A stretch of 64,000 nt of DNA from the NCBI RefSeq assembly GCF_006636205.1, contig NZ_VIGB01000003.1, positions 806,001-870,000 on the forward strand. Direction: 5' to 3'. Under the pieces are notes generated by a model, which saw only the letters and a list, made by a program, of their open reading frames with translations, was not told the DNA's origin and did not search any database. The stretch comes from Kitasatospora acidiphila. Lineage in GTDB: Bacteria; Actinomycetota; Actinomycetes; Streptomycetales; Streptomycetaceae. Shown here in pieces: positions 1-64,000 of the stretch (positions are counted from its first letter, which is position 1; each line of letters starts with the position of its first letter). Made by a program: the position numbers and the translations under genes.

Positions 1-103
1 GCAGCGACACGTCCAGCGGGATGAACGTGCGGGAGACCGCCTCGTGCCAGTACTCGGCGCGGTCGGCGGTCGGTATCGCGGTGGTGTCGAGAACGACGGA
101 CAT
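1..103 (-). CDS. AraC-family regulator, N-terminal fragment (cut by window edge)
   Basis: Only the first 34 codons lie inside the window. The reverse strand reads MSVVLDTTAIPTADRAEYWH and continues with EAVSRTFIPLDVSL. This matches the start of AraC_binding_2/HTH_18 regulators and resembles the N terminus of the AraC protein at 3870-4841 (both have an AVSRT[FL][IV]P[LV][DE]V block). A GAGGAGCG ribosome binding site lies just upstream of the ATG at 103. The DNA-binding half lies beyond position 1, so target and ligand cannot be judged. The two AraC relatives flank the LuxR-type gene at 333-3110. Confidence 0.72.
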   Translation of the reverse strand, partial: MSVVLDTTAIPTADRAEYWHEAVSRTFIPLDVSL

Positions 104-332
104 CAGCGCTCCTCGGACGATTGCGGGCGCGCCGAACTCACGGTCCGGCGTCGCGGCTGTCGGGCGGGCGCGGGACCGGCGCCTGCCGCCAACTCCATCC
201 CACCGTCGGCCGCCGCCGTGAACCAGGAAGAACAACAGGAGGAACTTCGCCACCGGTGCCGTGCCGTCCGTCCTCACCACGGGCGGCGGCGGTGCGCCCC
301 ACGAGGGGACCTTGCGCGGGACACCCGGCAGG

Positions 333-3110
333 TCAGCGGGTGTCGAGGGCGCGGGCGAGCGCGGCCCGCGAGGTGATGCCGAGTTTGGGGAAGACCTTGT
401 AGAGGTGGGCGGCGACGGTGCGGGGCGACAACTGGAGCCGCTGCCCGATCTCCTTGTTGGTCAGGCCGGTCGCGGCCAGCCGGGCGATGCGCAGTTCCTG
501 GCCGGTCAGGGCGGACTGCGGATCGGCCGGTCCGTCCGGCAGCGGGGCCACCGCGTCGCCGGCGGCCCGCAGCTCCTCCTCGCAGCGCTGCGCCCAGACG
601 GCCGCTCGGAGCCGGCGGAACACGTGGTGCGCCACGCGCAGCACCTCCCGAGCCCCGGGGCGGTGGCGCCGCCGCAGCCAGGAACCGTGGGCGAGCCGCA
701 GCCGGGCCAGGTCGAACGGCCAGCGCTCGGCCCCCGGCACGGCGTACGCGGCCTGGTAGGCGGCCTCGGCACCGTCGTCCTCGGCGGCCACGGCGACGGC
801 CGCCGCGAACAGGAAGGCGTGCCGGCCGGAGATCTCCGCGGAGCCTGCCGCGCGCGCCGCCTCGATGTGAGACCGTGCCTGAGCGTGCCGACCGGTGTGC
901 ACGGCTGCCGTCACCAGGTCGAAGACCAGCGCGTGGTGCCAGGGCGGCCCGCTGGGCAGGTGCCCGGGCGGGGTGATCTCGCAGAAGTGCGCGTACGCCT
1001 CCTCGTAGCGCTGGTGGGCGAGCGCGACCAGGCCGTGCAGCTGGGTCAGGCGGTCGAGGACGTACCGCATCCGGGCCCGCGTGGCGGTGGGCCTGATGGC
1101 CTGGTCGATCTCCCGCAGGCCCGCCTCGTCGCCCCGCCCGGCCAGGTAGTGGGCGTAGTAGTGGCGGAACATCAAGGCGTTGCAGTGGTAGCCGAGCTCG
1201 TCCGCGATCTCGGCCTCGCGCAGGCAGACGGCCGCCTGGTCCCAGTGGCCGAGCAGGAAGTCCTGGTAGCACTTGGCCTTGGCCACGGAGCCCTGGGTGG
1301 CGTAGCCGGACAGCCCGCTGAAGCGCTGCCACAGGTCGCCCTCGGGGCAGTCGAGCGCCGAGGCGGTCCACAGCAGCAGCCAGGCCGAACCGGCCCCCTG
1401 CTCCTCCGTCATGCCGTCGGCCAGCGCCCGCAGTGCGTCGGCCGCGTGTGCTCCCGGGTCGGTCCAGGCGCGCAGGCAGAGCCGGCCCGCTTCGGACACG
1501 TTCTTCCGGTGCCGCTCCAGCGCCCGCCAGGCCCAGGGGTCGTCGGTGTAGGTGGCGGCCAGCAGCAGTTTGAAGTAGGCCTGTTCCGCCAGCCCGCCGA
1601 GGGTGTCGGCACCCGGCGCCGTCAGCCTGTCCAGGACCGCGGGCAGCAGCGCGGCGGAGGACTCGAAGTCGACGTGGTGGCTCTGGTCCGCGTAGACCGC
1701 CGCGTACGCGAACAGCGGGGCGACGTCCTCCGGAACGGTGCTGGCCCTCAGTTGCTCCACCAGGGCCGCGGTGCGGCGCAGTTGCCCGCCTCGGGCCGCC
1801 ATCACGGCGGCCCAGGTGAGCCGGCGGACCCGGTCGCAGGAGCTGGTGCTGAGGGCGGCCGCGCGTTCGAGCAGCAGGGCGCCCTCCGCGTCGCCGCCGC
1901 AGCGGGAGAGGTCGCGGCCGACCTCGTGCAGGCGGTGCGCCAGGTCCTGGTCCGGTAGCAGCGCCGCCGCCGCCTCGTGGAGCAGCCGCCGGGGGTCGTC
2001 CGGTGCGAGGGGTTCGGCCAGGGCCCGGTGGGCCTCGCGGCGGGCGCTGTCGGAGGCCGCGGCGACCACCGCGGTGCGGACCAGCGGATGCCGGAAGACC
2101 AGCTGTCCGGCCTCGTCGATCCGGGCCAGGCCGTCCGCCTCGATCCGGTCCAGGGTCTCCCGGTCCTCCTCGTCCGCCACGGCCCGCAACCACACCCCGC
2201 TGCTGAAGTCCGAGCCGGTGGCCAGGGCTCCGAGCAGGAGCAGGTGGCCGACCTCCGGCGTCATCGCGTCGAGCCGCTCGGCGAACATCTGCTCCAGCTT
2301 GCGTCCCAGGGGCAACCGCTCCGGCAGCGGCTCGGCCCCCCGCTGCTGGGCCGCTGCCAGCTGCCGCGGCAGCTCGACCAGCGCCAGCGGGTTGCCCGCC
2401 GCCTCCGCCAGGACCCGGTCCCTGGTGGTCGCGGCCAGTTCGGGGTGGCAACGTGCCAGCAGGAGGGCCGCCTCCGGCTGAGCGAGGGCCCGTACCTCGA
2501 CGGCTTCGGCCGACCAGGCCTGCGCGGACGGACCGTCCGCCCGGCTGGCACCGACGATCACCAGCGGCAGCTCCGCAGAGCGCCGCTGGAGGAACGCGAA
2601 GACGGTCGCGCTGGACGAATCGATCCAGTGCATGTCGTCCAGGAGCAGCAGCACGGGGGCGGTGCGTGCCGCATCGGCCAGGAGCGCGAGGGCCGCGGCA
2701 CCGACGGCGAACCCGCTCGGGGCACCGGACCGCACGCCGAACGCGCTGTCCAGGGCGTCCCGCTGATGCGCCGACAGCGCCCCGGACAGCTGGAGCGGCG
2801 ACCAGAGGGCCTGATGGAGGGCCCCGAACGCGAAGTCGGTCTCCGCCTCGGCGCCGACCGCCCGCAGAACGCCGAATCCGCGCTCGCGCGCGGCCCGCTC
2901 CACCCAGCCCAGCAGTGTGCTCTTGCCGACGCCCGGGTCACCGCGCAGCAGCACCGTGGAACCACTCGCCCGGTCCTCGGCCTGGACCAGGGCCGCGGTC
3001 AGCAGCTCCGTCTCCCGCTTCCGCCCGACCAGCGCCTGGACCGGGTCCTGCCTGTCTTCCACCACCACTGCCGCCTCTGGATCAGCCGGTCCGCGCTCCC
3101 GGCCGCTCAA
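333..3110 (-). CDS. LuxR-family ATPase regulator (LAL type)
   Basis: A 925-residue, probably cytoplasmic, ATP-dependent transcription regulator of the large LuxR (LAL/MalT-like) class. Near residues 57-65 there is a Walker A motif (GDPGVGKST) and near 150 a Walker B-like VLLLLDDMHW. A long alpha-helical, TPR-like middle follows. The last ~60 residues form a LuxR helix-turn-helix (LTGQELRIARLAATGLTNKE, then a PRTVAAHLYKVFPKLG recognition segment). Length is normal for the class. The longest frame begins with TTG at 3110; a run of three GTG codons about 15 codons in is an equally plausible start. No operon partner is evident and the inducer is unknown. In streptomycetes such proteins often control secondary-metabolite or sugar genes, but nothing here identifies the target. 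Confidence 0.9.
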   Translation of the reverse strand: MSGRERGPADPEAAVVVEDRQDPVQALVGRKRETELLTAALVQAEDRASGSTVLLRGDPGVGKSTLLGWVERAARERGFGVLRAVGAEAETDFAFGALHQALWSPLQLSGALSAHQRDALDSAFGVRSGAPSGFAVGAAALALLADAARTAPVLLLLDDMHWIDSSSATVFAFLQRRSAELPLVIVGASRADGPSAQAWSAEAVEVRALAQPEAALLLARCHPELAATTRDRVLAEAAGNPLALVELPRQLAAAQQRGAEPLPERLPLGRKLEQMFAERLDAMTPEVGHLLLLGALATGSDFSSGVWLRAVADEEDRETLDRIEADGLARIDEAGQLVFRHPLVRTAVVAAASDSARREAHRALAEPLAPDDPRRLLHEAAAALLPDQDLAHRLHEVGRDLSRCGGDAEGALLLERAAALSTSSCDRVRRLTWAAVMAARGGQLRRTAALVEQLRASTVPEDVAPLFAYAAVYADQSHHVDFESSAALLPAVLDRLTAPGADTLGGLAEQAYFKLLLAATYTDDPWAWRALERHRKNVSEAGRLCLRAWTDPGAHAADALRALADGMTEEQGAGSAWLLLWTASALDCPEGDLWQRFSGLSGYATQGSVAKAKCYQDFLLGHWDQAAVCLREAEIADELGYHCNALMFRHYYAHYLAGRGDEAGLREIDQAIRPTATRARMRYVLDRLTQLHGLVALAHQRYEEAYAHFCEITPPGHLPSGPPWHHALVFDLVTAAVHTGRHAQARSHIEAARAAGSAEISGRHAFLFAAAVAVAAEDDGAEAAYQAAYAVPGAERWPFDLARLRLAHGSWLRRRHRPGAREVLRVAHHVFRRLRAAVWAQRCEEELRAAGDAVAPLPDGPADPQSALTGQELRIARLAATGLTNKEIGQRLQLSPRTVAAHLYKVFPKLGITSRAALARALDTR

Positions 3111-3310
3111 GGTTACCGTCCGTCACGACCTTCGGTTCCGGCCCTGGCAGCGGCTCCTGGTTCCCGACCGGACCGACGTGGCTGAACGGCGGTGCGCCGA
3201 GGGTCAATGGCGGATGCGCGCGGAGTCCATCGCCCGGCCCGGGGCCTGGCTAGTTTGAGCCTCCCGCACGCCGGGCGACACCTCGCGGCCCCTTCCCCTG
3301 ACCAACCGCC

Positions 3311-3339
3311 AGGACAAATGTTGATTCTTCAACTATGCT
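3311..3339 (+). promoter_or_regulatory. Promoter with palindromic operator before the GNAT gene
   Basis: AGGACA at 3311-3316 and TATGCT at 3334-3339 are spaced by 17 bp, a fair -35/-10 pair. The spacer contains the palindrome GTTGATTCTTCAAC (3320-3333), which resembles TTGA-N-TCAA boxes bound by MarR-type repressors. A repressor there would block polymerase. No MarR gene is adjacent, so the regulator would act from elsewhere. Confidence 0.45.
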
Positions 3340-3401
3340 CTCTCGTGCAGCCACCAACGGCCCGCCCGCCGAGGCGATCAGCCGAAACCCGAGGAGGAAC
3401 C

Positions 3402-3707
3402 ATGGAGCAGTCCGTCCACGACAACGCCGAGAAGTCCCGCTTCGAGATCCAGGATGACGGCCGACTCGCCGGTTTCGCCGAGTACCACCGCTCCGGCAAC
3501 GAGATCGCCTTCATCCACACCGAGATCGACCCCAGGTTCGAGGGCCGCGGCCTGGGCGGCCGACTGGCGCGGGCCGCGCTGGACGCGGCCCGCGAGCAGG
3601 ACCTCGCCGTCCTGCCGTACTGCCCCTTCATCCGCGGCTGGATCACCAAGCACCCCGAGTACGCCGACCTGGTCCCCGCCTCGCACCGCGCGCGGTTCGG
3701 CCTCTGA
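3402..3707 (+). CDS. Small GNAT-family N-acetyltransferase (YjdJ-like)
   Basis: A 101-residue protein of the short GNAT family (acetyltransf_CG type). It has the beta-strand AFIHTEIDPRFEGRGLGGRL, in which the G-R-G-L-G-G segment is the acetyl-CoA pyrophosphate loop. It ends with the typical CPFIRGWITKHPEY segment, where the conserved Cys sits in the active-site region. Length equals that usual for the family. The start is the ATG at 3402, preceded by GAGGAGG; the longer open frame upstream lacks homology. It is a single-gene unit behind the operator-bearing promoter at 3311-3339. The substrate is unknown for most members. Confidence 0.88.
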   Translation: MEQSVHDNAEKSRFEIQDDGRLAGFAEYHRSGNEIAFIHTEIDPRFEGRGLGGRLARAALDAAREQDLAVLPYCPFIRGWITKHPEYADLVPASHRARFGL

Positions 3708-3869
3708 ACCATCGCCCGCCGCGCCTGCGGCACCGGCCGGCATCTGTGCCCCCAGTGCACCGGGCTGGTCCCGCAGCGCACCACCGCAGCCCGACAGTCA
3801 GATGACCTAACAGACCTCCCGACCCGCCGACCATTCTGACGTCGCAGGTTCCGGCGAAAGGGCAGTCAG

Positions 3870-4841
3870 GTGGGTTTGGAGGTGACGACCGCATCCGTCC
3901 CGGACGACGAGAAGGCGGCGTTCTGGGGCGGTGCGGTGTCGCGGACGCTGGTGCCGGTGGAGGTGGCCCCACTCGCCGGGCAGCCGTTCGAGGGGCTCCT
4001 GGCTTCGCATCGGCTCGGGTACGTGCGGATCTCGACACTGGAGGCGGACGCGGCGCGCGTCTTCCGCACGGCGGCCCTGATCGCGCGGACCCCGGAGCTC
4101 GAACCCCAGGTCGGCGTCGGCGTTCAGGTGTCGGGGCGGGCCGTGCTGGAGCAGGACGGGCGCCGGGCGGAGGTGCCGGCCGGCGGGCTGGTCCTCTACG
4201 ACACCGCGCGGCCCTACTCCGTCGACTACCCGGAGCGCTTCCGCACCCATCTGTTCCACCTGCCGCGCCGGCTGCTGGGCGTACCCGAGCGCGAGCTGCG
4301 GCAGGTCGCCGGGACGACCGTCACACCGGTCGAGGGCTGCGGATCCGTGCTGCTGCCCTTCCTCAACTGCCTCGCCGCGTCCGCGCACTCGTACTCCGCA
4401 CCGGTCGGCGACCGACTGGCCGGCAGTGTCGCCGACCTGCTGAGCACGTTCGTCACCCAGCTGACCGCCGCGCGGACGGCCGACGGGCCGCGCACCCGGA
4501 ACGACCACCTGGTCCGCCGGGTGCGGGAGCACATCGACCGCCACCTGGGCGATCCGGAACTATCGCCCGAGACGATCGCACTGGCCCACCACATCTCCGT
4601 GCGCTACCTCCACCGGCTCTTCGAGAGCGAGGGGGTGACGGTGAGCCGGCTCATCCAGCAGCGCCGACTGGACGCCTGCGCCCGGGAGTTGGGCCGCCGC
4701 GGCCGGACCGCGCCGACGGTGTCGGCGGTCGCCCAGCGGTGGGGGTTCGTCAACCCGGCCCATTTCAGCCGGGCCTTCCGGGCCGCCTACGGAGTCTCTC
4801 CGCGCGAATGGCGCGCGCTCCGGACCGCCGACGCCGGCTGA
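3870..4841 (+). CDS. AraC-family transcriptional regulator
   Basis: A 323-residue regulator with an N-terminal AraC_binding_2-type cupin domain (~1-200) and a C-terminal double helix-turn-helix (HTH_18, ~220-320). The HTH carries LSPETIALAHHISVRYLHRL and the second-helix signature AQRWGFVNPAHFSRAFRAAY, followed by GVSPREWR. The start is GTG 3870; no strong ribosome binding site is seen. It lies 190 bp upstream of two co-directional paralogous esterases (5033-7235), which makes them candidate targets (inference). Its N terminus resembles that of the partial AraC protein at the left window edge, suggesting duplication. Confidence 0.9.
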   Translation: MGLEVTTASVPDDEKAAFWGGAVSRTLVPVEVAPLAGQPFEGLLASHRLGYVRISTLEADAARVFRTAALIARTPELEPQVGVGVQVSGRAVLEQDGRRAEVPAGGLVLYDTARPYSVDYPERFRTHLFHLPRRLLGVPERELRQVAGTTVTPVEGCGSVLLPFLNCLAASAHSYSAPVGDRLAGSVADLLSTFVTQLTAARTADGPRTRNDHLVRRVREHIDRHLGDPELSPETIALAHHISVRYLHRLFESEGVTVSRLIQQRRLDACARELGRRGRTAPTVSAVAQRWGFVNPAHFSRAFRAAYGVSPREWRALRTADAG

Positions 4842-5032
4842 CGGGCGCCCGCCGGGTGGCCGGAATCCGTGCACGGACAGGCCACCCGCGGCCGCTGTCC
4901 GGGCAGTACCGTCGAACGGCGTGTGCGCGGAGCGGAAAGGCGCGCCGGCGTTCCGCCCCGGCGCTGCGCGCGGCGCGCATCGAGTGCCGCCACGCGCGGC
5001 AGTACCCGTCCGATCACGCCAGGAGCCAAGAG

Positions 5033-6055
5033 TTGTCCGACACCACCCCCTCGCACGGCCGACGACCGGTGCTGGACCAGGCGCTCCAGGAGTTCCTGGA
5101 CGCATCTGCCGGCAACGCGGTGACGGACCTCCCGGAACTCCTCCTCCTCACCGCGGCCGACGCCTGGGACGCCACCCCGGCCGACGGGCGGGACGGCGCC
5201 ACGCCGGCCGACCGGGATCCTGACGACCCGTACGGCACCGCGGCGGAGTGGCTCGCCCTGCCCTGCGGACCGACCGGGCGGGTGCACGTCCAGGTGACCA
5301 GGCCAGTCGGCGCCGCCCGACCGAGCCCCGTGGTGCTGTTCCTCCCCGGCCTCGGCTGGTCGCTCGGTGACGCGGCCTCCTACGGCCGGCTGATCCGGGA
5401 GTTCGCCCTGGGCACCGACGCCGCCGTGGTGTACGTGGACTACGCCCGGGCACCCGCGGCCCGCTACCCGCTGGCCGTCGAGCAGTGCTACGCGGCGGCC
5501 CGGTGGATCCAGGCGCACGGCCGGGAGATCGGGCTGGAGGGCGGGCGGATGGCCGCCGTCGGCGACTCCGCGGGAGCCAACCTCGTGGCGGCCCTGACGC
5601 TGCTGGCCCGCCAGCGCGGGGACGTACGGCTGGTGCACCAGGTGCTGCTGTGCCCGGTGACCGACGCGGACTTCGACACCCCGTCCTACCACCGGTACGC
5701 CACCGGGTACTTCCTGCACCGCGACCACATGCGCCGGTTCTGGGACGCCTACCTGCCCGAGGTCCGGCAGCGGCGGGAGGCGACCGCCGCGCCGCTGCGG
5801 GCCGGCACGGACCAACTCGCCGGGCTGCCCCCGGCGCTGGTGGTCACCGCCGAGGCCGACGTGCTGAGGGACGAGGGCGAGGCCTACGCGGCCAAGCTCC
5901 GCGCCGCGGGCGTCCCGGTGGTGGCGACGCGCTACCAGGGTGCCGTGCACGGCTTCCTGCTCCTCGACGCGCTCTTCCCCACCAGCACGGCACGGGCCGC
6001 CCTGATCCAGGCCGTCGACACCGTGCACATCGCCCTGCACCGCCGTTCCTGGTGA
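5033..6055 (+). CDS. Alpha/beta hydrolase, HSL (family IV) esterase type, atypical oxyanion loop
   Basis: A 340-residue predicted cytoplasmic carboxylesterase/lipase-like hydrolase. The nucleophile elbow is GDSAGAN (Ser in GDSAG), the acid is the Asp of EADVLRDEGEAYA, and the base is the His of GAVHGFLLLD; these match the hormone-sensitive-lipase family. The usual HGGG oxyanion motif is replaced by PGLGW in LFLPGLGWSLG, which is odd. The start is TTG 5033, supported by AGGAGC six bases upstream; the longer frame back to 4739 overlaps the AraC gene and is not homologous. It is a close tandem paralogue of the next gene, sharing most of its length. Substrate unknown. Confidence 0.87.
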   Translation: MSDTTPSHGRRPVLDQALQEFLDASAGNAVTDLPELLLLTAADAWDATPADGRDGATPADRDPDDPYGTAAEWLALPCGPTGRVHVQVTRPVGAARPSPVVLFLPGLGWSLGDAASYGRLIREFALGTDAAVVYVDYARAPAARYPLAVEQCYAAARWIQAHGREIGLEGGRMAAVGDSAGANLVAALTLLARQRGDVRLVHQVLLCPVTDADFDTPSYHRYATGYFLHRDHMRRFWDAYLPEVRQRREATAAPLRAGTDQLAGLPPALVVTAEADVLRDEGEAYAAKLRAAGVPVVATRYQGAVHGFLLLDALFPTSTARAALIQAVDTVHIALHRRSW

Positions 6056-6260
6056 GGCCCGGGGCCGCTGCCGTCGGCGACGCGGGACGCGGCGACGCGG
6101 CGACGGCCAGGCATTGGCCAGGCATTGGGCAGGCGTTAGCCCGCGCGGGTCAGGATGCGCGGATCGACTGGAGGGCGTGCGCCGTCGGGACAGCCATCCC
6201 GGCCTCGCGTTCCTAGCCTGATGACTACCGCAGGACGAACCAATCCGAGAGGTGATCATC

Positions 6261-7235
6261 ATGTCCGAGCAGAACGCCGCCGGCACCGGGCCGACCCTGG
6301 AGCCCGAGGCCCGGGCCTTCGCCGAGGCCACGGCGAACCCGCCTTACCTCTTCGACCTGGGCCCGGCCAAGGGCCGCGCGGCGGTCGACGAGGTGCAGTC
6401 CGGCGAGATCGCCAAGCCGGAGGTCGACGAGGAGTGGATCGAGGTGGCCGGCGGCCCGACCGGCCAGGTCCGGGCCCGCATCGTGCGCCCCGCCGGGGCC
6501 ACCGGCCCGCTCCCCGTCATCCTCTACATCCACGGCGCCGGCTGGGTGTTCGGCAACGCCCGCACCCACGACCGGCTGGTGCGCGAGCTGGCCGTCGGCG
6601 CGGAGGCCGCCGTCGTCTTCCCCGAGTACGACCTGTCGCCCGAGGCCCGCTACCCGGTCGCGATCGAGCAGAACTACGCCGTCGCCCGCTGGGTCGTGAC
6701 CGACGGGGCCGCCAAGGGCCTGGACGCCACCCGGCTCGCCGTCGCCGGCGACTCGGTGGGCGGCAACATGAGCGCGGCGCTCACGCTCATGGCCAAGGAG
6801 CGCGGCGACGTCCCGCTGGTGCAGCAGGTGCTGTTCTACCCGGTCACCGACGCCGCCTTCGACACCGACTCCTACCACCGGTTCGCGACCGGCTACTTCC
6901 TGCGCCGCGACGCCATGCAGTGGTTCTGGGACCAGTACACCACCGACCCCGCCCAGCGCGCCGAGATCACCGCCTCCCCGCTGCGCGCCACCGTCGAGCA
7001 GCTCACCGGGCTGCCGCCGGCGCTGGTCATCACCGGCGAGGCCGACGTGCTGCGCGACGAGGGCGAGGCGTACGCCATGAAGCTGCGTCAGGCCGGCGTT
7101 CCCGTCACCGCCGTCCGGTTCCTCGGCACGATCCACGACTTCGTGATGCTCAACGCGCTGCGTCCCTCGAAGTCCGCGCAGGGCGCCATCGTCCTCGCGA
7201 TCCAGACCCTGCGTGAGGCGCTGCACCAGGGCTGA
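6261..7235 (+). CDS. Alpha/beta hydrolase, HSL (family IV) esterase type
   Basis: A 324-residue hydrolase, paralogous to the upstream gene at 5033-6055. The triad is visible as Ser in GDSVGGN, Asp in EADVLRDEGEAYAMKL and His in LGTIHDFVML. The oxyanion segment is YIHGAGWVFGN, closer to the canonical HGGG than in its paralogue. ATG 6261 is preceded by GAGAGG at suitable distance; a GTG nine bases earlier is in frame. A 206-bp gap separates the paralogues and a strong hairpin (7256-7284) closes the unit. Possibly an ester or lactone hydrolase; specificity cannot be read from sequence. Confidence 0.88.
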   Translation: MSEQNAAGTGPTLEPEARAFAEATANPPYLFDLGPAKGRAAVDEVQSGEIAKPEVDEEWIEVAGGPTGQVRARIVRPAGATGPLPVILYIHGAGWVFGNARTHDRLVRELAVGAEAAVVFPEYDLSPEARYPVAIEQNYAVARWVVTDGAAKGLDATRLAVAGDSVGGNMSAALTLMAKERGDVPLVQQVLFYPVTDAAFDTDSYHRFATGYFLRRDAMQWFWDQYTTDPAQRAEITASPLRATVEQLTGLPPALVITGEADVLRDEGEAYAMKLRQAGVPVTAVRFLGTIHDFVMLNALRPSKSAQGAIVLAIQTLREALHQG

Positions 7236-7255
7236 CCCCCGTCGGCACCCCCGCA

Positions 7256-7284
7256 TCCGCCGCGCCGGACCCCAGCGCGGCGGA
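7256..7284 (+). terminator. Hairpin terminator after the esterase pair
   Basis: TCCGCCGCGC (7256-7265) pairs perfectly with GCGCGGCGGA (7275-7284) across a 9-nt loop. It begins 20 bp after the stop of the second esterase. No U-tract follows, as is common in high-GC actinobacteria. Confidence 0.65.
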
Positions 7285-7365
7285 GGCCCCGCAGATGTGC
7301 TCGCCCCGAGCGGGTCGCCGACCTGATCCGCGCCGCCGTACGCCCCGTCACCAGCTGACCAGGAG

Positions 7366-7650
7366 AATCAGGGCCTGGGCGGCGTCGCGGTGGGCGACCC
7401 CCGCCACGCCGCCCAGATCACCGGCGTGCCGCGGCCACCGGGCGGGGTCGAGGACGCGCTGGCGATGGTCTCGCGGCTCCTCGAAGCCCACGAGACCATC
7501 CTCGCCGAAGCCCGCGACGCGGCCACCCGAACCACCCAGCTCGGCGACGGCGGCACCCACGACCTCCTCTCCCAGCTCATCCGCACCGGTGAGGACCAGG
7601 TCCGGTTCCTCGCCGAGCAGCTCGTGGTCACCCTCAGGACCGGGGCGTGA
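7366..7650 (+). pseudogene. Remnant of a Dps-type ferritin (C-terminal half only)
   Basis: The frame reads QGLGGVAVGDPRHAAQITGV, then a PRPPGG segment, SRLLEAHETILAEARDAA, GDGGTHDLLSQLIRTGE and VRFLAEQLVV. These are the middle and C-terminal helices of Dps/DNA-starvation ferritins, which normally have about 150-190 residues. The N-terminal half, with most of the ferroxidase ligands, is absent. The upstream sequence is noncoding and contains the esterase terminator. GTG 7390 could start an 86-residue protein, but a half four-helix bundle is unlikely to assemble into a Dps shell. I read it as a 5'-truncated remnant. Confidence 0.72.
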
Positions 7651-7750
7651 CCAGTGGGCGGAGGCCGTCCGATGTCGGCTCCGCCCTCCCCGCCCTGCCA
7701 TCCGATCCGCTCCGCTCCGCCCCGCCCCGCCCCGCGCCAAGGAGATCCGT

Positions 7751-8641
7751 ATGCATTCCACTTCCTCCCGCTACCGCCTCGCGGGCCGCGCCGTCCCGGT
7801 GGCGCTTCTGCTCGCCACCGCCACGGCCACGTTGGCCCCGGCGCCACCCGTCATGGCCGACGCCCGGCCGACGTTCACTGCCGCCGACCCGCAGTCGGCA
7901 GCCGACAAGCCCACCATCGTGCTGGTCCACGGCGCCTGGGCCGACGCCTCGAGTTGGAACCCCGTGATCAGCCGGCTGGAGAAGGCCGGCTACCCGGTCG
8001 TCGCGCCGCCGAACCCGCTGCGCGGAGTCGCGGCCGACGCCGAGACCATCGCCGACTTCGTCGCGACCATCCCCGGCCCTGTCGTCCTGGTCGGCCACTC
8101 CTACGGCGGCATGGTCATCACCAACGCCGCGACCAAGACCCCGAACGTACGGGCTCTCGTCTACGACGACGCGTACATCCCCGACCAGGGCGACACCGTC
8201 TTCGCGATCAACGCGGCCCAACCCGGCTCCTGCGTCACGGCCGCGCCGACGACGTTCCTGAACCTGGTGCCGTATCCCGGCGGTCCGGCCGGTGATGTCG
8301 ACGCCTACCTCAAGTACGCCCCCAACGGCCAGTACCAGGGCTTCGACCAGTGCTTCGCGAACCGTGTCCCCGCGGCGCGGTCCCGGCTCCTGGCTGCGGG
8401 CCAGCGACCGTTCGCCGTCAGTGCCGGCACCGAGCCGTCCGGGCCGCCCGCCTGGAAGACCCTCCCCTCGTGGGCGGTCGTCGGCACCCAGGACCACGTG
8501 ATCCCGCCGACGGAGCAGTTGTTCATGGCGCACCGGGCCGGCTCGCACGTCGTGCAGGTGCCCGCCGGCCACCTCTCCCTGCTGACCGACCCCGACACGG
8601 TCGCCCACACGATCACCGAAGCCGCGAAGGCGGTCGGCTGA
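7751..8641 (+). CDS. Secreted alpha/beta hydrolase
   Basis: A 296-residue protein with an N-terminal signal peptide (basic start, hydrophobic VALLLATATATLAPA, likely cleavage after VMADA) and an alpha/beta hydrolase fold: VLVHGAWADASSWNPVI (oxyanion region), VLVGHSYGG (nucleophile Ser in GHSYG), an acid in VVGTQDHVIPP and the His of VPAGHLSLLTDPD. This arrangement is that of salicylate-esterase/pyrethroid-hydrolase-like Abhydrolase_6 proteins. ATG 7751 follows AAGGAGATCC, a very good ribosome binding site. Two cysteines in the cap region may form a disulfide outside the cell. Monocistronic; substrate unknown. Confidence 0.88.
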   Translation: MHSTSSRYRLAGRAVPVALLLATATATLAPAPPVMADARPTFTAADPQSAADKPTIVLVHGAWADASSWNPVISRLEKAGYPVVAPPNPLRGVAADAETIADFVATIPGPVVLVGHSYGGMVITNAATKTPNVRALVYDDAYIPDQGDTVFAINAAQPGSCVTAAPTTFLNLVPYPGGPAGDVDAYLKYAPNGQYQGFDQCFANRVPAARSRLLAAGQRPFAVSAGTEPSGPPAWKTLPSWAVVGTQDHVIPPTEQLFMAHRAGSHVVQVPAGHLSLLTDPDTVAHTITEAAKAVG

Positions 8642-8676
8642 GAGGCCGCGCCGTCCGTCACCATCTTGGAGGTACC

Positions 8677-9138
8677 GTGCCCGGACGCCACCCGATGCAC
8701 GACCAGGGTCCCGCCGCGGGAGGGGACTCCACCGCGCTCCCCTTGGAGGCGCAACTCTTCATCGGAGAAGGACAGTTCATCGACATACCGGTGCGCTTCG
8801 GGTACCGCAGCGACGCCCCCTTCGCCGTCGTCCTGGAGTTCCCCGACTCCGACGAGGCCGTCGGGACCTGGGAGTTCTCCCGCGACCTGCTGTGGGAAGG
8901 CCTGCGCAAACCGTCGGGGCTCGGCGACGTGCGGATCTGGCCGCCGTGCCACTGCCATGGCCGCCGAGAGCTGCGCATCATGCTCAAGGGGCGTGACGGC
9001 ACGGCCCTGCTCGACGTTCCCGCCAAGCCGCTGCGCAGTTGGCTCCGCAAGCAGAGTTTCGCCCTCGTGCCCCGCGGCGCCGAGGCCGAACTCATCGACT
9101 GGGAGGCCGAACTGAGCCGCCTGGTGAGTGACCGGTGA
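8677..9138 (+). CDS. SsgA-like protein (SALP), sporulation/cell-division family
   Basis: A 153-residue member of the SsgA/SsgB family, which in streptomycetes steers FtsZ ring placement and septal peptidoglycan synthesis. Family marks are a beta-rich core, RFGYRSDAPFAVVLEFPDSD, then TWEFSRDLLWEGLRKPSG and GDVRIWP, and a C-terminal SFALVPRGAEAELIDWEAEL. Start GTG 8677 is chosen because GGAGG lies at 8668-8672; the first ATG (8695) has no ribosome binding site. There is no FtsZ partner nearby. A strong terminator (9186-9228) follows. Which SALP subgroup it belongs to needs a phylogeny. Confidence 0.88.
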   Translation: MPGRHPMHDQGPAAGGDSTALPLEAQLFIGEGQFIDIPVRFGYRSDAPFAVVLEFPDSDEAVGTWEFSRDLLWEGLRKPSGLGDVRIWPPCHCHGRRELRIMLKGRDGTALLDVPAKPLRSWLRKQSFALVPRGAEAELIDWEAELSRLVSDR

Positions 9139-9185
9139 CGCGGCACACCACCGCCCTTCCCGCACCCGTCGAAGCTTGAGTGAAA

Positions 9186-9228
9186 GTGCTCGGGCGGCCG
9201 GAAGGAACGCTTCCGGCCACCCGAGCAC
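9186..9228 (+). terminator. 19-bp stem terminator after the SsgA-like gene
   Basis: GTGCTCGGGCGGCCGGAAG (9186-9204) pairs with the segment at 9210-9228, with one mismatch and a 5-nt loop. It sits 48 bp after the stop codon. No U-run follows. Confidence 0.75.
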
Positions 9229-9295
9229 CGCACAACGGACCGAACGGGCCGGCCGAGGAGGTCCAGCGGCTCCCTCGGTACCCGTCGGCATGGAG

Positions 9296-9438
9296 CGCTT
9301 CGCCCGCGAAGGGCTCCAGCCGGGGCAGCAGTGCCGCTCGCCGGACCAGCAGGGTCACCCGGCTGCCGAGCGCCTGCCAGGCGGTGGCGAGCTCCACGGC
9401 GGCGACTCCGCTCGTTCCCCGGATCGGCCGGCCTGCTA
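9296..9438 (-). pseudogene. Remnant of a pyridine-nucleotide-disulfide oxidoreductase
   Basis: The reverse strand reads SGVAAVELATAWQALGSRVT, continuing LLVRRAALLPRLEPFAGE, before homology stops. This is the NAD(P)-binding segment of mercuric-reductase/lipoamide-dehydrogenase-like flavoproteins (consensus GGGVVAVELATAWQALGS...LLPRMEPFAGE). The GxGxxG loop is degraded to RGTSG and no flanking FAD or dimerisation domain remains, so only about 38 codons of a ~470-residue enzyme persist. The sequence beyond 9438 shows no continuation. Confidence 0.6.
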
Positions 9439-9729
9439 GCGCAGCTCGGCTACTCCGGGTTGTCTCCCGTCACACCCTCCCTCCGCGGCCACTGGGTACC
9501 GGTTCCGCCTCTACCGGCCGTGAGCAGCTCGCCCGGAATCAAAGGGTGCGGCACACCCCGGAGCCGGTCCGTGCAAGCCCGTTCAGGCCCTTGAGGAACA
9601 ACTCATCCAGCTCTTACGCGCGTGCTACCAGTTGCTGCGCATGATGGAAGGGAGGTCGCCCCGCCCGGTGGGTCAGGGCCGGGACGGTTCCCCATCGGCT
9701 TCTCGGCACGCACCACATGTGGGACTGTC
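9439..9729. other. Noncoding stretch before the serine protease
   Basis: No convincing gene. The frame near 9581-9650 reads ALEEQLIQLLRACYQLLRMM, an amphipathic helix that looks formerly coding. It has a TTA codon and no start upstream of a stop at 9521, so it may be another remnant. No clear promoter for the protease was found. Confidence 0.4.
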
Positions 9730-11037
9730 ATGAGCACTCACCAGGACCCCGGGGCCCCGACCCCCTCCGACAAGTCAGACAGCGGTGGCCAGGTCGGCCC
9801 GCCCGGCGGCTGGGGGCCGCCGCCCCCGGACGCTCCCCCGGCCGGGCCGTACGGGTCGGCGCCGCCGCCGATACCCCCGTACCCGCCGAGCCCGCCGTAC
9901 CCGCCGAGCCCGCCGGCTCCCGGCTACGGCGACGGTGCGGTGCCGCCGCGGCGGCACCGGGTCAGCAGGTACCTGGTACCGCTGGCGGTGGCGGCCGTGG
10001 CCGCGGCGGTGGGGATCGGTGTCAGCCGGGCGTACTGGCAGTCGCAGGCGCCCCAGACACCGGGCAGCGCGTCGGCACCGGCCGGCCCGTCCAGCGGCAG
10101 CGGAGCAGGAACGACGGACGCGTCCGCGAAGGCCGATCCGGCGCTGGTGGTCATCAACACCGTCCTCGGCTACCAGGGCGCCGGGGCGGCCGGCACCGGA
10201 ATCGTGCTCAGCTCGAACGGCGAGATCCTCACCAACAACCACGTCATCGACGGCGCGACCTCGATCACCGCGACCGACCTCGGCAACGGCCGCACCTACA
10301 CGGCGAGCGTCGTCGGCTACGACAGCACCGGCGACCTGGCGGTCCTCCAACTGCAGAGCGCCTCCGGCCTGCCGACCGCCAGGACCGCCGACTCCTCGAA
10401 GGTCGCGGTCGGCGACCCGGTGACCGCGATCGGCAACGCGGGCGGCACGGGCAGCGCGACGGCGGCCAACGGCACTGTGACCGCGCTCGACCAATCCGTC
10501 ATCGCGAACGACCCCGGCAGCGCGACGGCCGAGCAGCTGACCGGGATGATCCAGGTCGACGCGGACGTCCAGCCCGGCGACTCGGGCGGCGCACTCGTCG
10601 ACGCCACCGGCGCCGTGATCGGCATCGACACCGCCGGGTCCGACACCAGCGCCGGCGCGCCGCAGCAGGGGTTCGCGATCCCTATCGACACCGCACTGCC
10701 GCTGGCCCGGCAGATCATGGCGGGCAAGGCCGGCCCGGAGATCCACATCGGGCCGACCGCCTTCCTAGGGGTGCAGATCGCGACGGCATCGGGCGCCGGG
10801 GCGGGCTCGGGCGCGCCGGTCGCGGGCGTGATCACCGGTTCCCCGGCCGCACAGGCGGGGCTCGCCGCTGGCGACGTGATCACCGCCGTGAACGGCCGGA
10901 CGGTCGACTCCCCCGCCGGGCTGACCACGATCATGGCGAGCAGCACCGTCGGCAAGCCGCTCACCGTCCAGTGGACCGACGCCACCGGAGCCTCGCACAG
11001 CGCCACAGTCACCCCGACCACCGGGCCGGCCGGCTGA
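9730..11037 (+). CDS. Membrane-anchored trypsin-like serine protease with PDZ domain (HtrA/DegP type)
   Basis: A 435-residue protein with a cytoplasmic Pro/Gly-rich N terminus (~1-75, PYPPSPP repeats), one membrane span (LVPLAVAAVAAAVGIGV, ~80-97), a Ser/Gly linker and an extracytoplasmic S1C protease domain. The catalytic residues are His in LTNNHVIDG, Asp in STGDLAVLQL and Ser in QPGDSGGALVD. A C-terminal PDZ domain (FLGVQIATASG...ITAVNGRTVDSPAGLTTI) completes the HtrA layout. ATG 9730 was chosen by homology; its ribosome binding site is weak. HtrA-like proteases degrade or refold misfolded envelope proteins. No CseB- or DegS-like regulator lies beside it. Confidence 0.9.
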   Translation: MSTHQDPGAPTPSDKSDSGGQVGPPGGWGPPPPDAPPAGPYGSAPPPIPPYPPSPPYPPSPPAPGYGDGAVPPRRHRVSRYLVPLAVAAVAAAVGIGVSRAYWQSQAPQTPGSASAPAGPSSGSGAGTTDASAKADPALVVINTVLGYQGAGAAGTGIVLSSNGEILTNNHVIDGATSITATDLGNGRTYTASVVGYDSTGDLAVLQLQSASGLPTARTADSSKVAVGDPVTAIGNAGGTGSATAANGTVTALDQSVIANDPGSATAEQLTGMIQVDADVQPGDSGGALVDATGAVIGIDTAGSDTSAGAPQQGFAIPIDTALPLARQIMAGKAGPEIHIGPTAFLGVQIATASGAGAGSGAPVAGVITGSPAAQAGLAAGDVITAVNGRTVDSPAGLTTIMASSTVGKPLTVQWTDATGASHSATVTPTTGPAG

Positions 11038-11490
11038 CGGCCGCCAACTCCGACGGACCGCACTGACCGCCGCCGGCACGCCACCGCGCGCCGCAGCAGG
11101 CGAGCGCCGTGCGCGGCGTGCAGCGGCTCCTGTGGCCAGGCCGATCGGGCGCGCCGCCACACCGCACCGGCGCACACCGCAGCAGCCAAGCGCCGTACAC
11201 GGCGTGCAGCGACTCTCCCGGCCAGCCCGAGCGAGCGCACCGACCGCCACCGCACGCCGCACCGCACCGCACCGCCGCACAACTCGTGCGCGGCGTGCGG
11301 CGGGTTCCCGCAGCCGGCTTTCGCCTACCGGCGCACCGGCCGCCGCCCCTGCCCGCACCCGATGGGCACCACCCGCCATCCACGCGAGAAGCGCGCCACC
11401 CGCACACCGCACAGCCCGCCCTCCTCGCCGGCGAAGCCGCGGCGATGCGCGCACCCCCTCCACCCGCCGGCGCGGGGCGAGGATGGGGGT
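11038..11490. repeat. Noncoding region with an imperfect 86-bp-period direct repeat
   Basis: No gene is seen in these 450 bp. A ~68-bp unit starting CCGCAGCAGGCGAGCGCCGT at 11091 recurs from 11177 as CCGCAGCAGCCAAGCGCCGT, both followed by the shared core GGCGTGCAGCG. A third weak copy of the core (GTGCGCGGCGTGCGGCGGGT) lies near 11286. The composition is extremely C/G/A-biased (runs of CCGCACCG). It could be a decayed repeat or a structured leader for the fusion gene at 11491. Confidence 0.5.
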
Positions 11491-14400
11491 ATGGACGAGC
11501 GAGCGGGGCTCGCCGCGAACGGACCGGTGCCCGAGGTTGCGGCCGGATCGACGCGAGGGTCCCTGCGTCGGGATCTGGCCGGCCCGTTGCGCGGGCTGCT
11601 GGCCGGCCAGTGCCTCGGGCAGTGCGGTGACGGGCTGGCGCAGATCGCCTTCGCGCAGTTCGTCCTCTTCGACGTGGGCCGGGGCGCCACACCGGGACGG
11701 ATCGCCGCGGTGCTCGCGGCGACGCTGCTGCCGTTCAGCCTGGTGGGCCCCTTCGCCGGGGTGCTGCTGGACCGCTTGGACCGGCGGCGCACGCTCGTCG
11801 CGGTCTCGGTGCTGCGCGGGCTGCTGGTCGCCGTCGGGGCGGTGGTCGTGGCGGCGCGGTTGACGGCGCCGGCCTATCTCGCGGTCATCCTGCTGCTCTC
11901 CTCGTCCCGCCTGGTGCTGACCGCGAAGGGCGCCGCGCTGCCGCGCACGGTGCCTCGGGAGCGGCTGGTCCCGGCCAACGCGCTCTCGGCGCTGGCCGGA
12001 TCGTCGGCTGCGTTCCTCGGCGCGGTGGGCGGCTCACTCTTCGTCGGCCGGTCGGTGGTGGCCGGCTTCTTCGCCGCGGGCGTGCTCTACGCGGGGGCGG
12101 CGACGGTCTTCGCCACCCTGCCCTCCCTGGGACCTGATCGACCGATCCCACCAACCGGCCACCCAGAACCACCCGCCACCCCGCGCCCCCAGCCGCACAG
12201 CCCGGGCCCACCGAACCCGGAGCGACAGCCGAGCGACGCGCCCTTCACAACCCTGCCCTCCCTGCGACCTGATCGACCGATCCCACCAACCGGCCACCCA
12301 GAACCACCCGCCACCCCGCGCCCCCAGCCGCACAGCTCCGGCCCACCGAACCCGGAGCGACAGCCGAGCGACGCGCCCTTCACCACCCTGCCCTCCCTGC
12401 GACCTGATCGACCGATCCCACCAACCGGCCACCCAGAACCACCCGCCACCCCGCGCCCCCAGCCGCACAGCCCGGGCCCACCGAACCCGGAGCGACAGCC
12501 GAGCGACGCGGTCTTCCCCCGCGTGCTGCGCACGGTCGCCGACCTCGTCGAGGGCGTGCGGGTGGTCACCCGCACGCCGGCGATCCGGCGGCCGCTGCTC
12601 GCCGTGGGGGCGCACCGGCTGCTGCTCGGCGCGGGGTTCGTGGTGCTGGTGCTGGTCGCGGACTCGCAGTACCGGCTGAAGGCGTCCGGTTACGGAATCG
12701 CCCTGGCCGCCACCGGCATCGCCACCTTCGCGGCGAGTGCGGCCGCGCCGGCGCTGGCGTCGCGGTACGGGGCCCGTGCGCTGTTGCCCGCCGCGTTCCT
12801 GCCGGCCGCCGCGGCGGCGTACGTCGGCGGGCTGTTCCCCTCGCTCTGGGTGCTGGTGGCGTGCGTGGCGGTGGCGGCGTTCGCTTTCCAGGTGCTCAAG
12901 GTGTGCGCGGACGCCCTGATCGGCGGGGCCACGCCGGATGCCGCACGCGGGCGGGTGTTCGCGCTGTACGACCTGCTCTACAACCTCGCCTTCGTCTTCG
13001 CCGGGCTGGCGATGGTCCCGTGGTGGCACGCAGGGCGGGAGCGGGCGCTGCTGTGGTGGGTGGCGGCGGGGTTCACGGCGGGGTGGGCGGTCATCGAGCT
13101 GGCCGACCACGGGAAGCTGCGGTGGCGGCGCAGCCGCCGCGCAAGGCGGCGCCGCCGTCCGCGTCCGCGTCCGCGTCTGCGCCTCGGCGCCCGCCCCCAG
13201 CTGCGCGGCCGCTGTGCCGCCCTCCTCGCGGGCGGGCTGCCCGCGCTCGCGTTCCCCGCGCCGGCGTGGTGGTGGCTGGCGTGGGTGGCTCTGGTCCCGT
13301 TGCTGCTGCTGGTCCGGGCGGCGCCGACTCGGCGGGAGGGCGTGATCCGGGCCTGGTGGGGCCTCGGCGGTTTCGAAGTGGCCACGCAATACTGGCTGTT
13401 GCCCAGCATCGGGCCCGCGCTCGGGCTGCTGGCCGTGCTGCTGGGGGCGCTCTGGCTGCCGTGGGGCTGGGCGGTGCACCGGCTGCTGGCGGCCCCGCTC
13501 ACCGGTCGGCGGGCCGCCGCCGCGCTGCTGGTCGTGCCGAGCGCGTGGACGTGCGCGGAGGCCGTGCGCTCGTGGCAGAGCCTCGGCGGCCCGTGGGTGC
13601 TGCTCGGCGCGACCCAGTGGAACCAGCCGAGCCTGCTCGCCTCGGCCTCGCTGGGCGGGGTGTGGCTGACGGGCTTCCTGATCGCGCTCGTGAACACCGC
13701 GGTGGTCATCGTGCTGATCAACCGTCAGCGCGTCAGGCTAGTAGCCGTGGTGATCCTGCTGGCGGTCGCGGTGGGCCCCGTCTGGTCCGCCGTGCGCCCC
13801 GCGCTCCCCGCCGCCGGGAGCGTGCGGATCGCGGTGGTACAACCCGGGGTGCTGACCTCGCCGACGGGCCGCCAGTCCTGGGAGGAGACCACGACCGCGC
13901 AGCTGAGCAGCCAGCATCCGGACCTGGTGATCTGGGGCGAGAGCAGCCTCGGCTACGACCTCACCGCCGACCCTGCCCTGATCGCCGGCCTCCAGGGCCT
14001 CGCCCAGCAGGTCAACGCGGACCTGCTGGTGAACGGCGACGCCACGGTGCCGGGAACCTCGAGCGCCTACAACACGTCCGCCCTGATCGCGCCCGACGGG
14101 CTGGTCGGCGAATACCACAAGATCCGCCTGGTGCCGTTCGGCGAGTACATCCCGCTGCGACCAGTCCTCGGCTGGGTCGCCGACTTCAGCAAGGCGGCGC
14201 CCACCAATCGCGTGCGCGGCGACCAGACCACCGTGATGCACAGCGGCTCGCTCGCGTTCGGCCCGCTGATCTGCTTCGAGTCCGCCTTCCCCGACCTGGC
14301 CAGGACCGAAGTCGCCCACGGCGCGCAGCTGTTGGTGTACCAGACCTCCACCTCCACCTTCCAGGGCAGCTGGGCGCAGCCCCAGCACGCCTCGCTGGCG

Positions 14401-14658
14401 GCGGTGCGGGCCGCCGAGACCGGGCGGCCCGCGGTGCAGGTCGGGCTCACCGGTGTCAGCGCGGTGTTCGACGCCCACGGACGGCAGCTGGCCTGGCACG
14501 GGGCGGGCTACCGCGGCGCGTTCACCACGGACGTGCCGCTGGTCTCCGGGAGCACGCCGTACCAGCGCAGCGGTGACTGGATGCTGGCGGTGGCCTTCAC
14601 AACGCTGGCGGCCGGGGCGACCTCGGCGGTGTTCCGGGCGCGGCCGGACGAACGCTGA
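11491..14658 (+). CDS. MFS transporter fused to apolipoprotein N-acyltransferase (Lnt)
   Basis: A single 1055-residue frame. The N-terminal part (~25-550) is an MFS_3-like transporter with about 12 hydrophobic spans (LLDRLDRRRTLVAVSVLRG is the typical inter-helix loop). Between its two halves sits a proline-rich insert made of three 45-residue repeats. A basic linker (RRSRRARRRRRPRPRPRLRL) leads into an Lnt domain (~570-1040) with membrane helices and a nitrilase fold. The Lnt triad is visible as Glu in VIWGESSLG, Lys in YHKIRLVPFGEY and Cys in PLICFESAFP. Lnt N-acylates the N-terminal cysteine of lipoproteins at the membrane. Start ATG 11491 has GCGAGGA upstream. A sequencing or assembly join of two genes is possible, but the frame is uninterrupted. 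Confidence 0.85.
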   Translation: MDERAGLAANGPVPEVAAGSTRGSLRRDLAGPLRGLLAGQCLGQCGDGLAQIAFAQFVLFDVGRGATPGRIAAVLAATLLPFSLVGPFAGVLLDRLDRRRTLVAVSVLRGLLVAVGAVVVAARLTAPAYLAVILLLSSSRLVLTAKGAALPRTVPRERLVPANALSALAGSSAAFLGAVGGSLFVGRSVVAGFFAAGVLYAGAATVFATLPSLGPDRPIPPTGHPEPPATPRPQPHSPGPPNPERQPSDAPFTTLPSLRPDRPIPPTGHPEPPATPRPQPHSSGPPNPERQPSDAPFTTLPSLRPDRPIPPTGHPEPPATPRPQPHSPGPPNPERQPSDAVFPRVLRTVADLVEGVRVVTRTPAIRRPLLAVGAHRLLLGAGFVVLVLVADSQYRLKASGYGIALAATGIATFAASAAAPALASRYGARALLPAAFLPAAAAAYVGGLFPSLWVLVACVAVAAFAFQVLKVCADALIGGATPDAARGRVFALYDLLYNLAFVFAGLAMVPWWHAGRERALLWWVAAGFTAGWAVIELADHGKLRWRRSRRARRRRRPRPRPRLRLGARPQLRGRCAALLAGGLPALAFPAPAWWWLAWVALVPLLLLVRAAPTRREGVIRAWWGLGGFEVATQYWLLPSIGPALGLLAVLLGALWLPWGWAVHRLLAAPLTGRRAAAALLVVPSAWTCAEAVRSWQSLGGPWVLLGATQWNQPSLLASASLGGVWLTGFLIALVNTAVVIVLINRQRVRLVAVVILLAVAVGPVWSAVRPALPAAGSVRIAVVQPGVLTSPTGRQSWEETTTAQLSSQHPDLVIWGESSLGYDLTADPALIAGLQGLAQQVNADLLVNGDATVPGTSSAYNTSALIAPDGLVGEYHKIRLVPFGEYIPLRPVLGWVADFSKAAPTNRVRGDQTTVMHSGSLAFGPLICFESAFPDLARTEVAHGAQLLVYQTSTSTFQGSWAQPQHASLAAVRAAETGRPAVQVGLTGVSAVFDAHGRQLAWHGAGYRGAFTTDVPLVSGSTPYQRSGDWMLAVAFTTLAAGATSAVFRARPDER
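12115..12510 (+). repeat. In-frame tandem repeat, 135 bp x 3, inside the MFS-Lnt gene
   Basis: Copies begin at 12115, 12250 and 12385; the third ends near 12510. They are almost identical (for example GGGACCTG versus GCGACCTG, and one CAGCCC to CAGCTC change), so the expansion is recent. Each encodes TLPSLRPDRPIPPTGHPEPP followed by ATPRPQPHSPGPPNPERQPS. The period is a multiple of three, so copy-number change keeps the frame. The repeat encodes the central hydrophilic loop between the MFS halves. Confidence 0.95.
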
Positions 14659-14705
14659 CACTCGGCGGTGTTCCGGGCGCGGCCGGACGAACGCTGACAC
14701 TCGGC
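14622..14705 (+). repeat. Perfect 39-bp tandem duplication spanning the stop codon
   Basis: The 39-bp unit at 14622-14660, which encodes the last residues (SAVFRARPDER) and the TGA of the MFS-Lnt gene, is repeated exactly at 14661-14699, with a further CTCGGC start. The second copy therefore lies downstream of the stop as a silent duplicate. Confidence 0.93.
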
Positions 14706-14747
14706 ACCTCCCGACCGGCCAGCGAGACATGCAAGCTGCGCGTCCGG

Positions 14748-15506
14748 TCAGCCCCGCAGCAGCCCGCCCACGATGCCGCCGATCGCGCCGCCCTCCCCGG
14801 CGGCCACCGCGCCCTCGCGTGCCAGGTAGGGCTCCAGCGCGTGCGCCAGGTTGGGCAGCGGCATGCTCTGCAGCCAGATCTGGCCCGGTCCGGTGAGCGC
14901 GACCAGGTGGTAGCCGTCGCCGCCGAAGATCTTGTTGGCGATGCCGGGCACCCTGGTGATGGTGAACTGCACCTGCTGCTCGAACATCCCGACGTGGCCG
15001 GGGTGGACCAGCATGGTCTGCCCGGGGCCCAGGGTGTACTGGCTGAGCTCGCCGGAGAGTTCGATCCAGGCCCGCCCCTGGCCCTCCAGGCGCTGCAGCA
15101 CGAATCCTTCGCCGCCCCACAGTCCGCCCCGGAACGACTGCTGCAGGGCGATCGTCGGCGTGATGCCCGGGGTGCCGCAGATCCACCCGTGCCGGTGCAC
15201 CAGCACCCCGCGCCCGGGCGCCACGTCCACCGGGACGATGTGCCCGGGCACCTTTGCCGCGAACGCCACCAACCCGGCGCTGCCCTGCGCCTGGTAGCGC
15301 GTCAGGAAGAGCCCGCCACCCCCGACCGCCCGCTTCAGCGTCCCCAGCAGGCCGCGCCCGCCCGGCCCCCCGGTGTTGGTGGTCTGCGACATCTGCACAT
15401 TGGCGGTCATCCACGACAGCTCGCCGTGCGCCGAGATGACCTCCTCCCCCGGTCCGAGCTGGATCTCCAGCACCGGCATGGTGCTGCCCTTGATGTCCGC
15501 CTGCAT
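14748..15506 (-). CDS. AIM24 family protein
   Basis: A 252-residue protein of the AIM24/TIGR00266 family, beta-sandwich proteins of unknown biochemical role (the yeast relative is mitochondrial and affects inner-membrane organisation). Family features: SAHGELSWMTANVQMSQTTN near the N terminus, GGGLFLTRYQAQGSAGLVAF, the VPVDVAPGRGVLVHRHGWIC block, and a glycine-rich tail (GEGGAIGGIVGGLL) typical of the actinobacterial members. The start ATG 15506 has a G-rich ribosome binding site upstream. It is convergent with the MFS-Lnt gene and divergent from the phosphoesterase gene. Confidence 0.85.
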   Translation of the reverse strand: MQADIKGSTMPVLEIQLGPGEEVISAHGELSWMTANVQMSQTTNTGGPGGRGLLGTLKRAVGGGGLFLTRYQAQGSAGLVAFAAKVPGHIVPVDVAPGRGVLVHRHGWICGTPGITPTIALQQSFRGGLWGGEGFVLQRLEGQGRAWIELSGELSQYTLGPGQTMLVHPGHVGMFEQQVQFTITRVPGIANKIFGGDGYHLVALTGPGQIWLQSMPLPNLAHALEPYLAREGAVAAGEGGAIGGIVGGLLRG

Positions 15507-15627
15507 TCCGTCCGCCCCCTGCTGTCGGCCAACTGCCCCCGCTGCCCGTCATTCTGCCCACTTCGCGGGCGGGTGCAGCCGTTTGGGACAAGACCGGTAC
15601 AGAGTGCGGAAGCTGCTATGACCTGAT

Positions 15628-15696
15628 GCCCGGCCGACATGGTTGCCAGTGCCCGCCCGACACGGGTGCTGATGCGCGGCCGACATGGGTGTTCAG
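15628..15696 (+). repeat. Three 23-bp iterons upstream of the secreted phosphoesterase
   Basis: Adjacent units at 15628-15650, 15651-15673 and 15674-15696 share the consensus GCCCGGCCGACATGGGTGCT with 2-5 differences per copy. They lie in the intergenic space between AIM24 (minus) and the phosphoesterase (plus). The spacing of about two helical turns is typical of cooperative regulator binding. They are followed at 15691 by GTTCAGGTGAAC, a short dyad. Confidence 0.72.
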
Positions 15697-15866
15697 GTGA
15701 ACTGAGCAAAGTTGTACAGCCATCTTCACGTTTGCCAGCCACCTTTTCGTCATATCCCCGTTGTTTGAGGGCTGTTGGCGCGTCAGCTTTTGTCCCCATC
15801 ATGTCAACGACCCGGGCCATGCCCCGCCGTTTCCGTTCCCCACCCCTGTGTCGAGAGGCCCCCCAA

Positions 15867-17417
15867 ATGCCCCTGACCCGTTCGCCCCGCCGCACCCGCG
15901 CCCTCGCCGTGGCCTCAGTGCTCTCCTGCCTGGTCCCGCTGGCCACCGCAGTCGCAACCGCCGCCCCCGCCACCGCTGTTGGAGCCAAGAGCAGCACCGC
16001 CACCAGCACCAGCGGCAACCTGCTGACCGACCCGGACGCGGAGTCGGTGGCGATCTGCTCCACCACCGGCGAGGACGGCATGACGGTGCCGGGCTGGACC
16101 ATCACCAAGGGCGAGCCCAACATGGTCTGCTACGGCGCCCCCGGCGGCTACCCCACCAGCAGCACCCCGGGGCCGACCGGCCGCGGCACCGCCTTCTTCA
16201 ACGGCGGCGCCACCGGTGACTCCAGCCTGTCGCAGACGGCCGACGTGTCGGCGGCCGCCACCGCGATCGACGGTGGCGGCGTGACCTTCAACCTCTCGGG
16301 CTGGCTGGGCGGCTACGCCTCGCAGAACGACCGGGTCGGCATGGTCGCCACCTTCCAGGGCGCCAACGGCGCGGCGCTGGGCAGCACCCAGATCGCCCCG
16401 GTGACCAACACCGACCGCCACAACACCACCGAGCTGCTGAAGCGCTCCAGCACCGGCACCCTGCCGGTCGGCACCCGCTCGATCAAGGTGGACCTCAACT
16501 TCACCTGGACGGCGGGGAGCACCACCGACGGCTACGCCGACAACCTCTCGCTGACGCTCTCCACCCCGCTGCCGACCCCGCAGCTGACCGCCCCGCCGGT
16601 CTCGGTGCCGGGCTACGACCACGTCTTCCTGGTCTACATGGAGAACCAGGACTACTCCGGCATCGTCGGCAACACCTCGCAGGCTCCGTACATCAACAGC
16701 CTGCTCTCCCAGGGCACTTCGCTGACCCAGTCGTACGCCACCACGCACCCCAGCGACCCCAACTACGTGGCCCTGGCGGGTGGCGGCCTGTACGGGCTGA
16801 CCGGCAACAGCGTCTCCACCACCACGATCGACGCCCCGCACCTGGGCAACTCGACCGAGGCGGCCGGCAAGACCTGGAAGGAGTACCTGGACGGCGCCAA
16901 CGGCAACTGCGACACCGGCAGCCACGGCTACTACGCGCCGGACGACGCGCCGTTCTACTACTTCAAGGACATGAAGACCGACGCCGGCTACTGCGCGGCC
17001 CACATGCAGCCGCTCACCCAGATGGCGACCGATCTGCAGTCCACCGCGACCACCCCGAACTTCGCCTGGTTCGCGGCCGACGACTGCAACGACATGGAGG
17101 CCTGCGGCGTCACGGCCGGCGACAACTGGCTGCAGCAGACCCTGCCGACCATCCTCAACTCGCCCGCCTGGACGACCCAGCGCTCGCTGCTGATCGTCAC
17201 CTGGGACGAGGGCGCGACGAAGGCGTTCGGCCCCAACTACCCCAACCAGGTGCCGACCCTGCTGCTCGGCTCGCAGAACTCCGTCAAGCAGGGCTACCAG
17301 AGCGACGGCCGGGTCGACCAGTACGGCCTGCTGCGCACCATCGACACCGCCCTGGGCCTCGCCCCGCTGACCAACAACGACCGCTACGCGGCCGCAGTCA
17401 ACGACGCCTGGCAGTAG
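15867..17417 (+). CDS. Secreted phosphoesterase (PF04185-type acid phosphatase/phospholipase C family)
   Basis: A 516-residue exported protein. The signal peptide is ~1-38 (RRTRALAVASVLSCLVPLAT, Ala-rich cleavage site). Residues ~48-235 form a beta-sandwich starting GNLLTDPDAESVAIC and resembling carbohydrate-binding/DUF642-like modules. Residues ~245-510 are a phosphoesterase domain: HVFLVYMENQDYSGIVGN, then SYATTHPSDPNYVALAGG and LIVTWDEGA, the metal- and phosphate-binding blocks of this alkaline-phosphatase-like superfamily. ATG 15867 has GAGAGG upstream; other in-frame starts lie further 5'. It is probably used to release phosphate or to hydrolyse phospholipids outside the cell. Its upstream region holds three iterons but no clean PHO box. 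Confidence 0.85.
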   Translation: MPLTRSPRRTRALAVASVLSCLVPLATAVATAAPATAVGAKSSTATSTSGNLLTDPDAESVAICSTTGEDGMTVPGWTITKGEPNMVCYGAPGGYPTSSTPGPTGRGTAFFNGGATGDSSLSQTADVSAAATAIDGGGVTFNLSGWLGGYASQNDRVGMVATFQGANGAALGSTQIAPVTNTDRHNTTELLKRSSTGTLPVGTRSIKVDLNFTWTAGSTTDGYADNLSLTLSTPLPTPQLTAPPVSVPGYDHVFLVYMENQDYSGIVGNTSQAPYINSLLSQGTSLTQSYATTHPSDPNYVALAGGGLYGLTGNSVSTTTIDAPHLGNSTEAAGKTWKEYLDGANGNCDTGSHGYYAPDDAPFYYFKDMKTDAGYCAAHMQPLTQMATDLQSTATTPNFAWFAADDCNDMEACGVTAGDNWLQQTLPTILNSPAWTTQRSLLIVTWDEGATKAFGPNYPNQVPTLLLGSQNSVKQGYQSDGRVDQYGLLRTIDTALGLAPLTNNDRYAAAVNDAWQ

Positions 17418-17427
17418 TGCGTCCCAT

Positions 17428-17465
17428 CGACGGCCCGGCAGCCTCCCACGGCTACCGGGCCGTCG
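17428..17465 (+). terminator. Hairpin terminator after the phosphoesterase
   Basis: CGACGGCCCGGCAGCC (17428-17443) pairs with GGCTACCGGGCCGTCG (17450-17465) with one mismatch and a 6-nt loop, 10 bp after the stop. Confidence 0.8.
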
Positions 17466-17639
17466 AATGACGACATTTCGCCCTTGGTCCGACACTCTCG
17501 GCAACGAAGACCTGACGGTACGAATTGTTTGCCGTCCGCATGCACCCAATCCGTCCCCCAAAGCGTCTGAGGGTTGTTGGAGGGAACCCGTCGAGCGCAA
17601 CCGACCGCCCGGGGCCCGAACCGGCACCCTGGAGGATGG

Positions 17640-19097
17640 ATGAACGCGCAGGACCCGAACGCCCCCCAGAGCGGGCACGAGGGCGGTAGCCACCGCCGGC
17701 CACCGCGACGGCCGACACCGCTGGCCGTGGCCGGCCGGACCGCGGCCATCGGGGTCTCCCTCGCGGTCTTCGGCACCTGCGGCTTCACCTGGTACACCTA
17801 CCACTCACTGACCACCGGCATGACGACCTCCAGTGCACTGGACACGGTCAAGCAGGCCGCGCCACCGCGCCCCACCGACACGGCGGGCCACCTGGACACC
17901 TCGGTCAACGTGCTCCTGATCGGCCTGGACAGCCGCCGCGACCAGGACGGCAACCCGGTGCCGCAGGACATCCTGGAGAACGAGCTGCACGCCGGCTCCA
18001 GCGCCGACATCGGCGGCTACAACACCAACACCCTGATCCTGATGCACATCCCGGCCAACGGCGGCAAGGTCGAGGCCTTCTCCATCCCCCGTGACGACTA
18101 CGTCGACCTGATCAACGCCCCGGGACAGCGCCCGCTCGGCAAGCACAAGATCAAGGAGGCCTACGACCGCGCGAAGTACTACGCCGGGGAGGAGTTGAGC
18201 AAGCAGGGCATCACCGATCCGGTGGAGCTGGAGCACCGCAGCCGCGAGGCCGGGCGGCAGGCCACCCTGCTCACGGTGCAGAACATGCTCCAGGTGCCGA
18301 TCGACCACTTCGCCGAGGTCAACCTGCTCGGCTTCTACCACGTGGCCCAGGCGCTCAACGGGATCGACGTCTGCCTGAAGAAGCCGGCCCACGACCCGAT
18401 CGTGGCCCGTACCGCGACTCACCCCGGCCATGGCTCCGGGGCGGACTTCCCGGCCGGCCCGCAGCATCTGAACGCCTCCCAGGCGCTCTCCTTCGTCCGG
18501 CAGCGCTACAACCTCCCCAACGGCGACCTCGACCGCACCAAGCGCCAGCAGGCGTTCCTCGCCGGGGCCACCAAGCAGCTGAAGGACCAGGGCGTCTTCG
18601 GCGACCTCGGCAAGCTGCAGCAGCTGATCGACGTGGCGAAGAAGGACGTGGTCATCGACAACGGCTGGAACGTCCTCGACTTCGCCCAGCAAGTGCCGAA
18701 CCTGACGGGTGGGAACGTGGAGTTCCACACGCTGGGTGCGATCACCGACCAGCCGAACCTGGGCGGTGACGACGGCGATGTGAACATCGTCGACGTGCCG
18801 AAGGCCCGCGCCCAGGTGCACCAGACGATCGGGTACACCGACGCCTCGCCGTCGGCCGCTGCCAGTGCCAGTGCCGCCGCCACGTCGACCGACGCCCCAT
18901 CAGGCTCGTCGTCAGGTTCGTCGCCGTCGGGCGCGACCTCGCCGGCGTCGCCGTCCGCGACCGACGCCCCGAGTGACGGCGCAACCGCCACCGACGCGCC
19001 GAGCGCCACGGCCACCGACAGCCCCAGCGGCGGCTCGATCGCGGACGACTTCGCCGGGGACTCGGTGGAGGGCGGCCAGATCCCCTGCGTGTACTGA
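17640..19097 (+). CDS. LytR-CpsA-Psr (LCP) family cell-wall glycopolymer transferase
   Basis: A 485-residue type II membrane protein. It has a cytoplasmic Pro/Arg-rich tail, one span (RTAAIGVSLAVFGTCGFTWY, ~35-55) and an extracytoplasmic LCP domain: SVNVLLIGLDSRRDQDG, NTLILMHIPANGGKVEAFSI followed by PRDDYVDL, KIKEAY and ASQALSFVRQRYNLPNGDLD, with the conserved Arg/Asp residues that bind the pyrophosphate of the lipid-linked donor. The last ~80 residues are a low-complexity Ser/Ala/Thr/Asp tail ending CVY. LCP enzymes attach teichoic-acid-like or other polymers to peptidoglycan. ATG 17640 follows GGAGG. A GCACC-N16-CGTCT match near 17542 only weakly resembles a sigma-E promoter. Confidence 0.9.
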   Translation: MNAQDPNAPQSGHEGGSHRRPPRRPTPLAVAGRTAAIGVSLAVFGTCGFTWYTYHSLTTGMTTSSALDTVKQAAPPRPTDTAGHLDTSVNVLLIGLDSRRDQDGNPVPQDILENELHAGSSADIGGYNTNTLILMHIPANGGKVEAFSIPRDDYVDLINAPGQRPLGKHKIKEAYDRAKYYAGEELSKQGITDPVELEHRSREAGRQATLLTVQNMLQVPIDHFAEVNLLGFYHVAQALNGIDVCLKKPAHDPIVARTATHPGHGSGADFPAGPQHLNASQALSFVRQRYNLPNGDLDRTKRQQAFLAGATKQLKDQGVFGDLGKLQQLIDVAKKDVVIDNGWNVLDFAQQVPNLTGGNVEFHTLGAITDQPNLGGDDGDVNIVDVPKARAQVHQTIGYTDASPSAAASASAAATSTDAPSGSSSGSSPSGATSPASPSATDAPSDGATATDAPSATATDSPSGGSIADDFAGDSVEGGQIPCVY

Positions 19098-19140
19098 CCG
19101 GCGCCGAGCAAGCACCGCACCCGCCGGCCCCGGTGGCGCC

Positions 19141-19572
19141 CTAGCCCGCCGGGTCCAGCGCGGCGCGGATCGCCGCCGCCACCCGCTGGGCCGCGTCCTG
19201 GTCCGGATAGCGGGTGCGCGGCCAGAAGAAGCCGCGCAGCCCGTCCTTGGGGTTGCGCGGCACCACGTGGACGTGCAGGTGCGGCACCGACTGACTGATC
19301 CGGTTGTTCATCGCGACGAACGACCCGCGGGCGCCGGTGCCGCGCTCGACCGCCCCCGTCAGTTGCCGCACCCGCTCGAAGAACGGCCCGACCAGCTCGG
19401 CGGGCAGCTCGGGCAGGGTCGGCACATGGGCGATCGGGATCACCAGCAGATGGCCCGGGAAGAGCGGCCGGTGGTCCAGGAAGGCCATCGCCACCTCGTC
19501 GCGGAAGACCTGGTGTACCACGGCTCCCGGGTCGGCCACCATGGCGCAGAAGGCGCACTCACTGCTGTTCAT
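19141..19572 (-). CDS. HIT family protein (nucleotide hydrolase/transferase)
   Basis: A 143-residue histidine-triad protein: a zinc-type CAFC near the N terminus, FLDHRPLFPGHLLVIPIAH in the core, and the catalytic HLHVHVVP (His-x-His-x-His) near residue 95. HIT proteins hydrolyse AMP- or GMP-conjugates such as aminoacyl-adenylates or dinucleoside polyphosphates. Its ATG overlaps the stop of the upstream AI-2E gene by 4 bp (ATGA), implying translational coupling. Length is normal. Confidence 0.92.
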   Translation of the reverse strand: MNSSECAFCAMVADPGAVVHQVFRDEVAMAFLDHRPLFPGHLLVIPIAHVPTLPELPAELVGPFFERVRQLTGAVERGTGARGSFVAMNNRISQSVPHLHVHVVPRNPKDGLRGFFWPRTRYPDQDAAQRVAAAIRAALDPAG

Positions 19573-20654
19573 GACGCTTCGTCAGCTGGTGCGCTGCGCA
19601 ACTCGCTGACCACCGCCCAGATCACCGAGACCACCGGAAGGGCGACCACCGCACCGATCACCCCGGCCAGGATGCCCCCGGCGATCACCGAGAGCGCCAC
19701 GGCCACCGGGTGGATCCGCACCGCCCAGCTCATCACCACCGGATGCAGCAGATGGCCCTCGATCTGCCCGATCACCACGATCATCCCTAGCACGATCACG
19801 GCGGTCACCGGCCCGCGCGCGGCCAGCGCCACCACGGCGGCGATCACCATCGCGATCGGTGAGCCGATCAGCGGGATCAGGGTGGCGAAGAACTCCAGCA
19901 CCACCAGCGGCACCACCAGCGGCACCTGCAGCACGGCCAGACCGATGCCCACCAGCACGGCGTTGGTGCCCGCCACGATGAAGATGCCCCGGGTGTAGCC
20001 GGCCAAGGTGCGCCAGGCGGTCCGCCCGGCCCGGTCCCAGGTCTCCCGGGCTCCGGGCGGCAGTTGGCGCAGTAGCCAGCCCCACATCCGATCGCCCGAA
20101 TGGATGAAGAAGATGGCGCAGAAGAGCGCGAGAAAGGCGCCCGTCGCCGCCTCCACCACCCGCCCGGCCTGGCTGACCGCGGTGTTGATCAGGGTCGCTT
20201 TGTGGCTGGCGAGGAAGGAGCCGAGCTTGTTCTGCAGCTTGGTCGCGGTCTCCGCGCGGACGTGGAACGGGGCGCCCTCCAGCCAGCGTTCGATCCGCCC
20301 GACGCCGCCGCGGAACTCGTTGACCAGGGTGTTCCACTGGTCCGCGACCGAGGCCCCGATGCCCGCCAGCAGCCCCGCGAGGAGGAGCAGCGCGCCCAGT
20401 ACGCTGACGGCCACCGCGAGCGAGCGCGGCATCCGGCGGCCCAGCAGGTCCGCCGCCGGGCGCAGCACCGAGGTGATCACCAGCGCGACGAAGACCGCGA
20501 TCACGGGCAGCACCAGGCGCCCGAGCACCTGCACCAGCAGGTAGACGGCCAGCGCCAGCACCAGCAGCCGCCAGGTGTACCCCGCGGCCCGTTGCAGGCC
20601 GGGCGCCACCTGGCGCACGGGCCGCTGCCGCGGTCCCCTGACCTTCGGTGTCAC
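19569..20654 (-). CDS. AI-2E (PerM/YdiK) family transporter
   Basis: A 361-residue integral membrane protein with about eight spans, belonging to the AI-2E transporter superfamily (PF01594). Typical blocks are VLRPAADLLGRRMPRSLAVA near the N terminus, the helical extracytoplasmic segment with NTLVNEFRGGVGRIE, and the C-terminal IPLIGSPIAMVIAAVVALAA ... GQIEGHLLHPVVMSWAVRIH. GTG 20654 (MTPKVRG...) is chosen because the longer frame (to 20837) runs through a tandem repeat and lacks homology. It is coupled to the HIT gene by a 4-bp overlap. The family exports diverse small molecules or Na+ and the substrate here is unknown. Confidence 0.87.
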   Translation of the reverse strand: MTPKVRGPRQRPVRQVAPGLQRAAGYTWRLLVLALAVYLLVQVLGRLVLPVIAVFVALVITSVLRPAADLLGRRMPRSLAVAVSVLGALLLLAGLLAGIGASVADQWNTLVNEFRGGVGRIERWLEGAPFHVRAETATKLQNKLGSFLASHKATLINTAVSQAGRVVEAATGAFLALFCAIFFIHSGDRMWGWLLRQLPPGARETWDRAGRTAWRTLAGYTRGIFIVAGTNAVLVGIGLAVLQVPLVVPLVVLEFFATLIPLIGSPIAMVIAAVVALAARGPVTAVIVLGMIVVIGQIEGHLLHPVVMSWAVRIHPVAVALSVIAGGILAGVIGAVVALPVVSVIWAVVSELRSAPADEAS

Positions 20655-20719
20655 CGGCCGCCCCTGCTCACTGGCTCCATGGGTGACAGTCTGCGGGCCG
20701 GGGCGCGCCGATGATCTCC

Positions 20720-20793
20720 GGCACGCCGACACGACGGCCCCGGGCGTGCCCGCGCTCTCGGCACGCCGACGCGACGGCCCCGGGCGTACCCGC
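20720..20793. repeat. Tandem repeat, 40-bp period, each copy with a dyad
   Basis: The unit GGCACGCCGACACGACGGCC plus CCGGGCGTGCC starts at 20720 and recurs at 20760 with two or three changes. Within the first copy GGCACGCC and GGCGTGCC form an 8-bp stem. It lies in the 5' region of the AI-2E gene (minus) and upstream of the GH8 gene (plus). Confidence 0.75.
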
Positions 20794-20825
20794 CGTACCG
20801 GCATCACGCAAAGCCGCCCGCCCTC

Positions 20826-20885
20826 TTGACGGGCCACGCTCAGCCGTAGACCCTAAGGTCCCATCAGGTTAGGAAGCTTTACTAA
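20826..20885 (+). promoter_or_regulatory. Control region of the GH8 chitosanase-like gene: promoter and two dyads
   Basis: TTGACG at 20826-20831 is a good -35; TAGACC at 20847 is a possible -10 with a short 15-bp spacer. Downstream lie two palindromes, GACC-CTAA-GGTC (20849-20860) and TTAGGAAGCTTTACTAA (about 20869-20885, imperfect). The second belongs to the TTAGGAAA-type inverted repeats that I recall upstream of secreted hydrolase genes, including chitosanases, in streptomycetes. A ROK- or LacI-type repressor bound there would shut the gene off without inducer. No such regulator gene is adjacent. Confidence 0.5.
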
Positions 20886-20904
20886 TTGGAGCTCAGGAGC
20901 CTGC

Positions 20905-22662
20905 ATGCGCCCCCACGGCAAGAAGATCCGCCTGCTCGCCTCGACGGTGGTGTCAGCCCTGCTGACCCTCCCGCTCACCGCCCTGGCCACCGCCCCGGCC
21001 GGCGCGGCCACCGTCAGCCACCCGTTCCCCAGCCACACCACCTACAAGACCGGCGTGCTGCCGTCCGCCTCCCAGGCCAGCCGCGACGCCGCCGTCCAGA
21101 AGCAGTACGACTCCTGGAAGGCGAACTACCTGGTCCACGGCTGCGCCTCCAACGAGTACTACGTCTCGACCAAGGGAGACGGCGACGCCACCAACAACGG
21201 CCCGGTCTCCGAGGGCCAGGGCTACGGCATGAACATCGTGCCCCTGATGGCCGGCTACGACACCAACGCCCAGACCGAGTTCAACGGCCTCTGGCAGCTC
21301 GTCAAGGACCACAAGGACCAGTGGGGCCTGATGGAGTGGCAGCTCGACGGCAAGACCTGCACGTACTACAGCTCGGGCACCCCCGACGCCGCCACCGACG
21401 GCGACCTGGACATCGGCTACGGCCTGGTCCTGGCCGACGCCCAGTGGGGCGGCTACACCGCCGACGCCAAGGCCTGGCTGGCCGGCATCTACGCCCATGA
21501 CGTGGCCCCGGACGGCCACCTCAAGTGCGAGGACGACGGCCCCAACACCGACACCCGCCCCAGCGACCACATGCTGGACCACCTGCGGGCGTTCGCCGCC
21601 TATGACACCGCGCACGACTGGAACAAGGTGATCACCCGCACCGAGGCCGTGATCAACGAGTTCACCGCCAAGTACTCCGCCGGCGCGGGCCTGCTCTCCG
21701 ACTTCGTGGTCAACGCCGACACCACCAGCCCGCAGCCGGCGCCCGCCAACTACCAGGAGAGCCAGCCGGACAACATCGTCGGCTACAACTCGATCCGGGT
21801 CCCCTGGCACCTGGGCACCGACGCGCTGCTCTACGGCGGCGCCACCGCGCTGGCGACCGCCAAGAAGGAAGAGGCCTGCGCCAAGCAGGAGTCCGGCGGC
21901 AACCCGCAGAAGGTCTACCCGCACACCAAGCTCGACTGCACGCCGTACTCCACCAGCGACCAGGCCGAGGAGGCCGGTGACGCGGTGGGTCCGGCGGCGA
22001 TGGCGGCCGGTGACCAGGCCTGGACCGACACCATCTGGAACTACCTCGCCACCAACCCGTTCGGCGACGGCTACTACGGCGAGACCATCAAGACGCTGGT
22101 CTACCTGGTGATGGCCGGCGACTACTGGTCGCCCTCGGCCACCGGGAGCACCGGCGGCGGCGGTTGCACGGCCGGCCAGCTGCTGGGCAACCAGGGCTTC
22201 GAGAACGGCGCCAACAACGCGCCCTGGAGCACCAGTTCAACCCTCGGCTTCAACCCGATCACCAGCGGCACCAGCGCCGAGCCGGCCCACTCCGGCAGCT
22301 GGATCGCCTGGTTCAACGGCAACAGCACGGCCGACACCGACACCGCCGCCCAGACCGTCACCATCCCCCCGGGCTGCACCGCCACCCTCTCCTACTGGCT
22401 CCACACCGAGACCACCGAGAACACCAGCACCGCCAAGCCCGACACCTTCAAGGTCCAACTCCTCAGCACCGGCGGCACGGTGCTGACCACCCTGGCCACC
22501 TACTCCAACCTGGACCACAACACCGGCTACACCCAGCACACGGTGGACGTCTCCGGGTACGCCGGCCAGACCGTCACGGTCAAGTTCACCGGCACCGAGA
22601 CCGACACCAGCGGCGGCACCACCGACTTCGTCATCGACGACACCGCCCTCGCCACCAAGTGA
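20905..22662 (+). CDS. Secreted glycoside hydrolase family 8 enzyme, probable endo-chitosanase, with C-terminal beta-sandwich
   Basis: A 585-residue exported enzyme. Signal peptide ~1-35 (cleavage near AGAA). The GH8 alpha6/alpha6 barrel (~50-410) carries the general acid Glu103 in VSEGQGYGMN and the DGDLDIGYGL block (~165-174). GH8 includes cellulases, lichenases and chitosanases. The next gene encodes an exo-glucosaminidase of the chitosan pathway, which favours chitosanase (inference). A Gly-rich linker at ~415-420 leads to a ~160-residue beta-sandwich (LLGNQGFENGANNAPWSTSS...) likely to bind polysaccharide. ATG 20905 follows AGGAG. A terminator lies 13 bp past the stop. Confidence 0.88.
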   Translation: MRPHGKKIRLLASTVVSALLTLPLTALATAPAGAATVSHPFPSHTTYKTGVLPSASQASRDAAVQKQYDSWKANYLVHGCASNEYYVSTKGDGDATNNGPVSEGQGYGMNIVPLMAGYDTNAQTEFNGLWQLVKDHKDQWGLMEWQLDGKTCTYYSSGTPDAATDGDLDIGYGLVLADAQWGGYTADAKAWLAGIYAHDVAPDGHLKCEDDGPNTDTRPSDHMLDHLRAFAAYDTAHDWNKVITRTEAVINEFTAKYSAGAGLLSDFVVNADTTSPQPAPANYQESQPDNIVGYNSIRVPWHLGTDALLYGGATALATAKKEEACAKQESGGNPQKVYPHTKLDCTPYSTSDQAEEAGDAVGPAAMAAGDQAWTDTIWNYLATNPFGDGYYGETIKTLVYLVMAGDYWSPSATGSTGGGGCTAGQLLGNQGFENGANNAPWSTSSTLGFNPITSGTSAEPAHSGSWIAWFNGNSTADTDTAAQTVTIPPGCTATLSYWLHTETTENTSTAKPDTFKVQLLSTGGTVLTTLATYSNLDHNTGYTQHTVDVSGYAGQTVTVKFTGTETDTSGGTTDFVIDDTALATK

Positions 22663-22675
22663 CCCCAACCCCAAG

Positions 22676-22701
22676 CGGCTCCCGGCCCAGGCCGGGAGCC
22701 G
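22676..22701 (+). terminator. Intercistronic hairpin between GH8 and exo-glucosaminidase genes
   Basis: CGGCTCCCGGCC (22676-22687) and GGCCGGGAGCCG (22690-22701) form a perfect 12-bp inverted repeat ending 20 nt before the next ATG. No other promoter is obvious in the 59-bp gap, so the downstream gene is probably expressed by read-through, at a lower level than GH8. Confidence 0.75.
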
Positions 22702-22721
22702 TCCGCTATCCAGGAGCACAC

Positions 22722-25583
22722 ATGGCCCATCGCGGTAGGAAACTGACCACCGCCGCCGTCGCCCTCGGGCTGGCGCTACTCGGCCTGAACCCACCCGGCG
22801 CCGCCGCCGGCAGTGCGGCCGCACCGGCGCCGCCCGTGACCGTCCAGCCGCACCTCCCCGACCCGCCCACCGGTTCCTCCGCCGTGGTCAACCTCGGTGC
22901 GGGCAACGGCTGGAAGGTGCAGAGCAGTGCCACCGCCACCCAGTCGGGCAGCCGGATATCCACCCCGGGTTTCGCCACCACCGGCTGGCTCAGCGTCGCG
23001 AACGACGGCGGCGGCGCCCCCGGCACCGAGATCAACGCCCTGCTACAGAACGGCAGTTGCCCTGAGGTCTTCTACTCGGCCAACATGAAGAACTGCTACG
23101 GCCAGATGACCGCGGTCGGCCCGGAGACCATCGCCCGGTTCAAGTCGCCCTGGTGGTACCGCACGGACTTCGCCTCCCCGCCCGCCGGGCAGAGCGCCCG
23201 CCTGGTGCTGAACGGCGTGGTGGGCGCGGCCGACGTCTGGGTCAACGGCACCCGGGTGGCGGATGCGGCGACCGCCACCGGCGCATACGCGGAGCACGTC
23301 TTCGACATCACCGCGCTGCTGCGCAAGGGCGGCAACTCGCTTGCCATCGACCTGCATCCGAACGATCCGACCGGCATGCTCAGCGTCGACGACGTCGACT
23401 GGACCCAGATCCCCCCGGACAACAACACCGGCATCCAGTTCCCGGTGCAGCTGGAGACCGGCGGCCCGCTGGTCGACGGGAACGCCCATGTGGTGCAGAA
23501 CACCGCAGCCGATCTGAGCAGTTCGGCGCTGACGGTGAAGACCGACATCACCAACACCTCGGCCGCCGCCCAGACCGGCACCGTCACGGCCACCGTCACG
23601 CCACCCGGCGGCGGGGCGGACATCACGGTCAGTCAGAACGTCACGGTGGCGGCCCACAGCACCCGCAGGGTGGCCTTGCCGACGCTCACCATCGCCAAGC
23701 CGCAGATCTGGTGGCCCTACCAGCTGGGCGGCCAGCCGCTCTACCGGCTCGCCACCTCGGTCGCGCAGGGCGGGGCCGTCCTCAACTCCACCGGCTCCAG
23801 CTTCGGCATCCGCACCGTGGATTCGGCCCTGGTCGGCCCATCGGCCGGCGCGCCCGGCGGAGTGCGGCAGTTCACGGTGAACGGCACCCCGCTGGTGATC
23901 CGCGGCGGCGGCTGGGACCCGGACCTCTTCCTGCACTACGACCCCGCCGACACCGCCCGGCAGATCGGCCTGTTGAAGTCGCTGGGCGTCAACACGGTAC
24001 GGCTGGAAGGCCACTTCATGCCCGCCGACTGGTTCCAGCAGATGGACGCGGCCGGGATCCTGGTCAACGCCGGCTACCAGTGCTGCGACTTCTGGGAGAA
24101 CACCAGCTACACCAGCGCCCAGCAGTCGCTCTACCAGCTGACCGCGCAGACCCTAGGCCGGGAACTGCGCAACCACCCGTCGGTCTTCAGCTTCCAGTGG
24201 AGCGACAACGCACCCACCGCCACCCAGGAGACCCTGGCACTGAACGGCTTCAAGGCGGCCGACTTCGACGTGCCGTTCGTCTCCTCCGCCGAGTACAACA
24301 CCAGCCCCAAGCTTGGTACTTCGGGTGAGAAGGAGGGGCCCTACGACTGGGTGCCGCCAAGCTACTGGTACGACACCTCGCACTACAGCACCAGCGACCC
24401 CACCCAGACCAACGCGGGCGGCTCCTGGGGCTTCGACAGCGAGCAGAGCTCGGGCGACACCATCCCGACGCTCGACTCGATCAACCGCTTCCTCTCCCCC
24501 GCCGAGCAGAGCGCGCTCTGGAGGACCCCGACGTACAACCAGTACCACGACAACTACGAGGGCACCGGCCACACCGGCTACGCCTTCGGCACCAACGCCA
24601 ACCTGGACGCCGCCATCACCAAGCGCTACGGCGCCCCCACCAGCCTGACCCAGTACGTCGAGGAGGCCCAGCTGCAGAACTACGAGTCCACCCGGGCCCA
24701 GTTCGAGGCCTTCATCGACCACTCCACCAACAGCACCGCCCCGGCCACCGGCACCATCTACTGGCAGCTGAACAAGGGGTGGCCGACCATGCTCTGGGCG
24801 CTCTACAACAACGACGGCGACCAGGCCGGCGCCTACTTCGGCGCCCAGCAGGCCAATCGCCCGCTGCACGCCCTCTACGCCCTGGACACCGGCACGGTGG
24901 CCGTCGACAACCTCGGCAGCGGCACCCGATCCGGCGTGACCGTCGAGGCCAAGGTCTACGACACCGCGGGCAGGCTGCTGGACGACCGCGACTCCCCCGC
25001 CCTGTCGCTGACTTCGCAGCAGGTGGTGACCGACGTGCTGAAGCCGTCGGTGCCGACGGCCGCGGGCACCGTGTACTTCGTGGAGCTGCTGCTCCGTCAG
25101 AACGGCGCACTGCTGGACCGCAACGTCTACTGGAACTCCACGACCCCCGACGTCGTCAACTGGCCCAAGACGCTGGGCCAGCCGCAGGCCGTGATGAGCT
25201 CCTACGCCGACCTCAAGGCGCTGCGGAGCCTGCCGACCGCGACCGTGTCGGCATCGGCCCGGATCACCGACCAACCGGGGCCGGACAACGCGGACCGGCT
25301 GCTCACGGTGACGGTGACCAACACCTCCAGCACCCCGACGGTCGGCTTCTTCCTCCGCGCGGATCTGCGCCGGGGCACCGCCACCGGGGCCGAACTGCCC
25401 GGTGACAACCAGGTCCGGTCGGCGATCTGGGGTGACAACGACGTCACCCTGTGGCCGGGCGAGTCCGAGACCCTGACGGCGAGCTTCTCCTCGGCCGACC
25501 TGCGGGGCGCGACCCCGGTGGTCAGCGTCCTCGGTTCCAATACCGCCGGGCCGGACGTGGTGGCCGACTCGGCTGCCGGGTGA
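22722..25583 (+). CDS. csxA: Secreted exo-beta-D-glucosaminidase (GH2, CsxA type)
   Basis: A 953-residue exported enzyme that removes glucosamine from the non-reducing end of chitosan oligomers. The signal peptide is ~1-35. The order is N-terminal sugar-binding jelly roll (~55-240), an immunoglobulin-like domain (~255-360), a TIM barrel (~365-700) and two C-terminal beta domains. Features specific to the CsxA branch of GH2 are FSFQWSDNAP (Asp495, in place of the usual Asn-Glu acid/base motif) and GFDSEQSSGDTIPTLDSINR (nucleophile Glu574). Length matches CsxA enzymes (about 1000). ATG 22722 follows CAGGAG. It pairs with the GH8 endo-enzyme: endo-cleavage followed by monomer release. Confidence 0.93.
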   Translation: MAHRGRKLTTAAVALGLALLGLNPPGAAAGSAAAPAPPVTVQPHLPDPPTGSSAVVNLGAGNGWKVQSSATATQSGSRISTPGFATTGWLSVANDGGGAPGTEINALLQNGSCPEVFYSANMKNCYGQMTAVGPETIARFKSPWWYRTDFASPPAGQSARLVLNGVVGAADVWVNGTRVADAATATGAYAEHVFDITALLRKGGNSLAIDLHPNDPTGMLSVDDVDWTQIPPDNNTGIQFPVQLETGGPLVDGNAHVVQNTAADLSSSALTVKTDITNTSAAAQTGTVTATVTPPGGGADITVSQNVTVAAHSTRRVALPTLTIAKPQIWWPYQLGGQPLYRLATSVAQGGAVLNSTGSSFGIRTVDSALVGPSAGAPGGVRQFTVNGTPLVIRGGGWDPDLFLHYDPADTARQIGLLKSLGVNTVRLEGHFMPADWFQQMDAAGILVNAGYQCCDFWENTSYTSAQQSLYQLTAQTLGRELRNHPSVFSFQWSDNAPTATQETLALNGFKAADFDVPFVSSAEYNTSPKLGTSGEKEGPYDWVPPSYWYDTSHYSTSDPTQTNAGGSWGFDSEQSSGDTIPTLDSINRFLSPAEQSALWRTPTYNQYHDNYEGTGHTGYAFGTNANLDAAITKRYGAPTSLTQYVEEAQLQNYESTRAQFEAFIDHSTNSTAPATGTIYWQLNKGWPTMLWALYNNDGDQAGAYFGAQQANRPLHALYALDTGTVAVDNLGSGTRSGVTVEAKVYDTAGRLLDDRDSPALSLTSQQVVTDVLKPSVPTAAGTVYFVELLLRQNGALLDRNVYWNSTTPDVVNWPKTLGQPQAVMSSYADLKALRSLPTATVSASARITDQPGPDNADRLLTVTVTNTSSTPTVGFFLRADLRRGTATGAELPGDNQVRSAIWGDNDVTLWPGESETLTASFSSADLRGATPVVSVLGSNTAGPDVVADSAAG

Positions 25584-25591
25584 CCGCACGA

Positions 25592-25625
25592 CCGACGGCT
25601 CCCGGATGACTCCGGGAGCCGTCGG
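25592..25625 (+). terminator. Strong hairpin terminator closing the chitosan locus
   Basis: CCGACGGCTCCCGGA (25592-25606) and TCCGGGAGCCGTCGG (25611-25625) form a perfect 15-bp stem with a TGAC loop, 8 bp after the stop of csxA. Confidence 0.88.
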
Positions 25626-25725
25626 ACCCTCCATACTTGTCCTCTACGTGGATGCGGGCCACGTCCGCTAACGTGATCATGGATTTCGTGCGGATCGCGG
25701 TGACCGGCGGCGGAGGAGGTGGCGG

Positions 25726-27438
25726 GTGGACCCGGCGGATCCGGAGCGGCACGTCGCCGAAGGGTTGCTGGAGGCGGCCGCCGCCGAGCTCGGCGTCGAC
25801 GGCGCGGAGCTGCTGGCCGCGGTGACCGACCAGGCCCCGACCGGGCTCGCACTGCTGGACCGCCGACTGCGCTGGTGCTACCTCAACCCGGCCCTCGCCC
25901 GGCTGACCGGCCACCCCGAGGCGCAGCTGCTCGGCAGCGCGGTGCACGGGCGGGCCGCCGAGACCCTGCGGCGGGTGCTCTCCGACGGCCGGGCCCGCAC
26001 GGTGGCGGCGAACAGTCTGCTGCCGCCGCGCGGCTCGTGGCAGCGCCCGCTCGCCGTGCTGGCCCGGCGCCTGGAGCTGAACGGGCGGGCCCTCGGCGTG
26101 GTGCTGGCCGTGACCACCGCCGACCTGGCCCCGGACCGGCACGATCTGGAGCACGCCCGGGCCCGGCTGACCCTGCTGGACGCCGCCGCCGAGCGGATCG
26201 GCACCACCCTGGACATCGGCACCACCTGCACCGAGCTCGCCGAGTTCGCCGTCCCCCGATTGGCCGACCTCGCCACCATCGACGTGCTGCCGCCGGACGC
26301 CGCGGTGCGCGACAGCGGGAGCGGCGGCAGCGTGCCCCGGCTGCGCCGCACGGCGATGGCCCAGGCGCCGCAGCTGAGCGGCACGCCCACCGAGCTGGCC
26401 CGGCCAGGCGAAACGATTCGCTACCGGCCCGGCTCGGCCGCCGCCCGCTGCCTGACCACCGGAAAGCCGGTGGCCGCCAACCAGCTCTCCCCCGAGGAGC
26501 TGGCCACGGCCGCCGCCGATCCCGCGACCCTGGCCGCCTACCAGGCGCTCGGCGTGGACTCGCTGCTCGAAGTGCCGCTGACCGCCCGCGGCCAGCTGAT
26601 CGGGATGCTCTCGCTGGCCCGCACCGCCGACACCTCGGCCGGTTTCTTGGACGACGACGTGGTGCTGGTCGAGGACCTGGCCGGGCGAGCGGCGCTGAGC
26701 ATCGACAACGCCCGCCGCTACACCCGCTCCCAGGGAATCGCGCTGGAGCTGCAGCGGGCGCTGCTCGCCGAGCCCGGCAGTCCGCACCCCAATCTGGAGC
26801 TGGCCTCCCGCTACCTGCCGTCCGGCACCAGCTCGGTGGTGGGCGGCGACTGGTACGAGTCGGTGCGGCTGCCGTTCGGGCGCACGCTGCTGGTGATGGG
26901 CGATGTGATGGGGCACGGCGTGGAGGCGGCCGTGGACATGAGCAGCTACCGCTCGATGCTGCGCTACGTCGCCTCGATGGACCTGCCGCCGCACCGGATC
27001 CTGCGCCAACTGGACACGCTGATCTCGGAGAACGAGTCCTCCCGCCCGGCCACCTGCCTGCTGGCCCTGGCCGATCCGGCCCGGCAGCGCTGGACGCTCT
27101 CCAGCGCCGGCCACCTGCCGCCCGCCCTGCTCGGTGAGGACCGGCCGATCGAGCTGCTGGACGTGCCCACCGGGCCGCCGCTCGGCACCGGCCTGGGCGG
27201 GTACCAGCAGACCAGCCGGGAGCTGCAGCCTGGCCAGGTGCTGCTGCTCTACACCGACGGGCTGGTGGAGCGGCGCGGCGAGGACATCGACACCTCGCTG
27301 GCCCGGCTGGCCGCGCTGCGGCTGCCGGTCGGCGGCGCGCTGGACGAACTGCTCGACGCCACCCTGCACGGCCTCACCCCGCAGGCCGCCGAGGACGACA
27401 TCGCGCTGCTCGCGGCCCGGGCCCGGGTGCGCTCCTGA
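25726..27438 (+). CDS. PAS-GAF-SpoIIE-type PP2C phosphatase
   Basis: A 570-residue cytoplasmic signalling protein. There is a PAS-like domain (~30-115, DQAPTGLALLDRRLRWCYLN), a GAF domain (~150-330; conserved YRPGSAAARCLTTGKP and LGVDSLLEVPLTARGQLIGM), and a SpoIIE/RsbU phosphatase domain (~350-565) with the metal-binding blocks VVGGDWYESV, LVMGDVMGHGVEAA and LLLYTDGLVE plus a final EDDIALL. These enzymes dephosphorylate anti-anti-sigma (STAS) proteins and release alternative sigma factors. GTG 25726 has GGAGGAGG upstream. No STAS or RsbW gene is adjacent, so its partner is elsewhere. Confidence 0.9.
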   Translation: MDPADPERHVAEGLLEAAAAELGVDGAELLAAVTDQAPTGLALLDRRLRWCYLNPALARLTGHPEAQLLGSAVHGRAAETLRRVLSDGRARTVAANSLLPPRGSWQRPLAVLARRLELNGRALGVVLAVTTADLAPDRHDLEHARARLTLLDAAAERIGTTLDIGTTCTELAEFAVPRLADLATIDVLPPDAAVRDSGSGGSVPRLRRTAMAQAPQLSGTPTELARPGETIRYRPGSAAARCLTTGKPVAANQLSPEELATAAADPATLAAYQALGVDSLLEVPLTARGQLIGMLSLARTADTSAGFLDDDVVLVEDLAGRAALSIDNARRYTRSQGIALELQRALLAEPGSPHPNLELASRYLPSGTSSVVGGDWYESVRLPFGRTLLVMGDVMGHGVEAAVDMSSYRSMLRYVASMDLPPHRILRQLDTLISENESSRPATCLLALADPARQRWTLSSAGHLPPALLGEDRPIELLDVPTGPPLGTGLGGYQQTSRELQPGQVLLLYTDGLVERRGEDIDTSLARLAALRLPVGGALDELLDATLHGLTPQAAEDDIALLAARARVRS

Positions 27439-27453
27439 GCTTGCGCCTCTGAG

Positions 27454-28050
27454 CTACGGCTCGACCAGCACGCCCGCCAGCACCGCGGCCACCATGCGCC
27501 GTACCGCCTCGGCGTCCGGGGGCGCGGCGGTGCGGTCGGCGAACAGCAGGTGGCCGGCGCCGATCAGGGTGGGGGCGAGGGTGGCCAGGTCGGCGTCCGC
27601 CGCGATCCGGCCCAGGGTGCGTTCGGCCTCCAGGTAGCCGGCGAGCACCGCGGTGGCCTCCACCAGCAGCGGCACGCCGGTGGTCGGCCCGGACTGCCGC
27701 AGTCGGGCGCGCAGTTCGTCGCGGAAGGTGATCAGTGCGACCACGGCGACGGCGACCGACTGGAAGAGCGCGGTCAGCGCCTCGGCGAGGTTGCCGATGA
27801 CGGAACCGGTGCCGGCGGCCTCGGCCAACTCGGCGGCCTGGCCGTCCAGTCGGGCGATCCGGTCCCGTACCAGCGCGGCCAGGAAGTCGTCGAAGTCCGC
27901 GAAGTGCCGGTGCAGCACGCCCTTCGCGCAGCCGGCCTCCTCGGTGACCGCGCGGCTGGTGAGCGCGCTCGGCCCGTCCCGCAGCAGGATCCGCTCGGCG
28001 GCGCCGAACAGTTGCTCGCGTACATCACGGATGGCCACGCCGGTCGGCAT
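27454..28050 (-). CDS. TetR-family repressor
   Basis: A 198-residue TetR regulator. The HTH (~10-55) reads IRDVREQLFGAAERILLRDG, then SRAVTEEAGCAKGVLHRHFADFDDF. The C-terminal ligand-binding half is helical and unassigned. The start ATG 28050 (MPTGVAIRD) follows GAGGAGCCCG. It diverges from the methyltransferase gene across a 58-bp gap containing two 18-bp palindromes (28079-28117), very probably its own operators, so it should repress itself and the methyltransferase. Confidence 0.9.
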   Translation of the reverse strand: MPTGVAIRDVREQLFGAAERILLRDGPSALTSRAVTEEAGCAKGVLHRHFADFDDFLAALVRDRIARLDGQAAELAEAAGTGSVIGNLAEALTALFQSVAVAVVALITFRDELRARLRQSGPTTGVPLLVEATAVLAGYLEAERTLGRIAADADLATLAPTLIGAGHLLFADRTAAPPDAEAVRRMVAAVLAGVLVEP

Positions 28051-28072
28051 CGGGCTCCTCGCTGGCTGACAG

Positions 28073-28117
28073 TTGACGAGTGGGCATGTGCCCACTCATA
28101 GTGGGCGCATGCCCACT
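28073..28117. promoter_or_regulatory. Divergent promoter with twin TetR operators
   Basis: AGTGGGCATGTGCCCACT (28079-28096) and AGTGGGCGCATGCCCACT (28100-28117) are near-identical palindromes offset by 21 bp (two helical turns). On the plus strand TTGACG (28073-28078) and CATAGT (28097-28102) are spaced by 18 bp, so the first operator fills the spacer. Transcription would begin about 28109, the A of the methyltransferase ATG, giving a leaderless mRNA. A mirrored weaker promoter for tetR reads the other way through the second operator. Confidence 0.8.
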
Positions 28118-28906
28118 TTACCGTCAGAACCCCATCGGCAGCGCGCGATGGCCGAGTCCTTCGGCGTCGACGCCGCCCGCTACGACCGCACCCGCCCCGC
28201 CTACCCCGATGCCATGGTGCAGCGGATCATCGAGGCCGGCCCCGGGCCTGAGGTGCTCGACGTCGGCTGCGGCACCGGTACGGCGGCCCGCCAGTTCCGG
28301 GCGGCCGGCTGCACCGTGCTCGGCGTCGAACCCGATCCACGGATGGCCGAGTTCGCGCGACGCGACGGACTGACCGTCGAGGAGGCCACCTTCGAGGCCT
28401 GGGACCCGGCGGGCCGTCGGTTCGACGCCGTCATCGCCGGGACCGCCTGGCACTGGGTGGACCCGGTGGCGGGCGCCGCGAAGGCGGCGCGAGTACTGCG
28501 CCCGGGCGGGAGGTTGGCGGCGTTCTGGCATGCGTTCGCCCTGCCCCCGGAGTTGGCGCAGGCCGTCACCGCGATCTACCGGCAGGCGGTGCCCGAAGTG
28601 CCGTTCCCCGCCGCCGGCGCGCAGCCCCTGCAGCACTACCAGGCGATCTTCGCCAAGGCCGTCGACGGCATCCACGCGTCGGGCGCCTTCGAGGTGCCCG
28701 AGCAGTGGCGGTTCGACTGGGAGCACCGCTACACCCGCGACGAGTGGCTGGACCAACTGCCCACCCACGGCACCCTCACCCGCCTGCCGGCGGACCGGCT
28801 GGCCCCCGTGCTGGCGGGCGTCGGCGCCGCGATCGACGAGCTGGGCGGCTCCTTCACGGCGAGCTACGCCACCGTCGCGGTCACGGCTGCTCAGCGCGCC
28901 CGGTAG
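28109..28906 (+). CDS. Class I SAM-dependent methyltransferase
   Basis: A 265-residue methyltransferase of the Methyltransf_11/25 type. Near the N terminus is FGVDAARYDRTRPAYPDAMV, motif I is VLDVGCGTGTAARQFRAAGC, motif II is VLGVEPDPRM, and an acidic-aromatic block (FDAVIAGTAWHWVDP) is followed by RVLRPGGRLAAFWH (post-motif). The ATG at 28109 coincides with the predicted transcription start and lies within operator 2; an ATG at 28148 is an alternative. It is controlled by the divergent TetR gene, so the substrate may be the TetR ligand or a related small molecule (inference). Its 3' end overlaps the convergent response regulator by 16 bp. Confidence 0.88.
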   Translation: MPTLPSEPHRQRAMAESFGVDAARYDRTRPAYPDAMVQRIIEAGPGPEVLDVGCGTGTAARQFRAAGCTVLGVEPDPRMAEFARRDGLTVEEATFEAWDPAGRRFDAVIAGTAWHWVDPVAGAAKAARVLRPGGRLAAFWHAFALPPELAQAVTAIYRQAVPEVPFPAAGAQPLQHYQAIFAKAVDGIHASGAFEVPEQWRFDWEHRYTRDEWLDQLPTHGTLTRLPADRLAPVLAGVGAAIDELGGSFTASYATVAVTAAQRAR

Positions 28907-29571
28907 CACAACTCCGGCCGCCCGACCTGCCCGTAGCGCGGCTCCCGGACGGCCTGGCCGGTGTCCACCAGGTGCTCCAGGTAGCGGCGCGCGGTGATCC
29001 GGGAGACCCCGGCCGCCGTGCCCGCCGCCGCGGCCGTCAGGCTCCCGTCGGCCGCCCTCAGCACCCGGGCGACCGCGTCCAGGGTCTCGGCGCTCAGGCC
29101 CTTGGGGAGCGTGCTGCGCTCGGTGCTGCGCAGTGCGGCGAAGGCGCGGTCCACCTCGTCCTGCCCGGACGCCTCCCCGGTCCGGGCCAGCGAGGCCCGG
29201 TAGCGGGCGTAACGCTCCAACCGGTCCTGGATGGTGGCCGCGCTGAACGGCTTGAGCAGGTACTGCACCACACCGATCGCGACGGCCTGCCGCACGGTGG
29301 CCAGTTCGCGGGCGGAGGTGACGGCGATGACGTCCACCTCGTTCCCGGCGGCGCGCAGCCGCTGGCAGAGCTGGAGGCCGTGCCCGTCGGGCAGGTGCAG
29401 GTCGAGCAGCACCAGGTCGATCCTGTTCCGCTCCAGGAAGCGCAGCGCGTCCCGCGCCGAGTGCACGGTGCCCGCCGTGCGGAAGCCGGGCGCCCGGTTC
29501 ACGTAGAGGGTGTGCGCGTCCGCCGCGACCCGGTCGTCCTCCACCACCAGGACCTCGATCATCCCGCTCAC
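28891..29571 (-). CDS. CitB/DcuR-type response regulator
   Basis: A 226-residue response regulator. The receiver domain (~1-125) has the acidic pair VVEDDRVAADAH, phospho-acceptor Asp in LVLLDLHLPDGHGLQL, Thr/Ser in VIAVTSARE and Lys in YLLKPFSAATIQ. The C-terminal winged-helix domain of the CitB subgroup reads TAAAAGTAAGVSRITARRYL followed by EHLVDTGQ. Its ATG overlaps the stop of the kinase gene by 4 bp. In known systems (DcuSR, CitAB) such regulators activate C4-dicarboxylate or citrate uptake genes. The divergent dctA gene across the kinase fits this role. Confidence 0.92.
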   Translation of the reverse strand: MSGMIEVLVVEDDRVAADAHTLYVNRAPGFRTAGTVHSARDALRFLERNRIDLVLLDLHLPDGHGLQLCQRLRAAGNEVDVIAVTSARELATVRQAVAIGVVQYLLKPFSAATIQDRLERYARYRASLARTGEASGQDEVDRAFAALRSTERSTLPKGLSAETLDAVARVLRAADGSLTAAAAGTAAGVSRITARRYLEHLVDTGQAVREPRYGQVGRPELCYRAR

Positions 29572-31196
29572 CCCGCCACCACGGCCTGGCGCAGCGGCAG
29601 TCGGACGGTCAGCACCGCGCCGCGCTCCCGCCCGACCTCGACGGTGCCGCCGTTGCGCCGGGCGGCCTGGGCGACCAGGGCCAGGCCGAGGCCGCGCCCG
29701 GTGCGCTGCTTGGTGGACCAGCCGCGCCGGAAGACCTCACCGACCGCGTCCGGGGCGATCCCGGGCCCGGTGTCCGCGACCCGCAGCAGCAGTTCACCGT
29801 CCTCGGCGCGGGCGGTGACCACCACCTCGGGCGCGGCGCCGTCCGCCGCGGCGCCCTCGACGGCGGCGTCCAGGGCGTTGTCGATCAGGTTGCCGAGGAT
29901 GGTCACCAGGTCGCGGGCCGGCAGCCGGGGCGGCAGCACGCCGTCGTCGATCCGGCTGTCCGGGGTCAGGCGGAACTCCACGCCGCTCTCGGCCGCTTGT
30001 GCCGCCTTGCCCAGCAGGAGGGCTGAGAGCACCGGTTCACCGACCGCGGCCACCACCTGGTCGGTGAGCCGCTGGGCGAGCGCGAGTTCGGTGGTGGCAA
30101 ACTCCACGGCCTCGCGGTGGCGGCCCAGTTCGACCAGCGAGACCACGGCGTGCAGCCGGTTCGCGGCCTCGTGCGCCTGCGCGCCGAGGGCCTCGCCGAA
30201 GCCGCGCACGGTGTCCAGTTCGCCCACCAGTGCCTGGAGTTCGGTGTGGTCGCGCAAGGTCACCACGGTGCCGAGTGCGGCCTGGTCGCCGATCGCCGAG
30301 GTGTTGACCAGCACCACCCGGTCAGCTGTCAGATGCACCTCGTCGTGCACCGGCTCGGGCCCGAGCACTGCGGCCACCAGCGACTGCGGCAGGCCGAGTG
30401 AGCCGAACTCCGCGCCCGCGTCTGCGCTCTGACACCCCAGCAGGTCCCGGGCGGCGTCGTTGCAGAGCACCACCCGCCCGGCCGGGTCGAGGAGGATCAG
30501 CCCCTCGCGCACCGAGTGCAGGGTGGCCTGGTGGTACTCGTAGAGGTGGCTGAGTTCGGCGGCGCCCATGCCGTGGGTGTGCCGGCGCAGCCGGGCGTTG
30601 GCCAGGTAGGTGCCGACGCCGCCGACCAGCAGCGCGCCGCCCGCGACGCCGAGCAGCGCGAGCAGCGGCCCCTGGAGCCGGTGGCTGATCTCCTGCACCG
30701 TGATGCCGGCGCTGACCAGCGCGACGACCCGCCCCTGGTCGTCCAGCACCGGCGTGACCGCCCGCACCGAGGGGCCGAGCGTGCCGGTGTAGGTCTCGGT
30801 GAAGGTCTGGCCGCGCAGCGCGGGGCCGATGGTGCCCAGGAAGGGCTTGCCGATCTGGGCCGGGTCGCGGTGCGCCCAGCGGATGCCGTGGGTGTCCATC
30901 ACGGTCACGAAGTCCACGCCGGTGTCGGTCCACACCTGCTCCGCGTAGGGCTCCAGCGCGGCCGTCGGGTCCGGGCCGAGCACGGCCTGACGGACCGAGG
31001 GGGCGTCCGCGACCGACCGGGCCACGGCGGTGGCCTGCCCGCGCGCGGTCTTCCGCGCCTGGTCGGCGGTGGCCAGGTAGGCCGGCAGCGCGCCGCCGGC
31101 CACCACCACCGCGACGATCACCACCTGGACCGCGAACAGCTGCCCGGCCAGGCTGCGCAGCACCCGGCGCGGTGCGGACGAGAGACGAACTGGCAT
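29568..31196 (-). CDS. CitA/DcuS-type sensor histidine kinase
   Basis: A 542-residue membrane sensor. TM1 (~18-42) and TM2 (~180-205) bracket a periplasmic sCache/PASp sensor (~43-178) with the RAVTPVLDDQGRVVALVSAG block typical of citrate/C4-dicarboxylate sensors. A cytoplasmic PAS (~220-320, VREGLILLDPAGRVVLCNDA) follows, then SPOB_a-type dimerisation with phospho-His in AQAHEAANRLHAVVSLVELG, and an HATPase with N-box NLIDNALDAAVEG and G-boxes VADTGPGIAP and TGRGLGLAL. It is translationally coupled to the response regulator downstream and divergent from dctA. The likely ligand is a C4-dicarboxylate. Confidence 0.93.
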   Translation of the reverse strand: MPVRLSSAPRRVLRSLAGQLFAVQVVIVAVVVAGGALPAYLATADQARKTARGQATAVARSVADAPSVRQAVLGPDPTAALEPYAEQVWTDTGVDFVTVMDTHGIRWAHRDPAQIGKPFLGTIGPALRGQTFTETYTGTLGPSVRAVTPVLDDQGRVVALVSAGITVQEISHRLQGPLLALLGVAGGALLVGGVGTYLANARLRRHTHGMGAAELSHLYEYHQATLHSVREGLILLDPAGRVVLCNDAARDLLGCQSADAGAEFGSLGLPQSLVAAVLGPEPVHDEVHLTADRVVLVNTSAIGDQAALGTVVTLRDHTELQALVGELDTVRGFGEALGAQAHEAANRLHAVVSLVELGRHREAVEFATTELALAQRLTDQVVAAVGEPVLSALLLGKAAQAAESGVEFRLTPDSRIDDGVLPPRLPARDLVTILGNLIDNALDAAVEGAAADGAAPEVVVTARAEDGELLLRVADTGPGIAPDAVGEVFRRGWSTKQRTGRGLGLALVAQAARRNGGTVEVGRERGAVLTVRLPLRQAVVAG

Positions 31197-31240
31197 GTCG
31201 GACAGTGTGCCGCACCGCGCGTGAACTCTATGAACGCAAG

Positions 31241-31270
31241 GGTGACGGGCATCACCATGACCCCGATAGT
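31241..31270 (+). promoter_or_regulatory. dctA promoter with a dyad
   Basis: GTGACG (31242-31247), a 17-bp spacer and GATAGT (31265-31270) form a good promoter. GGTGA-CGGGCA-TCACC (31241-31256) overlaps the -35 and is a candidate site for the adjacent CitB-type regulator. A G-rich AAAGGAG ribosome binding site precedes the ATG at 31324. Confidence 0.65.
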
Positions 31271-31323
31271 CGGATCACCCTCATCCCCAAGGGCAGCCCC
31301 CACCCAGGCAAAGGAGCCGACCC

Positions 31324-32700
31324 ATGTCCGCCTCTCCCACCGCCGCCGGCAGACCGGCCGGACGCGGCGACCGCACTCAGTACCTGTACCTGGCAGTGCT
31401 GGCCGCCGTGGTGCTCGGTGTGGTGCTGGGCTTCGCGGCGCCCGGGTTCGCGGTGCAGCTGAAGCCGATCGGCACCGCGTTCGTCAACCTGATCAAGATG
31501 ATGATCAGCCCGGTGATCTTCTGCACCATCGTGCTGGGGGTCGGCTCGGTCAGCAAGGCCGCCAAGGTGGGCAAGGTCGGCGGTCTGGCGCTCGGCTACT
31601 TCCTGGTGACCTCGACCATCGCGCTGGCGCTCGGCCTACTGGTCGGCAACCTGCTGGAGCCGGGCTCCGGGCTGCACCTCACCCAGGCCCTGGCCAAGGC
31701 CGGCCACGCCCAGGCGGCGCAGGGCGCCACCCACACCGCCGACTTCCTGCTGGGGATCATCCCGACCACCCTGGTCTCGGCGCTGACCGAGGGCCAGGTG
31801 CTGCAGACCCTGCTGGTGGCGCTGCTCACCGGCTTCGCCCTGCAGGCGATGGGCGCGGCCGGCGCCCCGGTGCTGCGCGGCGTCGAGCACCTGCAGCGGC
31901 TGGTCTTCAGGATCATGTCGATGATCATGTGGGTGGCCCCGATCGGCGCCTTCGGCGCGATGGCCGCCCTGGTCGGCGCGACCGGTGTGGCCGCCCTGAA
32001 GAGCCTCGCTGTGATCATGGTCGGCTTCTACCTGACCTGCATCGTCTTCGTGGTCGTGGTGCTCGGCCTGCTGCTGCGCCTGGTGGCCGGCGTCAATGTG
32101 CTGGCCCTGCTGCGCTACCTGGGCCGCGAGTTCCTGCTGATCCTCTCCACCTCCTCCTCGGAGAGCGCGCTGCCGCGCCTGATCGCCAAGATGGAGCACC
32201 TGGGCGTGAGCCGCCCGGTGGTCGGCATCACCGTCCCGACCGGCTACAGCTTCAACCTGGACGGCACCGCGATCTACCTCACCATGGCCTCGATCTTCAT
32301 CTCCCAGGCGATGGACAAGCCGCTCTCGCTCGGCCAGCAGGTCTCGCTGCTGGTGTTCATGGTGATCGCCAGCAAGGGCGCGGCGGGCGTCACCGGCGCG
32401 GGCCTGGCCACACTGGCCGGCGGTCTGCAGTCGCACCGGCCCGAGCTGGTCGACGGGGTCGGTCTGATCGTCGGCATCGACCGCTTCATGTCCGAGGCGC
32501 GCGCCCTCACCAACTTCGCCGGCAACGCGGTCGCCACCGTGCTGATCGGGCACTGGACCAAGGAGCTCGACCACGACCGGGCCCACCGCGTGCTCGGCGG
32601 CGACCTGCCGTTCGACGAGAGCGCGCTCGCCGACGCCACGGCCGCCGGTGCGGACCTGCCGCCGCAGGGCGGCGCCGCGCCCGAGCTCGCCAACGCCTGA
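31324..32700 (+). CDS. dctA: C4-dicarboxylate:cation symporter DctA
   Basis: A 458-residue member of the DAACS family. It has eight hydrophobic segments plus two re-entrant loops: FVNLIKMMISPVIFCTIVLG early, the serine-rich loop LILSTSSSESALPRLIAKME and the PTGYSFNLDGTAIYLTMASI transport motif, then SKGAAGVTGAGLATLAG in the second hairpin. These are hallmarks of succinate/fumarate/malate uptake carriers. Divergence from a CitA/CitB-type two-component pair, with a 127-bp shared promoter region, indicates substrate-induced expression. A perfect 18-bp terminator follows. Confidence 0.94.
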   Translation: MSASPTAAGRPAGRGDRTQYLYLAVLAAVVLGVVLGFAAPGFAVQLKPIGTAFVNLIKMMISPVIFCTIVLGVGSVSKAAKVGKVGGLALGYFLVTSTIALALGLLVGNLLEPGSGLHLTQALAKAGHAQAAQGATHTADFLLGIIPTTLVSALTEGQVLQTLLVALLTGFALQAMGAAGAPVLRGVEHLQRLVFRIMSMIMWVAPIGAFGAMAALVGATGVAALKSLAVIMVGFYLTCIVFVVVVLGLLLRLVAGVNVLALLRYLGREFLLILSTSSSESALPRLIAKMEHLGVSRPVVGITVPTGYSFNLDGTAIYLTMASIFISQAMDKPLSLGQQVSLLVFMVIASKGAAGVTGAGLATLAGGLQSHRPELVDGVGLIVGIDRFMSEARALTNFAGNAVATVLIGHWTKELDHDRAHRVLGGDLPFDESALADATAAGADLPPQGGAAPELANA

Positions 32701-32712
32701 CCTGCGACGCTC

Positions 32713-32755
32713 CGCCGGGCCCGCACCGCGTCGTATCCGCGGTGCGGGCCCGGCG
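32713..32755 (+). terminator. Perfect 18-bp stem terminator after dctA
   Basis: CGCCGGGCCCGCACCGCG (32713-32730) and CGCGGTGCGGGCCCGGCG (32738-32755) are exact reverse complements with a 7-nt loop, 12 bp past the stop codon. Confidence 0.93.
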
Positions 32756-32785
32756 CTGTCGGTGCGGCGACCTAGCCTGGGCCCC

Positions 32786-33226
32786 ATGGCAGCTCTCCCG
32801 CCCGCCCGCCATCTGCTGCGGGCCAAGGACCTCGCCGACGCCAGGTACGCCGAGCCGCTCGCGGTGGCCGATCTGGCGGCGGCGGCCGGCCTGTCCCGCG
32901 CGCATTTCAGCCGGGCGTTCCGGCAGGCCTTCGGCGAGTCCCCGCACGTCTACCTGCTCACCAGGCGCCTGGAGCGGGCCGCCAGCCTGCTGCGCACCAC
33001 CGACCGGCCGATCGCCCGGATCTGCTTCGACGTGGGCCTGAACAGCCTGGGCTCCTTCACCACCAGCTTCACCAGGATGTACGGGCGCTCGCCGGCCGCC
33101 TACCGCGCCGCCTATCCGCCGGCCGCCGACTACGCCCTGGTCCCGGGCTGTGTGCTGCGCGCCTACGGCCGCCCGCAACACCGCACGTTTCGAGAAGACG
33201 GCGCCGACGGCCCGGTCATAGGTTGA
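32786..33226 (+). CDS. Short AraC-type regulator (DNA-binding domain only)
   Basis: A 146-residue protein consisting almost wholly of the AraC double HTH (~10-110): LAVADLAAAAGLSRAHFSRA, then the FRQAFGESPHVYLLTRRLER segment and ARICFDVGLNSLGSFTTSFTR, ending YGRSPAAYR. There is no cupin domain, which is usual for this stand-alone class. TAGCCT at 32773-32778 lies 7 bp before the ATG, so the transcript is probably leaderless. The VOC gene follows after 70 bp on the same strand. AraC/VOC pairs are common in actinobacteria and the VOC gene is the likely target or cotranscript. Confidence 0.88.
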   Translation: MAALPPARHLLRAKDLADARYAEPLAVADLAAAAGLSRAHFSRAFRQAFGESPHVYLLTRRLERAASLLRTTDRPIARICFDVGLNSLGSFTTSFTRMYGRSPAAYRAAYPPAADYALVPGCVLRAYGRPQHRTFREDGADGPVIG

Positions 33227-33296
33227 CGGTACGTCGTCCGGGCGGAGCGCAGCCCGAAACGCCCGGAGGAATCCCTAGGAAAGGTGGAGAGGACCC

Positions 33297-33728
33297 ATGA
33301 CCATCAAGATCGCCACCGCCCAGCTGTGGGTGCACGACCAGGAGGTCGCCCTGGACTTCTGGACCAACAAGGTGGGCTTCGAGGTCCGCGCCGACGTCAC
33401 CCTGCCCGAGCTCGGAAACTTCCGCTGGCTCACCGTCGGCCCGGTCGGCCAGGACGACATCTCGGTCTGCCTGATGGCCGTGCCCGGCCAACCGGTCATG
33501 GACGACCAGACCCGCGAGCAGGTGCTCGACGTGGTGGGCAAGGGCTTCGCCAACGCGGTCTTCCTCAGCACCGACGACTGCGACGCCGCCTACGCCGAAC
33601 TGTCCGGCCGTGGCGTCGACTTCGTCGACAAGCCGGAGGACCGCCCGTACGGCCGCGACTGCGGGTTCCGCGATCCGTCGGGCAACCAGATCCGGCTGAC
33701 CCAGCTGTTCGAGCTGCCCAACCAGTAG
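33297..33728 (+). CDS. VOC (glyoxalase/bleomycin-resistance) family protein
   Basis: A 143-residue protein of two beta-alpha-beta-beta-beta modules. TAQLWVHDQEVALDFWTNKV begins module one; module two contains GVDFVDKPEDRPYGRDCGFR followed by DPSGNQIRLTQ. Metal-ligand candidates include the early His (WVHDQ) and a Glu near the C terminus. VOC proteins may be glyoxalases, dioxygenases, epimerases or drug-binding proteins, and sequence alone does not tell which. ATG 33297 follows GGAGAGG. It is linked to the small AraC regulator upstream. Confidence 0.88.
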   Translation: MTIKIATAQLWVHDQEVALDFWTNKVGFEVRADVTLPELGNFRWLTVGPVGQDDISVCLMAVPGQPVMDDQTREQVLDVVGKGFANAVFLSTDDCDAAYAELSGRGVDFVDKPEDRPYGRDCGFRDPSGNQIRLTQLFELPNQ

Positions 33729-33740
33729 GCGCCGCACCGC

Positions 33741-33775
33741 GGGCCGCCGGGAGTGCCGTCAACTCCCGGTGGCCC
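33741..33775. terminator. Bidirectional hairpin between convergent genes
   Basis: GGGCCGCCGGGAGT (33741-33754) pairs with ACTCCCGGTGGCCC (33762-33775), with one G-T pair. It serves the VOC gene (stop 33728) and the convergent NAD(P)-binding protein (stop 33780). Confidence 0.72.
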
Positions 33776-33779
33776 GGCG

Positions 33780-34442
33780 TCAGTTGCCTGCCGCCTGGCG
33801 CGCCGCGCCGGCCACCGGGACGGCGCCGCCGATCAGCTCCAGGGTCCGCCCGGCCGTCCCCGGCTCGTCCAGCAGCGCGAGCAGCACCGCGGCCACGTCG
33901 TCACGCGAGACCGCGCCCCGCCCGGTCCGCTCGGCGAGGGTCACCTGACCGGTGCCGGGCGCATCGGTCAGCATGCCGGGGCGCAGGATCGTCCAGTCCA
34001 ACCGCTCGCGGGCCCGCACGTCGTCGTCCGCCGCGCCCTTGGCCCGCAGGTAGGCGCCGAAGACCGGGTCGGCACCGTCCGGCGCGGCCGCGTCGGCGCC
34101 CATCGAGGAGACCACCAGGAAGCGCCGCACCCCGGCGGCCTCGGCGGCGTCCGCGAACAGCGCGCAGGCGCCCCGGTCGACCGTGTCCTTGCGGGCCACG
34201 CCGCTGCCCGCGCCGGCGCCGGCCGCGAACACCGCGGCGTCCGCACCGCGCAGGATGCCCGCGACCTCGTCGACCGAGGCCGCCTCCAGGTCGCAGAGCA
34301 CCGGCTCGGCGCCCGCCGCCTCCAAGTCCCCGGACTGCTCCGGCTTCCGGATGATCCCGGCGACCTCGTCTCCCCGCGCGCTCAGCAGCCGCTCCAGGCG
34401 CCGCGCGATCTGACCGTGTCCACCCGCGATGACAATGCGCAT
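33780..34442 (-). CDS. NAD(P)-binding protein, atypical SDR (NmrA/YwnB-like)
   Basis: A 220-residue Rossmann protein. The dinucleotide loop is IVIAGGHGQIARRLERLLSA (GGHGQIA), followed by AVFAAGAGAGSG, FLVVSSMGADA and LDWTILRPGMLTD. These are the blocks of the NAD(P)H_bd/SDR_a5 class that acts as oxidoreductase or redox sensor. ATG 34442 (MRIVIAGG) is chosen over the longer frame because the Rossmann strand starts there. It diverges from the Mut7-C gene with a 109-bp gap. Confidence 0.88.
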   Translation of the reverse strand: MRIVIAGGHGQIARRLERLLSARGDEVAGIIRKPEQSGDLEAAGAEPVLCDLEAASVDEVAGILRGADAAVFAAGAGAGSGVARKDTVDRGACALFADAAEAAGVRRFLVVSSMGADAAAPDGADPVFGAYLRAKGAADDDVRARERLDWTILRPGMLTDAPGTGQVTLAERTGRGAVSRDDVAAVLLALLDEPGTAGRTLELIGGAVPVAGAARQAAGN

Positions 34443-34551
34443 GGTCCGGAGCCTACGCCGCACCCTCCGCACCCCAGAGCTGACACCCCGTCAGGAGCGG
34501 CAGCTCGGAAACCGTTGGCCGCGCACCGGCCCGCCCTGGCATGCTGGCGGC

Positions 34552-35289
34552 GTGGAGAAACCGGAGCTCTTGGAGAAGCCGCAGATCACCATCGGCTTCG
34601 CGGCCGACCTGCAGGTGTTCCTCGCCGCCGCCCAGCGCCGCGAACAGTCGGTGGTCCGGGTGGACGGCGTGTCCACGCTCGGCCATGTGGTCGAGTCGCT
34701 GGGCGTCCCGCTGACCGAGGTCGGCGAGCTGCTGGTGGACGACCGGCCGGTCCGCCCGGGGCACATCCCGGCGCAGGGCGAGCGGGTCGCCGTGCGCGGC
34801 GTCGAGCGGCCGCAGCGGCTGCCCGGCCCGGCCCGCTTCCTGCTCGACGTGCACTTGGGCACGCTGGCCCGCCGGCTGCGCCTGCTCGGCGTGGACGCTG
34901 CCTACGAGAACCTCGACATCGGCGACGCCGCGCTGGCCACCCGGTCGGCCGCCGAGCAGCGGGTGATGCTCTCCCGCGACCGGGGGCTGCTGCGCCGCCG
35001 CGAGCTGTGGGCCGGTGCGTACATCTACAGCCACCGCCCGGCCGAGCAGCTGCGCGATGTGCTGTCCCGCTTCACGCCCGCCCTCGCGCCGTGGACCAGG
35101 TGCACGGCCTGCAACGGCCTGCTGGAGCAGACCGCCAAGGCGGCGGTGCAGGAGCGGCTGGCGCACGGCACCGAGCGCAACTACGACGCCTTCGCCCAGT
35201 GCACCGACTGCGGCCAGGTCTACTGGCGCGGCGCCCACCACGCCCGGCTGGACGCGATCGTCGAGGAAGCCCTGCGCGAGTACGCCTGA
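34552..35289 (+). CDS. Mut7-C RNase-domain protein with ubiquitin-like N terminus
   Basis: A 245-residue protein. Residues ~10-85 form a ThiS/ubiquitin-like domain (ITIGFAADLQVFLAAAQRRE ... RPVRPGHIPAQGERVAV). Residues ~95-240 form a Mut7-C domain (FLLDVHLGTLARRLRLLGVD, then VMLSRDRGLLRRRELW), a PIN-like fold presumed to be a ribonuclease, with a zinc ribbon CTACNGLL...CTDCGQVYW. GTG 34552 is set by homology; CATGCT ends six bases upstream, suggesting a leaderless transcript. Cellular RNA targets are not known for this family. Confidence 0.88.
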   Translation: MEKPELLEKPQITIGFAADLQVFLAAAQRREQSVVRVDGVSTLGHVVESLGVPLTEVGELLVDDRPVRPGHIPAQGERVAVRGVERPQRLPGPARFLLDVHLGTLARRLRLLGVDAAYENLDIGDAALATRSAAEQRVMLSRDRGLLRRRELWAGAYIYSHRPAEQLRDVLSRFTPALAPWTRCTACNGLLEQTAKAAVQERLAHGTERNYDAFAQCTDCGQVYWRGAHHARLDAIVEEALREYA

Positions 35290-35345
35290 TCCGGCAGGGC
35301 TCACGGGGTTCTCCCCGAAGTGGATCATCGCTACCATCGCCCGCC

Positions 35346-36245
35346 ATGGGGATCACCACTGATCAGATCATCGAAGCCGCGCTGGGCCGGCTGACCGCCG
35401 AGTACATCTTCGAGGACCAGGCCGAACAGATCGCGGCCCTGGTGCGCGGCCGGCTGGCCGAGGGGGCGTACGAGCGGCTGGCCGGCGAAGCGCTGTGCGA
35501 GGCGGTGACCGCGGACCTCCAGCGGACCAACGGCGACAAACACCTGCGCCTGCTGTGGAGCGACGAGGCGCAGGAGCTCGACGACGCGGGCGAGGAGGAC
35601 GAGGACTTCTTCGCCGAGCTGGCCCGTGCCGAGAACCAGGGCATCCGCCGGGTGGAGCGGCTCGCGGGCGACATCGGCTACATCGAGACCACGCTGGTGG
35701 CCGAGCCCGGCGACGGCGCGCCGATGATCTCCGCGGCGATGGCGCTGATCGCCAACACCAAGGCGCTCATCCTCGACCTGCGGGCCAACCGCGGCGGCTC
35801 GACCTACGGCATGGCGTACTGGTGCAGCTACCTGTTCCCGGGCGGCGAGGCCGTGCACCTGACCGACGTGCACCGGCGCACCACCGGGCTCACCCAGCAG
35901 TTCTGGACCACGCCCTACCTGCCGGGCGAGCGCTACCTCGACCGCCCGGTGTACGTGCTGACCGGCCCGGTCACCTTCTCGGGCGCCGAGGACCTGGCGT
36001 ACAACCTCAAGGCCAGGGGCCGTGCCGTGCTGGTCGGCGAGAGCACCAGGGGCGGGGCGCACCCGACCGGTTACTACCCCCTCAGCGAGCACATCAGCGT
36101 GACCGTGCCGTACGCCCGGTCGATCAACCCGGTGACCGGCGGCGACTGGGAGGGCACCGGCGTGACCCCGGACATCGCCGTGTCCGCCGAGCAGGCGTTC
36201 GAGGTGGCCTACCAGGACGCGCTCGAGAAGGTCGCGGACTCCTAA
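35346..36245 (+). CDS. S41-family peptidase (IRBP/tail-specific protease type)
   Basis: A 299-residue protein with the N-terminal helical IRBP-like domain (~1-95) and an S41 catalytic core (~100-295): IGYIETTLV, LILDLRANRGGSTYGMAYWC, VYVLTGPVTFSGAEDLAYNL with the presumed nucleophile Ser in TFSGAED, then VLVGESTRGGAHPTGYYPLS with the Glu/Lys-side residues. No signal peptide is seen, so it probably acts in the cytoplasm. ATG 35346 lies 8 bp after TACCAT, so the mRNA may be leaderless. The stop overlaps that of the convergent flotillin gene by 4 bp. Confidence 0.88.
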   Translation: MGITTDQIIEAALGRLTAEYIFEDQAEQIAALVRGRLAEGAYERLAGEALCEAVTADLQRTNGDKHLRLLWSDEAQELDDAGEEDEDFFAELARAENQGIRRVERLAGDIGYIETTLVAEPGDGAPMISAAMALIANTKALILDLRANRGGSTYGMAYWCSYLFPGGEAVHLTDVHRRTTGLTQQFWTTPYLPGERYLDRPVYVLTGPVTFSGAEDLAYNLKARGRAVLVGESTRGGAHPTGYYPLSEHISVTVPYARSINPVTGGDWEGTGVTPDIAVSAEQAFEVAYQDALEKVADS

Positions 36246-37504
36246 CCCGGCTCACCCTCACCCTTGCTCGCATCCGGCCTGGCCACCTCGCCGCCGCGCG
36301 GGGTGACCTGCTTGAGGGCGTCGAAGATCGCCAGGCCCTGGCCGACGATCCCGGTCGCCACCTGGGCCAGGCCTTCGCTGCCGTTGAGCACCGTCAGGTT
36401 GGCGCCCGCCAGGCCGCGGGCGGCGGCGTCCACCAGCGCGGGCAGGTTCTCCACCACCCGGTTGGCCGCGATCAGCTCCTGGGCGCCGCCCCGCAGCGAT
36501 TCGGCCCGCGCGTTGTTCGCGGCGGCCTGCGCATCGGCGGTGGTCCGCTCGGCGTAGGCAGCGCCGTCCGCCTGCACCCGCACCGCCTGGGCCTCCGCCG
36601 TGGCCAGTGTGGTGCGCCGGTAGGCATCACCCTCGGCCTCGAACTTGGCCCGGTCGCGCTGCGCCTCGGCGAGGGTGCGCTGCTTGTAGGCCTCGGCGTC
36701 AGCCGGCCGGCGCACCTCGGCCTCCAGCCGCTGGGCGGCCAAGTCGGCCTGACGGCGGGCCAGTTGGGTCTGCTCCTCGATGACCTCCTGGGTGGCCCTG
36801 GCCTGGGCCAGCGGCCCGGCCTGCGATGCCGCCGCGTTGGCCTGCTCGGTCTCGGCCACGAAGCCGGCCCGCTTGATCGCGGTGTCCCGCTCGTACTGCG
36901 CCTTGAGCGCGGCCGCCTCCTGCTCCCGCTGGGCGGCCTCCTGGTCGGCCCGGGCCTGGGCGATCCGCGCCTGGCTGGCGACGGCTGCGGCATGCGGGGC
37001 GGCCAGGTTGGTGATGTAGCCGGTGGCGTCCTCGATCTCCTGGATCTGCAGGGCGTCCACCACGATGCCGAGCTTCTCCATCTCGGTGTGGCTGCCGGCC
37101 TTGACCTCCTGCGCCACCCGGTCCCGCTCCCGGATGATCTGCTCCACCGTCAACCCGCCGATGATGGACCGCAGATGGCCCGCGAAGATCCGGCCGACCA
37201 GCTCCTCCATCCGGGCCTGCTCGGCGAGGAAGCGCCGCGCCGCGTTGGCGATGGAGAGGTGGTCGTCACCCACCTTGAACACCGTCACGGCCCGCACCGT
37301 CAGCCGGATGCCCTGCTGGGTGACGCAGTCCTCGGCGATCTCCGCCTCGCGCAGCGCCAGCGACAGCATCCGCGCCTTCTGCTTGACGGGCATCACGAAA
37401 CTGCCGTGTCCGGTGACGATCCGGAACTGGGTGTCCTGGGCCTGCCGTTTGGACCCGGAGATCAGCAACGCCTCATTGGGCGCCGGAACGTGCCAGAACA
37501 ACAT
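36242..37504 (-). CDS. Flotillin-like SPFH/band-7 protein
   Basis: A 420-residue SPFH protein. It has a short N-terminal hydrophobic start (MLFWHVPAPNEALLISG), the band-7 domain (~8-160; VKQKARMLSLALREAEIAED and ERDRVAQEVKAGSHTEMEKLGIVV), and then a long Ala/Glu/Gln-rich coiled coil (~170-340; repeated QAR/EAE heptads) typical of flotillin. Flotillins scaffold ordered membrane microdomains. The ATG at 37504 has GAGGAG six bases upstream; a GTG one codon earlier is possible. It follows an NfeD-like gene by 10 bp, the classic NfeD-flotillin operon. Confidence 0.9.
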   Translation of the reverse strand: MLFWHVPAPNEALLISGSKRQAQDTQFRIVTGHGSFVMPVKQKARMLSLALREAEIAEDCVTQQGIRLTVRAVTVFKVGDDHLSIANAARRFLAEQARMEELVGRIFAGHLRSIIGGLTVEQIIRERDRVAQEVKAGSHTEMEKLGIVVDALQIQEIEDATGYITNLAAPHAAAVASQARIAQARADQEAAQREQEAAALKAQYERDTAIKRAGFVAETEQANAAASQAGPLAQARATQEVIEEQTQLARRQADLAAQRLEAEVRRPADAEAYKQRTLAEAQRDRAKFEAEGDAYRRTTLATAEAQAVRVQADGAAYAERTTADAQAAANNARAESLRGGAQELIAANRVVENLPALVDAAARGLAGANLTVLNGSEGLAQVATGIVGQGLAIFDALKQVTPRGGEVARPDASKGEGEPG

Positions 37505-37514
37505 CACGGGCTCC

Positions 37515-37814
37515 TCACGACTCGGGGAACGGTACGACCACGACGGAGCGCGCCGAGGTGTGCTCCACCACCATCACCAGCGCGTGCCGGGCGATCGGCC
37601 GGTCCGCCCAGGCCGCGAACGCCTCGCTGCCGCCGCGCACCGGCACCAGCACCTCGCCGGGCCCGTCCGGCGGGATCGGAACCGTGACCCGGCCGACCGC
37701 GCCGACCGGGCTCTCGTCCGCCTCCCTCGGCACACCCATCAGGCTCACCCGCTCTCCGGCCGGCCGCGCTAGCAGGGTCGGTCGTACCTCTGCTGTCCAA
37801 TCTAACGAGCCCAC
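37515..37814 (-). CDS. NfeD-like OB-fold protein (flotillin partner)
   Basis: A short protein, 99 residues from GTG 37814 or 74 from ATG 37739, whose core (GAVGRVTVPIPPDGPGEVLV ... RHALVMVVEHTSARSVVVVP) matches the OB-fold soluble domain of NfeD proteins: an early Gly-x-x-Gly-x-Ala/Val strand, a central Pro-x-Gly-x-Val turn and a final V-V-x-V-x-x-x-x-V-V-V-x-P strand. Unlike full NfeD it has no transmembrane segment or protease domain. The gene precedes the flotillin gene by 10 bp and was probably recruited to the same complex. The start is uncertain. Confidence 0.7.
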   Translation of the reverse strand: MGSLDWTAEVRPTLLARPAGERVSLMGVPREADESPVGAVGRVTVPIPPDGPGEVLVPVRGGSEAFAAWADRPIARHALVMVVEHTSARSVVVVPFPES

Positions 37815-37955
37815 GGCGCAAAGGAGCCGGTCAAAGCCCCGGCCCCTCACCCGCCCGGCCCAGCCTGCGGCATGCCGCCCGCCCGGGGCACCCCGCGCCG
37901 TGCCACGCTGACCGCGATCACCCGACCGCGCCGCCGAGCGAACCCAGGAGCCCCC

Positions 37956-38426
37956 GTGTCCAAGGTCCAGCCGATCCCGGACGGCTACCCGCGCCTGTGC
38001 CCCTACGTCTTCGTCCGGCGCGCCGCCGAGGCCATCGAGTTCTACACCTCGGTGCTCGGGTTCGAGCAGCGCGGCGACCGGCTGACCGGCCCGGACGGGC
38101 GGATCGGGCACGCAGAGCTGGCGGCCGGCGACTCGGTGCTCATGATCGCCGACGAGCACCCGGAGGTGGGCGCGCGCAGCCCGCAGACGGTCGGCGGCTC
38201 ACCGGTGCTGCTGAACCTCTACGTGGCGGACGTCGACGCGGTGTGGGCCGCCGCGCTGGCCGCCGGCGCGCTCGAACTGCGGCCGCTGAAGAACCAGTTC
38301 TACGGCGACCGGTCCGGCACCTTCGAGGACCCGTGGGGTCACCGCTGGACCGTGGCCAGCCATGTCGAGGACGTCTCGCCGCAGCAGATGGCAGCCCGCG
38401 CCAAAGCCGCGATGGGCGGTAACTGA
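37956..38426 (+). CDS. VOC-family protein (PhnB-like)
   Basis: A 156-residue glyoxalase/bleomycin-resistance-like protein: CPYVFVRRAAEAIEFYTSVL opens the first module, with GDRLTGPDGRIGHAELAAGD. The second module holds VLLNLYVADVDAVWAAALAA and the terminal YGDRSGTFEDPWGHRWTVAS. This resembles PhnB-type VOC proteins. GTG 37956 follows CAGGAG. The PPOX-type gene starts 7 bp after its stop, so the two form an operon. Confidence 0.88.
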   Translation: MSKVQPIPDGYPRLCPYVFVRRAAEAIEFYTSVLGFEQRGDRLTGPDGRIGHAELAAGDSVLMIADEHPEVGARSPQTVGGSPVLLNLYVADVDAVWAAALAAGALELRPLKNQFYGDRSGTFEDPWGHRWTVASHVEDVSPQQMAARAKAAMGGN

Positions 38427-38433
38427 GGCTGTG

Positions 38434-38949
38434 GTGAACGATTCTGACATCACGTCAGCACGTCCCTGGATGCCCGGCTACGGCATCCTGCCGGCCGACC
38501 AGGGCACCGGCCTGCTGCCGTGGTTCTGGGCGGAGCGCCGGCTCGCGGACTCGCACGAGTACTGGGTCTGCACGGTGCGCCCTGACCGGCGGCCCCACGC
38601 GATGCCGGTCTGGGGCGTCTGGCTGCGGCGGGCCCTCTGGTTCAGCAGCGCCCGCGCGTCCCGCAAGTACCGCAATCTGGCGGCCAACCCGGCGTGCACG
38701 GTGACCACCGACGATCCGCACCAGCCGGTCGTGCTGGACGGCGACGCGAGCGTGGTGACCGACCTCGACGAGATCGCCGACTTCCTGGCCGCGCTCAACG
38801 CCAAGTACGCGACCAGCTTCGGTCCGGACTTCCTCGATCCGGCCCTGAACGCGACTTTCCGGGTCACCCCGGCCTCCGTCTTCGCCCTCGACGACAGCGA
38901 CTTCACGGGCAGCCCGACCCGCTGGACGTTCCCGTCCCGTGATTCGTAA
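38434..38949 (+). CDS. Pyridoxamine-5'-phosphate-oxidase-like (PPOX/F420) protein
   Basis: A 171-residue split-barrel flavin/F420-binding-type protein. Family blocks: YWVCTVRPDRRPHAMPVWGV (first strands), LWFSSARASRKYRNLAANPA, then CTVTTDDPHQPVVLDGDASV, ending DSDFTGSPTRWTFP. It could bind FMN, F420 or heme and reduce small molecules; the ligand cannot be told. GTG 38434 follows TGAGG. It overlaps no gene, but its proximity to the VOC gene (7 bp) indicates cotranscription. Confidence 0.85.
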   Translation: MNDSDITSARPWMPGYGILPADQGTGLLPWFWAERRLADSHEYWVCTVRPDRRPHAMPVWGVWLRRALWFSSARASRKYRNLAANPACTVTTDDPHQPVVLDGDASVVTDLDEIADFLAALNAKYATSFGPDFLDPALNATFRVTPASVFALDDSDFTGSPTRWTFPSRDS

Positions 38950-38990
38950 ATTGGCCTCAACTCGCCCGCTCCAAAACGCTCGCGCGGGTC

Positions 38991-39181
38991 TAGAATGGTT
39001 CGTACACCAGACAGCTGGAGAGAGCCGCACCGCCCTCGAAGACGTTCGTAGGCCGTCCGAGCGACTCCTTGTCTAGGGCCTGGCTAGGCCCCCGGCAGGT
39101 CCCATTGACAGCGATGCCCTGAGCGACGGCTAGGACGCGCGAAGTCGAAAGAGGATCTACCGGGGACTGTCATGTCTCCGG
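38991..39181 (+). ncRNA. Candidate small RNA or structured leader (unassigned)
   Basis: A 250-bp gap between the PPOX gene and the convergent SpoIIE gene. TAGAAT (38991-38996) is a near-perfect -10. The following ~180 nt contain no good ORF but several stems: GGGCCT-GGCT-AGGCCC (39076-39091), GCCGTC (39054) with GACGGC (39125), and a final hairpin CCGGGGAC-TGTCAT-GTCTCCGG (39160-39181) that could terminate it and also the convergent gene. An internal TTGACA (39105) is also seen. It was not matched to any RNA family from memory. Confidence 0.35.
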
Positions 39182-39201
39182 GCACCTCTCTGCCGCGAGG
39201 C

Positions 39202-41577
39202 TCAGTGCGGCAGCTCCTGCTCCGTCCAGATGGTCTTGCCCGACGCGGTGTACCGGCTCCCCCACCGGCTGGTCAGCTGCGCCACCAGGTAGAGCCCGCG
39301 CCCGCCCTCGTCGGTGAGCCGGGCGCGCCGCATCCGCGGCTGGGTGGCGCTGCCGTCGGAGACCTCGCAGGTCAGCGTGTCGGCCCGGATCAGCCGCACC
39401 ACCACGGGCCCGCCGCCGTACCGGATCGCGTTGGTGACCAGCTCACTCAGCACCAGCTCGGTGGTGAAGGCGAGTTCGGCCAGTCCCCAGGAGGTCAGCA
39501 CGGCGGTGGCGTCCTCGCGCACCCGGGCCACCGCGGCCGGGTCCAGCTCGACCGTCCAGACCGCGGTGTCGGCGGGCGGCACCGCCTTGGTGCGGGCCAG
39601 CAGCAGCGTCACGTCGTCGCGCAGCCGGGTCGGCGGCAGCCCGGCGATCAGCCGCTCCCCGGCCTCGGGCAGCGGGCAGTCCAGGCCGCGCACGCCGCGC
39701 AGCCGGTGCAGCAACTCGACCATCCCGGCGTCGATGTCGCCGTCCCCGCGCTCGATCAGGCCGTCGGTGTAGAGGGCCAGCATGCTGCCTTCGGGCAGCT
39801 CGACCCGGGCCGACTCGAAGGGCAGCCCGCCGACCCCGAGCGGCGGTCCCGGCGACACGGGCAGCATCTCGGCGCTGCCGTCGGGGTAGGCGACGGCGGG
39901 CGGCGGGTGTCCGGCGCTGGCCACGGTGCAGACCCGGGAGACCGGGTCGTAGACGGCGTAGAGGCAGGTGCCGCCGAACGAGCCGGGCTCCGCGGTCTCG
40001 TCCTGGCTCCCCGCATCCCGCCCGGGGTGTCCCTCGCCGGTCCCGGAGCTCTCCGCGTCCACGTCCGCGACCAGCGCCGATTCCACCAGCAATTGGGCCA
40101 CCAGGTCGTCCAGGTGCACCAGCAGCTCGTCCGGTTCCAGGTCCAGGTCGGCCAGGGTCCGCACGGCGGTGCGCAGCCGGCCCATGGTGGCGGAGGCGTG
40201 CAGGCCGTGCCCGGTGACGTCGCCGACCACCAGGGCGACCCGGGCCGAGGAGAGCGGGATGACGTCGAACCAGTCGCCTCCCACCCCGCCGACGGTGTCG
40301 GTGGGCAGGTAGACGCTGGCGGTGGAGACGGCGGCCACCGAGCGGACGGCCGGCGGCAGCAGGCTGCGTTGCAGGCCGATCGCGGCCCGGTGCTCCCGGG
40401 TGTAGCGGCGGGCGTTGTCCAGTGCCAGGGCGACCCGCCCGGCGATCTCCCGCATCAGCGCGCGGTCCTCCGCCTCGTAGCGGTCCTGCCGGCGCTCCCG
40501 GCGCAGCGTGATGCGGCCGAGCAGCACCCTGCGGGCCACCAGCGGCGCCGTGATCGCCCAGGTCTGGCCGGCGGGGTCGGACAGTCCGGTCCGCCCCTCC
40601 TCGTCGACCAGCACGGTCTCCCCGATGGCCGGGCGGGACCCGGGCGGTCCGGCGACCGCGACCCGGCGCAGCAGCAGCCTCCCGTCGGGACCGGGTACCG
40701 GCTCCTCGCCGGTGGAGATGGGGGTGGCGAGTTCGACGGCGGCGACCTCGGCGAAGTCGGGCACCAGGGCGTCGGCGATCTGCTGCGCGCTGTCCAGGAT
40801 GGAGAGCGAGTGGGCGGCCGCGGCGGTCACCCGGTGGAGCAGGGCGAGGCGGCGGCGCGACCGGTACTGCTCGGTGATGTCGGTGAAGAGCGCCGTGACG
40901 CCGATGACGGTGCCGTCGGTGGCCTGCAGGCGGAAGGCGGAGAGCGCCATCATCCGGCCGCTGCGCGGGTCGACCAGGGTGCGGGCGAGCTCCTCGCCGA
41001 ACGCCAGCGGCTGCCCGGTCGCCAGCACCTCGCGCAGGTGGACCTCCATGGCGGCGGCGTCCTCGGGCTGCAGGAAGTCGGCGAGCCGGCGGCCCGGCAG
41101 GGTGCTGGGCACGCCGGTGTAGGGCAGCAGATGGGTGTTGGTGCGGACGATCCGCAGGTCGGTGTCGAACACGGCCAGGCCGACCCGGTCCTGCAGGAAG
41201 AGTTCGCGGGTGAAGGCCTGGTCCTGGCGCCAGCGGTCGGCCTCCTGGGCCGGCGCGCCGATCACCATGTAGCGGGCCTCATCGCGCTGCTCGGGGGCCG
41301 CGCCACGCAGCGTGAGCACCCGGACCTCCAGCGGCACCGGGCGGCCGTCGCCGGTGCGCACGGTGACGCGCCCGGCCCAGCTGCTGGGGTTGCCACCCTC
41401 CGGGGGCAGGGTTTCGCCGCGCTCCACCACGAGGTCGCGCAGTTTGCGGCCGCGCAGTGCGCGCACCGGCACCACGAGGAGCTGTTCGGCGGCGGCGGTG
41501 CAGTCCAGCACCAGGCCGCTGCCGTCGACCAGCACCCCTGCCACGCCGTCGAGGAACGGGAAGCGGGAGTCGTCCAA
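39202..41577 (-). CDS. PAS-PAS-GAF-SpoIIE phosphatase with RsbW-like ATPase domain
   Basis: A 791-residue regulator. Domains: PAS (~1-125; PFLDGVAGVLVDGSGLVLDC), a second PAS (~135-255; VGLAVFDTDLRIVRTNTHLL), GAF (~265-430), SpoIIE PP2C phosphatase (~440-655; GGVGGDWFDVIPL, VVGDVTGHGLHASATM, LALYTDGLIE, RDDVTLLLA) and a C-terminal HATPase_c_2 (~670-790; LSELVTNAIRYGG, DEGGRGLYLVAQLT). Phosphatase plus anti-sigma-like kinase in one chain is common in streptomycetes and acts on STAS switches. Start TTG 41577 was chosen because GAGAGGTGA precedes it and no ATG or GTG lies in frame upstream before the permease gene. Confidence 0.9.
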   Translation of the reverse strand: MDDSRFPFLDGVAGVLVDGSGLVLDCTAAAEQLLVVPVRALRGRKLRDLVVERGETLPPEGGNPSSWAGRVTVRTGDGRPVPLEVRVLTLRGAAPEQRDEARYMVIGAPAQEADRWRQDQAFTRELFLQDRVGLAVFDTDLRIVRTNTHLLPYTGVPSTLPGRRLADFLQPEDAAAMEVHLREVLATGQPLAFGEELARTLVDPRSGRMMALSAFRLQATDGTVIGVTALFTDITEQYRSRRRLALLHRVTAAAAHSLSILDSAQQIADALVPDFAEVAAVELATPISTGEEPVPGPDGRLLLRRVAVAGPPGSRPAIGETVLVDEEGRTGLSDPAGQTWAITAPLVARRVLLGRITLRRERRQDRYEAEDRALMREIAGRVALALDNARRYTREHRAAIGLQRSLLPPAVRSVAAVSTASVYLPTDTVGGVGGDWFDVIPLSSARVALVVGDVTGHGLHASATMGRLRTAVRTLADLDLEPDELLVHLDDLVAQLLVESALVADVDAESSGTGEGHPGRDAGSQDETAEPGSFGGTCLYAVYDPVSRVCTVASAGHPPPAVAYPDGSAEMLPVSPGPPLGVGGLPFESARVELPEGSMLALYTDGLIERGDGDIDAGMVELLHRLRGVRGLDCPLPEAGERLIAGLPPTRLRDDVTLLLARTKAVPPADTAVWTVELDPAAVARVREDATAVLTSWGLAELAFTTELVLSELVTNAIRYGGGPVVVRLIRADTLTCEVSDGSATQPRMRRARLTDEGGRGLYLVAQLTSRWGSRYTASGKTIWTEQELPH

Positions 41578-41702
41578 ATCGTCACCTCTCCCGGGACTGC
41601 CCTGTCCTCCATCCTGGACCGGGGCGTGGTCGGCGGCACAGCGGCGCTCCGAGCCGGGCTCAACTTCACGGCTGACCGTGACGCCCAGTGACCACCCCGG
41701 GG

Positions 41703-43349
41703 TCAGTGGCCGCCCGCATCGATCACCTCGACGTCGAGGAAGTTGCGCTCGATCTCCTCCGCGGGCAGGGCGACGGCCAGCGCCCAGTAGTAGATGACCA
41801 GGGAGAAGCCGGTGATCAGGGCGATGTCCCACCAGAGCGGCAGGCGGCCGGTGGCCCCCTTGCCGAACTGGCCCTGCCAGGACATCAGGCCCATGCCCAC
41901 CAGGTAGACGGGGAGCCACTGGCCGGCCCGGAAGTCCATCCGCGGCGCGCCCGGCAGGTGCTTGGCGCGCGCCCAGGCCGCGTAGCCGCCGAGCAGCAGA
42001 TAGCCGATCAGGATCGAGGCGCCCAGCCGCCACAGGGTGTCCCAGCCGGACCAGTAGATGACCAGGCTGGCGATCACGAAGGCGACCGGCGAGATGATCT
42101 CGCCGGCCGGCAGGTGGTAGGAGCGCTCCAGGTCGGGGAAGCGCCGGCGCAGGACGCCGAAGGCGAGCGGCGCGCCCGCGTACATCAGCACCACGGCGGA
42201 GGTGATGAAGCCGACCAGCCGCTGCCAGCTGGGGAACGGCAGGAAGCACAGCACGCCGGCGACCCAGGCGACCACCAGGCCGAGCCACGGCACCGCGCGA
42301 CGGTCGGTGGCCTGGAGCGCCTGCGGGGCATAGCCGTTGCGGCTGAGGCCGTAGCTGATCCGGGAGCTGGAGGTGACGTAGACCAGACCGGTGCCGGCGG
42401 GCGAGATGACCGCGTCGATGTAGAGGATGGTGGCCATCCAGCCGAGTCCGATCAGGGCGGCCAGCCCGGCGAACGGGCCGCTGATGCCCTTGTAGTCGAG
42501 GTTGGCCCAGCCGCCGGCGAAGGTGGCGGCGGGCAGCGATCCGATGAAGACCACCTGGAGCATGATGTAGACGACCGAGCCGATCAGCACCGAGCCGATC
42601 ACGGCACGCGGGATGTCGCGGCGCGGGTTGCTGGACTCCCCGGCCCACTGGATCGCCTGCTCGAAGCCGAGCAGCGCGAAGATCACGCCGCTGCCGCTGA
42701 TCGCGCTGAGCACACCGCGTGCGCCGTAGGGCGCGAAGCCGTGGCTGTGGAAGTTGGCGCCGTGGAACTCGGCGCCGGCGAAGACCAGGATGGTCAGCAC
42801 CGGGACGGCGACCTTCCAGTAGGTGGCCGCGCTGTTGGTGTTGGCCAGCCATTTGACGCCGAGGAAGTTGATCGCGACGAAGATGGCGAGCAGCGCGGCG
42901 GCGACCACGAAGCCGGAGGCGGTGAGGGTCTGGTTGCTCTTCTTGAGCAGACCGTCGGCCCAAGTCCAGTGCTGGGCATAGCCGATCATCGCCTGGACCT
43001 CGATGGGCGCGGTGGCGGCGGACTGCAGCCAGGTGAACCAGCCGAAGCTCATGCCGGCGAAGCCGCCGAAGGCGTAGTGCGGATAGCGGGCGGTGCCGCC
43101 GGCCACCGGGAACAGGCCGCCGAGCTCGGCGTGCACCAGGGCGAGCAGCACGATGGCGACCGTTCCGACGCCCCAGGAGATCAGGGAAGCGGGCCCGGCT
43201 GCCCGGACCGCCTTCTCGGCGCCGAACAGCCAGCCGGATCCGATGATCGCCCCGACCGAGGCCCAGAGCAGGCCGATCATCCCGACCTCGCGGCGCAGGG
43301 CGTGGCGCCCGCCGGTCCGTCGGACCGCTCCGGGCATGGATGACGCCAT
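41703..43349 (-). CDS. APC-family amino-acid permease
   Basis: A 548-residue integral membrane protein with about 12-14 spans. The N-terminal signature of the APC superfamily, MIGLLWASVGAIIGSGWLFG, contains the G-A-I-I-G-S-G unwound TM1 motif. FALLGFEQAIQWAGESSNPR and VTSSSRISYGLSRNGYAPQA are the TM6 and loop blocks of amino-acid/H+ symporters. The C terminus (EEIERNFLDVEVIDAGGH) is cytoplasmic. ATG 43349 follows GGGGAGGAAGCC. Substrate unknown. The upstream AT-rich region carries a CTCAGCA/TGCTGAG palindrome. Confidence 0.9.
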   Translation of the reverse strand: MASSMPGAVRRTGGRHALRREVGMIGLLWASVGAIIGSGWLFGAEKAVRAAGPASLISWGVGTVAIVLLALVHAELGGLFPVAGGTARYPHYAFGGFAGMSFGWFTWLQSAATAPIEVQAMIGYAQHWTWADGLLKKSNQTLTASGFVVAAALLAIFVAINFLGVKWLANTNSAATYWKVAVPVLTILVFAGAEFHGANFHSHGFAPYGARGVLSAISGSGVIFALLGFEQAIQWAGESSNPRRDIPRAVIGSVLIGSVVYIMLQVVFIGSLPAATFAGGWANLDYKGISGPFAGLAALIGLGWMATILYIDAVISPAGTGLVYVTSSSRISYGLSRNGYAPQALQATDRRAVPWLGLVVAWVAGVLCFLPFPSWQRLVGFITSAVVLMYAGAPLAFGVLRRRFPDLERSYHLPAGEIISPVAFVIASLVIYWSGWDTLWRLGASILIGYLLLGGYAAWARAKHLPGAPRMDFRAGQWLPVYLVGMGLMSWQGQFGKGATGRLPLWWDIALITGFSLVIYYWALAVALPAEEIERNFLDVEVIDAGGH

Positions 43350-43453
43350 GGCTTCCTCCCCGACTGACGACAGATCGAATCAGACGCTGCCGCAGATCAC
43401 CGGCCGGGCGAGGGGTGCGCGCCGCTCACGGGCGGCGACTGTCAGTCGTCCGG

Positions 43454-43472
43454 CTCAGCATCATGTGCTGAG
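43454..43472. promoter_or_regulatory. Palindromic site upstream of the permease and the small-peptide operon
   Basis: CTCAGCA-TCATG-TGCTGAG is a perfect 7-bp inverted repeat in an unusually AT-rich stretch (ATAAATATGAGTCAGTTTTC follows). The region lies between the divergent permease (minus) and the small-peptide/ligase operon (plus). It may be an operator for either. Confidence 0.5.
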
Positions 43473-43639
43473 ATAAATATGAGTCAGTTTTCCGTCCACA
43501 TCCGTTGCTTTGATCGGGCCGCCCGTGCCAGGCTCGTCCTGCTCGTTCCTGCCAGGCCACGCCGTCCGCGGCCCGCTGGGCCGTGGCCGGCCGCTCGCAC
43601 ACCGCAGGGAGCCCGCTCACCACAGGGAAGGAGACCGCC

Positions 43640-43708
43640 GTGGTCAAGCACTACCTGAAGTACGCCCTGAGCACCCTCAGCGCCGCGATGTTCCTGCACA
43701 TGACCTGA
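43640..43708 (+). CDS. 22-residue peptide gene heading the adenylating-enzyme/intramembrane-protease operon
   Basis: A very short ORF with a near-ideal ribosome binding site (GGAAGGAG, six bases before GTG 43640). The product starts MVKHYLKYAL and ends AAMFLHMT: a basic N terminus (K3, H4, K7) and an amphipathic/hydrophobic helix, like a minimal signal or signalling peptide. A hairpin 20 bp downstream separates it from the ligase gene. No family is recognised. Its position before an adenylate-forming enzyme and a presenilin-like membrane protein suggests that it is the substrate or precursor of a modified peptide (inference). It could also be a leader peptide controlling the operon. Confidence 0.5.
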   Translation: MVKHYLKYALSTLSAAMFLHMT

Positions 43709-43728
43709 CCCGGTCGCCGTGCCAGGCC

Positions 43729-43768
43729 CGGTCGGGCCGCGCGCCACCGCAGGGCACCGGCCCGACCG
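43729..43768 (+). terminator. Attenuator-like hairpin between the small-peptide gene and the ligase gene
   Basis: CGGTCGGGCC (43729-43738) and GGCCCGACCG (43759-43768) are perfect 10-bp arms with a 20-nt loop, starting 20 bp after the peptide stop and ending 85 bp before the ligase start. It would reduce read-through and give more peptide than enzyme transcript. Confidence 0.6.
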
Positions 43769-43853
43769 CTCGGACCGGCCTGGACCGGGTCCCCCGCCCG
43801 GCCCAGGCCATCCCGCGCCCGCAGGCGAAGAGCATCTCTGTGGAGAGGACACC

Positions 43854-45329
43854 GTGTTCGCCAGCGCACTGAGTCAACTGCGGTATGCCACCGCCGTGTT
43901 GCGAAACGGTCCGATCCGACCGCGGGACCTCGACCGGATCGCCCGCGAACTGCTAGCCACCCTCGCCGAGTTCGGCGAACCGGGCGACGACACCGCGCTG
44001 CTGCCCGGCCAGCGGGCGGCCGTCGACCCGGCGGTGCGCCGCACCATCACCACCCGCAGCCTGCGGGCCACCGCCCGGGCCGCGGTCCGGCACACCGCCT
44101 ACTACCGCCAGGTCTTCGACCAGTTGGGGCTCAACCCGGCCGCCCTCGACCTGGCCGGCTGGTCCCAGGTGCCGGTGACGCCCAAGCGCGCGCTCCGCTC
44201 GCTGCCCGCCGCCTTCGTCTCCACCGCGGCCCGGCCCGCGCTGCTGGCGCTCACCACCGGGACCACCGGCACACCCACCGGAGTCTGGTTCTCCCGCACC
44301 GAGTTGGAGCTGCTCTCCGCCCTGAGCACCATCTCGGCGGCCATCGGACTCGGTCTGCGGCCCGAGCACACCGTGGCCTACGCGGGCTGCTCGCGCGCCA
44401 CCCTGGCCCTGCTGAACTCCGAGGAGTCGGTCACCCGGATCGGCGCCGGCTTCGTCCAACTGGGCACCATCGACCCGGAGTCCGCGCTCGACCGGCTGGC
44501 CACCCCGCTCGGCCTGCCCGGCAAGGCCCCGCAGATCACCCATCTCACCACCTCCGCCTCCTACTTGGCCGCCCTGGTGGCGCAAGCCGAGCGCGGCGGC
44601 TGGCGCAGTGAGGACTTCGGGCTGCGGCTGATCAGCATCGGCGGCGAAGTGCTCTCCACGCCGCTGCGGGAGCGGGCCGCCGCCACCCTGGGCGGCCAGG
44701 TGGCCAACTCCTACTTGATGACCGAGCTGGTGCCCGCCGGCGCGGCCCCGTGCTCGCAGGGGCATCTGCACCACGGCACCGAGTTCGGCCACCTGGAGGT
44801 GCTGGATCCGCAGAGCTGGGAGCCGACCGCGCCCGGCGCCGTCGGCATGCTGGTGCACACGCCGTATGTGCCGTACCGGGAGTGCACCCTGCTGCTGCGC
44901 TACGCCACCGGCGACCTGGTCCGGCTGCCCGCCGGGCCGCTCGACTGCGAGCTGGCCGAGCTGCCGGCCACCTCGGACATCGTCGGCCGCTGGAGTGGCC
45001 CGCTCAGTGCCGTCCTGCCCACCCGGGACCTGCTCGACCTGCTGGAGGCCGAACCCGACGTGCCGCTGCCCACCAGATACGCACTGACCGACGAGCCCGG
45101 TGGCGCGGTGCTGCACGTGCTGGTCCGCCGGCTGCCGTCGGCCGCCCTGCTCGGGCGCCTGGAGGACGGCGCCACCGCCGCCGGCCTGCCGCTGGCCGCG
45201 ATCCGGCTGTACGACGACCGCGAGTCCATGCCGCCCACCGTCCCGCTCCGCGCCGATCTGCGCGAGCACGGCTTCGCGGACCTCGGCCCGTCGCCGAGCC
45301 GCCCGACCCGCCTGGCCGGCCGCTCATGA
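43854..45329 (+). CDS. Adenylate-forming enzyme, F390-synthetase/PaaK-like
   Basis: A 491-residue ATP-dependent ligase related to coenzyme F390 synthetase and phenylacetate-CoA ligase (the F390 synthetase-related clade). Landmarks: ARAAVRHTAYYRQVFDQLGL (~73-92), the adenylation P-loop ALTTGTTGTPTGVWFS (~132-147), ISIGGEVLSTPLRERAAATL, NSYLMTELV in place of the usual YG-TE motif, and LLRYATGDLVRLP near 355. The reaction is presumably activation of a carboxylate or phosphate as an adenylate; the acceptor is unknown. GTG 43854 follows GGAGAGG. The last codons overlap the start of the membrane-protein gene (ATGA), so the two are coupled. Confidence 0.82.
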   Translation: MFASALSQLRYATAVLRNGPIRPRDLDRIARELLATLAEFGEPGDDTALLPGQRAAVDPAVRRTITTRSLRATARAAVRHTAYYRQVFDQLGLNPAALDLAGWSQVPVTPKRALRSLPAAFVSTAARPALLALTTGTTGTPTGVWFSRTELELLSALSTISAAIGLGLRPEHTVAYAGCSRATLALLNSEESVTRIGAGFVQLGTIDPESALDRLATPLGLPGKAPQITHLTTSASYLAALVAQAERGGWRSEDFGLRLISIGGEVLSTPLRERAAATLGGQVANSYLMTELVPAGAAPCSQGHLHHGTEFGHLEVLDPQSWEPTAPGAVGMLVHTPYVPYRECTLLLRYATGDLVRLPAGPLDCELAELPATSDIVGRWSGPLSAVLPTRDLLDLLEAEPDVPLPTRYALTDEPGGAVLHVLVRRLPSAALLGRLEDGATAAGLPLAAIRLYDDRESMPPTVPLRADLREHGFADLGPSPSRPTRLAGRS

Positions 45330-46333
45330 ACACCACCGCCCTGGCCGCGCTCAGCGGCGTCACCGCCGTCGCTATCGCCCTCGCGCTCGGCTACCTGGCC
45401 CGGATCCGGATCCCCCGACCGCCCGTCGGCGTCCACACGGCCGGGGACGTCGCCGTGGTCTGCGTCGGTGTGGTGCTGGCCCCGCTGCTGGATCTCGCGC
45501 TGCCGACTCCCGTGGTGGTGACGGTCTTCGGCGTGGTGCTGGGCACCGCCGCGCAGTTCACCCTCGCCCCGCTGCTCGGCGGCCGCTGGGCGTGGCTGCT
45601 GGCCGCCGCCGCGGTCGGCACCACCCTCGCCCTGCACGCTTCCCCCACCGGGGTGCTCGCCGCCACCGACGCGCTGCTGCTGATCGCGGTCGTCGGGGTG
45701 GCCAACCTGTGGGTGCAGAGCGGCATGCGGGCCGCCCATGTCGCCGCGCTCGCCGCCGTGTTGGCGGTCTACGACCTGGTGGCCACCACGCTCACCCCGG
45801 TCACCCTGCGGTTCGCCGCCGAGGTGCAGGGGCAGCCGTTCGCCCCGCAACTGGCGCTCACCCGCGGCGCGCTGCCGGTCTCGCTGGGCCTGGGAGACCT
45901 GCTGCTCCTGGTGCTCTTCCCGCTCGCCGCCGCCAAGGCGTACGGCCGCCGGGCCGCACTGCTGGCCGCCGCGGTGGGGCTGGCCGTGGTCAGCGCGGTC
46001 AGCGCGCTCTTCGCAACCCACGTCCTGACCACCGGCTTTCCGCTGCTCGCCGCGCTCGGCCCGCTGATCGTGGCGCAGCAGCTGTACTGGCGGCAGCGCT
46101 GCGGGCGGGAGCGCAGCTGGGCCGAGTGGCACTCCGGCGCCCGCGAGCCCGCCCCGCCGCCGGTCAACCCGGCCGAGGCGGCGCTGCGGGCCACCGCGGC
46201 GCCCGGCCTGCCCGACGACTGCTGGCTGGCGGTGCACGACGACCGGGTGGTGGGCGTCGGCGCGACCCCGGGCCGGGCCCGCCGCGACGCCCGCCGCCTC
46301 GGTCGGACGCCGACGGCGGTGCGCCAGCGGTGA
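45326..46333 (+). CDS. Putative presenilin/SPP-like intramembrane aspartyl protease with C-terminal DUF5678-like tail
   Basis: A 335-residue protein with about eight or nine hydrophobic segments up to ~255. Two aspartates stand in protease-like contexts: VYD150LVATTLT and LGLGD191LLLLVLF, matching the YD and GLGD motifs of presenilin and signal-peptide-peptidase families. FPLLAALGPLIVAQQ (~238-252) is a possible counterpart of the PAL motif. The spacing (41 residues) is shorter than usual. The soluble C terminus (CWLAVHDDRVVGVGATPGRA) resembles small DUF5678 domains. ATG 45326 overlaps the ligase stop. The aspartate motif also occurs by chance in membrane proteins, so the activity needs structural support. 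Confidence 0.6.
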   Translation: MNTTALAALSGVTAVAIALALGYLARIRIPRPPVGVHTAGDVAVVCVGVVLAPLLDLALPTPVVVTVFGVVLGTAAQFTLAPLLGGRWAWLLAAAAVGTTLALHASPTGVLAATDALLLIAVVGVANLWVQSGMRAAHVAALAAVLAVYDLVATTLTPVTLRFAAEVQGQPFAPQLALTRGALPVSLGLGDLLLLVLFPLAAAKAYGRRAALLAAAVGLAVVSAVSALFATHVLTTGFPLLAALGPLIVAQQLYWRQRCGRERSWAEWHSGAREPAPPPVNPAEAALRATAAPGLPDDCWLAVHDDRVVGVGATPGRARRDARRLGRTPTAVRQR

Positions 46334-46340
46334 GTCGACG

Positions 46341-46763
46341 TCACGTCAGATTGTGCTCCACCAGGCTCAACAGACGCGCCAGCTCCCCCTGTTCGGCTGC
46401 CGAGAGGCCCGCCAGGGTCACCCCCTCCAGCTCGCCCCAGATCTCGCCGACCTGCTCGCGCAACGCCTGCGCCGCCGCCGTCGGCGCCACGATGACGGCG
46501 CGGCGATCGGTCGCGCTGCGGCTGCGGCGCACGAAGCCGGACTGCTCAAGCCGCTGCACCATCCTGGTCACCGTGGAGGCGTCCAGGCCCAGCTGCTCGA
46601 TCAACTCGCCCTGCGGCAGCGGCCCGTGATCCCAGAGCAGCATCATCAGCAGCTCCTGCCCGGCATGCAGACCGGAGCGGCGCAGCAACCGCTCCGCCGC
46701 GGCGCGATGCAGGCGGGAGACCCGGGCGATCGCATGACTTGTGGTGTCTCGTATGGCAGGCAC
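46341..46763 (-). CDS. MarR-family transcriptional regulator
   Basis: A 140-residue winged-helix regulator: RRSGLHAGQELLMMLLWDHG, LIEQLGLDASTVTRMVQRLE (recognition helix), SGFVRRSRSATDRRAVIVAP (wing with the DxR motif) and a C-terminal dimerisation helix. GTG 46763 lies six bases after TACAAT, an excellent -10, so the mRNA is leaderless. The dyad GATTG-TACGCC-CAATC overlapping that -10 is a probable autorepression site. It diverges from the SRPBCC gene, a likely target. Convergent with the membrane-protein gene of the small-peptide operon (7 bp apart). Confidence 0.9.
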   Translation of the reverse strand: MPAIRDTTSHAIARVSRLHRAAAERLLRRSGLHAGQELLMMLLWDHGPLPQGELIEQLGLDASTVTRMVQRLEQSGFVRRSRSATDRRAVIVAPTAAAQALREQVGEIWGELEGVTLAGLSAAEQGELARLLSLVEHNLT

Positions 46764-46768
46764 CCGTT

Positions 46769-46784
46769 GATTGTACGCCCAATC
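46769..46784 (-). promoter_or_regulatory. marR -10 element and overlapping dyad
   Basis: On the minus strand TACAAT occupies 46775-46770, six bases before the GTG start. GATTG-TACGCC-CAATC (46769-46784) is a perfect 5-bp-arm palindrome covering it. Confidence 0.65.
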
Positions 46785-46907
46785 GCCTGGCGCTCTTATT
46801 CGATACCCCCTTGTTCTGAGGGCGGTTTGGGGATTTACTTGGCCGTACAAGCAATCGGCCACGAGAGGCCACAAGCCGGGTTCCGGCAGACGAAGGGGGA
46901 GCCAGTC

Positions 46908-47354
46908 ATGCGCGCCATCAGTGCGAGTGTGCGAGCCAACGACCCGCAGCGCGGCGACCGGACCGCGTTGGACCGTGCGGCGATCTGGGCCGGCCTGGTC
47001 CGCAAGGCGGAGAACGCCGTGCCGTTCGTGGCCGCGATGGACGAGTGCCGGGTGCTGGAGCGGACGGCGAACGGTCTGGTCCGCGAGGTGGTCTTCCACG
47101 GCGAGCGGGTGCGCGAGACGGTGGTCTTCGAGCCCATGACCCGGGTCAGCTTCTACCGCGACGACGAGCGGGCCCGCTGGGTGATCCACAACGACATCGA
47201 GGAGGGCGCCGACGGCGAGCTGCTGCTCACCTTCCGGGCCGAGGTGGACCTCGGCGGCGGCCCCGATGAGGACGCCGTGGCGGACCGGATGCACGCGGGT
47301 TATGTGAAGGCCATCGAGACCACGCTCGCCCTCAGCCGCGAGGCGCTGGGCTGA
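46908..47354 (+). CDS. SRPBCC-fold protein (DUF1857/AtaL-like)
   Basis: A 148-residue protein with START-like features: an N-terminal strand, ALDRAAIWAGLVRKAENAVP (helix and the Trp-containing turn of DUF1857), FVAAMDECRVLERTANGLVR and a long C-terminal helix (MHAGYVKAIETTLALSREAL). SRPBCC domains bind hydrophobic ligands in a deep cavity, and AtaL-type members are poorly characterised. ATG 46908 follows AAGGGGGAG. It is divergent from marR, so expression is probably ligand-induced through that repressor. Confidence 0.83.
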   Translation: MRAISASVRANDPQRGDRTALDRAAIWAGLVRKAENAVPFVAAMDECRVLERTANGLVREVVFHGERVRETVVFEPMTRVSFYRDDERARWVIHNDIEEGADGELLLTFRAEVDLGGGPDEDAVADRMHAGYVKAIETTLALSREALG

Positions 47355-47519
47355 GGGCGGGGGCGCACGTGGCGCACGGTTGAGCCAGGGAGCATGGGGC
47401 GCTGGGGCAGGTGGCGCTCGATTGAGCCCCGGGGCACGAGGCGCTCGGCTGCCAGGGCCGCGCGCCGGGGCGCCGCCGTCTGCGCTTGGCGCAGTCGGCG
47501 GCACCCCGGTTCGTCAGCG

Positions 47520-47945
47520 TCAGGGCGTCTGCCCGTAGAACCGCTCGACCCGCAGCGTCAGCAGCTGGCGGCGCTCCTCGACCATCGCTGCGCGGAACTC
47601 CGCCCAGTCGGGGTGCTCACCGACCCCGGCCCGGTAGTAGTCGACCAGCTGCGCCACCGTGTCGTCATCCGGCGCCTGGGCGACGGGCGTCAGCTCGGCC
47701 GTGCCCTCGGCGACCGCCCAGGTGAAGAAGTCCGGGCTGGCCACATGGAGGCTGACGCGCGGGTCACGGGCCGCGTTCTTGGCCTTGGCGCGATCCGCGG
47801 TGACCGAGACCCGGATCAAGCCCTGCTCCTGATCGTAGACATAGAAGACATTGGACATCTGCGGGCGCCCGTCCCGCTTGATGGTGACCAGCACACCGCG
47901 CTTCCCCGATGCGAACAGCTCACGCATCCTGGCTTCGTCGGCCAT
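47520..47945 (-). CDS. PPOX-class F420-dependent-type oxidoreductase
   Basis: A 141-residue split-barrel protein: RELFASGKRGVLVTIKRDGR, then PQMSNVFYVYDQEQGLIRVS, ADRAKAKNAARDPRVSLHVA and a C-terminal LLTLRVERFYGQTP. This arrangement is the PPOX_F420 class (TIGR03618-like) that reduces quinones or other small molecules with F420H2. ATG 47945 follows GGAGAGG. Monocistronic. Substrate unknown. Confidence 0.87.
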   Translation of the reverse strand: MADEARMRELFASGKRGVLVTIKRDGRPQMSNVFYVYDQEQGLIRVSVTADRAKAKNAARDPRVSLHVASPDFFTWAVAEGTAELTPVAQAPDDDTVAQLVDYYRAGVGEHPDWAEFRAAMVEERRQLLTLRVERFYGQTP

Positions 47946-48182
47946 CAGACCTCTCCTCCGCTCCTCGACATGAACTCGACACAGTCTCGACACGAACTGG
48001 ACGGCAACCAGCGGGTCGACCTCGGGCATCAACGATCCACGCGGCCTCCGCTGTCCCAGTACATCCTGCACAGCATGTCCAAGACTCCACGTGATGAGCG
48101 TGTGATGTCCACGATGCGGGGTTGTTACCACGATGATGATCCGTCTAGTCTGCCTGCCAGCCGGCATCTGCCGGCACCCGAG

Positions 48183-48377
48183 CGCGGCACGCCTAGTCCT
48201 GCCCACCGCGCCCGGGATCCAGACCACCACACCACGTCAGGGCAGGAGCGGGGGACCCAGGTTCAGTGCCGTCCCGCGCGGCTAGGGGTGAAGCCGCCCA
48301 CCGGATCCGTCCGGTCGGGCGGCCGGGCCAACCTCCCGGCCCGAACCCGACAGCTCACCTCGCAGGCGTGCGGAGAG
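48183..48377 (+). promoter_or_regulatory. Cyclic di-AMP riboswitch (ydaO-yuaA class) upstream of rpf
   Basis: The leader contains the sequence marks of the ydaO class: GTCCTGCCC (48196) pairing with GGGCAGGAGCGGGGGACCCA (48240-48259), GGGGTGAAGCCGCC (48285-48298) and CCGAACCCGACAGCTCACCT followed by CGCAGGCGT (48341-48369). In streptomycetes this riboswitch sits before rpf and other cell-wall hydrolase genes and turns expression down when c-di-AMP is high. The Rpf start codon follows 12 nt later. Confidence 0.92.
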
Positions 48378-48388
48378 GAAACAGACCC

Positions 48389-49429
48389 ATGGTCTTCACC
48401 GGCCCTGGCCGCCATCGCCGCCCGACCCAGACCGAACGGGCCGTCGCGGCGGCCACCGTGGCGGGCGCCGGGCTGGCGCTGCCGCTGCTCGCCGCCACCG
48501 GCGCGCACGCCGCCCCGGCCAGCACCTGGGACGCCGTCGCCCAGTGCGAGACCGGCAGCACCTGGACCATGGACACCGGCAACGGCTACTACGGCGGGCT
48601 CCACCTCACCCAGCGCCAGTGGGACCACTACGGCGGCGACGAGTACGGCGCCGAGCCCTCGCACGCCACCCGCCAGCAGCAGATCGAGGTGGCCGAGGCG
48701 CTGTTCGAGGACCGGGGGCCGGGTACCTGGGGGCAGTGCGCGGTCACGGCCGGTCTGACGGCGCCGGGCAACTCGCAGGGCGGCCCCGGTACGCCCAGCA
48801 CGCCGGGTGCTCCGGCGACTCCTCCGGTGAGCGCGCCGAACGCGCCGAGCGCCGCACCGAGCACGCCCGCCACGCCGGGCACACCGACCTCCCCGGGCAC
48901 GCCCAGCCTGCCCGGCGCGCCCGGCCTGCCCGGCGCTTCGGCGGCCCCGCCCGCGTGGACGAACCCCGCAGCGCCCGCGAGCCCGGCCACCCCGGCGCCC
49001 GCCGCACCCGGCAACGCCGCCCCGAGCGCCCCGGCAACCCCGAGCACCCCCGCCACTGCGGGCGCCCCGACGGCCACCACCGCCCCCAGCACCCCGGCCC
49101 AGGCCGGCACCCCCGCCCCGGCAGCCCCCAGCACCGCCGCGGCGCCCACCGGGCCGTCCGCCGCCGTACCGGCGCCCGCTGCACCCGCCGCGCCCCCGCA
49201 GCAGACCGGCACGCCGCAGCCCGCGCCGCCCGGCACCCAGGCGCCCGGCACGCCCACCACCGCGCTGCCCACCACCGGCGGCTACACGGTGCAGCCCGGC
49301 GACTGCCTCTCGGAGATCGCCTACACCCACCACCTGGACGGCTGGCAGCAGTTCTACCAGCACAACGCCGACGTGGTCGGTGCCGACCCGAACCTGATCC
49401 TCCCGGGCCAGCACCTCCAGTTCCCCTGA
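48389..49429 (+). CDS. Resuscitation-promoting factor (Rpf) transglycosylase with LysM domain
   Basis: A 346-residue secreted peptidoglycan hydrolase. Signal peptide ~1-42 (VAAATVAGAGLALPLLAATG...AHA). The Rpf catalytic domain (~44-120) has WDAVAQCETGSTWTMDTGNG followed by YYGGLHLTQRQWDHYGG; the Glu of CETG is the catalytic acid, although the normal ESGGNW is changed to ETGSTW. A long Pro/Ala/Thr/Gly-rich linker (~125-295) joins a C-terminal LysM (YTVQPGDCLSEIAYTHHLDG...PGQHLQFP). Rpf proteins cleave glycan strands during germination and growth. It is under the c-di-AMP riboswitch at 48183-48377. Confidence 0.93.
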   Translation: MVFTGPGRHRRPTQTERAVAAATVAGAGLALPLLAATGAHAAPASTWDAVAQCETGSTWTMDTGNGYYGGLHLTQRQWDHYGGDEYGAEPSHATRQQQIEVAEALFEDRGPGTWGQCAVTAGLTAPGNSQGGPGTPSTPGAPATPPVSAPNAPSAAPSTPATPGTPTSPGTPSLPGAPGLPGASAAPPAWTNPAAPASPATPAPAAPGNAAPSAPATPSTPATAGAPTATTAPSTPAQAGTPAPAAPSTAAAPTGPSAAVPAPAAPAAPPQQTGTPQPAPPGTQAPGTPTTALPTTGGYTVQPGDCLSEIAYTHHLDGWQQFYQHNADVVGADPNLILPGQHLQFP

Positions 49430-49512
49430 TCAGCCTCCTCCTCTGATCATCTGACGGGCTGTGGGCCATGGGCTGTGCGAGTGCACTCCCCACGGCCCGT
49501 CACAATGGAGTC

Positions 49513-49932
49513 ATGTCCCGACGCACCGCCGCCAAGCCAGCCGCCCAGCCCACCACCTGCCCCTGCGGTCTGTCCGCCGCCTACGCCGACTGCTGCGGCA
49601 AGCTGCACCGCGGCCTCGCCCAGGCCGCCACCGCCGAGCAGCTGATGCGCTCGCGCTACAGCGCCTTCGCGGTCCGGGACATCGCCTATCTGCTGCGCAG
49701 TTGGCACCCCGACACCCGCCCGGCCGAGCTCGACCTCGACCCCGGGCTCAGCTGGGAGCGGCTGGAGATCCTGGGCAGCACCGAGGGCGGCCCGTTCCAC
49801 ACCGCCGGCACGGTGGAGTTCCGCGCCCACTTCCGCGAGCGCGGCCGGTCCGGCAGTCTGCACGAGAACAGCCGCTTCGTCCGCCACGACGGCGCCTGGG
49901 TCTACCTGGACGGCGACCACTCCGAGGACTGA
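49513..49932 (+). CDS. YchJ family protein (UPF0225)
   Basis: A 139-residue protein with the cysteine-rich start CPCGLSAAYADCCGKLH (zinc-binding SEC-C-like) and the family core QLMRSRYSAFAVRDIAYLLR, FHTAGTVEFRAHFRERGRSG, then HENSRFVRHDGAWVYLDGDH. The core is an NTF2-like fold of unknown function. CACAAT ends six bases before ATG 49513, so this is another candidate leaderless transcript. The Nudix gene follows after 29 bp and is probably cotranscribed. Confidence 0.9.
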   Translation: MSRRTAAKPAAQPTTCPCGLSAAYADCCGKLHRGLAQAATAEQLMRSRYSAFAVRDIAYLLRSWHPDTRPAELDLDPGLSWERLEILGSTEGGPFHTAGTVEFRAHFRERGRSGSLHENSRFVRHDGAWVYLDGDHSED

Positions 49933-49961
49933 GCACAGACCACCCGCCGAAAGGATCCGCG

Positions 49962-50465
49962 ATGGCCCAACTGCCGCTCGCCGACCATCTGCGCACCCTG
50001 CCGCACGGCATCGTGTTCGCTGCCGTGCACTTCACCGACGGCGACGGACACCCACTGCTGCTGAAGTCCGTCTACGACCCGGACGTGTGGCAATTCGCCG
50101 GGGGCAACCTGGAGTTCGGCAGCGACCCGTGGGACAGCGCCCGCCGGGAGGTCCGCGAGGAGACCGGTCTGCTGCTGCCGACCCAGCCTGCCCCGCCGCT
50201 GCTCGCCCTGCTCTTCGTGGCGGCCGCGGGCGAGTGGCCGTTCAAGGTCGGGGTGGTCTTCGACGGCGGCACCCTCACGGCCGAGCAGTTGGCCGGCCTC
50301 GCCCTCGACCCGGCCGAGCACACCGAGTTCGCCGTCCGCCCACTCAGTGAGTGGCGCACCGTGCTCACCCCACCCCGACTCGCCCTGGTCGAGGCCGTGG
50401 CCCGCGCCCGGGACACCGGCCGGGCCGCCTACCTGCACCTCCCGCCGCAGCGGACCGGCGACTAG
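49962..50465 (+). CDS. Nudix hydrolase
   Basis: A 167-residue Nudix protein: the Nudix box is GGNLEFGSDPWDSARREVRE followed by ETGL, with the metal-binding Glu residues of REVREE. It begins LPLADHLRTLPHGIVFAAVH with the strand DGHPLLLKSVYDPDVWQFAG. It hydrolyses a nucleoside-diphosphate derivative; the nucleotide is not deducible. ATG 49962 follows AAAGGATC. The stop (50463-50465) abuts the YCII remnant. Confidence 0.92.
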   Translation: MAQLPLADHLRTLPHGIVFAAVHFTDGDGHPLLLKSVYDPDVWQFAGGNLEFGSDPWDSARREVREETGLLLPTQPAPPLLALLFVAAAGEWPFKVGVVFDGGTLTAEQLAGLALDPAEHTEFAVRPLSEWRTVLTPPRLALVEAVARARDTGRAAYLHLPPQRTGD

Positions 50466-50721
50466 GGCGTTCCCCGGGGGCCGCCACACGAGCCGGCCCA
50501 CGCACCGGGAGTACCTGGCCGAACTGGCCGACGATGGCCGGATCGCCTTGTGCGGGCCGTTGACCAGTGACACCGGCGGGCTGCTCGTCTTCCGGGCCAA
50601 GGACGAAGCCGAGGTACGGGAGATGGTGGATCACGACCCGTACGCGGAGGCGGGCGTGCTCAGCCACGTCCGGATCGAGCAGTGGAGTCCGGTGCTCGGC
50701 TGTCTCGCCGCACGGCTCTAG
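50466..50721 (+). pseudogene. 5'-truncated YCII-domain protein
   Basis: The frame from 50467 reads AFPGGRHTSRPTHREYLAEL, then GPLTSDTGGLLVFRAKDEAE, MVDHDPYAEAGVLSHVRIEQ and WSPVLG, the body and end of a YciI-like domain (normally 95-100 residues). The N-terminal strand with its catalytic-type histidine region is missing. The frame runs directly out of the 3' end of the Nudix gene, and only TTG codons are available as starts. The 3' end overlaps the deformylase stop by 2 bp (50719-50720). Best read as a deletion remnant fused to the end of the Nudix transcript. Confidence 0.65.
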
Positions 50722-51440
50722 TCCACCGGGCGGGCCGCCCGGTCCCGGCTGCCCATCAGCTTCGCGGTCAGCGCCTGCCGCTTGGCGAACACCTCGGTCC
50801 GGCGCTCGGTCATCTGCCGCAGCGCGTCCTTGCGATCCCGCTTGGCGAGCCGGTCGACGTAGAGCCGGCCGTCGAGGTGGTCGGCCTCGTGCTGCAGGCA
50901 GCGCGCGAAGTATCCGAACCCCTCGATGGTGAGCGGCTTTCCGTCCTTGTCGTAGCCGTGCATCACGGTGTGCGCCGGCCTGGCGACGTCCATCGTCGCA
51001 CCGGGGACGGAGAGGCAGCCCTCGACGTCCTCGATCAGGCGGCGCCCGCGTGCCGCCGTGTCCTCCTCGATCACCGGGTTGAGGATGTGGCCGACGTGCC
51101 GGACGCCGTCCTCGTCCAGGCAGTCGTAGACGAACAGCCGGAGGTCGACGTCCACTTGGTTGGCCGCCAGGCCCGCGCCGGCGGCGATGTACATGGTGGC
51201 GAACATGTCGTCGATCAGCCGGGCCAGCTCCGGGGTGCCGAACTCGGCGTCCGCCGGGCGGCACGGCCGGTGCAGGATCTCCTCCCCGAGCTCGGTGATC
51301 CGCAGCACCGAACCCCGCGCGGCCTCCGGCGGCAACACCGGGTATCCGTCCACCGGTTGGCCTTGCAGGTGCACTCGCACTCCGCCGCCGGGCCGCTCGA
51401 ACTCCTCCAACACCTGCACGTCCTCGGGCGATTCGGACAT
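50718..51440 (-). CDS. def: Peptide deformylase
   Basis: A 240-residue iron/zinc hydrolase that removes the N-formyl group from nascent proteins. All three signature motifs are present: GAGLAANQV (GxGxAAxQ), EGCLSVPG (Cys ligand) and QHEADHLDG (HExxH-like, two His ligands and Glu catalyst). It is longer than the ~180-residue housekeeping type, with a ~55-residue N-terminal extension (VQVLEEFERPGGGVRVHLQG). ATG 51440 follows AGAGGGAG. The divergent ArsR-like regulator with two CTTTGCAAAG palindromes lies just upstream, an unusual arrangement for def. Confidence 0.93.
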   Translation of the reverse strand: MSESPEDVQVLEEFERPGGGVRVHLQGQPVDGYPVLPPEAARGSVLRITELGEEILHRPCRPADAEFGTPELARLIDDMFATMYIAAGAGLAANQVDVDLRLFVYDCLDEDGVRHVGHILNPVIEEDTAARGRRLIEDVEGCLSVPGATMDVARPAHTVMHGYDKDGKPLTIEGFGYFARCLQHEADHLDGRLYVDRLAKRDRKDALRQMTERRTEVFAKRQALTAKLMGSRDRAARPVD

Positions 51441-51492
51441 CGGCGACTCCCTCTCCTCGGCCAACCATCGTGCTGGCGTGCTTGCCAACGGG

Positions 51493-51519
51493 CTTTGCAA
51501 AGTAGCAGACTTTGCAAAG
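51493..51519. promoter_or_regulatory. Twin CTTTGCAAAG operators between def and the ArsR-like regulator
   Basis: Perfect 10-bp palindromes CTTTGCAAAG at 51493-51502 and 51510-51519, 17 bp apart. The second touches the GTG start of the regulator. TAGCAG (51503-51508) between them could be its -10, making the mRNA leaderless. The pair probably represses both the regulator and the divergent def gene. Confidence 0.78.
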
Positions 51520-52067
51520 TGACTGAAGATCTCGCAGCTCCCGCCCCCGGCACGGCCTCTGACGGACTGCCGGACCACGAGGTGCGCACCGCGCTGCTCC
51601 GGCTGCTGGCGGCCGAGGGCGCCGTGACCGCCACCCTGGCGGCCCAGCGGCTCGGCTACAGCTCCGGCCTCTGCTCGTTCCACCTGCGCCAACTGGCCCG
51701 CCACGGCCGGATCGAGCCGGTGCCCACCAGCGGTGGCCGGGCCCGCCCCTGGCGCCTGCGGCAGGCCGCCGGCGACGAGCCGCCGACGGCTCAGTTCGAC
51801 CAGCTGGCACGGCGCCTGGAGGACGAGAGCTACCAGCGCTGGCTGGCCCGCCGCGAGCAGGCGGAGCCGCAGTGGCGGCAGGACGAGGCCTTCAGCTCGG
51901 TCGTCTATCTGACCCCCGAGGAGCTCGGCCGGGTCGCCGACTCGGTGCGCCGACTGCTCGCCGAGTTCCAGCACCGCGAGGCCGACCCGGCCAACCGGCC
52001 CGCCACCGCCCGCCCGGTCGCCGCCATCACCCGGCTCTTCCCACTGCTGCCCGAACCAGCGGAGTGA
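51519..52067 (+). CDS. ArsR-like winged-helix regulator
   Basis: A 182-residue protein with an N-terminal ArsR-type HTH (~15-75): DHEVRTALLRLLAAEGAVTA, then LGYSSGLCSFHLRQLARHGR and the wing PTSGGRARPWRL. The remainder (~85-182) is helical (FDQLARRLEDESYQRWLARR) and has no recognised ligand motif; the classic metal-binding cysteines of ArsR are absent. Its GTG start coincides with the end of operator 2. It diverges from a peptide deformylase gene, a probable target. What it senses is unknown. Confidence 0.82.
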   Translation: MTEDLAAPAPGTASDGLPDHEVRTALLRLLAAEGAVTATLAAQRLGYSSGLCSFHLRQLARHGRIEPVPTSGGRARPWRLRQAAGDEPPTAQFDQLARRLEDESYQRWLARREQAEPQWRQDEAFSSVVYLTPEELGRVADSVRRLLAEFQHREADPANRPATARPVAAITRLFPLLPEPAE

Positions 52068-52138
52068 GCGAGTTGGCCGGACCAGGGTCCGCCGAAAACC
52101 CCTGTTCAAACGCGCTGCCACTGGCTAGCTTCGCAGCC

Positions 52139-53041
52139 ATGGACCTCCCAACCACCCCCGCAGGCAGCCGATTCGACGGACTCGACACCAAGGCGGTGGC
52201 CGCGGCCGCCGTCGCCGTGCTGCTCTGGGCCTCCGCCTTCGTGGCGATCCGCACCGCCGCCAAACACTTCGGCCCCGGTGAACTGGCGCTCGGCCGACTG
52301 GTGGTGGGGTCCGTGGCGCTGCTCGCCGTCTGGGCGTTACGCCGGGAGGGGCTGCCCCGACGCGGCGCCTGGCCGGGCATCGTGGTGTCGGGGCTGCTCT
52401 GGTTCGGGCTCTACATGGTGGCGCTCAACTGGGGTGAGCAGAAGGTCGATGCGGGCACCGCCGCGATGGTGGTCAACATCGGCCCGCTGGCGATCGCGCT
52501 GCTCGGCGGGCTGGTGCTCAAGGAGGGCTTCCCGCGCGGCCTGCTCGCCGGGATGGCGGTCTCGTTCGCCGGGGCGGTGGTGGTGGGCGTATCCAGCAGC
52601 GGCAGCGGGCATGGCTCGTCCGTCCTCGGAGTGCTGCTCTGCCTGCTGGCCGCGCTGCTCTACGCGGGCGGTGTGGTGGCCCAGAAGCCCGCGCTCCGGC
52701 ACGGCACCGCCCTCCAGGTGACCGCCTTCGGCTGCCTGATCGGCACCGTCGCCTGCCTGCCGTTCACCCCCTCGCTGCTCCACCAGTTGCACCGCGCCCC
52801 GCTCTCCGCCGACCTGGACCTGGTCTACCTGGGCCTGTTCCCGACCGCGCTGGCCTTCGGCGTCTGGGCCTACGCCCTGTCCCGGAGCACCGCCGGACGG
52901 ATGGGCGCGACCACCTACGCCGTGCCGGCCCTGGTGGTCCTGATGTCCTGGGCCGCCCTCGGCGAGGTGCCCGGCTGGCTCACCCTGCTGGGCGGCTGCC
53001 TCTGCCTGGGCGGCGTCGCCCTGTCGCGACGCCGCAGTTGA
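52139..53041 (+). CDS. EamA/DMT-family exporter
   Basis: A 300-residue protein with ten spans and two EamA repeats: VLLWASAFVAIRTAAKHFGP opens the first and LLCLLAALLYAGGVVAQKPA the second. The family exports amino acids, metabolites or drugs. Codon 67 is TTA (52337-52339), so expression may depend on the bldA tRNA. TAGCTT (52126-52131) ends 7 bp before ATG 52139, so the transcript may be leaderless. The stop codon lies inside the first unit of a 35-bp tandem repeat. Confidence 0.9.
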   Translation: MDLPTTPAGSRFDGLDTKAVAAAAVAVLLWASAFVAIRTAAKHFGPGELALGRLVVGSVALLAVWALRREGLPRRGAWPGIVVSGLLWFGLYMVALNWGEQKVDAGTAAMVVNIGPLAIALLGGLVLKEGFPRGLLAGMAVSFAGAVVVGVSSSGSGHGSSVLGVLLCLLAALLYAGGVVAQKPALRHGTALQVTAFGCLIGTVACLPFTPSLLHQLHRAPLSADLDLVYLGLFPTALAFGVWAYALSRSTAGRMGATTYAVPALVVLMSWAALGEVPGWLTLLGGCLCLGGVALSRRRS

Positions 53042-53140
53042 GGCCGTGGCAGGTCAACTCCCGAAACGCGAGTTGAGGCCGTGGCAGGTCAACTCCCGAA
53101 ACGCGAGTTGAGGCCGTGACAGGTCAACTCCCGTAGCGCA
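53036..53140. repeat. 35-bp tandem repeat x 3 between convergent genes
   Basis: Units at 53036-53070, 53071-53105 and 53106-53140; the first two are identical and the third has a few changes. At the unit joins GAGTTGA and TCAACTC form an inverted repeat. The plus-strand stop of the EamA gene (TGA 53039-53041) lies in unit 1. The minus-strand stop of the ADP-ribosylglycohydrolase (53124-53126) lies in unit 3. So each copy can supply a stop codon on either strand and a hairpin. Confidence 0.92.
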
Positions 53141-54470
53141 GCCGCTGATAGCGATCCCAGAGATCCCGCCGGTTGCGGTGCCCGAAGAACTGCTCCAGCA
53201 GGACCTCCAGGAAGACGGCCTCCGCCTCCGCCGTCCCGCCCCGGTAGCGGTCGCGGGCCGACTCCACCCACGCCGCCACCGGCCGGGCGCCGCTCCCGAC
53301 CGGCTCGATGTCCACCGTGAAGATGCAATTGCCCGTCCAGCTACGGAAGATCAGGAGTCGGTTGCCGTCGAGGACCGCCTGCCACTTCTCCTCCATGCCC
53401 GACGGCTGCACGCCGTGCCGGACTCGCTGCCACTGGCCGGGCGTCCACGCCAAGTCCGGCACCGCGAGCGGCTTCGGGTTCAGTATCGGCCTCACCGGGG
53501 TCACATCGCCGGGCCCGGCGTCGGCGCCGAGGTTCTCGGGCTCGACCCAGTCGGGCAGTTGCTCGACGGCGGCCAGCCACTCCCCGGGGATGCCCGCAAC
53601 TCCCAACCGGGCCGCCAGGATTCCGCCGACGATCGCGCAGGTGGTGTCCACATCGCCGCCGGCCGAGGCGGTCGCCCGCAGCCCGGCGGCGAAGTCGTCC
53701 AGGTGCCGGGCGGCGCACCAGAGCGTGAACGGCACGGTGTCGAACGCGCTGACGTTGCGCCCGTTGCCCAACTTGTGTTCGGCCAGCTCCTCATGGGGCT
53801 GCGCGGTCAGCTCCAGGGCCTCGCAGATCGCGTCCCGGATCCGGCCCGCCGGGGTCAGCTCGATCACCGGGCGCAGCAGCTCCTCGGGGGCCGGCAGGCG
53901 CCCTCGGCTGCCGGCCGCCACCGCCGCCGCGACCGCCACGGCCACCGTGCCGGCGACCGCCTCGGGGTGGGTGTGCGTCACCTCCGCCGAGCGTGCGGCC
54001 TGCCAGGCCGCCTCCGCCGGGTCGACCGCGAACCAGGCGCCGAGCGGTGCGACCCGCATCGCCGCGCCGTTCCCCCAGGAACCCTGTCCGTCGAACAGCT
54101 TGGCGGCCCGCTCCTGCTGCCACCCGCTCTCCCGGCTCTCGCGGAGCAGCTGGTTCATCGCCGCGCCATAGCCGCGGTCGAAGTCGTGGTGCTCGGCGAA
54201 GGAGTGGTCTAGTTCCCGCTGGTCGACGGTGCCGCGCAGCCGGAGCGCGGCGAAGACCGAGCAGGCCATCTCGGCGTCGTCGGTCCAGGGCCAGGGGGCG
54301 GCGGGCAGGTCACCCGCGCGGAGCACGGCCAGGGTCTCGGGGACGAAGTGCTGGGCGCCGTACGCATCGCCCACGGCCACGCCGTACAGCGAGTCGCGCG
54401 CGGCGGCACGGTGATTGAAGGAGCTCCAGGAAGTGGTCGAATCGGTCGAAGAAGAGAAGTGATCAGACAT
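53124..54470 (-). CDS. ADP-ribosylglycohydrolase family protein with extra C-terminal domain
   Basis: A 448-residue protein. Residues ~25-330 are an ADP-ribosylglycohydrolase (DraG/ARH) domain: SLYGVAVGDAYGAQHFVPET, WPWTDDAEMACSVFAALRLR (Thr-Asp-Asp metal ligands), GSWGNGAAMRVAPLGAWFAV and the C-terminal metal motif GGDVDTTCAIVGGILAARLG. The last ~110 residues (WQRVRHGVQPSGMEEKWQAVLDG...) form a separate domain of unknown function. These enzymes remove ADP-ribose from proteins or nucleic acids. ATG 54470 lies 6 bp from a -10-like TTATGT, so it may be leaderless. Confidence 0.86.
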   Translation of the reverse strand: MSDHFSSSTDSTTSWSSFNHRAAARDSLYGVAVGDAYGAQHFVPETLAVLRAGDLPAAPWPWTDDAEMACSVFAALRLRGTVDQRELDHSFAEHHDFDRGYGAAMNQLLRESRESGWQQERAAKLFDGQGSWGNGAAMRVAPLGAWFAVDPAEAAWQAARSAEVTHTHPEAVAGTVAVAVAAAVAAGSRGRLPAPEELLRPVIELTPAGRIRDAICEALELTAQPHEELAEHKLGNGRNVSAFDTVPFTLWCAARHLDDFAAGLRATASAGGDVDTTCAIVGGILAARLGVAGIPGEWLAAVEQLPDWVEPENLGADAGPGDVTPVRPILNPKPLAVPDLAWTPGQWQRVRHGVQPSGMEEKWQAVLDGNRLLIFRSWTGNCIFTVDIEPVGSGARPVAAWVESARDRYRGGTAEAEAVFLEVLLEQFFGHRNRRDLWDRYQRLRYGS

Positions 54471-54476
54471 CAGCAG

Positions 54477-54483
54477 ACATAAT
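54477..54483. promoter_or_regulatory. Shared AT-rich -10 for divergent transcripts
   Basis: CATAAT (54478-54483, plus) is a good -10 for the gene at 54512, which has a GAGAGG ribosome binding site. Its complement gives TTATGT (54482-54477, minus), six bases from the ATG of the divergent ADP-ribosylglycohydrolase. The two promoters appear to use overlapping hexamers and should compete. Confidence 0.5.
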
Positions 54484-54511
54484 CTCACCGTCACCTGCGA
54501 GAGGAACCACC

Positions 54512-55369
54512 GTGTCGCTCAACCCCGATGACCAGCTCCAGCGCGCGCTCGCCTTCCGTGATCTGCATGCCGCGCCGGGTGCCTTCGTCATGCCCAATGT
54601 GTGGGACGCCGGCACGGCCAGCCTGCTGACCGGGCTCGGCTACCAGGCGCTGGCCGGCACCAGCGGCGGGCTGGCCAGCAGCCTCGGGCGGCCCGACGGG
54701 GCCAACCTGGTGCGGCGCGAGGAGACCCTCGCCAACGCGCGGGCGCTGGTGGGCGCCACCCATCTGCCGGTCTCCGCCGACCTGGAGGGCGGCTTCGGGG
54801 CCGGGCCCGAGCACGTCGCCGAGACCATCCGGCTCGCCGCCGATGCCGGGCTGGTCGGCGGCTCGATCGAGGACGCGACGGGCGATCCGCAGGCGCCGCT
54901 GTACCCGTTCGCCGAGGCGGTGGCGCGGGTGCGGGCGGCGGTGCTGGCGGCGCGTGAGCTCGACTTCCCGTTCACGCTGACCGCGCGGGCCGAGAACTTC
55001 CTCTACGGGCAGCCCGATCTGGACGACACCATCCGCCGCCTGCAGGCCTTCGAAGAGGCGGGCGCGGATGTGCTCTTCGCCCCCGGACTGCCCGACGCGG
55101 AGTCGGTGCGGGCCGTCTGCGCCGCCGTGTCCCGCCCGGTCAGTGTCCTGGCCGCCGGGCCGCTGCTGACGTTGACGGTGGATCAGCTCGGTGAGCTGGG
55201 CGCGCGCCGGATCAGCCTGGGCTCCGGCCTCTCCCGGGTGGCCCTCACCGCCACCCTGCACGCGGCCCGGGACATCCAGCACACCGGCTCCTTCGCCGCC
55301 CTCACCGACGCCCTGCCCTACGCCACCGTCAACGCCCTCCTCAGCGCCCCGGGCCCGGACTGGCCCTGA
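54512..55369 (+). CDS. Isocitrate lyase/PEP-mutase-family protein
   Basis: A 285-residue TIM-barrel enzyme of the PEP mutase/isocitrate lyase superfamily: GAFVMPNVWDAGTASLLTGL (substrate loop), LPVSADLEGGFGAGPEHVAE with the Mg2+-binding Asp/Glu, GGSIEDATGDPQAPLYPFAE and RAENFLYGQPDLDDTIRRLQ. These blocks occur in 2-methylisocitrate lyase-like and carboxyphosphonoenolpyruvate mutase-like proteins. The exact substrate is not deducible. GTG 54512 follows GAGAGG. Confidence 0.88.
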   Translation: MSLNPDDQLQRALAFRDLHAAPGAFVMPNVWDAGTASLLTGLGYQALAGTSGGLASSLGRPDGANLVRREETLANARALVGATHLPVSADLEGGFGAGPEHVAETIRLAADAGLVGGSIEDATGDPQAPLYPFAEAVARVRAAVLAARELDFPFTLTARAENFLYGQPDLDDTIRRLQAFEEAGADVLFAPGLPDAESVRAVCAAVSRPVSVLAAGPLLTLTVDQLGELGARRISLGSGLSRVALTATLHAARDIQHTGSFAALTDALPYATVNALLSAPGPDWP

Positions 55370-55413
55370 GCCGCCGCATCGGGCCCTACCCCCGGGAGCA
55401 CATCTGGAACAGG

Positions 55414-55460
55414 CGTCAAGAACAGGTTGACGATGGGCGATCGTCAACTTACTCTTGACG
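55414..55460 (+). promoter_or_regulatory. Four-half-site dyad and promoter of the HTH/Clp-N gene
   Basis: Half-sites: CGTCAAG (55414-55420), GTTGACGAT (55426-55434), ATCGTCAAC (55440-55448) and CTTGACG (55454-55460), with equal 5-bp spacers, so the 47-bp block is one large symmetric dyad. TTGACG (55427-55432) and TACTCT (55450-55455) with a 17-bp gap form the promoter inside it. Transcription would start about at the ATG (55462), a leaderless mRNA. A dimeric regulator binding four sites would block polymerase. Confidence 0.78.
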
Positions 55461-55461
55461 C

Positions 55462-56166
55462 ATGAGCCCACTCGACATCAACCTCGCCGACCTGATCGCC
55501 CGCCTCGACGAGGAGCTCCCCGACGCCAACGAACTGGCCCGCATCAGCGAGGCGCGCCTGCGCGCTCAGACGCTGTCCGACCTCGGTGACCAACTCATCG
55601 ACCACTACGTCACCAAGGCCAAGCAGACCGGCGCGTCCTGGACCGAGATCGGCGACGCCATCGGCGTGTCCAAGCAGGCCGCTCAGCAACGCCACACGCC
55701 CGCCGCCTTCGAGCGGTTCACCGACCTGAACCGGCACAGCATCGTGCTGGCCCAGGAGGCCGCCCGAACGCACAAGCACGACTTCATCGGCACCGAGCAC
55801 ATGCTGCTCGGCCTGCTCCGCGAACCGCGGGGCCTGGCGTACCAGGTGCTGGTGGCGAAAGCCGGGTCGGAGCAGCGCGTCCGCGACGCGATCGAGGAGG
55901 CGCTGCCGCCGGCCGGGGAGAAGGCGCTGCGCGGTCACATCGCGTTCCGGCCGGAGAGCAAGGAGGCCATCACGCAGGCACGCCGTTCATCGGTCGACCT
56001 CGGCCACGACTGGGTCGGCACGGAACACACGCTGCTGGGCCTGATCCGCACCGAGGAGAGCCCGGCCGCGCAGATCCTGCGCAACCTCGGCTTCACGTCG
56101 GACGAGCTGCACGAGACGGTCAGGACCGAGATCGCCAAGCGGCTCGCCGCACGCGACAAGGAGTAG
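55462..56166 (+). CDS. HTH plus Clp N-terminal-domain protein
   Basis: A 234-residue protein. The N-terminal ~75 residues hold a helix-turn-helix-like segment (ASWTEIGDAIGVSKQAAQQR). Residues ~80-230 are two Clp_N repeats: LAQEAARTHKHDFIGTEHML followed by LGLLREPRGLAYQVL, then SVDLGHDWVGTEHTLLGLIR. The AAA+ ATPase of ClpC is absent. Clp_N domains bind substrates or adaptors (in ClpC, MecA- and phosphoarginine-type ligands), so this may be a transcription factor controlled by Clp-like recognition (inference). It is likely leaderless and autoregulated through the four-half-site dyad upstream. Confidence 0.85.
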   Translation: MSPLDINLADLIARLDEELPDANELARISEARLRAQTLSDLGDQLIDHYVTKAKQTGASWTEIGDAIGVSKQAAQQRHTPAAFERFTDLNRHSIVLAQEAARTHKHDFIGTEHMLLGLLREPRGLAYQVLVAKAGSEQRVRDAIEEALPPAGEKALRGHIAFRPESKEAITQARRSSVDLGHDWVGTEHTLLGLIRTEESPAAQILRNLGFTSDELHETVRTEIAKRLAARDKE

Positions 56167-56309
56167 CGGAACGGTCAGCCGACGGGCGGAGCGGTTCGAG
56201 ACTGGTGAAGCGATACCACGCTGGGCCTCGGCGCGCTGGTAGAGCAATGTCGCGAACCGCCTCGTAAACCACTGGCCGATCGCATCATCCCGGAGGGAAG
56301 CTGTGCCCC

Positions 56310-56999
56310 ATGACGACCACTTTGATCACCGGGGCCAACAAGGGCCTCGGCCACGAGACCGCCCGCCGCCTGATTGCCGCGGGCCACACCGTCTACCTGG
56401 GAGCGCGCAGCATCGAGCGGGGCGCGGCGGCCGCAGCCGAGCTCGGCGCCCGGTTAGTGCAACTCGATGTCACCGACGATGCGTCAGTCGCCGCCGCAGT
56501 GGCCACCATTGAGGCCGACGGCAACCTGGACGTGCTGGTCAACAACGCCGGAATCGAGGTGCGGTCACCGGAGGGCGACATCATCGGCGCCGCGGAGCTG
56601 ACCGCCGATGTGATGCGCGAGGTGTTCGAGACCAACGTCTTCGGCCTGGTCCGGGTGACCCACGCCTTCCTGCCGCTGCTGGAACGCTCCGCCGCCCCGG
56701 TCGTGGTCAATGTCAGCAGCGGCACGGCGTCGCTGGCCCTGGCCGGCAAGGGGTACCCGGGAGTGGCCTACCCGGCCTCCAAGACCGCGGTCAACATGCT
56801 CACCGTGCAGTTCGCCAAGGCGTTCCCACTGATGCGGATCAACGCCGTGGAGCCCGGCTACACCGCGACGGACCTGAACCGGCACGAGGGCACACAGACC
56901 GTCGAGCAGGGCGCCGAGATCATCGTTCGGATGGCTCAGCTGGGGCCGGACGGCCCGACCGGCGGCTACTTCGGCGCGGCGGGCCCTCTGGCCTGGTAG
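56310..56999 (+). CDS. Short-chain dehydrogenase/reductase (classical SDR)
   Basis: A 229-residue SDR: TLITGANKGLGHETARRLIA (TGxxxGxG cofactor loop), LDVLVNNAGIEV (NNAG), VVVNVSSGTASLALAGKGYP with the catalytic Ser, and YPASKTAVNMLTVQFAKAF (YxxxK). Asp and Arg residues after the first strand cannot settle NAD versus NADP. Codon 49 is TTA (56454-56456), so translation may depend on bldA. The ribosome binding site GGAGGG lies about ten bases upstream. Confidence 0.92.
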   Translation: MTTTLITGANKGLGHETARRLIAAGHTVYLGARSIERGAAAAAELGARLVQLDVTDDASVAAAVATIEADGNLDVLVNNAGIEVRSPEGDIIGAAELTADVMREVFETNVFGLVRVTHAFLPLLERSAAPVVVNVSSGTASLALAGKGYPGVAYPASKTAVNMLTVQFAKAFPLMRINAVEPGYTATDLNRHEGTQTVEQGAEIIVRMAQLGPDGPTGGYFGAAGPLAW

Positions 57000-57194
57000 G
57001 CGACGAGGTTTACGATGCGGTCCAGGATGTCACCGGCCAGGGCCGTGACGTGACAACGGCCGCACGGGTTCTTCGGATGTGACCAAGAAGTAGGCCCGTA
57101 CGGCCTTGAGTCAGGAACCCTGGCGGACGGGAGCCCGATCCGTAACAGCAGGTACTGATACTGCCGCCGGAGCCCTCGGAGCGGCCGCCACCGG

Positions 57195-58166
57195 TCAGGC
57201 AGGTTGCGCTGCCGCCTGGTCCTCCGGCGCCTCGCTCACCACCGGCGGCTGACCCTGCCGGCCTTCGCGGTGCCGGCGCTCGATGCGCTGCCCCCATCCG
57301 GCGCCGACCACGATCAGGACCGCGCCGATGGCGCCGTACAGCCCGAGGTGGTCGCCGCCGAGGAGTACGCCGACCAGCAGCGCCCAGACGGGTTCGGTCC
57401 CGAGCAGCAGGCTTACCCGGGAGGGCGAGGTGGTGCGTACGGCCCACGTCTGGACGACGAACGCGAAGACCGTGCAGATCAGCGCGAGGTAGAGCAGATC
57501 GGCCCACTGCACCGGCCCGAGCCGGGAGACGAGGGTGGCGAGGGACACGGCGGAGCCTCGGACCAGTGGGCCGGCCAGGCAGAACAGCACGGCCGCCGTG
57601 GTGAGTTGGATGAAGGTGAGGCTGAGCGAGTCGTACGCCTTCCCGGCGGACCGTCGGTGCATCACGGTCACGTGCACGGCGCGGATGGCCGCGGCGGCCA
57701 GGATCAGCCAGTCGCCGAGGGTCGGGGCGTGCAGACCGGAGCGGGAGGCCAGCAGGCCGACGCCGACCACGGCCATCACCGCGGCGAGGAAGAACCGGGC
57801 GGGGAGCCAGGAACGGCTCACGCTGCTCTCCAGCAGCGGGGTCATGACGATGGTGAGGCTGATGATGAGCCCGGCGTTGGTCGCGGTGGTGTGGGCGACG
57901 CCGAAGGTCTCGAACGCGAAGATCACAGCGAGGATCAGGCCGAGCAGCGCCCCGGTGACGATCTCACCCCGGCCGGCTCCCCGCAGCCTGCGCAGGGCGA
58001 GCGGCAGCATCGCCGCCGCGGTGACCACGAACCGCAGGGCGAGGACGGCGACGACGGTGGCGGGCGTGACGAGCTCCTTGACGGCCAGGTAGGTGGAGCC
58101 CCAGACGGCTGCCACGAGCAGCAGCAGGACGTCGATCAGGCCGGCGCGTGACTGGTTCTCCCGCAA
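57195..58166 (-). CDS. EamA/DMT-family transporter
   Basis: A 323-residue ten-span exporter: LLVAAVWGSTYLAVKELVTP (TM1), ALLGLILAVIFAFETFGVAH, TTATNAGLIISLTIVMTPLL, and the second repeat LILAAAAIRAVHVTVMHRRS ... VSLLLGTEPVWALLVGVLLG. A hydrophilic tail follows. The substrate is probably an amino acid or small metabolite. Start TTG 58166 is used because GGAGGAGAG lies upstream and the frame lacks ATG. It differs from the EamA gene at 52139 and is not a tandem duplicate. Confidence 0.87.
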   Translation of the reverse strand: MRENQSRAGLIDVLLLLVAAVWGSTYLAVKELVTPATVVAVLALRFVVTAAAMLPLALRRLRGAGRGEIVTGALLGLILAVIFAFETFGVAHTTATNAGLIISLTIVMTPLLESSVSRSWLPARFFLAAVMAVVGVGLLASRSGLHAPTLGDWLILAAAAIRAVHVTVMHRRSAGKAYDSLSLTFIQLTTAAVLFCLAGPLVRGSAVSLATLVSRLGPVQWADLLYLALICTVFAFVVQTWAVRTTSPSRVSLLLGTEPVWALLVGVLLGGDHLGLYGAIGAVLIVVGAGWGQRIERRHREGRQGQPPVVSEAPEDQAAAQPA

Positions 58167-58260
58167 GGGTTGTTCTCTCCTCCGTGCCGATGGGTGTTGC
58201 TCCGCCGCGGATGAACGTACCAGTGCGGATCAGCAAGAGGATCTTCGTCTCGCTCCCGGC

Positions 58261-58545
58261 TCACAACCCCCGGATGGCCTCGCCCAGTTCGGTCCCGTAG
58301 GAGGCCCAGCAGATGATCGAGCCATCGTCGCCGAGCTGGCCCATGCACCACTCCCCGTCCGCTCGCACCAGGCACAGCCCATGGAACGAGAGGATGACGT
58401 CAGGCTGGAGTGGGAGGTAGTCGTGCCGGCCGAACTCCTCGATGACGACGAACCGTTCGAGGGACAGCAGGACCGCTTCCGAGTCCCCTGATTCGGAGCG
58501 CACCCGCTCCATCGTCCACCCGTCGGGAAGGCCTGTTTCCACCAC
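58261..58545 (-). CDS. Small protein of unknown function
   Basis: A 94-residue ORF in the reading frame with best codon bias, with features VVIEEFGRHDYLPLQPDVIL, SFHGLCLVRADGEWCMGQLG and DDGSIICWASYGTELGEAIR. It is rich in Trp/Cys and acidic residues, with a beta-rich pattern like small immunity or Imm-type proteins. No family is recognised. The start is uncertain (GTG 58545 or 58542). It lies between the convergently placed EamA gene and a DinB-family gene that starts 64 bp upstream on the other strand. Confidence 0.55.
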   Translation of the reverse strand: MVETGLPDGWTMERVRSESGDSEAVLLSLERFVVIEEFGRHDYLPLQPDVILSFHGLCLVRADGEWCMGQLGDDGSIICWASYGTELGEAIRGL

Positions 58546-58608
58546 CCCATGGTCGCATGCGATAACTCGGTGGCGCGACCGGCTCATTGCGTAGCAGCAT
58601 GGCGCAGC

Positions 58609-59169
58609 ATGAGTGACCGACCCGCGCGCTGGACCCAGGCAACCGTCTACCCCGACATGTGGGCCGATCCGGACGACGACCCCCGCAACAGCGAAGGTCC
58701 GGACCCGGAAGGCGAATTGGCCACGCTGCTGGACTACCTGACCAACTACCGGCTGACCCTGCGGATGAAGTGCGCGGGCCTGAACGCGGAGCAGTTGGCC
58801 CGTCGCTCGGTTCCGCCGTCGACGATGTCGCTGCTCGGACTGGTCCGGCACCTCGCCGAGGTGGAACGGGACTGGCGCAACTGGCTCACCGATGCCGACC
58901 CGCTGCCGAAGCTGTACGGCAAGCGCGACGCGGACTTCGACGGAGCCGTCGCCGAGCAGGCCGTGGTCGACGCCGCGTACGCCGATCTGGAGCGCGAGCA
59001 GGCCGCGACCGACGCCGCGCTGGCCGAGTTCCCGGACCTGGGCGAGCGGGCGGGCAAGGACGGGGTCTCCATTCGGTCACTGATGGTGCACAGGATCGAG
59101 GAGTACGCCCGTCACTGCGGGCAGGCCGACCTGTTGCGCGAGTGCGTCGACGGGCGGGTGGGCCAGTGA
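58609..59169 (+). CDS. DinB-family protein (DUF664, mycothiol-transferase type)
   Basis: A 186-residue four-helix-bundle DinB protein: LDYLTNYRLTLRMKCAGLNA, MSLLGLVRHLAEVERDWRNW and SLMVHRIEEYARHCGQADLL. Conserved His residues (RHLAEVE, VHRIEEYARH) form a metal site in the family. DUF664 members include bacillithiol/mycothiol S-transferases acting on small electrophiles. ATG 58609 was chosen by the usual N-terminal extent. The last codons overlap the next gene (TGA/GTG), indicating coupling. Confidence 0.85.
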   Translation: MSDRPARWTQATVYPDMWADPDDDPRNSEGPDPEGELATLLDYLTNYRLTLRMKCAGLNAEQLARRSVPPSTMSLLGLVRHLAEVERDWRNWLTDADPLPKLYGKRDADFDGAVAEQAVVDAAYADLEREQAATDAALAEFPDLGERAGKDGVSIRSLMVHRIEEYARHCGQADLLRECVDGRVGQ

Positions 59170-59780
59170 CGGTCGAATCGCACCGGGGCGAACCGGCGCC
59201 GGGATCCGGGCGCGGGCAGGCCGCGTTGACGCGGTTGTGGGAGCGGCGCTGGCCCGACTGCCTGCCTGTCTCGTACCGACTGCGCGGCCCCTACCGGGAT
59301 GTCTGGGTGCGGTTCCACAGCCTCCCGGAGTCGAAGCGGTATCCGGAGGACGAGGGCGAGTACGCCATCGTGCTGGGGCGCTACAACACCGTTCTCGACG
59401 AACTGTTCGCCGGGACGGACGTCTACGTGGTCACGCCGGTCTGGACGAACGGCTCCGACGTCCCGCCGCAGCAGCCGCACCAGCCGGAGGACGGCTACTG
59501 GCGGAGCGTGCTGGCCGAGGACGACGACGATCCGGAGTTCCGCGTCTACTGCCATCTCTTCGCCATCCGCCGCCGCTGGCAGCGGGGTTGCCTCGACGAG
59601 CTGCTGCGCGACGTCGCCGACGACAAGGTGGCGGGCGTGCTGATCACCGACACCGAGTTGCGGCGCATCCACGCCCCCTACGACGGCGGGGCCGATGTGC
59701 TCCTCACCACGCCCGAGGAACGCGACCGACTCCGCAACCGGCACGGCGACTGGCTCTCAAGCCACCCGGCCGGCCTCTGA
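59166..59780 (+). CDS. DUF3885-domain protein
   Basis: A 204-residue protein whose blocks ALTRLWERRWPDCLPVSYRL, WVRFHSLPESKRYPEDEGEY and AIVLGRYNTVLDELFAGTDV match the DUF3885 family. The remainder has the motif YCHLFAIRRRWQRGCLDELL and VAGVLITDTELRRIHAPYDG, with no catalytic signature recognised. GTG 59166 overlaps the stop of the DinB gene. Function unknown; it is encoded in one transcript with the DinB protein. Confidence 0.8.
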   Translation: MTVESHRGEPAPGSGRGQAALTRLWERRWPDCLPVSYRLRGPYRDVWVRFHSLPESKRYPEDEGEYAIVLGRYNTVLDELFAGTDVYVVTPVWTNGSDVPPQQPHQPEDGYWRSVLAEDDDDPEFRVYCHLFAIRRRWQRGCLDELLRDVADDKVAGVLITDTELRRIHAPYDGGADVLLTTPEERDRLRNRHGDWLSSHPAGL

Positions 59781-59833
59781 CTGCCGCGTCCACGACCGCA
59801 GTCCCGGATGCGGCCGCGTTCCCGAATGCGTCC

Positions 59834-61114
59834 TCAGTCCCGGATCCCGGCCGCTCGCAGCCTGCGGCAGACAACCTCCCACTCCGGCGTGATGACCTCC
59901 GTGGTGCGGGCGCCCACCCCGCGGTCCTTGAATCCGCTGGAGGTGGCCAGGCACACCACCGGCCCGTCGAAGTCCGCGGCATCCGCGACGACCTCCGCTT
60001 CGGCCTGCGCTCCGGCCCCCACTCCGAGAGCGCGCAGGCCCGCGAGTCCGGCGGCGCTGGAGAGTTCCGTCCACAGGCCGGCGCGGGCCAGTTCACCGTG
60101 CGCGGCCGCGAGTTGATCGTCGGTGAGTTCGAGGGCCCGGCCGCCGCTGTCCCGGACGGCGACCACGCCGCGGTAGCCGCTGACCGGGGAGACGATGGAG
60201 TAGGCCTCGGTCGGCTCCACGGTGACCTGTGCTGCCGGGAGGCCCTTGCGCACCGCCTGGGCGAGCGGCGCGGCGGCGGCCGGCTCGCAGGCGACCATGC
60301 GCGGTAGGCGGTCGGTCAGGCCGAGGCGGCGCAGTTCGGTGAAGCCCTTCCAGACGCCGTAGAGGAGTTCGCCGTAGCCGGTGGGCACGAACACGGCTGC
60401 CGGCACGCCGAGTTCCAGGTGGATCTCGTAGGCGATGCTCTTGTACCCCTCGGGGCCGAAGGCGTGCCCGGTGTGTGTGGTGGTGAGGTTGCTGACCGGG
60501 TGCAGGCCGGTCCGCTCGACCACCTGCCGCATCAGCGGCCAGCGCGCCTCCCAGGGCACCGGCAGCACCACCGCGCCGTAGGCGTTGAGGAACGTGTCGA
60601 CCGCTGGGGGCAGCTCCGGGCCCGCGATCACGACGCACCGCAGGCCGGCGCGGGCCGCGTAGGCGGCCGCTGATGCCCCGTGGTTGCCGGAGGAGGCCAC
60701 CACGATGCCCGGCGCCCCGACCGCCACGGCCGCGCTGGTGGTGCAGCGGTTGAGGCGGTCCTTGTGGCTCCAGGTGGGGTTGCGGGACTCGTCCTTGATG
60801 AAGACCCCGGGTTCGAGCTCGATGAGCGGTGTGCCGCCTTCGGCGAGGCCCGGTGCGGCCAGCGGCGGGAGCAGCGGTGCCCAGCGGTCCAGCCCGCTGC
60901 CCCGCCCCACGCCTCCGCCCGTGGAGAACAGCGCGGGGTCGGCCCGGTCGTAGGCGTAGTCGACCTCGACCGGGTAGGAGACGTCATCCGTGCTGGTACG
61001 CGGGCAGCCGGCGGTCAGCGGGGGCCAGAGCGGATAGCTGATGCCCGGATCCCCCAGCGATCGCTGCGCGGTTGCCAGAGATGCTTCTGCTGCCAACGAG
61101 GTGTCTGTAGCCAC
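59834..61114 (-). CDS. Threonine-synthase-like PLP enzyme (fold type II)
   Basis: A 426-residue pyridoxal-phosphate enzyme: the cofactor lysine is in NPTWSHKDRLNRC, and the phosphate loop is VASSGNHGASAAAYAARAGL (SSGNHG). The C-terminal domain has AVFVPTGYGELLYGVWKGFT and VCLATSSGFKDRGVG. The pattern is that of threonine synthase and threonine dehydratase/diaminopropionate ammonia-lyase-like enzymes. No adjacent biosynthetic genes help choose. GTG 61114 lies six bases after TAGGCT and is probably leaderless, preceded by CAACGG as in the marR gene. Confidence 0.85.
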   Translation of the reverse strand: MATDTSLAAEASLATAQRSLGDPGISYPLWPPLTAGCPRTSTDDVSYPVEVDYAYDRADPALFSTGGGVGRGSGLDRWAPLLPPLAAPGLAEGGTPLIELEPGVFIKDESRNPTWSHKDRLNRCTTSAAVAVGAPGIVVASSGNHGASAAAYAARAGLRCVVIAGPELPPAVDTFLNAYGAVVLPVPWEARWPLMRQVVERTGLHPVSNLTTTHTGHAFGPEGYKSIAYEIHLELGVPAAVFVPTGYGELLYGVWKGFTELRRLGLTDRLPRMVACEPAAAAPLAQAVRKGLPAAQVTVEPTEAYSIVSPVSGYRGVVAVRDSGGRALELTDDQLAAAHGELARAGLWTELSSAAGLAGLRALGVGAGAQAEAEVVADAADFDGPVVCLATSSGFKDRGVGARTTEVITPEWEVVCRRLRAAGIRD

Positions 61115-61156
61115 CCGTTGAGCCTATCCCCCGCCCGCCACGGGCACCTGCGACAG

Positions 61157-62842
61157 TCATCCGCTCACCAGCTGTACCAGCCTGATCACCAGCACGGCGA
61201 CGGAGAAGACCAGGTAGCCGCGCAGAGTCAGGAGGCCGACGCGGCGGCCCGGGCTCATCTCGGGGCGCTTGAGAGTGTCGAGGGGCGGGGTGCGCCAGGC
61301 GGCGCGGCGTTCGGCGAGTTGTTCGCGCCGCTGGCGCCTGTCGACCCCGGCGGGGCGGTGCTCGGCGGACGGGCGGGGTCGACGCCACCACAGCACGGCG
61401 GCGGTCAGCACGCCCAGGATCGAGCAGCCCGCAATTCCCAGCAGGATCTGATGGGTTGTGATGTCGGGGTAGAAGGTGGTGACGACGGGGGCCAGCGAGA
61501 AGGTGGTGACCGCCCAGACGATCAGCCCGGCCACCGCGTTCTGCCGCGCGGTGTTGACCCAGGGCCCCAGCACCGCCTTGTCATTGGCGAGCAGCAGCAG
61601 GAAGACCACGGCGGATGGCAGTAGCACGCCGTTGAGGGCCTCGATGTAGTCGATGAACGTGCCCATCGCGTCGCCGGCGGTGAGCACCAGCGCGGCGCAG
61701 CCGGCGAGCAGGACGGCGTAGCTGCCGTAGAACAGCGGGGCCTGGCGAGGCTTCCAGTGCAGCGAGTGCCGCATGCTCGGGAAGACGTCGCCGAGGGTGT
61801 AACTGGTCGTCAGTCCGACCAGATTGGCGCCGATCAGCGAGCCGTCGAGGGTGGCCAGGGCGACCAGGGCGCCGATGCCGTGGCCGACGTAGCGGTCCAG
61901 GGCGTGGGCGGTGCTGCCGATGGTGTCGAAGTTGCCGAAGGCGTCGGTGTGGCCGAGTCCGAACGCCGTGGCCACCAGCAGGGCGAGGGCGGCGGCGAGT
62001 TCGATCAGGATGCCGGCGCCCAGGTCGATGCGCGCGTAGCGGATCCAGCGCGGGGTGATGCGCTTGTCGACGATGCTGGACTGCTGGAAGAAGAGTTGCC
62101 AGGGCTCGACGGTGGTGCCCACGATGGCGATGATGATCAGCAGCAGGGTGCTGTTCACTCCCCCGGGCAGGTTGGGCACGAACCCGGCGGCGGTGGTGGC
62201 GGCCGAGGGGTTGACCAGGAACGCCATGGGGAGAGCCGCCAGGTTGACGACCACCAGGAACACCATGAAGCGTTCCCAGATGCGGAAGGTGCCGCCGGCG
62301 ATGGCCAGCGACAGCAGCACCACGGACGCCGGGACGGCGATGTAGTCCGGTACGCCGAAGTAGCCGAGCGCCAGGGAGAGTCCGAGGAAGTCGGCCATCA
62401 CGGTGGCGGCGTTGATGATCAGCAGGTCGATGACCGAGAAGGTGCCCCAGAACCTGCCGAACCTGGCGAAGATCAGCCTGGCATGGCCGACACCGGAGAC
62501 CGCACCGAGCCGGATCACCATCTCCTGGTTGACGTACAGGATCGGGAAGAGCAGCACCAGGACCCAGAGCAGGCCCATGCCGTAGTTCTGGCCCATCTGC
62601 AGGTAGACCTGCACGCCGCCGGCGTCGTTGCCGCCGCCCATCACGATGAGGCCGGGGCCGAGCACGGCCAGCAGCATCCGCAACCGCTTGCGCCGCGAGG
62701 GAGTCCGCCCGGTCTCGGCCGACGGGATGCTCCCGAGTGCTCCGATGATGTCGCGGTTCTGGCCGCCGTCCGGGGCCGAGGAGTCGAGGGTTCCGGCCGG
62801 TGCGCCGGAAGCGGGCAGTCGGCCGGGATCGTCTGTCGTCAC
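61157..62842 (-). CDS. Nramp-like metal-ion transporter with altered metal-site motifs
   Basis: A 561-residue Nramp-superfamily carrier of 11-12 spans. The start of TM1, LAVLGPGLIVMGGGNDAGGV, occupies the position of the canonical DPGN metal-binding motif but reads GNDAGG. The TM6 metal motif, usually [MA]PH, is GTTVEPWQLFFQQS here. These changes make Mn2+/Fe2+ transport doubtful and resemble the NRAMP-related Mg2+ or Al3+ carriers (inference). The C-terminal tail is long and Arg-rich (RRPRPSAEHRPAGVDRRQRR). GTG 62842 follows GGAG. The transcript has a ~225-nt leader. Confidence 0.82.
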   Translation of the reverse strand: MTTDDPGRLPASGAPAGTLDSSAPDGGQNRDIIGALGSIPSAETGRTPSRRKRLRMLLAVLGPGLIVMGGGNDAGGVQVYLQMGQNYGMGLLWVLVLLFPILYVNQEMVIRLGAVSGVGHARLIFARFGRFWGTFSVIDLLIINAATVMADFLGLSLALGYFGVPDYIAVPASVVLLSLAIAGGTFRIWERFMVFLVVVNLAALPMAFLVNPSAATTAAGFVPNLPGGVNSTLLLIIIAIVGTTVEPWQLFFQQSSIVDKRITPRWIRYARIDLGAGILIELAAALALLVATAFGLGHTDAFGNFDTIGSTAHALDRYVGHGIGALVALATLDGSLIGANLVGLTTSYTLGDVFPSMRHSLHWKPRQAPLFYGSYAVLLAGCAALVLTAGDAMGTFIDYIEALNGVLLPSAVVFLLLLANDKAVLGPWVNTARQNAVAGLIVWAVTTFSLAPVVTTFYPDITTHQILLGIAGCSILGVLTAAVLWWRRPRPSAEHRPAGVDRRQRREQLAERRAAWRTPPLDTLKRPEMSPGRRVGLLTLRGYLVFSVAVLVIRLVQLVSG

Positions 62843-63104
62843 GTTGCTCCACTCCAAGGTCAGCGCGACACAAGCTGATTGGGCCCGCGATCGGTGCCGG
62901 TCGGCGGATCGGTCGCGGCGGAGCCGGGTCTCCGGGAGGGTCGGCCCTACTCGGGAGGACGAGAAGGGTGCCCCTGCCTGGGAGGACGAGAACCGGCCTG
63001 GGTGAAGTCGTCAGCGGCAGGCAGCACCGGCTTGCGGAAGCGTGCTGCACTCACTCGTGGCGGGGATGGAGTTCATGGTAGGGGCGGGAGAAAACGGCGG
63101 TCAA
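62843..63104 (-). promoter_or_regulatory. Promoter and long leader of the Nramp-like gene
   Basis: On the minus strand TTGACC (63104-63099), an 18-bp spacer and TACCAT (63080-63075) form a good promoter, with transcription starting near 63068. This leaves a 225-nt leader before GTG 62842. The leader contains a direct repeat TTCTCGTCCTCCC (two copies near 62992-62980 and 62966-62954) and several GC stems. No known metal riboswitch (M-box, yybP-ykoY) pattern was recognised. Confidence 0.6.
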
Positions 63105-63263
63105 CGATGGGGGATTCAGTTGCTTCCCATTGGAATTGGAACTCGGCGCTCCAAGCTGCGAACCTGCCGCAAGGGTCAGGTGGGTCAGGCCAGCGGTGTC
63201 AAAGCGCCATAGCAGTCCGCGAGATGGGCCGTGCAGTCGGGGTGGCGCTTGAGCCGGCAGACG

Positions 63264-64000
63264 TCAGCTGGTGAGGATGACCAGTTGCCGGGTCGCCCGG
63301 GTCATCGCGACATAGCGGTCGACGGCCCCTTCGATGCCCGCGCCGAAGGTCTCCGGGTCGATGAGGACGACCAGGTCGAACTCCAGCCCCTTCGACAGCT
63401 CCGGGGACAGCGACCGGACCCGGGAGGTCTCCTGGAACGCACCGACTCCGTTGTCACCGGTGCCGATCACGCAGGCGACGCCTTCGGCGTGCTCGGCGAG
63501 CCAGCTGTCGAGGATCGCGTCCAGCTCCGCAATGGAGCCGTGCCGCACGGGAATTCCGCTGCGTCGGATCGAGGTCGGCACATTGGCGTCCGGGAGGGCC
63601 GCCCGGATGACCGGCTCGGCCTCCGTCATCACTTCTTCCGGCGTCCGGTAGTTGACGCTCAGGGTCGCCACGTCGACCCGGTCGAGCCCGATCCGCTCCA
63701 GCCGGTCCTGCCACGACTCGGCGAACCCGTGCCTGGCCTGGGCGCGGTCCCCGACGATGGTGAAGCTCCGGGACGGGCAGCGGATCAGCAGCATCTGCCA
63801 CTCCGCGTCGGTCAGTTCCTGCGCCTCGTCGACGACGATGTGCCCGAACGGGCCGGCCAGCCGGTCCGGGTCGGCGGTGGGCAGCGCGGTCTCGTCGATC
63901 AGCGTGCTCTGCAGGTCGGCCCCGCGCAGCATGGTCACCGCGCCCTCACCGTCGTCATCGGCCTGGACGATGTGCTCGATGACATCGGCCATCCGTGCGC
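63264..64000 (-). CDS. HelD/HelR-type UvrD-like helicase, C-terminal part (cut by window edge)
   Basis: The last ~245 residues of a superfamily 1 helicase. Visible motifs: GHIVVDEAQELTDAEWQMLL (motif II DEAQ), RSFTIVGDRAQARHGF (motif III, GDxxQ), VATLSVNYRTPEEVMTEAEP (motif IV) and GAVDRYVAMTRATRQLVILT (motif VI). Order and wording match HelD-like RNA-polymerase-associated ATPases, including actinobacterial HelR linked to rifampicin tolerance, rather than UvrD itself. The N-terminal ATP-binding motif lies outside the window, as does the promoter, so a rifamycin-responsive element cannot be checked. Confidence 0.82.
   Translation of the reverse strand, partial: ARMADVIEHIVQADDDGEGAVTMLRGADLQSTLIDETALPTADPDRLAGPFGHIVVDEAQELTDAEWQMLLIRCPSRSFTIVGDRAQARHGFAESWQDRLERIGLDRVDVATLSVNYRTPEEVMTEAEPVIRAALPDANVPTSIRRSGIPVRHGSIAELDAILDSWLAEHAEGVACVIGTGDNGVGAFQETSRVRSLSPELSKGLEFDLVVLIDPETFGAGIEGAVDRYVAMTRATRQLVILTS

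Follow-up and report, generated by a model that had tools for sequence, protein, structure and literature searches.

The window, meaning the whole stretch of 64,000 nucleotides analysed here, contains a 22-codon ORF, predicted hairpins, a PaaK-like enzyme and a nine-helix membrane protein, in that order (Table 1). The ATG of the membrane gene overlaps the stop codon of the ligase gene as ATGA. A preliminary description of this DNA had named a small ORF with a ribosome-binding site (RBS), a hairpin, an enzyme and a membrane gene joined to it by the ATGA overlap, and all of these are indeed present. The small ORF encodes the 22 aa peptide VVKHYLKYALSTLSAAMFLHMT (GTG read as V), and its RBS ends 6 nt ahead of the start codon.

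Table 1. Features of the locus (positions in the window)
Feature	Position	Strand	Basis or remarks
AAGGAG ribosome-binding site of the peptide ORF	43628..43633	+	Sequence
Peptide gene, 22 codons + TGA	43640..43708	+	GTG at 43640, stop 43706-43708; core codons 1-18 = 43640-43693; tail codons 19-22 = 43694-43705
First predicted intergenic hairpin	43730..43767	+	Predicted fold
Second predicted hairpin	43777..43809	+	Predicted fold; weak covariation
PaaK-like adenylate-forming enzyme, 491 aa, GTG start	43854..45329	+	ORF, homology, motifs
Predicted presenilin/SPP-fold membrane protein, 335 aa	45326..46333	+	ORF, predicted model, motifs

The small ORF is a real gene. A search for such loci, as proposed in the preliminary description, found 18 with both the ligase and the membrane gene, and all 18 have a related in-frame peptide of 22-29 residues, lying 56-145 nt upstream of the ligase; the peptides of the other loci are also preceded by purine-rich stretches. 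The reading frame is thus kept in all loci found that keep the other two genes; its loss there had been named beforehand as one outcome that would refute the idea. Comparison of synonymous and nonsynonymous change, also suggested at that stage, indicates purifying selection on the peptide core (pN/pS about 0.14). The values in two lineages are 0.14 and 0.13 for the core and 1.45 and 2.17 for the tail, with the tail figures resting on 4-5 codons and the groups leaving out L004, L030 and L035; with L030 kept out of register the overall pN/pS was 0.64, and the figures used here come from the run without this locus. A chance ORF is ruled out by the in-frame presence in 18/18 loci, the co-occurrence with the membrane gene and the purifying selection on the core.

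Within the family (Streptomycetaceae), the peptide profile matches 14 of 297 sampled genomes; the nine-helix membrane gene occurs in exactly these 14, and no orphan peptide was found in the other 283 at E 0.01. The hosts found are Streptomycetaceae and Solihabitans, a genus of the family Pseudonocardiaceae. No further match was seen in 196 other genomes of the class (single-sequence query with the window protein), in 393 other genomes of the class (single-sequence query with the Solihabitans protein) or in 148 other genomes of the phylum (profile query), in samples that overlap and include family genomes, and in which part of the first-look candidates was scored for most genomes. The distribution is patchy and includes plasmid records; 115 of these have a ligase-like match, three belonging to cassettes and three others serving as PaaK-type references. 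The trio is a self-contained cassette, since the flanks differ between loci while the gene order is kept. A phage or virus origin was rejected, no relative of the membrane protein being found in viral contigs or phages.

The peptides share several features. In all 18, the 15-17 residues behind the last Lys or Arg include no Lys, Arg, Asp or Glu, and Asp and Glu are absent from the entire peptide throughout. The resulting hydrophobic segment is short (15-17 residues) and moderately hydrophobic, with a mean Kyte-Doolittle value of 0.8-2.1. A Phe is invariant, the distance from it to the stop codon varies by locus from 4 to 6 residues, and the residues behind it change fast. In a second type of peptide two tail residues, one Cys and the final Ser, are invariant. 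The rapid divergence of the tail could equally reflect a sequence of no importance.

An AlphaFold model of the membrane protein has nine membrane helices (pLDDT 81.3, pTM 0.72) and a small C-terminal domain (about 279-334). Structure matches of this predicted model are SPPL2a (Z 23.4 over 254 residues at 3.1 A), PSEN1 (Z up to 21.0) and archaeal PSH (up to 17.4), and the next unrelated row has a Z of 5.3. Presenilin, SPPL2a or PSH fill the first 12 rows of a Foldseek search with the model, each at probability 1.00; no match reached E 0.001 or better, the best being 2e-3. As in these proteins, the model places YD (Y149 D150) in helix 6, GxGD (G188-L-G-D191) at the start of helix 7 and the PAL-position proline (P239, ahead of G245-P246) at the start of helix 9. 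YD, GxGDLL and P-x5-GP are present in 18/18 membrane proteins; the PAL-position proline, likewise in all 18, is followed by LL, AM or AQ, and exact PAL occurs in none. The two aspartates, numbered correctly in the preliminary description, do not vary freely: both are kept in every member, in a predicted presenilin/SPP fold.

Sequence models alone do not support a presenilin identity. A Pfam-A scan of 15 members, with HMMER filters applied and as the sole coverage of PF04258, gave no presenilin/SPP model match at E up to 10, and PF06550 and PF01080, the models put forward earlier for this purpose, did not find the membrane gene in a whole-genome search. The best PDB match of the sequence profile was presenilin-1 at E 0.44 only, and the cassette protein differs from known presenilin/SPP chains both in its low identity (about 13-17% in structural alignments of the predicted model, and about 13-15% for the best rows of the Z-score comparison) and in its gene neighbours, which code for a peptide and a ligase. 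As PF06550 and PF01080 miss the protein, it is structure and motifs that carry the link to presenilin; of the presenilin-like protease first described, the predicted fold and the YD/GxGD motifs stand, whereas the Pfam models offer no match. The model nevertheless shows a clear presenilin/SPP fold that includes both aspartates and the proline at the PAL position.

In all 15 membrane proteins examined (helix borders from the window's model), the charge bias puts Lys and Arg across the membrane from the N-terminus, which is therefore predicted to be outside. This predicts an SPP-like topology, with the C-terminus inside. Type IV prepilin peptidases also have a GxGD motif; their aspartates are described as lying in soluble regions, and they cut outside the membrane (PMC2947513), whereas D150 and D191 are in predicted membrane helices. 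Such a peptidase is disfavoured by this motif context, and the lack of prepilin peptidases from the structure-match rows shown by itself excludes nothing.

Judged by its fold and its A3, A5 and A7 motifs, the second protein is a PaaK-type adenylate-forming enzyme of the ANL/PaaK fold. Its structural relatives include PaaK1, BT_0428, NatL2, ClxA and AjiA1 (Z 27-30.5), and TTGT(T/S)G (A3), MTE (A5) and R-x-x-T-(G/R)-D (A7) are present in 18/18 ligases. It had been introduced as F390-synthetase/PaaK-like; the PaaK half of this label holds (2.4e-20), whereas the coenzyme F390 synthetase model matches much more weakly (3.6e-5), and all of these matches are below the curated cut-offs. Compared with the three PaaK-type references and PaaK1/BT_0428 there are about 45 extra N-terminal residues, despite which the relatives 6six and 6hdw align from residue 8-10 of the ligase model on.

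Unlike its relatives, the cassette ligase has no SEGK-type A10 lysine motif (P-x4-GK). No EGK occurs within the last 90 residues in any of the 18, and the last 60 hold no Lys in 14 and one Lys in the other four, in a region where the alignment with the references is gapped. R-x-(D/L)-L-x-E is found near the C-terminus instead. The A10 lysine is described as a key, strongly conserved residue of aryl-CoA ligases (PMC8388817). The missing motif counts against ordinary adenylation by the enzyme, and the putative adenylation of the peptide is unproven.

The preliminary description had joined peptide, modifier and intramembrane protease into one pathway, a reading that is partly supported. That the peptide is the substrate is plausible, given the co-occurrence, the matching topology and the pattern of conserved core and fast tail. 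The most likely reading, to which we give an even chance, is that the peptide is the dedicated substrate of a presenilin/SPP-type protease, a cut frees a variable, pheromone-like tail, and the whole forms one portable cassette. The peptide would insert in type II orientation, so that the Lys/His-rich N-terminus stays in the cytoplasm and the C-terminus comes to lie outside; its own charges predict an orientation matching the predicted SPP-like topology of the protease. SPP/SPPL proteases are described as accepting only type II segments and as having an N-terminus that faces the lumen or the outside; tail-anchored segments with a few residues on the outer side also suit them (PMC7366577). The cassette protease, its own N-terminus outside as in SPP, would cleave the hydrophobic segment close to the invariant Phe, releasing the tail of 4-6 residues or a slightly longer C-terminal fragment, which may act as a strain-specific pheromone-like signal. 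On the cytoplasmic side the PaaK-like enzyme would activate a carboxylate and put it on the peptide (at the N-terminus or the invariant Lys), or alternatively modify the released fragment; this step, which we infer, is the least certain of the mechanism. In its favour, ClxA, a structural relative of the ligase, is described as forming amides and esters directly from the acyl-adenylate (PMC12519233). A new bacterial signalling system built on the protease and its dedicated substrate, in which the core is anchor and recognition element, the tail sets the pherotype and the A10-lysine-free enzyme installs an unseen peptide modification, can be put forward only tentatively, as somewhat doubtful.

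Parallels exist in Gram-positive peptide signalling. In streptococcal SHP/Rgg systems, a hydrophobic peptide gene of ~23 codons gives a 9-residue pheromone whose release a membrane-embedded protease assists (PMC7564271). The cassette resembles these systems and the enterococcal Eep-matured pheromones in having a short hydrophobic peptide gene and a membrane-embedded protease fold. However, Eep is a zinc metalloprotease, whereas the cassette protein has a predicted aspartyl GxGD fold; in contrast to SHP/Rgg, no receptor or PptAB-type exporter gene common to the cassette loci was seen in rough gene calls at 15 of the 18 loci, and there is an extra PaaK-like enzyme. The cassette suggests an undescribed peptide-processing, perhaps peptide-signal, pathway in Streptomyces and related bacteria, and a title-level literature search, with subscription journals largely outside it, gave no publication on such a peptide, ligase and presenilin-fold cassette among the matches listed.

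Interest in presenilin/SPP-type proteases comes from Alzheimer disease and from the turnover of membrane proteins. The archaeal homologue MCMJR1 was later crystallised as PSH. Its physiological substrates are given as unknown in the paper that described MCMJR1 (PMC2947513). Here, a predicted presenilin-fold protein missed by sequence models is found in an operon with an apparent natural substrate of 22 residues. If this is true, the cassette would offer an enzyme-substrate pair for intramembrane aspartyl proteolysis that is minimal and genetically tractable, possibly actinobacterial peptide signals of a new class, and an adenylate-forming enzyme whose textbook catalytic lysine is lost and whose chemistry may be unusual.

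Other explanations must be weighed against this. The trio could make a RiPP-like product, antimicrobial or surface-active rather than a signal, with the ligase adding an acyl or aryl group and the membrane protease removing a leader or maturing the peptide. In gene anatomy this resembles a RiPP cluster, a candidate precursor peptide gene being linked to a putative modifying enzyme; precursor, ligase and protease stand in fixed order, the conserved core is leader-like ahead of a fast-changing C-terminal tail, and among the relatives of the ligase with solved structures are the natural-product enzymes ClxA, NatL2 and AjiA1. However, the tail has just 4-6 residues, no transporter, immunity or tailoring gene common to the loci was seen (rough gene calls) and the ligase lacks the A10 lysine motif; we regard this as unlikely. 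It is decidedly unlikely that the peptide instead serves the protease-ligase pair as a small membrane subunit, tethering or activating it much as the small subunits of gamma-secretase do, with the real substrate elsewhere: although strict co-occurrence and strong core conservation suit a binding partner no less than a substrate, the peptide's own RBS and the separating hairpin suggest a dose unlike that of the enzymes, and fast C-terminal change in both lineages is less expected of a fixed subunit.

The hairpins bear on a further idea, in which the small ORF would control the downstream operon as a regulatory leader or translation-arrest peptide, with the hairpin as part of the switch. The window gap of 145 nt has two predicted hairpins, the second resembling the single strong hairpin of the short-gap loci; the gap is longer in the window, L002, L027 and L004 than in the remaining loci. 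A strong hairpin is predicted in 18/18 gaps (z -1.5 to -5.4 against mononucleotide shuffles), several of them being weak evidence, and a consensus fold of nine gaps has little covariation (compensatory change in 3 of 11 pairs, covariation term +0.3). The leader idea fits a conserved small ORF directly upstream of the operon, and gains weight because the predicted fold pairs part of the ligase RBS in several short-gap loci (e.g. L003, L023, L024 and L028). Arrest peptides, however, require exact C-terminal residues, whereas here these residues change fast and the distance from Phe to stop varies; the hairpin also lies outside the ORF, at gap lengths of 56 to 145 nt, and we hold a leader to be very unlikely. 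More improbable still is a toxin-antitoxin or defence-like element, in which a hydrophobic peptide toxin is checked by its protease or by modification. The patchy distribution with plasmid records and the size of the peptide, within the range of small membrane toxins, would suit it. Against it stand the strong core conservation and the ligase, since small-membrane-peptide toxin systems are not known to include an adenylating enzyme. When one ligase and three membrane proteins were searched with PADLOC, the outcome was one weak match (E 0.024), which speaks against this reading and led to the rejection of a known defence system.

The genes around the cassette bear on the exporter part of the first description, which had spoken of an intramembrane protease/exporter: no exporter gene belonging to the set was found. 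No conserved flanking partner, receptor or exporter common to the loci was seen in the 15/18 loci called, using a simple ORF caller that overlooked the membrane gene itself at 8 of these 15. Among the 20 flanking proteins scanned (16 of 54 flanking ORFs and four from the window), a neighbour gene of the HTH-NB-ARC-TPR type was noted at one locus, L030.

The order put forward in the preliminary description, a small ORF followed by a hairpin, a PaaK-like enzyme and a membrane protein gene joined to the enzyme by an ATGA overlap, is present at 43640-46333 of the window (host genome 8.58 Mb), the hairpin being a predicted fold. A closely related locus (91-92% protein identity) is found in Kitasatospora humi.

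Features of the cassette (peptide, ligase, putative protease) and its neighbours in the window
Feature	Position	Strand	Basis
Amino-acid permease	41703-43349	-	
Peptide ORF, 22 codons	43640-43708	+	GTG start, AAGGAG six bases upstream
Hairpins in the 145-nt peptide-ligase gap	43730-43767 and 43777-43809	+	predicted fold
PaaK-like enzyme, 491 aa	43854-45329	+	sequence
Membrane protein, 335 aa	45326-46333	+	start overlaps ligase stop as ATGA
MarR-type regulator	46344-46742	-	
AtaL-like (PF08982) protein	46911-47354	+	

Among 297 sampled family genomes, 16 contain relatives of the membrane protein, and in 14 of these the nine-helix part has the ligase in front (in one, G203, the membrane gene runs off the contig end). 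The remaining two genomes, G199 and G211, hold C-terminal pieces only, with no ligase match in their fetched regions; the piece in G199 (locus L031, around 6860-7276) is a remnant with an internal stop codon, and no peptide match was found in its fetched region either. The 14 family-genome loci, together with one from Solihabitans, two from Streptomyces plasmid records and one from an Embleya plasmid record, give 18 loci, the window included. In all 18, a related peptide of 22-29 residues is encoded directly upstream of the ligase, and the small ORF proposed as part of the set is conserved in frame in each of these loci, which keep both ligase and membrane gene. A profile of 15 peptides matched once in each of the 14 nine-helix genomes among the 297 (E 3e-12 to 3e-9), a circular result, since these same genomes supplied 14 of the 15 profile rows. 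Free of this circularity are the absence of orphan peptides from the other 283 family genomes at E 0.01, and the three independent plasmid loci, which were located through membrane-protein or ligase matches and left out of the profile. The small ORF is almost certainly a real peptide gene. The cassette is spread patchily, in 4 of the 17 genera in the family sample and on plasmid records, and no further members were found in the genome samples of class and phylum. In the annotation of NZ_CP108387.1 the ligase is a 'phenylacetate--CoA ligase family protein' and the membrane protein a 'hypothetical protein'; the peptide is absent from its gene table, which is known to be incomplete.

Comparison of synonymous and nonsynonymous change, as suggested in the preliminary description, gave pN/pS of 0.14 for codons 2-18 and 1.45 for codons 19-22 of the window-type peptides (11 loci), and 0.13 for the core and 2.17 for the tail of a second type (four loci, core KYVMGSMTAVLF), on a small base of 21 and 27 codons from related sequences with strong codon bias. 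Whole-peptide values are 0.33 and 0.44 respectively; for comparison, the ligase genes of the 11 window-type loci give 0.26 over their first 60 codons past the start. Over so few codons (four to five in the tail) a ratio above 1 does not prove positive selection. In the first type, tail positions show lower identity than core positions (permutation p 0.0025). Positions 6, 10 and 14, inside the core, are variable too. Across the 15-row alignment the only invariant residues are Lys7, which is followed by Tyr or Phe, and Phe18, and both peptide lineages have a conserved core and a fast-changing tail behind the invariant Phe. The second type has two fixed residues in its otherwise variable tail, a Cys and the final Ser; the genes of this type (loci L032, L033, L034, L035 and L055) have tails such as FSFCVS, FSNCPS, FTACIS and FSTCSAS, where the Cys and C-terminal Ser are kept.

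The membrane protein very probably has a presenilin/SPP fold, judging from its AlphaFold model (15 sequences; pLDDT 81.3, pTM 0.72). It shows nine long membrane helices; D150 lies in the sixth, and the seventh begins with GLGD. A stretch modelled with low confidence contains two-residue strand bridges at 175-176 and 187-188. VIA-align gave Z 23.4 with SPPL2a (254 residues, 3.1 A), up to 21.0 with PSEN1 and up to 17.4 with PSH, the first unrelated row scoring 5.3. The first 12 Foldseek rows were all gamma-secretase, SPPL2a or PSH (probability 1.00, E 2e-3 to 2.7e-2), with no match at E 0.001. At the sequence level, the best profile match in the PDB was presenilin-1 (E 0.44), with GLGD aligned to GLGD. 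The claimed YD150 and GLGD191 are kept: YD, GxGDLL and P-x5-GP motifs occur in 18/18 membrane proteins. The suggested models PF06550 and PF01080, run genome-wide, did not find the window gene, and a Pfam-A scan of 15 members at E up to 10 gave no presenilin, SPP or prepilin peptidase match. The putative protease forms a new branch within a known superfamily. Its C-terminal domain (about 50 residues; window 46160-46330; loci L020 and L021) stands alone at two places in G211 and is absent from several cassette members, and one alignment member has a weak DUF5678 match (E 0.21).

In 15/15 proteins Lys and Arg lie mostly on the side opposite the N-terminus (10-18 vs 1-5), and therefore an N-out, C-in orientation, that of SPP, is predicted. 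SPP/SPPL proteases are described as having N-termini toward the lumen or outside, as accepting only type II segments, whose N-terminus is in the cytosol, and as well suited by segments with few outside residues (PMC7366577). All 18 peptides have 15-17 residues free of Lys, Arg, Asp and Glu after the last Lys/Arg (His occurs in some) and lack Asp and Glu throughout; this charge pattern predicts a type II orientation with the N-terminus in the cytosol.

Of the enzyme described beforehand as F390-synthetase/PaaK-like, the PaaK-type assignment stands, through its fold (Z 30.5 with BT_0428, 30.4 with PaaK1) and A3, A5 and A7 motifs intact in 18/18, but F390 synthetase itself is a weak match. The A10 lysine is described as a key catalytic residue, highly conserved in aryl-CoA ligases (PMC8388817). 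An EGK motif near the C-terminus was found in 0/18, and the last 60 residues contain no Lys in 14 ligases and one Lys in each of the remaining four. These enzymes carry a conserved R-x-(D/L)-L-x-E instead; because PaaK references align with gaps in this part, the exact position is uncertain. With this lysine missing, adenylation itself is only putative. About 45 N-terminal residues are extra relative to three PaaK-type references, although with some structural relatives the alignment begins at model residue 8-10. One structural relative, ClxA (Z 28.1), is described as making amides and esters straight from the acyl-adenylate (PMC12519233), so acylation of the peptide is possible by analogy. 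Whether the ligase modifies the peptide at all is close to an even question, leaning slightly towards no.

We propose that a type II micro-peptide would undergo intramembrane cleavage by the SPP-like protease dedicated to it, freeing the variable C-terminal tail, and that the ligase would modify the peptide or a fragment. The peptide is probably the substrate of the linked protease; a signal role for the cassette is more tentative. The proposed mechanism resembles, by analogy, the Eep-matured SHP pheromones as described (PMC7564271). However, the protease linked here belongs to a different class, and the rough flank calls showed no receptor gene common to the loci; we therefore do not file the cassette under Eep/SHP systems. 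If the peptide does act as a pheromone, the cassette would add a new variant to peptide signalling with intramembrane maturation. Its parts belong to known folds. Among the matches listed from the open-licence PMC literature there was no arrangement of a dedicated micro-peptide, a PaaK-like enzyme without the A10 lysine and a presenilin-type protease, and to our knowledge it matches no known system.

A hairpin is predicted in the peptide-ligase gap of 18/18 loci, though its sequence differs; consensus folding of nine gaps gave little covariation. In flank clustering of 15 loci, based on rough ORF calls (in 8/15 even the membrane gene went uncalled), no gene outside the trio occurred in more than 4/15, and sharing was mainly between close relatives. 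Twenty flanking proteins were scanned (16 of 54 listed flanking ORFs and four from the window), including NAD-dependent DNA ligase, GAPDH, an IucA/IucC siderophore enzyme, an amino-acid permease and various regulators. Large regulators adjoin two of the cassettes: an HTH-NB-ARC-TPR regulator is divergent from the peptide gene of one cassette locus (L030:9235-12201), and in another an AAA_16-LuxR regulator is divergent from the cassette with a BTAD (SARP-type) regulator downstream (L004:3217-6024 and L004:8959-10773); these may be receptors, or neighbours by chance.
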